IMG/VR virus record: IMGVR_UViG_3300047508_000270
Coordinates: 1 to 21,257 of that record
Direction: 5' to 3' (one strand)
Length of the DNA stretch: 21,257 nucleotides
DNA from: a virus
Position numbers and translations under genes: made by a program. The notes below the pieces were generated by a model that worked only from the letters and a program-made list of their open reading frames with translations, was not told the origin of the DNA and ran no database searches. Positions within the stretch are counted from its first letter, which is position 1. The number at the start of each line of letters is the position of its first letter. Shown here in pieces: positions 1 to 21,257 of the stretch.

Positions 1-1
1 G

Positions 2-949
2 AAGTGGTTGTTCGATGCTGCCGACGCTCTGGCGACCAACGAGTCAGCCCGCGTCTTGGCGATCGGCAATCCCGACGACCCGCACTCCCACTTCGTCAAC
101 CAGGTGATGAAGCCAGGCTCGGACTGGAACCAGATCACCATCGACGGATACGAGACTCCGAACTTCACCGGTGAGCAAGTCCCCGACGAGCTGCGCGAGC
201 TACTCCTCTCCCAGCTCTGGGTCGAGGAGCGCAAAAAGCGCTGGGGGGAGAACTCCCCGCTGTACATCTCCAAGGTCCGGGGGCAGGCGCCGGAGATCAG
301 CGACAACACCGTCTTCGCTCCGTCCCTGCTCCGCGAGTGCCAGGAGCGCGAACTGCCCGGCACCGCCAAGGGCAACTACGGCGCTGATATCGCTCGCGAA
401 GGGGAAGACCGCTCGGTAGTTGTCCGTGACCGTGCGGGCGTCATCCGCACGGTCAAGGTGCTCCCCAAGCAGGACACGATGGCGACGGCTGGCGAGCTGG
501 CGCAGATCCTGCGGCTTCGCGGCGACGTGCCGATGCAGGTAGACGCTGATGGCCTCGGTGCCGGCGTCTTTGATCGCCTTCGTGAGCAGGGACTCCCGGT
601 CCACGAATTTCGCGGCGGCATGAAGCCGATCGACACCGAGCGTTTCATCAACCGCCGAGCCGAGATCTTCTGGACCCTGCGCGAGCGGATGGAAGACGGC
701 GAGGTCGACCTTCCGGCCGACGGCGAGGACGACGACCTGATCGCTCAGCTCGGCTCCCTGCGCTTCTTCCTCGACTCCCGAGGTCGCATCGGCATCGAGT
801 CGAAGGACGACATGCGGAAGCGCGGCCTGCCTTCGCCCGACAAAGCAGACGCCGCAGCAATGAGCTCAATCCCTGTCGGAGGGCTGGGCACCCCGATGAC
901 CAAGAGCAGCACCGGCCTGGACGACAACTTTCTGACCAAGGAGTGGTGA
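2..949 (+). CDS. Terminase large subunit, C-terminal part (5' truncated)
   Basis: This is the DNA-packaging motor subunit; the visible part carries the end of the ATPase region and the nuclease domain that cuts concatemeric DNA. The reading frame is open to the window edge (Lys-Trp-Leu-Phe-Asp-Ala-Ala-Asp...), so the TTG at position 8 is not the true start and the Walker motifs lie upstream. The segment ending VLAIGNPDDP is typical of the ATPase core of Mu/T4-like large terminases. An RNase H-like nuclease follows, with candidate acidic metal ligands in GADIARE (about 380-400), QVDADGLGAG (about 536-565) and DKADAAAM (about 838-862). It ends TGA at 947-949, directly abutting the next gene, whose ribosome site (AAGGAG, 938-943) lies inside this gene. 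The family call is firm; the assignment of individual catalytic residues is inferred. Confidence 0.9.
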   Translation, partial: KWLFDAADALATNESARVLAIGNPDDPHSHFVNQVMKPGSDWNQITIDGYETPNFTGEQVPDELRELLLSQLWVEERKKRWGENSPLYISKVRGQAPEISDNTVFAPSLLRECQERELPGTAKGNYGADIAREGEDRSVVVRDRAGVIRTVKVLPKQDTMATAGELAQILRLRGDVPMQVDADGLGAGVFDRLREQGLPVHEFRGGMKPIDTERFINRRAEIFWTLRERMEDGEVDLPADGEDDDLIAQLGSLRFFLDSRGRIGIESKDDMRKRGLPSPDKADAAAMSSIPVGGLGTPMTKSSTGLDDNFLTKEW

Positions 950-3079
950 GTGGCTTCCGATTCCCGCGCCTCGGCGCCAACCAGCGAGATCGGGAGCGCC
1001 ACCGGCTACGGGGGCGCCGGCGGCTTCGCCCAGGCGGTCCCGTGGCAGGCATTCATCCAGACGGGGGAGTACGCCCCTGACCTGAAGTGGCCGCAGTCGA
1101 CCAAGGTCTATGACCGGATGCGCACCGACGCTCAGGTCAAGGGCCTGATGCTCGGCTCCGTGTTGCCGATCCGCCGGTTCCGTTGGCCGCTCGATCCGAG
1201 CAACGCCCGACCTGAGGTGGTCGAAGCGCTGGCCAAGGATCTGAACATGCCGATCAAGGGCGAAGACGAATACCACCCGGGTCGCCGTCGTAACGCCTTC
1301 TCCTTCGGCGATCACCTGGCCGACGCCCTGCTTGGCCTGGCCTACGGCTTCATGTACTTCGAGACCGTCGGTGAGATCGGGGCGGACGGCAAATGGCACC
1401 TGACCAAACTGGCGCCGCGACACCCGCGCACGATCGGGCAGATCTTCGCCGAACCGACCGGGGAGCTGGTGAAGGTCCGCCAACTCTTCGGCATCCAGAA
1501 CGAAGACATCCCGGCCAATCGCCTCGTCACCTACGTCTGGGAACAGGAGGCGGGGAGCTGGGTCGGCACCTCCATGCTGCGCGCCTGCTACCGCTCCTGG
1601 CTCTCCAAGGACGAGCTGATGCGGGTCGACGTGACCAAGCACCAGCGCAACGGGCTCGGGCTGCCCGTGGGCGAGGCACCCCCGGGCGGCACGCAGCCGC
1701 AGATCGACGCGATGCAGCAGATTGCCTCAGAAGCGCGGAGTGGCGACACCGCCGGGGTCGGGATCCCGAACGGCGCCAAGCTCTCTCTGCAGGGCGTCCA
1801 GGGTCAGCTCCCCGACACCGTCGCCTCGATGAACTTCCACAACGAGGAGATGGCGCGCTCCTTCCTGATGATGTTTATGCAGCTCGGGCAGACGAAGACC
1901 GGCTCGCGGGCGCTGGGGTCCGACTTTCTCGACTTCTTCGGCTTCGCCCAAGAGGCGATCGCCGACTGGATCGTCGACGTCTTCACCGAACAGGTCATCG
2001 AGTTCTGGGTTGACCAGAACTACGGCAAAGACGAGCCGGCACCCCAGCTCTCCTACGAACGGGCCGATGGCGAGGATCTCTCGGCGCAGGACCTGGCGCT
2101 ACTGATCCAGACCGGTGCACTGCAGGTCGACGAAACGATCGAGAACCAGATCCGCCGCCGCTACGGCTTCTTGCCGATCGACCCCGCCGACCCGCCGAAA
2201 CCGGCGACCCCATCTTCCGCGCCCGAGCCGACCCCTGCGGTCACCGCGAGGGCACGGGAGCGGCGGCGCGCCACGGTGTCTGCGGCGGCCAGCGACTCTC
2301 TCCCGCTGCCCGATCGCGAGCTGCGCCGCCAGCCCTACTCGCAAGAGGTACAGGCCAAGGTCGACTACGAACTGATGGACGCGCAGATCCAGGGGCAGAT
2401 CGACTCCCTGGTCGCGAAGGTCAAGACTCTCCAGGGCGATCAGATCACCGAACTTGCGGCGGCTATCGAGAGCGCAGACAACGACCTGACGAAGCTGGCG
2501 CAACTCGAAGCCGCCCCTGTATTCAGCGAAGTGCTCGAGGACGCCATGCTCGAAATGGCAGCGCAGGGCGTCGAGCAGGCTGTAGGCGAGGCCGAGCGCC
2601 AGGGCATCACCCCGACGGTGCCGGACCTCGACACGACCGGGCTGACGAACCGCGCCGGCGCCGTCGACACGCTGCTCTCTCGCTCGCTGTCGGAGGCCGC
2701 TGGGCGCAAGGCCCTGAGCCTTACCGCGGAATCCGGCGCGCTCTCCGCAGCCGATGTCGCATCTCAGGTGGGCGAGTACCTCGGTGGCCTCTCCGATGAC
2801 TACCTGAAACAGCAGCTCTCCGGCGCCACGGTGCAGGCCATGAACACCGGCCGCAAGGCGGTCTTCGCCGAGAACCCGCCGAAATACCTCTACGCCTCAG
2901 AGCTGCTCGACGAGAACGCCTGCGAGGAATGCGTGGCGATCGACGGCACCGAATATGACACGCTGGAAGACGCCGAGGCGGACTACCCAACCGGGGGCTA
3001 TGCCGACTGTCTCGGCGGGCCGCGGTGCCGGGGGACGCTGGTGGCGGTGCACACCGACGAGGCAGCGCCGAGCCAGTGA
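950..3079 (+). CDS. Portal protein (DUF935/Mu gp29-like) fused to a MuF-type minor head domain
   Basis: The protein is 709 residues. Residues about 30-420 look like a DUF935-family portal, which forms the ring through which DNA enters and leaves the capsid. Residues about 420-640 are a helical, charged linker. The last 70 residues match the C-terminal module of Mu F / SPP1 gp7 minor head proteins: a CxxC pair (C658, C661), an IDG motif, a GGY motif, then C687 and C693 just before the end, so four cysteines could bind a metal. In Mu these are two separate genes (portal and F); here one reading frame holds both. The start is GTG at 950, touching the terminase stop, with AAGGAG six bases upstream, which supports translational coupling. 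The MuF part is a minor head protein, often ejected or needed for assembly; the exact role here is inferred. Confidence 0.88.
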   Translation: MASDSRASAPTSEIGSATGYGGAGGFAQAVPWQAFIQTGEYAPDLKWPQSTKVYDRMRTDAQVKGLMLGSVLPIRRFRWPLDPSNARPEVVEALAKDLNMPIKGEDEYHPGRRRNAFSFGDHLADALLGLAYGFMYFETVGEIGADGKWHLTKLAPRHPRTIGQIFAEPTGELVKVRQLFGIQNEDIPANRLVTYVWEQEAGSWVGTSMLRACYRSWLSKDELMRVDVTKHQRNGLGLPVGEAPPGGTQPQIDAMQQIASEARSGDTAGVGIPNGAKLSLQGVQGQLPDTVASMNFHNEEMARSFLMMFMQLGQTKTGSRALGSDFLDFFGFAQEAIADWIVDVFTEQVIEFWVDQNYGKDEPAPQLSYERADGEDLSAQDLALLIQTGALQVDETIENQIRRRYGFLPIDPADPPKPATPSSAPEPTPAVTARARERRRATVSAAASDSLPLPDRELRRQPYSQEVQAKVDYELMDAQIQGQIDSLVAKVKTLQGDQITELAAAIESADNDLTKLAQLEAAPVFSEVLEDAMLEMAAQGVEQAVGEAERQGITPTVPDLDTTGLTNRAGAVDTLLSRSLSEAAGRKALSLTAESGALSAADVASQVGEYLGGLSDDYLKQQLSGATVQAMNTGRKAVFAENPPKYLYASELLDENACEECVAIDGTEYDTLEDAEADYPTGGYADCLGGPRCRGTLVAVHTDEAAPSQ

Positions 3080-3265
3080 CTATGCGGCTAGCTGCGAACG
3101 AATCCGCTCTTCATATTCGGCTAGTTCTCCCGGCAGGGGCATACGTCCGACCGTGTCGAGCGTGCTTGCGTTGTCGTCGCGCCATGCACTGAGCGCTGCT
3201 TCCGGAAGTATCGCCTCCATGGCGCGCTGAAGCGCTTCGGCAAAGGTAGGGCTCAGGGCATCCAC
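3080..3265 (-). CDS. Small reverse-strand ORF of unknown function (61 aa)
   Basis: This is the only sizeable ORF that fits the 223-base gap between the portal and the protease, and it runs against the operon. The predicted protein starts at GTG (3265), is mostly helical and acidic, and ends EERIRSQLAA. It has no cysteine, no obvious signal peptide and no membrane segment. Its TAG stop (CTA on the plus strand at 3080-3082) touches the portal TGA at 3077-3079. A weak purine-rich stretch and a TAGAAT hexamer (3279-3274, 5 of 6 matches to a -10 box) lie just upstream of the start, which could allow a nearly leaderless transcript. I do not recognise the family. It may be a moron-type accessory gene, or merely a chance ORF in a spacer. 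Confidence 0.4.
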   Translation of the reverse strand: MDALSPTFAEALQRAMEAILPEAALSAWRDDNASTLDTVGRMPLPGELAEYEERIRSQLAA

Positions 3266-3273
3266 TCATCTCA

Positions 3274-3279
3274 ATTCTA
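3274..3279 (-). promoter_or_regulatory. Possible -10 box for the reverse-strand 61-aa ORF
   Basis: Read on the minus strand the sequence is TAGAAT, one mismatch from TATAAT, ending eight bases before the GTG start at 3265. No convincing -35 hexamer is present about 17 bases upstream, so this is a weak candidate only. Confidence 0.2.
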
Positions 3280-3302
3280 CCTCACTCAGGAGGACACCCC
3301 AC

Positions 3303-4706
3303 ATGGAGTACCGCACCGTCGAGGGTGTCGAGATCGCGACCGTTGGCATGGAATGGCATGCGAGCAGCGGCGACCACTCGGTGACCTTCGAGAACCTGGC
3401 CGACGCCGTCGTTGCCGCCAACGAGGACCCGCACATCGTGGTGCCGCGAGTGAAGATTGGGCACACCTCGGAGGTCAACGGTGAGCTGAGCGTCGTCAAC
3501 CCCTTCGCCGCGTTGGAAGATGCGGAACCTGCCTTCGGTCGCTACGTGAATCTGCGGCTCACCAACGATGGCGCGACGCTGATTGGCGACTGGGTCGAGG
3601 GGCCGGAATGGCTGGTCGACGCGGCGCCGAGCGCCTATCCGGGCCGGTCGATGGAGGCACGAACTGACGTGGTCACTGAGGGCGGGAAACGCTACTCGAT
3701 GGTCATCGTCGCGGTTTCCCTGCTCGGCCCGATCGAACCGGCGATCAAAGACCTGGAGGACTTGGAGCGGTTCCTGATCGAGGGACCGGAGAACGTGACC
3801 ACGGCCGCCACCCGGCCAGAGGAGGAGCGGATGTCAGAGCAGGTAGACGCGAGCGTGTCGGCGGCGACGATCCGCGAACGCTTCAACTTCGACTGGGCGA
3901 CCAGCGAGCCGATCGACGGCATCGACACCTACTGGTGGTGGGCGAGGGATGTGCGCATCGACCCCAACGAGGTCATTGCCGACGACGACGAGGGCAACTG
4001 CTGGTCGATCCCGTTTGAGACCGACGGGAAAGACGAGATCACCTTCGGCGAGCCGGTGAAAGTGCGAGAGGAATTCGTACCGATCACGGCGTCGGCCACT
4101 TCCGTGGTCGCCAACTTCCGCGAGCGCAAAGGGCAGCAAGTGCTCGCTTCCAATCTTGAGCGTCCGGACAAGCCGGCGCCGAAACCGGCTGCCTCCGCGC
4201 AGCCAGAGGAGGAGACCATGCCAGAGATCGATCTGGACAAGCTCCGCGAGCGGCTCGGCTTGCCCGACGACGCGACCGAGGAGCAGATCAACGAGGCCTT
4301 GGCCAAAGAGCCCGAGACCCCGGAGGCGCCCGAGGGCGAGCCGACTGAGACCCCGGAGACTGAGGAGACGACGGACCAGCCTGTTGCTGCGAGCGTCGAC
4401 CCCGAGGCCCTGGAGCAGATCAAAGCCGAAGCCGCCGATGGGCGTACGGCTCGAGTCACCCAGCTCTCCGCCGAGCGCACCAAGATCATCGAGACCGCAG
4501 TTGGCAATGGCAAGTTCCCGCCATCTTCGGCAGCCGCCTACCGCGCCCAGCTCGACAAAGGCGGCGAGATCGAGGCCTCAACCCGGGCGTTCATCGACGG
4601 GCTCGAGGAGAACGTCGTCCCGGTCGAGGAGATCGGTGCCAGCCAGGTCGCCGAGGGCGGTCACGTCGCCCGCGTTCTCTCGTCCTTCGGAATCAACCGC
4701 GGGTGA
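3303..4706 (+). CDS. Prohead protease with C-terminal scaffold (Mu gpI-like)
   Basis: The protein is 467 residues and matures the prohead: it cleaves scaffold and itself before DNA packaging. Residues 1 to about 165 resemble the Mu gpI-type serine protease. His54 in KIGHTS and Ser116 in the YPGRSMEA motif are the likely catalytic pair (the RSxE pattern is typical). Residues about 185-270 form a second module with a tryptophan-rich DTYWWWARDV motif. Residues about 300-467 are a charged, low-complexity, Glu/Pro-rich helical scaffold with a short LRERLGLPDDATEEQ repeat-like helix. The start is ATG 3303 with AGGAGG (3288-3293) nine bases upstream. Two well-formed internal ribosome sites suggest nested shorter products, listed separately. 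The gene sits between portal and capsid genes, the usual Mu-like order. Confidence 0.85.
   Translation: MEYRTVEGVEIATVGMEWHASSGDHSVTFENLADAVVAANEDPHIVVPRVKIGHTSEVNGELSVVNPFAALEDAEPAFGRYVNLRLTNDGATLIGDWVEGPEWLVDAAPSAYPGRSMEARTDVVTEGGKRYSMVIVAVSLLGPIEPAIKDLEDLERFLIEGPENVTTAATRPEEERMSEQVDASVSAATIRERFNFDWATSEPIDGIDTYWWWARDVRIDPNEVIADDDEGNCWSIPFETDGKDEITFGEPVKVREEFVPITASATSVVANFRERKGQQVLASNLERPDKPAPKPAASAQPEEETMPEIDLDKLRERLGLPDDATEEQINEALAKEPETPEAPEGEPTETPETEETTDQPVAASVDPEALEQIKAEAADGRTARVTQLSAERTKIIETAVGNGKFPPSSAAAYRAQLDKGGEIEASTRAFIDGLEENVVPVEEIGASQVAEGGHVARVLSSFGINRG
3831..4706 (+). CDS. Possible nested product: middle domain plus scaffold, in-frame internal start
   Basis: An in-frame ATG at 3831 (codon 177 of the protease gene) is preceded by AGAGGAGGAG (3818-3827) with a five-base spacer from AGGAGG. 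The product would be 291 residues, lacking the protease domain but keeping the tryptophan-rich middle module and the scaffold. The start falls exactly at the junction after the protease domain. Expression is inferred from the ribosome site only; GAG-rich codons for a Pro-Glu-Glu-Glu linker could create the same sequence by chance. Confidence 0.4.
   Translation: MSEQVDASVSAATIRERFNFDWATSEPIDGIDTYWWWARDVRIDPNEVIADDDEGNCWSIPFETDGKDEITFGEPVKVREEFVPITASATSVVANFRERKGQQVLASNLERPDKPAPKPAASAQPEEETMPEIDLDKLRERLGLPDDATEEQINEALAKEPETPEAPEGEPTETPETEETTDQPVAASVDPEALEQIKAEAADGRTARVTQLSAERTKIIETAVGNGKFPPSSAAAYRAQLDKGGEIEASTRAFIDGLEENVVPVEEIGASQVAEGGHVARVLSSFGINRG
4218..4706 (+). CDS. Nested scaffold protein (Mu gpZ-like), in-frame internal start
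   Basis: An in-frame ATG at 4218 (codon 306) follows AGAGGAGGAG (4205-4214) with a five-base spacer. The product would be a 162-residue acidic, Glu/Pro-rich helical protein beginning MPEIDLDKLRERLG. In Mu and relatives the scaffold is made from a start inside the protease gene, so this position and composition fit. The 12 bases CCAGAGGAGGAG are identical to those before the other internal start at 3831. Production of the separate protein is inferred. Confidence 0.55.
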   Translation: MPEIDLDKLRERLGLPDDATEEQINEALAKEPETPEAPEGEPTETPETEETTDQPVAASVDPEALEQIKAEAADGRTARVTQLSAERTKIIETAVGNGKFPPSSAAAYRAQLDKGGEIEASTRAFIDGLEENVVPVEEIGASQVAEGGHVARVLSSFGINRG

Positions 4707-4736
4707 TCCGCGCAAACCAGGATCGAGGAGGTCCAG

Positions 4737-5174
4737 ATGTCTGAGCAGATCGCTCGCTACAAGCCAGGGCAGAACGTCCCCGGTTTCGCACAGGCCCAGG
4801 TCAACGCCGGCCGCTTCGTCGCCGTGGTCGGGCCGAAAACGGCCAACGGGGATTACCCGATCGAACATGCAGCGGCCAAAAGCAAGAGGCCATTCGGGGT
4901 CGCCGAATATGACTCGGGGCCGACCACGCAGGACGCAACCTCGGTCGAGCGCCGGGTCAACGTTGTCCGGCGCGGGGCCATCGCCCGCGTGCAGGCGGGC
5001 GTCAACCTGATTGCCGAGGAAGAGGTCGGCATCGGCGCCAACGGGAAAGCGGTGAAAGCCGAAGACCCATCGGAAGCCGAAGTCAAAGAAGGAAAACTCA
5101 CGAAGGTGCCGGCCGTCGGTCGCTGCCTCACCACGGTGAGCGCGGAAGCGTTCGCCGAGGTTGATCTCTACTAG
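4737..5174 (+). CDS. Capsid decoration/stabilisation protein (DUF2190-like)
   Basis: The protein is 145 residues, beta-rich, with glycine turns and few cysteines. The pattern (residues about 20-110: GRFVAVVGP, RPFGVAEYDS, VRRGAIARVQAG, then a late VGRCLTTVSA strand) resembles small capsid-cementing proteins of the DUF2190 type, which bind the outside of the mature shell. It lies between scaffold and major capsid, the common place for a decoration gene. The start is ATG 4737 with GAGGAGGT (4725-4732) four bases upstream. Its TAG stop overlaps the ribosome site region of the capsid gene. The structural role is inferred from fold type and position. Confidence 0.7.
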   Translation: MSEQIARYKPGQNVPGFAQAQVNAGRFVAVVGPKTANGDYPIEHAAAKSKRPFGVAEYDSGPTTQDATSVERRVNVVRRGAIARVQAGVNLIAEEEVGIGANGKAVKAEDPSEAEVKEGKLTKVPAVGRCLTTVSAEAFAEVDLY

Positions 5175-5185
5175 GAGGACGAACG

Positions 5186-6121
5186 ATGACCACGGTTCAG
5201 AATCCCGTCGCGAATCCTCTGGGTGGAGCGACGGTCAGCGGTACCCAGATCACGGTCGACGCCCTGGTCAATCCGCCGACGATCATCCCGGAGATCATCC
5301 GGAATCTCGTCGCCGAGAATCAGGGCTACTTCATCGAGCAGGTGTTCAACACCCCCGGCCTGACGGTCCAGGGCGGCGCGGTGATCTACACCGAGACGTT
5401 CCCGGAGGACTACTTCCTTCCGGCCGATCAGTCGATCGCGCCTCGCGCGCCCGGCTCGGAGGCCGTCCGTCTCGGCTCGACTCGTCACACCCCGAAGGTC
5501 AGCCGGCCCGAGTCATACGCCGGCACCATCGAGGTCCACGACGAGGCCAAACGGCGCAATCAGGTGTTCACCGTCCAGCGTCAGTTCACGCAGGCGGCTA
5601 ACACGTTCGCCGACAACCTCCAGACCCGAGGCATCGCGACTCTGATCGCGGCGACCTCGGCCTGGGGACGCGAAATCACGGCGGTCTCCAAAGGCTGGCG
5701 GAAACCCTTCACCGAAGGCTTGCTGAAGGCAGATCCGTCCAAGCTCGCGATGGCCGACTTCGCCGCTGTCTTCCAGCAGTTCGAGGAAGACAAAGCGGGG
5801 ATCCGACCTGACCTGCTGATTGTCAACCCGGCAGACGCGTTCTACCTCAACCTGACCTACCCGAACGGGCAGCTCAAAGCCCTGCTCGCCGAATGGGGCC
5901 TGACGCTGAAGTCGACTCCGCTGCAGACGGTGGGCAGCGCCCTCTTCTGCAAGGGCGGCCAGGTCGGGCACATGCTGTTCGAGAAGGCGCTCGATCAGGA
6001 GTTCGAACGAGACGCCGACGCGAAGACCGACCTCTACGTGCTGGAGGTCGTCCCCGTCTATGTCGCCGACAACGCTGCAGCGGTGCTGCAGGTCACGGGG
6101 GTAAACGGCAATGGCTCCTGA
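5186..6121 (+). CDS. Major capsid protein (HK97-fold type)
   Basis: The protein is 311 residues, a usual size for Mu-like capsid proteins without a long N-terminal delta domain. Early residues contain the VNPPTIIPEIIRNLV helix; a flexible E-loop-like stretch follows (EDYFLPADQSIAPRAPG). Residues about 110-165 form the long spine-type helix rich in Gln and Arg. The later part (DLLIVNPADAFYLN, then KALLAEWGLTLKSTP) is typical of the A-domain of such capsid proteins. It is preceded by TAGGAGGAC, giving a strong AGGAGG site (5173-5178) for ATG 5186, as expected for the most abundant virion protein. Its last bases overlap the next gene's ATG by 11 bases. Confidence 0.85.
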   Translation: MTTVQNPVANPLGGATVSGTQITVDALVNPPTIIPEIIRNLVAENQGYFIEQVFNTPGLTVQGGAVIYTETFPEDYFLPADQSIAPRAPGSEAVRLGSTRHTPKVSRPESYAGTIEVHDEAKRRNQVFTVQRQFTQAANTFADNLQTRGIATLIAATSAWGREITAVSKGWRKPFTEGLLKADPSKLAMADFAAVFQQFEEDKAGIRPDLLIVNPADAFYLNLTYPNGQLKALLAEWGLTLKSTPLQTVGSALFCKGGQVGHMLFEKALDQEFERDADAKTDLYVLEVVPVYVADNAAAVLQVTGVNGNGS

Positions 6122-6515
6122 TCAGGAGGTCGTCTCCATCCTCAAGGCCTATTGCGACACGCCCGACGGGATGGTCGCTGTCGGGCGGGGCGAGTCGCTC
6201 CCGTCAGATGCACTGGACGGCGAGGCGGATCGCCTGCGGTCGCTCGGTGCCCTCGGAGCGCCGGAAGATCCCGCCGCTGCCGAGTCGGGCGACGAGGTAA
6301 CGGCATTGACCGCGAGCCTGACCGAGGCGCAGATCACCGATTACGTCCGCGACACCACGATCAAGGACATCGTGGCTGCCGTAGGCGATGACGCTGATCT
6401 CGCCAAGCGAGTGCTCACGGCCGAGGCCGACGCCACGAACGGCGAGTCCCGCCCGTCTCTGGTCAAAGCACTGGGGAAGATCATCGCCGCTGCCGAGTCG
6501 GGCGACGAGGTCTAG
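6111..6515 (+). CDS. Small head accessory protein with repeated linker
   Basis: The protein is 134 residues and starts within the capsid gene (11-base overlap), so it is probably translated by coupling. Residues 1 to about 50 form a small module (GRGESLPSDALDGEADRL). The motif AAAESGDEV then appears at about residues 56-64. A helical segment (SLTEAQITDYVRDTTIKDIV to LVKALGKIIA) follows, and a second exact copy of AAAESGDEV ends the protein. The helical part resembles small SAP/HeH-like binding domains seen in some phage head proteins, though this is a loose visual match. Position after the capsid suggests a head-associated or connector accessory role. I do not recognise a named family. Confidence 0.75.
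   Translation: MAPDQEVVSILKAYCDTPDGMVAVGRGESLPSDALDGEADRLRSLGALGAPEDPAAAESGDEVTALTASLTEAQITDYVRDTTIKDIVAAVGDDADLAKRVLTAEADATNGESRPSLVKALGKIIAAAESGDEV
6272..6298 (+). repeat. 27-bp direct repeat, copy 1
   Basis: This perfect 27-base copy is repeated at 6485-6511, 213 bases (71 codons) downstream in the same frame. Both copies encode the same linker, AAAESGDEV. Confidence 0.95.
6485..6511 (+). repeat. 27-bp direct repeat, copy 2
   Basis: This is the second perfect copy of the repeat at 6272-6298. It ends one base before the TAG stop at 6513-6515, so the gene terminates just after the repeat. Confidence 0.95.
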
Positions 6516-6530
6516 CCCTCCGATGCCCAC

Positions 6531-6556
6531 GCCCCGCGACAACCCGGTCGCGGGGC
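6531..6556 (+). promoter_or_regulatory. Strong GC hairpin between head accessory and connector genes
   Basis: The 10-base arms GCCCCGCGAC (6531-6540) and GTCGCGGGGC (6547-6556) are perfectly complementary around the loop AACCCG. There is no following T-run, so it is not a standard intrinsic terminator. It sits in the 49-base gap before ATG 6565, where no clear Shine-Dalgarno is visible, and ends eight bases before that start. It may attenuate transcription, stabilise the capsid mRNA end or limit translation of the connector gene. Confidence 0.75.
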
Positions 6557-6564
6557 CCTGACGT

Positions 6565-7041
6565 ATGGCCCTGGAGGACTTCACGCCGACGCTGGCCGAT
6601 GTAGCTGTCCACATGCGGGCGCGGCTCAAGGACAAACTGGACAATCGGCTGGAGAACTTCACTGCCGACACGAACCCCACCCTCAAACAGATCGAAGCTC
6701 TGATCTCAAAGGGCGTCCGCAAAGTTGCCGCCAAGATCGGTATCGAGATATGCGAGGGGGGGGATACTGATCGGCAGGCTGCGCTGTACGAAGACGCCCG
6801 CGACCTCGCCGCCCTTGGCGTGGCTATCGTCGCCGAGCGCTCGTACTACCCGGAGCAGGTGGGCACCGAACGCTCGCCCTACAAACCGATGCTCGAGGAG
6901 TATCGGGAAAACGCCAAGACGCTGGTCGAGGCTGTCGCCGAGCATTGTGGTGGAGGAGATGGTGAGTCCGTTGGCGGCACCGGGCCACTGCCTTCTGCGT
7001 CCTTCCCCTGTCCCTCCGACTGGGCTGGGACCACCTGGTGA
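6565..7041 (+). CDS. Head-tail connector / head completion protein
   Basis: The protein is 158 residues. The first 120 are helical (TLADVAVHMRARLKDK, LKQIEALISKGVRKVAAKIG, AALYEDARDLAALGVAIVAERSYYPEQ), the pattern of gp6/gp15-type head-tail connectors that stack under the portal. The tail from about residue 126 is Gly/Pro-rich (ESVGGTGPLPSASFPCPSDW) and probably disordered. The ATG at 6565 is set by an in-frame TGA six bases upstream. It has no good ribosome site and a strong hairpin just before it. The stop overlaps the next GTG by four bases (GTGA). Confidence 0.7.
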   Translation: MALEDFTPTLADVAVHMRARLKDKLDNRLENFTADTNPTLKQIEALISKGVRKVAAKIGIEICEGGDTDRQAALYEDARDLAALGVAIVAERSYYPEQVGTERSPYKPMLEEYRENAKTLVEAVAEHCGGGDGESVGGTGPLPSASFPCPSDWAGTTW

Positions 7042-7499
7042 GGCTCGATCTCGATGTCTTCGGAGATGAGCAGATCAGCCGAGAGCTACTGCGTTTCTCT
7101 GCTCGCGCCGGGAACGCACAGCCCGCCTTCCACAAGATCGCGGAGGACATGCGCGAGCAGATCGGTCAGCAGTTCGCCACTGAGGGTGAGCGTGGGTCCG
7201 GCGGTTGGGAGCCGCTGAAGGAAGCGACGATTGCGGCAAAGGCCTCGGCTGGTCTTGATCCCCATATCCTCCAAGCCACTCACTCGCTCATGGAGTCCCT
7301 CACCGGCACCGGCGGCGACCACATCGAAGAGGTCACCGACGACTCCCTCCTCTTCGGCTCGAGCAACGCCTACGGGAAATTCCATCAGAAGGGCACGTCG
7401 CGTATGCCGGCGCGTAAACCGGTCGACTTCACCGAGCTGGATCGTCGTGGCTTCATCCGCACGCTCCAGGCCTACATCGTGGAAGGGGTCGTGCGGTGA
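7038..7499 (+). CDS. Virion morphogenesis / tail completion protein (Mu gpG-like, Phage_tail_S type)
   Basis: The protein is 153 residues. The pattern MREQIGQQFATEGERGSGGW followed by EPLKEATIAAKA, then LMESLTGTG, then a SSNAYGKFHQKGT segment and MPARKPVDF, is characteristic of the phage virion morphogenesis family (Mu gpG, P2 gpS), including the 'W.pL...T...K' and 'YA..HQ.G' signatures. These proteins act in tail completion or head-tail joining. The start is GTG 7038, overlapping the connector stop as GTGA, with no separate ribosome site needed if translation is coupled. Confidence 0.82.
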   Translation: MRLDLDVFGDEQISRELLRFSARAGNAQPAFHKIAEDMREQIGQQFATEGERGSGGWEPLKEATIAAKASAGLDPHILQATHSLMESLTGTGGDHIEEVTDDSLLFGSSNAYGKFHQKGTSRMPARKPVDFTELDRRGFIRTLQAYIVEGVVR

Positions 7500-8116
7500 G
7501 CGTTGACCCGGTCTTCGGACCGAGTATCCGCGAACGCCATGTGCAGCGCGCGGTGCGAGACACCGTTAAGCGGTGGATCACCACGTACCTCGCAGCTATC
7601 GAGCGTGCGGAGGAGCTTGACCCGCGCTCTCTCCCGGAGCCAAGGTCATATGTCCTGAAGGATGACGGCACGCTGAACAAGCGTCCCTCAGATCAGACCC
7701 CCACGATCTGCGTGCTCTGCCCGGGCACCTATGGAGACCCGGTCATGGAAGGCGAGGGCCTCTATCGAGCGGCCTTCCTGGTCAATGTGGCGGCGATCGT
7801 CGAATCGGGGGATCCTGACTTCGTCAGCGATCTAGCGGGCTTCTACATCTCCGCCGTCCGAGACCTGCTGGTTCACAACGGATCGCTGGGCGGCTTCGCT
7901 CAGACGTCGGCCTGGAAAGGCTCGCGTACCGATGACCTGAAGCCCGAGGACGGCCGCTCGATCGCCGCTGGGACCAACGTCTTCCACGTCTATGTGTCCG
8001 GCGTCGTCCAGCGCGGCGCCGGTCTGAAAGCTCCGCCCGAAGAACCCTACGAAGAGATCGAACTGCCCACCATCACGGATGTCGAGGTGGCGCTCAAACC
8101 CGAGGAGATCGCGTGA
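7496..8116 (+). CDS. Probable tail terminator protein
   Basis: The protein is 206 residues. It begins with a helix (RAVRDTVKRWITTYLAAIERA), followed by alternating strands such as TICVLCPGTYGDPVMEGEG, YRAAFLVNVAAIV and NVFHVYVSGVVQRGAG. This alpha-beta layout and the 'input value, baseline, output value' strand order resemble tail terminator proteins that cap the tail tube and join it to the head. Gene order (after Mu gpG-like, before sheath) supports this. The C-terminus is Glu/Pro-rich. The start GTG 7496 overlaps the previous stop as GTGA. The call rests mostly on position and fold impression. Confidence 0.6.
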   Translation: MSVDPVFGPSIRERHVQRAVRDTVKRWITTYLAAIERAEELDPRSLPEPRSYVLKDDGTLNKRPSDQTPTICVLCPGTYGDPVMEGEGLYRAAFLVNVAAIVESGDPDFVSDLAGFYISAVRDLLVHNGSLGGFAQTSAWKGSRTDDLKPEDGRSIAAGTNVFHVYVSGVVQRGAGLKAPPEEPYEEIELPTITDVEVALKPEEIA

Positions 8117-8409
8117 CCAGATTTCGTGTTGCATCTACCAAGCTCGAGGAGATCCACTCAGGTGCGTCTTTCGCCCCCGGCGAGGAGGCAGTCGGCTTCG
8201 ATCCCGGCAACCCCGAGGACGCCCGCAAGCTCGCAGAAGGGCTGTTTGTGGAGATCCAAGAGGAGACCGTACGACCGCCTAGTGAGGCCGCTGTCAAGAG
8301 AGCCGAGGAGCTGGGCGTCGACCTCAATGACGTTACGCCCACCGGAAAGACGGGCATCACCGTCGCCGATGTACAGCGAACCCACGATAATCAGGAGGCA
8401 AGCAAGTGA
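8113..8409 (+). CDS. Small tail-region protein with peripheral-subunit-binding-like domain
   Basis: The protein is 98 residues. The N-terminal half (about 1-48) is a small module with GASFAPGEEAVGFDPG. Residues about 55-90 closely follow the pattern of the E3-binding (peripheral subunit-binding) domain of 2-oxoacid dehydrogenase acyltransferases: PSEAAVKRAEELGVDLNDV, then TPTGKTGITVADVQ, matching 'A..lA.e.gid...v.gTG..Grit..Dv'. In a phage this is more likely a helix-loop-helix protein- or DNA-contact module than a metabolic one. It lies between terminator and sheath and overlaps both neighbours by four bases (GTGA). Role unknown. Confidence 0.75.
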   Translation: MTRFRVASTKLEEIHSGASFAPGEEAVGFDPGNPEDARKLAEGLFVEIQEETVRPPSEAAVKRAEELGVDLNDVTPTGKTGITVADVQRTHDNQEASK

Positions 8410-9860
8410 GTCCCCTACCTGGAGTCAGCTACGAAACGCGGGACAGCTCCGGGGTATCGGGGCCGCCGCTTGATACCGCCACGGCGTTCGTCGGTGGGCT
8501 GGCCGAAAGAGGCCCCGTCGACAAACCGCGCTTCTGCACGACGCTCCCGCAGTTCGAAGCCATCTATGGAGGCGAAGTCTCCTATGGCTGGTTGTGGTGG
8601 GCCGCGAAACTCATTCCGCAGGAGGGTGGCGCTGGCTGCTGGTTCCAACGGGTTGTGGGTCCGGCTGCGAAAGCCTCCACGGTCAAACTGACCGATGGCA
8701 GCAAAAACACGCTCCAGGTCGACGCCGTCTCGCCCGGTGCCTGGGGCGACGACATCGACGTGAAAACCGAAGTGGGGGGCGGCAACGTCACCTACACCGT
8801 CGTCTTCAAAGGCGTCAACGTCGAGGTCTCGCCGGCGCTGGCGACCAACGCCGACGCCGTCGCGTGGGCGCTGAACTCCGAATACGTCCGCTTCACGGAT
8901 CTCGGCGGGGCCGACCCGACGGCGCAGACGGGCAACCTCGCCGGTGGCGACGACGATCGCGCCAGCATCACCGACGAACACCGGAAAGCAGGGCAGGCGC
9001 TATTTACCGACGATCTCGGGCCTGGCCAGGAACTCTTTCCAGGCGCCACCACCACGGTGATGCATACGGCGCTCCTTGTACAGTCGCTTGCGAGAGACCG
9101 AGCAGCGGTTCTCGACGGCGCTGACACGCATACGGTGGCGACGCATCTCGCCGAGTGCGCGACCCTTAGGGCTTTGGGCTTCCCGGCTGACGCCGGGTCT
9201 CCCTTCGGGCCTTGGCCGGTGGTGCCTGGGCCGGCGCCGGGCACGACGAAGGCCGTCCCACCTTCCATCATCGAGGCCGCGAAAATGGCCCGCCGGGACT
9301 TGGAGACCTTCGATCCGGTGATCGGCGTCGGCAACCCAAACGAGCCCGCGGCTGGAGTCCACAACAACGCCGGGGTCTCGCGCACTGCGGTCGGCCTCTC
9401 GCAGGAAGCCTGGACCGACACCGAGCGGGAAGCTCTCAACAACGCGGGCTTCAATGTCTTGCGGGTGCTGTACGGCCAGGTCGTCACCTACGGCTACCGG
9501 ACGTTGGCCAACCCGGTCACCCGGCCACTGAACGTGTGGCTGAGCAACCGCCGTCTCGACATGGCAATCCTGGCCAAGGCTAGGGCGATCGGCGAGGAAT
9601 TCAACTTCCGCCAGATCGACGGCCGTGGACGGATGCTGAACGAGTTTGGCGCGGCTCTCGCAGGCCGCGTCCTGATGCCCTACTGGGAAATCGGGGCGCT
9701 CTTCGGAGACACGCCCGAAGACGCATTCGGCACAGAGACCGGCGACCAAGTTAACCCGCCCGAGCAACTCGAAGAAGGGCTGGTCAAAGCTGAGATCGAG
9801 GCCAAACGCAGCCCTCTCGCCGAGCGAGTAAAGCTGATCTACGTGAAGGAGGAACTGTGA
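8406..9860 (+). CDS. Contractile tail sheath protein
   Basis: The protein is 484 residues. It starts MSPLPGVSYE, the usual sheath opening (PGV.. then a variable first domain), with TATAFVGGLAERGP and PQFEAIYGG, typical of sheath subunits. Later segments FDPVIGVGNPNEP, NAGFNVLRVLYGQVVTYGYRTL and NPLNVWLSNRR-like (ARPLNVWL) fall where the conserved domain lies. The C-terminus GLVKAEIEAKRSPLAERVKL resembles the strand that links neighbouring subunits in contractile sheaths. Its presence defines this as a contractile-tailed (myovirus-like) particle. The start GTG 8406 overlaps the previous stop as GTGA, with AGGAGG-like CAGGAGGC (8392-8399) upstream. The stop overlaps the tube start the same way. 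Confidence 0.9.
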   Translation: MSPLPGVSYETRDSSGVSGPPLDTATAFVGGLAERGPVDKPRFCTTLPQFEAIYGGEVSYGWLWWAAKLIPQEGGAGCWFQRVVGPAAKASTVKLTDGSKNTLQVDAVSPGAWGDDIDVKTEVGGGNVTYTVVFKGVNVEVSPALATNADAVAWALNSEYVRFTDLGGADPTAQTGNLAGGDDDRASITDEHRKAGQALFTDDLGPGQELFPGATTTVMHTALLVQSLARDRAAVLDGADTHTVATHLAECATLRALGFPADAGSPFGPWPVVPGPAPGTTKAVPPSIIEAAKMARRDLETFDPVIGVGNPNEPAAGVHNNAGVSRTAVGLSQEAWTDTEREALNNAGFNVLRVLYGQVVTYGYRTLANPVTRPLNVWLSNRRLDMAILAKARAIGEEFNFRQIDGRGRMLNEFGAALAGRVLMPYWEIGALFGDTPEDAFGTETGDQVNPPEQLEEGLVKAEIEAKRSPLAERVKLIYVKEEL

Positions 9861-10291
9861 GCGGCGAGCTTAAGTACCAATGGATCGTTGAAGTCTGGGT
9901 CGAGGGCCTGGGCAACCTCGGGAAGTTCGACCAGTCCACCGGTGGCATGGGCGACTCCGAGGAGAAGAAGTATCGCGAGGGTGGAGAGGTCGCCGAGTCA
10001 GTGCTGGGCGGCGCCAAAATCCGCAGCAACGTGTCGGTCGAACGCCTGTGGCGGACCGAACGTGACGGGCCGATCTTCAAGCCCCTAGACAACGGCCGCG
10101 GCGCTCGCCAGATGATCATCACCAAAACGCCAGCCGATGCGGATCTCAATCCGGTCCTGCCTCCCGGCATGGGGCCGCTGATCTACCGCGGCAAGGTCAA
10201 GGCCGTCACCGGCCCCGACACCGATTCGAACGACTCCAGCGGGGAGACCAAGCTCATCATCGAGCAGTCCACCGCTGGCCCCGTCGGCTAG
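9857..10291 (+). CDS. Tail tube protein
   Basis: The protein is 144 residues, the usual size of a gp19/FII-type tube subunit that makes the inner channel inside the sheath. It is beta-rich: KYQWIVEVWVEGLGNLGKFD, a variable loop (GGMGDSEEKKYREGGE), then VLGGAKIRSNVSVERLWR and IYRGKVKAVTGPDTDS, matching the strand order of tube proteins in contractile systems. The start is GTG 9857, with AAGGAGG (9846-9852) four bases upstream, overlapping the sheath stop as GTGA. A short 29-base gap to the chaperone follows. Confidence 0.85.
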   Translation: MSGELKYQWIVEVWVEGLGNLGKFDQSTGGMGDSEEKKYREGGEVAESVLGGAKIRSNVSVERLWRTERDGPIFKPLDNGRGARQMIITKTPADADLNPVLPPGMGPLIYRGKVKAVTGPDTDSNDSSGETKLIIEQSTAGPVG

Positions 10292-10320
10292 CGCCGACCC
10301 ACCTACAAAGGAGAGAGACC

Positions 10321-10869
10321 ATGGAGGAGAACTCCACGGCTGCCCTTGCCACGGGCGGCGTGATAGATGGTGCCCCGAAACCGACGAGCCTCGGCGAGGA
10401 GCTGGCGGCGACGCGGGAAAAGCTGGCGGACGAGCGCAAGCCCAAGCTCTTCGAGCTGCCCGGGTATGGCCCGAAGCTCCAGGCGAAATACAAGGTCGTC
10501 GACTACGACGAGGTCAATGCCATCGGCGACAAAGTTGGCGAGCAGGTCCGCGCCGAGCAGATCGACGATGCGGTCCTGGCGGGTCTCAGCGACACGTTGG
10601 TCGCCGGGTGTGTCGGTTTCTATACCGAGGTCAACGGGAAGGTCGTTCCCCTCGAGGAGGTCGAGGATCTCGGTGAGGGGCCAATCCTGTGGGGAGACAG
10701 CCGCTTGTGGTCGCTTCTTCGCCTGGAGGCTCAGGAGGGCGAAACCCTGCGAGTGCGTGCCGCAATACGCAAAATCCTCGGCGACGACAAGATGCTCGTC
10801 GTTGAGCACGCCCAGGACGTGACCCGCTGGATGGAGCGCGCCCGTAGGCAGGTAGACACCGATTTCTAG
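10321..10869 (+). CDS. Tail assembly chaperone, short (unshifted) product
   Basis: The protein is 182 residues and begins with a disordered N-terminus (MEENSTAALATGG), followed by EELAATREKL and FELPGYGPKLQAKYKVVDYDE, then helical segments ending ARRQVDTDF. It lies between tube and tape measure, the place of tail assembly chaperones (gpG/gpGT type), which bind the tape measure during tail assembly. ATG 10321 is preceded by AAAGGAG (10307-10313). The TAG stop at 10867-10869 sits at the start of a strong stem-loop, and a coherent open frame continues in the -1 frame. Chaperone identity rests mainly on position and the frameshift layout. Confidence 0.75.
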   Translation: MEENSTAALATGGVIDGAPKPTSLGEELAATREKLADERKPKLFELPGYGPKLQAKYKVVDYDEVNAIGDKVGEQVRAEQIDDAVLAGLSDTLVAGCVGFYTEVNGKVVPLEEVEDLGEGPILWGDSRLWSLLRLEAQEGETLRVRAAIRKILGDDKMLVVEHAQDVTRWMERARRQVDTDF

Positions 10870-11072
10870 AAAGCCTCGCCGGGGATCGCCGCGTTCGCGC
10901 GGCGGCCAAGGCGGGGCTTCTTGGCTTTGATCGGGATGCGTACCTCGCCGAGCGAGACCCCGGCAAGCAGGTGCTGAACGCGGCGCTGATCGACGAGGCC
11001 GATCGCGTCCGCGCCGACTGGAGAGAGGAACTGGCCGTGCGGATCATCTCCGCCCTTGGCCGCTCAATGTGA
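10321..11072 (+). CDS. Tail assembly chaperone, predicted -1 frameshift product (join 10321-10866 and 10866-11072)
   Basis: After DTDF a -1 shift adds 68 residues starting LESLAGDRRVRAAAKAG, then LLGFDRDAYLAERDPG, and ending AVRIISALGRSM. This segment is helical, has normal composition for this genome and no in-frame ATG except its last codon, so it is unlikely to be an independent gene. The -1 frame is open only from 10848, so the shift must occur between there and 10869. The likely event is slippage of tRNA-Phe from TTC (10864-10866) to TTT (10863-10865) with the TAG in the A site. No canonical heptamer (X XXY YYZ) is present. The full product would be 250 residues, like the long form of other tail chaperones. 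The frameshift itself is inferred. Confidence 0.65.
10871..10919 (+). promoter_or_regulatory. Stem-loop likely stimulating frameshifting
   Basis: The inner hairpin has 7 perfect pairs, CGCCGCG (10887-10893) with CGCGGCG (10898-10904), closed by a TTCG loop. The outer stem has 10 pairs, AAGCCTCGCC (10871-10880) with GGCGGGGCTT (10910-10919), all Watson-Crick except one G-U. It starts five bases after the TTC codon at the shift site, a usual distance for a stimulatory structure. A terminator is less likely because no T-run follows and coding continues through it. Confidence 0.7.
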
Positions 11073-11093
11073 CCTGACCGAGGAGGTGAACCC

Positions 11094-12761
11094 GTGGCAT
11101 CGTCCCTATCCGAGGAGCTGCTTGCAATCCGGCTGGAGCTCAAAGGGGTTCGCGAAGCAGTTTCCGGTCTGCACTCGGTTGATGATGCGCAGAAGGGCGT
11201 TGCGTCCTCCACGACTCGCACCGGGGTGGCTGCCGAGAAAGCGGAGAAGAAAACGTCTCGGCTCTCCCGAGCGTACGCCTCGCTAGGCAAGACGGCGAAG
11301 TGGGGCCTCGGCTTCCTCGGTGTCGGCGGCGTCTTCGCGCTGAAGTCGGCGATCGACAACACCGAGGAACTGTCAAAGACGACGGTCGGACTGACGCGCA
11401 ACTTTGGGATGCAGACGAATGTCGCCTCGCGCTGGGCCGCTGTTGCGCACGCGCGCGACATCGACTCCAAAGCGCTGGGGATGGCCTTCGGCACGCTGTC
11501 GAGCCGCATGGTCGAAGCGGGGCGCAAAGGCGGCACTGCCTTGACGCCGTTTCACCAGATGGGGCTGACCCAGGAAGAAGTGGCGAAGGGGGCGCACAAC
11601 TTCGAGTGGGGACTGATGCGGGTTGTCAGCGCCCTTGGCGATATGGAGGGTGGCGCGAAGCGCACGACGGCCGCGAAAGCGGCATTCGGTAAAGGCTTCC
11701 AGACGTTGGTGCCGCTGATGTCCGAAGGCACCAAAGGTCTCAAGGAAATGCTGCATTGGTCGGACGAATACGGCGTGACGCTCGACGGCAAGACCAACAG
11801 CGCGATCATGGACATGGTCAACGCTCAGCGCGAGAGCAAAGTCGCCACGCTCGGGCTTCAGATCGCGCTGACCAGGGCTCTTATGCCAGCGATCGAGGGT
11901 GGGCAGCATGAACTTCAGAAGTTCATCGCGACGCTGAACGACCCTGACCTCAGCGCCGACCAAAAGCTCCACCGGATCGAACAGCAGCTCCTCGGTATCG
12001 AGGACACGCTGATCGAAATCGTCTCCGATGCCCTACCGCGGGTGGCAGAACATGGCGGCGAGCTCGGGGTGAAGCTGGCTGGCGCGGTGTGGCACGGGTT
12101 CTGGAAGTCGGATCTGCTTGGGAAGGTGGTCATCGCGGGTTGGATCTTCCGCATGTTCGGCGGCGAGGCCCTGGCTAAGGCAGGGGCTACGAGGGTCGGT
12201 GGGATGATCGGAACCCGAATGGGGCTTGGTGTCGGCGCTGGCCTAATTGGCGCCTACATTGGCTATGAAATCTGGGAAAGCCTGTCAGACAGGACTCAGG
12301 CGGAACTGGCTCTGACCGCTGAAAAGATGGGCATCGATTTCGCCAACTTCTTCGTTCGTAGTTGGAATGCAGCCAACCCGCTTCCATTCGGCATAGGCGA
12401 CAAAGGCGAATTCGAGCCGCGCCAGCATGACCTAACGCCGGCAGAAGCCTTTGGTCCTCCGATTGGCAAAGGCTCGGCACCTGGGGTTGGCGGGGTGATT
12501 GGCAAGGGCAAGACGAAGCGTGAAGTGTATGAAGGACTGTGGGGTCAGCCTCCGCCTCCTGGACCTCCGCCGTGGCCACCGCCAAAGCGCAAGCACCGGC
12601 AGCTCTCAGCCATAGAGACGCCGCGTCTCCCTCGTCTCAACTTTGATTCGGTCAGTGGAGGGGCGCGCGAGACGGTCGTGCACACCCACATTCATCTCGA
12701 TGGCAAAGAGATTGCGGAAAGCACTGCGCGTCATGTCGCCGCAGCCGAAGCACTTGGCTAG
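11094..12761 (+). CDS. Tail tape measure protein
   Basis: The protein is 555 residues and sets tail length and is ejected with the DNA. It has coiled, charged helices (SEELLAIRLELKGVREAV) and hydrophobic segments at about 67-87 (WGLGFLGVGGVFALKSAI), 340-360 and 365-397 (GGMIGTRMGLGVGAGLIGAY). A proline-rich stretch lies at about 485-500. The C-terminus VVHTHIHLDGKEIAESTARH is the common short beta-hairpin plus helix found at the end of many tape measures. Using roughly 0.15 nm per residue, the tail would be near 80 nm. GTG 11094 follows AGGAGG (11081-11086). The stop TAG (12759-12761) shares its CTAG with the stop of the reverse-strand gene beyond. Confidence 0.88.
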   Translation: MASSLSEELLAIRLELKGVREAVSGLHSVDDAQKGVASSTTRTGVAAEKAEKKTSRLSRAYASLGKTAKWGLGFLGVGGVFALKSAIDNTEELSKTTVGLTRNFGMQTNVASRWAAVAHARDIDSKALGMAFGTLSSRMVEAGRKGGTALTPFHQMGLTQEEVAKGAHNFEWGLMRVVSALGDMEGGAKRTTAAKAAFGKGFQTLVPLMSEGTKGLKEMLHWSDEYGVTLDGKTNSAIMDMVNAQRESKVATLGLQIALTRALMPAIEGGQHELQKFIATLNDPDLSADQKLHRIEQQLLGIEDTLIEIVSDALPRVAEHGGELGVKLAGAVWHGFWKSDLLGKVVIAGWIFRMFGGEALAKAGATRVGGMIGTRMGLGVGAGLIGAYIGYEIWESLSDRTQAELALTAEKMGIDFANFFVRSWNAANPLPFGIGDKGEFEPRQHDLTPAEAFGPPIGKGSAPGVGGVIGKGKTKREVYEGLWGQPPPPGPPPWPPPKRKHRQLSAIETPRLPRLNFDSVSGGARETVVHTHIHLDGKEIAESTARHVAAAEALG

Positions 12762-13243
12762 GTCGAGGTCTCGCTGTCGAGTTGCTCCCAAGGATTGACT
12801 CGCGGCTCAGCGTTCGCCTCCGAGCGCCTGAATAGGTAATACCCCATCGTCCTGCCCTTCACGGCAATATTTTGGCCTGACGACATAAATTTGTCTCGGC
12901 TCTGAGAGCCCTCCTCGACGAACACGAAAGAGCCGGTAATCAGCTCCCAGCCCTCCCGGCACACAGAGTTGAGGATCGCGGTCGGATCGTTGGTCTTCTT
13001 CGTGTTCGTGCTGCCGATCATGGCAACGATGACCGCGCCTTGGCTCATTACGTCGAAGCAGCACTGGAAGACATGGTCGCCTTCGTCATAGGCTGCGCGC
13101 GCACGGCCGGCTGGGGTATCGAAGAACGCGCGTTTCGCACTCTCAATCGCAGCCAAGCGGCGCTGGTCTGCCGCACGACGCTGCTGCTCTTCCTTCGCAG
13201 CTTGCAACGCCGCCTTTTCCTCGGGTGACTTCCTGAGCGCCAT
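12758..13243 (-). CDS. Reverse-strand accessory protein (161 aa), moron-like
   Basis: This is a well-formed gene on the strand opposite the operon, between tape measure and baseplate genes. Residues 1 to about 40 form a charged coiled segment (SPEEKAALQAAKEEQQRRAAD). Residues about 45-145 form a compact domain with HVFQCCFDVMSQGAVIVAMIGSTNTK and CREGWELITGSFVFVEEGSQ, then SRDKFMSSGQNIAVKG and GYYLFRR. This resembles small proteins I recall in actinobacterial chromosomes, and in layout DUF4177-like proteins (a strand, then 'EGWELI', then a closing strand). The sequence has AT-rich patches unlike its neighbours (for example 12866-12892). Its TAG stop (CTA at 12758-12760) overlaps the tape measure stop. 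Function unknown; an infection-altering moron is possible. Confidence 0.85.
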   Translation of the reverse strand: MALRKSPEEKAALQAAKEEQQRRAADQRRLAAIESAKRAFFDTPAGRARAAYDEGDHVFQCCFDVMSQGAVIVAMIGSTNTKKTNDPTAILNSVCREGWELITGSFVFVEEGSQSRDKFMSSGQNIAVKGRTMGYYLFRRSEANAEPRVNPWEQLDSETST

Positions 13244-13292
13244 CTACAGGGCCGCGACTGTACCGAAACTCGATCCCTCGAGAGGTCTACCT

Positions 13293-13943
13293 ATGAAGCC
13301 CGTCCGGATCATCGCCCAGAACCCCAATATCGACATCACCATCCCGATGGGGGATGGGCCAGCGAAACCAGTCGGCGGGCTAGGTGGGTGGGTGCCCGTG
13401 GCCCTGGTCGACGATATCGCTGGCGTCGACTGGCAAGGGCAAGACGGCCTCACCGAAGACGTGCCGCTGTTGCTCAACGGGCTCGAACGCGACGACCCGG
13501 TCGACCGCGAGTGGAACACGATCAAAAAGCTGGGCCGCGACGCCAACGGTGACGAGCGCCGACCTCCGGTCTTCAAGGTGTATGGCGCCGTGGAATACCC
13601 GGGCAAGGCGTGGGTGCTGCCTGCCAACGGGATCGAGGTTCTGGAGATGGACAAGCGCGTCGGAAGCGGCGAGCTGCTGCGCGTCGAATTCGTCCTTCAC
13701 CTCCTCGAGTACACCTCTCCCGACGTGATCAAGGACCGGCGCCGGAAGAAGCACAAGAAGGTCGCCCGGGTCGGCAACAACGTCGCCGTCGGCGGCACCT
13801 ACACCACGAGCAAAGGCGACACGCTGGCCAAGATCGCCGCGAATCTCCTCAACGACTGGAAGCGCTGGGAAGAGATCGGCAACAAGAACGGCCTGAGCGA
13901 TCCCAACCGGGTGCTGCCGGCCGGGAAGCGGCTCAAGGTATGA
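13293..13943 (+). CDS. LysM-containing baseplate protein
   Basis: The protein is 216 residues. The first 150 or so resemble the baseplate/tube-adaptor type that in contractile systems couples tape measure and hub (FKVYGAVEYPGKAWVLPANG, EVLEMDKRVGSGELLRVEF, VLHLLEY). A basic linker (DRRRKKHKK) leads to a LysM-like domain at about 168-216: YTTSKGDTLAKIAANLL, then WKRWEEIGNKNGLSDPNRV, then LPAGKRLKV, matching the GDTL...IA....W..I...N......L..G..L pattern. LysM modules in such proteins bind partners or glycans within the baseplate. ATG 13293 has a GAGAGGT site (13280-13286). Its stop overlaps the next start as ATGA. Confidence 0.82.
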   Translation: MKPVRIIAQNPNIDITIPMGDGPAKPVGGLGGWVPVALVDDIAGVDWQGQDGLTEDVPLLLNGLERDDPVDREWNTIKKLGRDANGDERRPPVFKVYGAVEYPGKAWVLPANGIEVLEMDKRVGSGELLRVEFVLHLLEYTSPDVIKDRRRKKHKKVARVGNNVAVGGTYTTSKGDTLAKIAANLLNDWKRWEEIGNKNGLSDPNRVLPAGKRLKV

Positions 13944-15883
13944 GTCCGACCGCTACCGACCAGCGCAGCTTGGATCGCGTGCAGGGCATCGACTCAAGCC
14001 TCAACGACTTGGTGCTGCGCGACGGGCGCCAGTTCGCTGTCGAGCTAGGCGGCTCGATCATCCCTACGCCAACGATCACTCGCACGATCGACGGCTCCAG
14101 CTCGGTCAAATTCACGATCCACGATCACGACCTCGACTTCCTCGACGCCGAGATGTTGAACCAGAAGCTCGACGCTCAGATCGACGGCCTCTGGTTCAGG
14201 CTCATGGGCGCCGATCTCGATGGGCCGCAAATTGGGATCACCCTGCAGGACCGCGAGATAGCGATTCTCAGCGAACACACCGAGCCCGTCTCCGTCTACC
14301 GGGAACCGAAGAACGGGCCGAAAACCACCCGCGCCGAGTTCCTTGTCGGCCTGGTCCGCAAAGCTCTTCCTCACGCCCCGATCTACTGCCCGCAGCTCCA
14401 CAACGTCCAGCCGATCGAAACCGAACGGCAGGGGAAGAAAGCCGGGGAAGACGCGAAGGAGAACCGCGGCAAAGGCCTCGGTGCTGCCAAAGGTTTGAAG
14501 GTGAAGGGCGCCGCGGCGACCCCAGCGCAGCTCGATCTTGGCGAGCGCGCGCTTCGCGTTGCCGAATCGCACAAGGCGCCGTTCCGGGTGAGCGTCGCGC
14601 TGATAGCGGCGCTGATCGACGAGTCGGAAATGGGGGCGGCAAGTAGCAATGTACTCCAGGCAGAACCGTTCATCGCCCAGGGCGCCAGCACGTCAGCCGA
14701 GGCGGAGATCGCGGGATTTCTGACCGGCAAGAACTGGACCGGCACGGGAGCGATTCCCTACTTCAAGGCCCACCCCCAGGCGGAGCCGGCCGATATCGCG
14801 ACCAACGTCCAGCACAACCGCGACGGCGCCAGTTCCTACGCACCCTTCGTCGCCGAAGCTCGCGAGTGGGTCGAACTCATGGACGGTGGGGAATTTGCGG
14901 GTGGATCCCGCACCGTCGAAGAGCCCTACAAATTCGAGGTCTGCGTAGAAGAGGGCGGAGAAAAGCAAGACAAGAACTGGTGGGAGGGCATCAAGCGCGA
15001 AGCCAAGGTCGTCAACTGGCGCGCCTTCTTCGTCGCCGGCCGCTTCTTATTCCTCGACGAGATCGAACTCTTCCGCGGCATGGTCCGCTGGGCGATCGAC
15101 CGCGAGACGCCCGGTATCCAGAAAGTCAAGGGCTCGTGGCGCGCCAACCGCCCCGCGACCGACATCACCATCGAGGCCTTCGCGAGCCACTGGAAAGTGC
15201 CCCCTGGTGGAGTGGCAACCATCGGTGGCTATGGCCCGTACAGCATCGGTTTTGGCGACGCCCCGCTGAAGAAGGGCCAGGTCGGCATCAGCAACAACCG
15301 GAACGCCAAGACGGGCGAAGGGCATGCTCGCTACCTCCTGGAGACGATCGAATCGCCGCTTCGCGACTCCGATGTAAGTGACCTGAAGCTGATCACTGCC
15401 AAGCTGCGCAAGCCGACGGCCCCGTTGCCCGAGCCCGCGGCGAAGACGAAGACGCTTTCGGCCGGGTCCGGGGGCGGCAAGAGCCCGCTGGCCCCGGCCG
15501 ATGCACCCCCGGAGATCGCCGCGATGCTCGCCGAGATGGAAGCGCTTGAGGGCACCCCCTACAAATGGGGCGGCGGCCATGACTCCGTCGCGACCCGAGA
15601 GTCCGAATACGACTGTTCCGGCGCTCTCTCTCGCGTGTTCCATGTCGCGGGCCTCCTCGACGAACCGTTGACCAGCGGGGCGATGGCAAAGAAGTTCGAG
15701 GCGGGCAAAGGAGATTGGTTCGTTCTCTACGCCAACGCCGCTCACGCCTGGTGCGAAATCCGCACCAGCGAAGGCTGGAAGGAGTGGGAAGAGGGCGGAG
15801 CCAACGGAGACCACGCAGGCTTCTTGTCCGCTGGCACTCAGTCCCCGTCGGGCTATAGCGCTCGGCATCCGAGAGGACTCTGA
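13940..15883 (+). CDS. Baseplate hub protein with lysozyme-like and NlpC/P60 domains
   Basis: Start ATG 13940 overlaps the LysM stop as ATGA; a longer upstream reading frame exists but it is a shadow inside the LysM gene. The protein is 647 residues. Residues 1-155 and about 320-495 are hub-like (gpD/gp27 type). Between them, residues about 195-315 form a transglycosylase-like insert: ALIAALIDESEMG (candidate catalytic Glu228 or Glu230), then NWTGTGAIPYF and ADIATNVQHNRDG. Residues about 534-647 form an NlpC/P60-type peptidase: GTPYKWGGGHD, catalytic Cys559 in EYDCSGA, and His602 in NAAHAWCEI, with a final ARHPRGL typical of actinobacterial relatives. So the hub carries two wall-cutting domains, expected to act at the tail tip during entry. 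Confidence 0.88.
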   Translation: MSPTATDQRSLDRVQGIDSSLNDLVLRDGRQFAVELGGSIIPTPTITRTIDGSSSVKFTIHDHDLDFLDAEMLNQKLDAQIDGLWFRLMGADLDGPQIGITLQDREIAILSEHTEPVSVYREPKNGPKTTRAEFLVGLVRKALPHAPIYCPQLHNVQPIETERQGKKAGEDAKENRGKGLGAAKGLKVKGAAATPAQLDLGERALRVAESHKAPFRVSVALIAALIDESEMGAASSNVLQAEPFIAQGASTSAEAEIAGFLTGKNWTGTGAIPYFKAHPQAEPADIATNVQHNRDGASSYAPFVAEAREWVELMDGGEFAGGSRTVEEPYKFEVCVEEGGEKQDKNWWEGIKREAKVVNWRAFFVAGRFLFLDEIELFRGMVRWAIDRETPGIQKVKGSWRANRPATDITIEAFASHWKVPPGGVATIGGYGPYSIGFGDAPLKKGQVGISNNRNAKTGEGHARYLLETIESPLRDSDVSDLKLITAKLRKPTAPLPEPAAKTKTLSAGSGGGKSPLAPADAPPEIAAMLAEMEALEGTPYKWGGGHDSVATRESEYDCSGALSRVFHVAGLLDEPLTSGAMAKKFEAGKGDWFVLYANAAHAWCEIRTSEGWKEWEEGGANGDHAGFLSAGTQSPSGYSARHPRGL

Positions 15884-16185
15884 TGGACGATCCACGCCAG
15901 CTCGGCGCCGGCGCCGTGGCTCGGTCCTCGGCCCAGATTTTCGACGGACTGATCCTCGACGATGCGGTCGGCCCCGGCCGGGCCGTGCGCTGTACGCGCC
16001 CTCGGGTCGATTCGAACGCGGCCACCGACCCGATGCCCTGGAAACCGTTCACGGCGATCTCCGCCGGCGGTGAGTTTTGGCCCAAGCGTGGCGACCGCGC
16101 TGTCCTCGTCTACCCGATCGACGGTCCGCCGGTGATCGTCGAGTGGTGGCCGGCGGAAGACGCCGTTCCCGACGTCCCTCTCTGA
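15883..16185 (+). CDS. Short OB-like baseplate protein (gp45/gpV-like)
   Basis: The protein is 100 residues. It begins MDDPRQLGAGAVARSS and continues with strands GRAVRCTRPRVDS, WKPFTAISAGGEFWPKRGD and RAVLVYPIDGPPVIVEW, a layout like the small OB-fold of phage baseplate assembly (spike) proteins, where the RAVLV..DG..VI strand is characteristic. It is too short to include a full spike helix. ATG 15883 overlaps the hub stop by one base (TGATG), with GAGAGGA six bases upstream. Position between hub and gp25-like gene supports a baseplate role; the fold is inferred. Confidence 0.65.
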   Translation: MDDPRQLGAGAVARSSAQIFDGLILDDAVGPGRAVRCTRPRVDSNAATDPMPWKPFTAISAGGEFWPKRGDRAVLVYPIDGPPVIVEWWPAEDAVPDVPL

Positions 16186-16204
16186 CCCTCGAAAGGAGTC
16201 TGCC

Positions 16205-16516
16205 GTGGCCGACGTTCCCCACTTCGCGCTGCCATTTCGCGTCGTCAACGGCGCCATCGCGGTAAGCGAGCAGGGCTCCGTCGAGGAGATCGAGGACTGC
16301 GTCGAATCGATCCTGAGGACCATCGTCGGCACGCGCGTGCTCGATGCGCCGGACTTCGGGATCCCCGACGAGACCTTCGTCCAACAGACGCCGAACTCCA
16401 GCGCCGAGCTCTACGTCGGAGCGATCGAAGCGCAGGAGCCGCGGGCGCGAGTGCTTGGCACGGCCCGGCTGCTCGAGCTGGCGGAAAAGCACGTGACCAT
16501 CGAATCGGAGGCATAG
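16205..16516 (+). CDS. gp25-like baseplate wedge protein
   Basis: The protein is 103 residues. It matches the GPW/gp25 family: PFRVVNGAIAVSEQGS, then a helix VEEIEDCVESILRTIVGTRVLDAPDFGIPDE, and a final LGTARLLELAEKHVTIE. The 'ilrt..GtR.l.pdfGip' section is the family signature. These proteins anchor the sheath to the baseplate wedge. The start GTG 16205 has AAAGGAG (16192-16198) upstream. Its TAG touches the next gene's GTG. Confidence 0.85.
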   Translation: MADVPHFALPFRVVNGAIAVSEQGSVEEIEDCVESILRTIVGTRVLDAPDFGIPDETFVQQTPNSSAELYVGAIEAQEPRARVLGTARLLELAEKHVTIESEA

Positions 16517-17899
16517 GTGTCCAAGTTCGCTGAGCTGTTCCCCAACGTCGATCCGACGGCAGTCAAAGCCGAAATGGAGGAAGCGATCCGGGCCAACGTC
16601 CCGGGCTGGGAACCCAAGCCCGGCAACCTCGACACCTGGATCAATGAAGCTAAATCACGCCTGTGGGCAATTCTGATTCAGCAGGCGTCGACGATGGGAG
16701 CCGCCGCCTTCGGGACCTTTGGGCGGACGATCTCCAAAGTGCCACCGATCTTGGCCGCACCGGCCACGGTGACCAGCACTTGGACGGCGATCAACGAAGA
16801 CGGCCACACGATCAAAGACGGGACCGAAGTAAAGATCCCCGTTCCTGGCGGTGAGCCGGCTGGCTTCATCGTCGTCGGGGATGTGGCGATCACGCCTGGA
16901 GACACCTCCACTGCCGCCGGCGAGGTGCTGTTGCAGGCCATCGAACCCGGGACGGCGAGCAACGAACTGGGCGGTGAAGCCACGCCGATCAGCGCCGTCG
17001 TCTTCGTCGACACGATCACGCTTGTCGGTGAAACCTCTGGGGGCGTAGACGAAGAGGACGAAGACGCCTACCTCGACCGCCTGACCGAAAAGCTCCAGAC
17101 TCTCGCGCTCTCGCTGATCCTGCCGCCGGACTTCGAGATCGACGCCCGTGACACCCCCGGGGTCGCTCTCGCGCTCTGCTTTCCCGCCTACAACGCCGAA
17201 GCAGAAGAAGAGGAAGCGCTCGCGATGACGGTGGTCCCGAGAGACGCAGCAGGCGCTTCTTGCAGCGCCCCGGTCAAAGCCGACTTGAAGGGCGCCCAGG
17301 AAGCGAAGCTGATCAGCGGGGTCGACTATTTCCTTGCCGATCCCACGCACTCCAAGGTGGACGCCTTCTCATCGATCGTCGTTGCCACCGGCTTCGACCC
17401 CGTCGTGGTGGTGGCTGCGGCGGAGGCGCGGAAGGCTGCCTATCTGGATTCAGCGAACTGGGGGGTGTCCAGCGCGAACCCAAAGGTCTGGGAAAACCGG
17501 ACGAAGGTCTACTTCAACGAGCTGATCTCCGAGATCGATCGTGTGCAGGGAGTCGATCGCGTCGTCTCGCTGCTGCTCGGTGGGGGCACCGGCAAAGCCT
17601 TCACGGTCGCGGCATCGACGGACAAACTCACCTCAGCCGCCCATGGCTTCGCCAACGGCGACGCGGTAGTGCTGCGCACGGGTCTGGCACCCGGCGCCCC
17701 GCTGATCGCCGGCACCGTCTACTACGTCCGCGATGTCGAAGCGAACGCCTTCAAGCTCGCCGCCGGGGTCGGGGGAGCAGCGATCAACGTAACTGCTGAC
17801 GGCTCCGGGACTGCGGTGAAACTAGGGATCACGGACCTGACGCTGCCTGGCCTCGCCCCTGTATCGGAACCGGGCGAGATTGGGGTGACGGTCGAATGA
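16517..17899 (+). CDS. Baseplate J-like wedge protein with inserted C-terminal module
   Basis: The protein is 460 residues. Residues about 30-350 are J-like (P2 gpJ/T4 gp6-like): TASTMGAAAFGTFGRTISK, PATVTSTWTAINEDGHTI, then ATPISAVVFVDTITLVGET, then a YLDRLTEKLQTLALSLIL helix, and NRTKVYFNELISEIDRVQ. J proteins form the ring that holds the tail fibers. At about 358-435 an extra beta module (FTVAASTDKLTSAAHGFANGD, then YYVRDVEANAFKLAAGVG, then INVTADGSGTAV) interrupts the usual end, which resumes as TDLTLPGLAPVSEPGEIGV at 439-458. The same module type occurs in some phage fibers. GTG 16517 touches the previous TAG, with GGAGG five bases upstream. Confidence 0.85.
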   Translation: MSKFAELFPNVDPTAVKAEMEEAIRANVPGWEPKPGNLDTWINEAKSRLWAILIQQASTMGAAAFGTFGRTISKVPPILAAPATVTSTWTAINEDGHTIKDGTEVKIPVPGGEPAGFIVVGDVAITPGDTSTAAGEVLLQAIEPGTASNELGGEATPISAVVFVDTITLVGETSGGVDEEDEDAYLDRLTEKLQTLALSLILPPDFEIDARDTPGVALALCFPAYNAEAEEEEALAMTVVPRDAAGASCSAPVKADLKGAQEAKLISGVDYFLADPTHSKVDAFSSIVVATGFDPVVVVAAAEARKAAYLDSANWGVSSANPKVWENRTKVYFNELISEIDRVQGVDRVVSLLLGGGTGKAFTVAASTDKLTSAAHGFANGDAVVLRTGLAPGAPLIAGTVYYVRDVEANAFKLAAGVGGAAINVTADGSGTAVKLGITDLTLPGLAPVSEPGEIGVTVE

Positions 17900-20517
17900 G
17901 CCGCTTCCCCGTAGACGAAATCTTCTGGCGGCGAACGGAGGACTCGGCAGTCGTTTACTTTGGGCGCCACTACTCCGTCGAAATCGTCGAGGCGGGTACC
18001 GAAGACCTTTTGACTCTCTGGTCCGCCGAGGAAGGCGGCGACGAAGTCGTTCAACCGCTGGTCACCGACGACGACGGCCGAGCACTGGGCAAAGACGGCG
18101 TTCGGCCATGGTCCGATACTGCGGACTACGACGTGCTCGTTAATGGGGAGCGGTACCCGAAACGTGCCCCTGCCGGTGGCGGAGGTGGCGGCGCGGTCGA
18201 TTCAGTGGCTGGGAAAACCGGCGACGTCACTCTCGAGCCCGGTGACATCGAGGGGCTGGAGGACCGCCTTCCATTCGCCAACGTCAAGGCCTTTGGTGCA
18301 AAAGGCGACGACGATGACGACACGGAGGCGATCAAAGCGGCGATCGCCAGCTTTGGCGCAGCAGGCAACTCGTTCGGCGACACCGGAAATGCACAGGAGG
18401 CGGGAGTCCTCTACTTCCCGCCCGGTGTCTTCGTCACCAGTGAGACGCTAAAGATCTTCCCCGGCCTCGTCATTCTCGGCGCCGGCGCCTCGGCCACCCA
18501 GCTCAAGCTCGCCGACGGCGCTGACTGCGACCTGCTCCAGACCGAGGGCTTCGACGAACTGAGCGGGACCGAATCGGAGGAAGGCCCCTTCAAGTTCGCG
18601 ATCCGCGACATCTGGCTCGACGGCGGTGAAGGAAGCACCGAAGGCCGCGGGGTGGCGATCTATGGCCGCTACTACCTGATCGACAGCGTGCAGATCAGCG
18701 GCTTCCCGGGGGCCGGTCTGTGGTCGAAGTGGGCGCCCAGTGGGGACCAGATGGAGGCCTCGGTCCGCAACGTGAAGATCATGGGCTGCGGCAGCCCGAC
18801 CGAGCCAGCTCTTGACTGGCGAGGCCCGCACGACTCCAACTTCCAAGACGTCCAGGTCATCCGCCCCAACGGCATCGGCATCAGGACGAGCGAAGGGTCT
18901 GCAGCGGGAGCCTCGTTCGTCAACTGCCATGTCTGGGGCGAAACCGAAAACTACAAAATCGGCTGGCAACTCGACCAGAACGCTTACCTGATCAACTGCC
19001 AGGGCGAGGGGGCACTGGAGACGCAGCTCTGGATCAAACAGGGCGAGTGCATCGTCATCGGCGGGCACTACTTCGGCTTCGGAGAGGTCGGCGAAGAACT
19101 CGACGAATCCACCGCGATCCGCATCGGGGAAGAAGGCGAACACTTCCCCGAAGGCCTGCGGATCGCAACGCGGGCGTCGGGCTCGAAAGTCTGCGTCGAC
19201 TTCGACCAGGACTCCGGCAAGAGTGAGATCTCGGTCCTCTGTGAGCCGCGCGAAGGCGGCGTGGTCAGCACCGGCACCCCGGCCACCTCTAGCCACACCA
19301 CGCTGATCAGCGATTCCCCGGCCACCTCCATGTACCAGGCGCCGAAAGTCAACAGGACCATCGCCTCGGCCACCTCGATCGAGATCCCGCCCGGCGTGGT
19401 CTTTGTCCGGATCTCCGGGTCGGCAGACATCGAGGAAATCGAAGCCAACGCCGATGGGCAGATCCTCATCCTGAAATTCGAGTCGACGGCGAAAGCGGTG
19501 GACGGCGGGAACCTGCACCTCAACGGCGACTTTGAAGGCGAAGACGCGGTGCTGATGCTGGTATGCGACGGGGCGGACTGGTTTGAGATCGGCAGGGAAG
19601 GTGGCGCCGCTGAACTCGGCTACACCGCCGAGGATGTCGCCAAGAAGGTCCAGTCACTCAGCGGGGAAAGCGAAGACGAGTATCCGAGCGAGAAGGCCGT
19701 GCAGCTCGCTCTCGCCACGAAGCAGCCACTTGACTCGGATCTCACGGCTATCGCAGCTTTGGCGACGACGGCCTTCGGGCGGGAATTGCTCACTCTGGCC
19801 AACGCGGCAGCGGGTCGTACCGCTTTTGGCCTCGGCACCGCGGCGACCCAGGCAAGCACTGCGTTCGACGCCGCAGGTGCCGCCGCTGCGGCTCAGGCAG
19901 CATCTCAGCCCCTCGACAGCGACCTGACTGCTATCGCTGCCCTCGCCACGACCGCCTTTGGTCGCGAACTTCTGACGCTTGCCAACGCCGCCGCGGGGCG
20001 GGCTGCGCTCTCGGCGGCATCGATCGCCGAAGTAGAAGCCGCGATCCAGAAATCCCTGGTCGACGCCAAGGGAGATCTGCTGGTCGGCACCGCCGACAAC
20101 ACGGTCGCGCGCAAGGCAGCGGGTTCCAACGGAAAGGTGCTGGGGGCGGCGTCGGGGGAATCCGATGGACTGAAGTGGCTCGACAACAACCGCATCATCG
20201 AGTACCCGATCGTCATCGTCCCCACCGTGACCACTCTGGCCGGCTTCTTCATACGCGCCGCGGCGGGGGAGACCCTGAAATTGATCGGGGTTCGCCACAA
20301 GCTCGCGAGCGGGACCTGCAAATGGAAGATCAAACGGACGACTTCTGCCGGGTCCAGCTCAGAACCACTCAAAGAAAAAGAATCGAAATCTGAAGCCCAG
20401 GAAACGACCTCCGAACAGGAACTCGCCGACAAAGACCTGATCGAGTTCATCTGCGAATCGGTCAGCTCTCCCGGCCTCGGCTACTTCACCGTCCTGATCG
20501 AAAAGACGAGGTCCTGA
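17896..20517 (+). CDS. Tail fiber / tailspike with pectate-lyase-like beta-helix
   Basis: The protein is 873 residues. Residues 1 to about 92 are an N-terminal attachment domain (SRFPVDEIFWRR). A poly-glycine linker lies at about 94-99, then a VDSVAGKTGDVTLEPGDIEG adaptor at about 100-125. Residues about 129-470 look like a Pectate_lyase_3 beta-helix (NVKAFGAKGDDDDDTEAIKA, then VLYFPPGVFVTSETL). Residues about 479-568 form a beta domain ending DGADWFEIGR. Residues 610-641 and 671-702 are two copies of a 32-residue repeat. The end (about 768-873) contains YPIVIVPTVTTLAGFFIRAA and may be a binding tip. It likely recognises or digests host surface glycan. ATG 17896 overlaps the J stop as ATGA. 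Confidence 0.85.
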   Translation: MSRFPVDEIFWRRTEDSAVVYFGRHYSVEIVEAGTEDLLTLWSAEEGGDEVVQPLVTDDDGRALGKDGVRPWSDTADYDVLVNGERYPKRAPAGGGGGGAVDSVAGKTGDVTLEPGDIEGLEDRLPFANVKAFGAKGDDDDDTEAIKAAIASFGAAGNSFGDTGNAQEAGVLYFPPGVFVTSETLKIFPGLVILGAGASATQLKLADGADCDLLQTEGFDELSGTESEEGPFKFAIRDIWLDGGEGSTEGRGVAIYGRYYLIDSVQISGFPGAGLWSKWAPSGDQMEASVRNVKIMGCGSPTEPALDWRGPHDSNFQDVQVIRPNGIGIRTSEGSAAGASFVNCHVWGETENYKIGWQLDQNAYLINCQGEGALETQLWIKQGECIVIGGHYFGFGEVGEELDESTAIRIGEEGEHFPEGLRIATRASGSKVCVDFDQDSGKSEISVLCEPREGGVVSTGTPATSSHTTLISDSPATSMYQAPKVNRTIASATSIEIPPGVVFVRISGSADIEEIEANADGQILILKFESTAKAVDGGNLHLNGDFEGEDAVLMLVCDGADWFEIGREGGAAELGYTAEDVAKKVQSLSGESEDEYPSEKAVQLALATKQPLDSDLTAIAALATTAFGRELLTLANAAAGRTAFGLGTAATQASTAFDAAGAAAAAQAASQPLDSDLTAIAALATTAFGRELLTLANAAAGRAALSAASIAEVEAAIQKSLVDAKGDLLVGTADNTVARKAAGSNGKVLGAASGESDGLKWLDNNRIIEYPIVIVPTVTTLAGFFIRAAAGETLKLIGVRHKLASGTCKWKIKRTTSAGSSSEPLKEKESKSEAQETTSEQELADKDLIEFICESVSSPGLGYFTVLIEKTRS
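19723..19818 (+). repeat. Fiber protein repeat, copy 1 (residues 610-641)
   Basis: This 32-codon unit encodes QPLDSDLTAIAALATTAFGR... and is identical in protein to copy 2, but 26 of 96 bases differ, all silently. Confidence 0.95.
19906..20001 (+). repeat. Fiber protein repeat, copy 2 (residues 671-702)
   Basis: This is the second 32-codon unit, 61 codons after copy 1, identical in protein but different at 22 of 32 codons. Copies of this motif are common in phage fibers. Confidence 0.95.
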
Positions 20518-21179
20518 TGTTCTTCGAACGGGTCGTCAAGGACAACAACCCGAAAGGGCTGTGGTTGCTCAGTGAGACCGCTGGCGCGACCGCGAGCGAC
20601 AGCTCCGGCAACGCGCAGAACGGGTCGATCAAAAACGGACCCACGCTCGGGGTGGCCGGCCCAATCCCGGAGTTCGGCGCCATCACCCTCAATGGGACGA
20701 ACCAATGGATCAGCGTGCCCGACTCAGCGACTGTCGACCTGGGCGATGTGTTCACCTATGCGGCCTGGTTCAAGCGCTCGGCCACCGGCGGTACCGACTG
20801 CCTTCTCGACAAGGGGCCGAACGCCGCGATCCTGCGCTTCGATGGGGAAGACCGGCTCCTCTTCCGCCGCAACAGTGTTGCTGATATCTGCAAGTCGACG
20901 ACGAAAATCGTCGACTTCAACTGGCACCACGTCGTCGCAACCAAGAACGGCGCCACGGTCAAGCTCTACCTCGATGGGGTCGACGTCACCGGGTCGGTGA
21001 CCAACTCGACCTGCACGAACACCGCGGTCGTCCTCTCGATCGGTGCCTCCGAAGCCGGGGCGGAAGACTTCTTTCGAGGCTCGCTGGCCGGCGTCGCGGT
21101 CTTCGCGACGGCGATCGCCGAAGCTCGCGTCAAGGCCCACTTCGACGCTGGCACTCGCTTGCTGGCGATGGTGGTTTGA
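20517..21179 (+). CDS. LamG/concanavalin-like virion surface protein
   Basis: The protein is 220 residues. From about 12 onward it follows the LamG-like jelly-roll pattern: PKGLWLLSETAGATASDSSG, then GAITLNGTNQWISVPDS, then FTYAAWFKRS, FNWHHVVATKNGATVKLYLDG, and FRGSLAGVAVFATAIAEARV. Such domains bind carbohydrate. It sits next to the fiber gene, so it is probably a second host-surface binding or fiber tip protein. Its ATG overlaps the fiber stop by one base (TGATG). Only four cysteine or fewer residues are present, with no signal peptide. Confidence 0.8.
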   Translation: MFFERVVKDNNPKGLWLLSETAGATASDSSGNAQNGSIKNGPTLGVAGPIPEFGAITLNGTNQWISVPDSATVDLGDVFTYAAWFKRSATGGTDCLLDKGPNAAILRFDGEDRLLFRRNSVADICKSTTKIVDFNWHHVVATKNGATVKLYLDGVDVTGSVTNSTCTNTAVVLSIGASEAGAEDFFRGSLAGVAVFATAIAEARVKAHFDAGTRLLAMVV

Positions 21180-21180
21180 G

Positions 21181-21257
21181 ATGCCCATCGTTATCGACCC
21201 GCCTGCTTCACCGCCGCTCCCGCCTCTTGTCGATGACAGCTCCAACCTCTGGGAGCT
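21181..21257 (+). CDS. Start of a further tail-region gene (3' truncated)
   Basis: The ATG at 21181 comes one base after the previous TGA. The visible 25 codons give MPIVIDPPASPPLPPLVDD and then SSNLWE, proline-rich, open to the window edge. The start spacing fits the operon. The product cannot be identified from this fragment; a minor tail or fiber-related protein is likely by position. Confidence 0.6.
   Translation, partial: MPIVIDPPASPPLPPLVDDSSNLWE

Follow-up and report, generated by a model that had tools for sequence, protein, structure and literature searches.

Probable programmed −1 ribosomal frameshifting at U_UU.C in the tail assembly chaperone gene of a contractile-tailed actinobacteriophage

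The chaperone gene and its surroundings

The window, i.e. the whole 21,257-nucleotide stretch of DNA analysed here, comprises positions 1 to 21,257 of IMG/VR record IMGVR_UViG_3300047508_000270, an uncultured bacterial virus. It carries a contractile-tail module with a Mu-like portal, protease, sheath, tube, chaperone, tape measure, LysM protein, and baseplate J. The portal ORF (950-3079) is apparently a fusion, since its C-terminal stretch matches the head maturation family phrog_595. On the minus strand within the tail operon, in the tape measure/LysM protein interval, lies a 161-aa ORF (12758-13243) without a Pfam match. A tail-fibre-like protein possessing a pectate-lyase fold domain (17896-20517) is followed by a laminin-G-like lectin protein (20517-21179), and together these likely represent the receptor-binding region. 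An Rfam scan of the window matched no family. The features relevant to the chaperone locus are:

9857-10291, + strand: tail tube protein (phrog_5102, E 1e-11), the presumed partner of the extension
10321-10869, + strand: short tail assembly chaperone (G-like), 182 aa, assigned by position, profile, and AlphaFold/Foldseek
10844-10853, + strand: Shine-Dalgarno-like stretch GTAGGCAGGT, a possible upstream stimulator, from its anti-SD duplex
10863-10866, + strand: putative slip site T_TTC (U_UU.C), Phe TTC (10864-10866) to TTT (10863-10865)
10866-11072, + strand: −1 frame extension (T-like domain), 68 aa plus stop, from a profile match and dN/dS
10867-10869, + strand: 0-frame stop TAG, identical in relatives L012, L013, and L118 (there after TTT)
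10868-10921, + strand: two-part stem-loop, the presumed downstream stimulator, from the MFE fold and kept in three sequences
11094-12761, + strand: tape measure protein (phrog_9483 and phrog_2854, tail length tape measure), the presumed chaperone client

The chaperone gene is thus found between the tube and tape measure genes, as is characteristic of G/GT, and its 3′-end reads ACC GAT TTC TAG. An HMM constructed from 29 relatives matches window positions 10321-10866 (E 2e-23), and some members of this profile are phrog_5088 tail assembly chaperones. The window protein itself gave nothing useful and no direct match against Pfam, PHROG, or PDB profiles, and a tblastn search against named phages found none. 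For the AlphaFold model of the 182-aa short form (pLDDT 81), Foldseek returned a Rhodococcus phage tail assembly chaperone as the best named viral match (prob 1.00, E 5.4e-3), and the HK97 chaperone as a weak top match in the PDB (E 0.67). As supportive evidence only, the predicted fold agrees with the identification of this protein as a tail assembly chaperone.

The −1 extension and the signals around the stop codon

Relatives were collected via sheath alignment, which furnished about 100 contigs. The nearest to the window are L012 (the same as L001) and L013 (the same as L005), with sheath identities of 76% and 65%, respectively. Both retain TTC-TAG, and only one site differs in the 24 bases preceding TAG.

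The original prediction placed a −1 frameshift at the end of the chaperone gene, and its coordinates are all correct: the −1 frame stays open from 10848 until a stop whose last base is 11072, specifying 68 residues past the Phe codon, such that the predicted fusion would consist of 250 residues (182+68). This C-terminal extension overlaps the end of G and, as also claimed, has no usable start; the earliest ATG, GTG, or TTG in the frame is GTG 10971, located beyond the midpoint of the conserved domain, and no independent start for the −1 ORF was found. An extension HMM built from 32 more distant relatives, with the window, L012, and L013 left out, selects window positions 10848-11069 with an E value of 1.4e-10, the next best of 462 six-frame pieces scoring 0.72. 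The extension is under purifying selection in the −1 frame (dN/dS ~0.2). In a comparison of three relatives, variable sites 3′ of 10869 fall mainly at −1-frame third positions (14/22, P = 0.0035), and those 5′ of it mainly at 0-frame third positions. This homology and the switch in coding frame support the original prediction, and judged from the sequences the −1 frameshift arrangement in the window is real and under selection. The predicted fusion junction peptide would be ...QVDTDFLESLAGDR...

No X_XXY_YYZ heptamer exists in 10848-10869, where only C_GAU_UUC is found, and TTC is the sole re-pairable codon in the 19-nt overlap; on both points the earlier reading, which proposed that Phe-tRNA slips from TTC to TTT, is borne out. 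In-register T_TTY is uncommon, occurring at 8 of the 5498 codons of the window, which corresponds to an expectation of 0.009 per six-codon overlap. The tetranucleotide U_UU.C at 10863-10866 fits the Z_ZZ.N class, in which the ZZN tRNA re-pairs to ZZZ, and, again in keeping with that class, structure follows 4-6 nt past the motif. Poor re-pairing of the P-site codon (GAU to CGA) points to the slip of a single tRNA.

The downstream structure is a strong two-part stem-loop, as originally described, although its inner stem has eight pairs by MFE rather than seven. The outer stem comprises 10868-10871/10918-10921 and 10873-10880/10910-10917, and the inner stem 10883-10884/10906-10907 and 10886-10893/10898-10905 around UUCG. 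With a dG of −40.1 kcal/mol (z −4 to −5.5), it ranks first in stability among the 7066 sixty-nt windows of the record. The distance from TTC to the core stem is 6 nt, or 4 nt with the A-U/G-U extension included. All 22 of 22 pairs are retained in the window, L012, and L013; four vary, each through a one-sided G-U change, and no double (compensatory) changes occur in the three sequences. The upstream stretch GTAGGCAGGT, conserved in L012 and L013, forms an anti-SD duplex of about −7 to −8 kcal/mol, placing it in about the top 3-4% of 10-mers. It is not exceptional over the whole upstream interval (0.138), and as a candidate clear signal in the window it proved only moderate on testing.

Slip sites and stimulators among the relatives

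Phages Altadena, Cantare, Schomber, and KBurrousTX possess the same gene order as the window, and wherever the chaperone gene is complete and correctly called it is accompanied by a −1 frame continuation of 38-74 aa. Three loci were not usable as collected, L101 being cut by the contig end and L057 and the first call of L107 representing the wrong ORF; L019 was left out as ambiguous. Three distant actinomycete loci, the only ones to emerge from a genome scan, were left out of the comparison. In certain GC-rich loci chance leaves the +1 frame open as well. The chaperone CDS of Schomber is annotated as joined; the frameshift is unannotated in Altadena, Cantare, and KBurrousTX, where the 3′ part of the −1 chaperone extension appears as the "hypothetical proteins" Altadena gp17 (L008 8656-8745), Cantare gp23 (L009 8649-8756), and KBurrousTX gp21 (L011 10370-10513).

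The slip motifs are diverse. GGGGGAA is present in most close neighbours and is missing from the window lineage; GGGAAAC is found in L095 and L097, CCCTTCC in L024 and L026, CCCTTTR in Cantare, Schomber, and L038, and C_CCU in Altadena, KBurrousTX, and many others. C_CCU_ACG, situated 4-9 codons 5′ of the chaperone stop in approximately 30 contigs (L028-L091), is a possible second tetramer-type site. U_UU.Y is shared by the window and five relatives: L012 and L013 (TTC TAG, as in the window), L118 (TTT TAG), L092, and L094. The −1 frame of L118 opens only 10 nt ahead of the stop, so that TTT is the only fit for a slip there. In L092 the sequence is GAT TTC TCG AAG AGC TGA and in L094 GAT TTC TCC TAG, with the sense codons TCG and TCC where the window has TAG. 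Comparison of the −1 frame translations, F-L-E-E-L in L092 and F-L-E-S-L in the window, shows that the window TAG corresponds to a CTC-to-CTA change, which is synonymous (Leu-Leu) in the −1 frame.

GAT precedes the slip codon in all six U_UU.Y members, which fall into two groups of the sheath tree, window/L012/L013 and L118/L092/L094, the latter grouping together at 97%. A single origin of all six is neither supported nor rejected (p-AU 0.448). The hairpin is absent at L092, L094, and L118 (z about 0), and its role consequently rests on three sequences that lack compensatory changes. These hairpin-less members have strong Shine-Dalgarno-like stretches 6-10 nt upstream (top 1-2%); the window triad has a weaker stretch and a strong hairpin. 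This pattern, drawn from few sequences, suggests that the two elements substitute for each other.

Interpretation and comparison with known systems

We consider programmed −1 ribosomal frameshifting at U_UU.C in the tail chaperone gene of this contractile-tailed actinobacteriophage to be the probable explanation (about 85%). Most ribosomes would stop at TAG 10867-10869 and release the 182-aa chaperone, and a minority would shift at U_UU.C, the tRNA-Phe re-pairing from UUC to UUU, and read on through L-E-S-L... to yield the 250-aa chaperone-extension fusion. The slip would most likely take place while UUC occupies or departs from the A site and the stop has yet to enter it; the TTC-to-stem spacing, resembling the 5 nt between U_UU.C and the IS3 pseudoknot (PMC4066793), fits slippage with TTC in the A site. 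The hairpin and the upstream Shine-Dalgarno-like stretch presumably cause the ribosome to stall and so make the shift more frequent, an effect to which the adjacent stop may add. By analogy with lambda G/GT (PMC5009743), the short and long forms, kept in a fixed ratio, would deliver tube protein to the tape measure: the short form would coat the tape measure, and the extension would recruit the tube protein.

The original prediction had made the slip dependent on the stop, the P-site Phe-tRNA slipping only on account of an unread UAG in the A site. The slip codon is indeed directly followed by TAG in the window, L012, L013, and L118, stops are known to help +1 shifts such as that of prfB, and a stop 3 nt past the G_GAU_UUU site has a strong effect on −1 shifting in pea enation mosaic virus (PMC5009743). 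Yet a stop in the A site appears not to be required, because L092 and L094 carry a sense codon after the same GAT TTC and the window TAG is a synonymous change in the −1 frame. Were TAG the A-site codon, only 1-3 nt would moreover lie between it and the hairpin, and +1 shifts depend more on a slow A site than −1 shifts do (reviewed in PMC5009743). The stop-dependent version is accordingly judged unlikely, and we rate it as improbable that the window lineage and L118 possess a natural −1 shifty stop, with UAG belonging to the signal and release-factor-1 activity setting the ratio of chaperone forms. The stop may modulate shift efficiency in the window triad and L118, which carry TAG. Overall, the site is better read as a known U_UU.C tetramer.

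Two other explanations were considered. Synthesis of the −1 segment as a separate small protein, through reinitiation or coupling, could draw on the Shine-Dalgarno-like stretch shortly upstream and on the stop near the start of the extension; the lack of any start codon ahead of GTG 10971 makes it very improbable. That one gene has been split by a sequencing or assembly indel is conceivable for single metagenomic records, but three contigs, each from a different metagenome, are in exact agreement, and the −1 arrangement recurs with other slip motifs in dozens of relatives; independent contigs thereby rule out an assembly error, and the chance of an indel of either kind is negligible.

With frameshifting at U_UU.C as the preferred reading, this clade would reach a homologous extension by way of four or more types of slip site (U_UU.Y, GGGGGAA, C_CCU, and canonical heptamers), and its stimulator apparently moves between the upstream Shine-Dalgarno-like stretch and the downstream hairpin. 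Tail-chaperone frameshift sites are usually sought by heptamer; the window clade would add a conserved natural tetramer case outside IS elements, and could serve as a test set for the requirements of bacterial −1 sites, including whether a neighbouring stop codon matters.

Frameshifting of the G/GT tail assembly chaperone is established in lambda and other long-tailed phages (reviewed in PMC5009743). The window resembles the lambda-type system in the location of the gene between tube and tape measure, a −1 extension of about 68 aa, and the prediction of short and long forms; it differs in its slip site, a tetramer where lambda has a heptamer. It appears to be an uncommon slip motif on a known tail-chaperone frameshift, and no report of a TTTC tail-chaperone site was found in the literature searched, largely non-subscription papers. 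Chaperones of SEA-PHAGES with GGGGGAA "fivetwo" or C_CCU sites (PRFect, PMC10885494) share gene order and a homologous extension with the window and are distinguished by the slip motif.

The motif itself is better known from IS1/IS3-family elements, which use U_UU.[U,C] (PMC4066793). In an E. coli ranking, U_UU.C is second of the 16 Z_ZZ.N tetramers (Sharma et al. 2014, PMC4066793). By themselves, however, tetramers are weak sites, the six most efficient giving 0.26-5.6% in E. coli when combined with a pseudoknot (same study). The window shares with these elements the U_UU.C motif, the lack of a slippery P-site codon, and a similarly spaced downstream structure, whereas it has a phage tail gene, a simple two-part hairpin rather than a pseudoknot, and an adjacent stop. 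The G_GAU_UUU_UGG_UAG of pea enation mosaic virus (PMC5009743), an unrelated eukaryotic virus, likewise combines GAU_UUY with a nearby stop. L118 has G_GAU_UUU_UAG; the window has C_GAU_UUC, and its P-site re-pairing is consequently poor.
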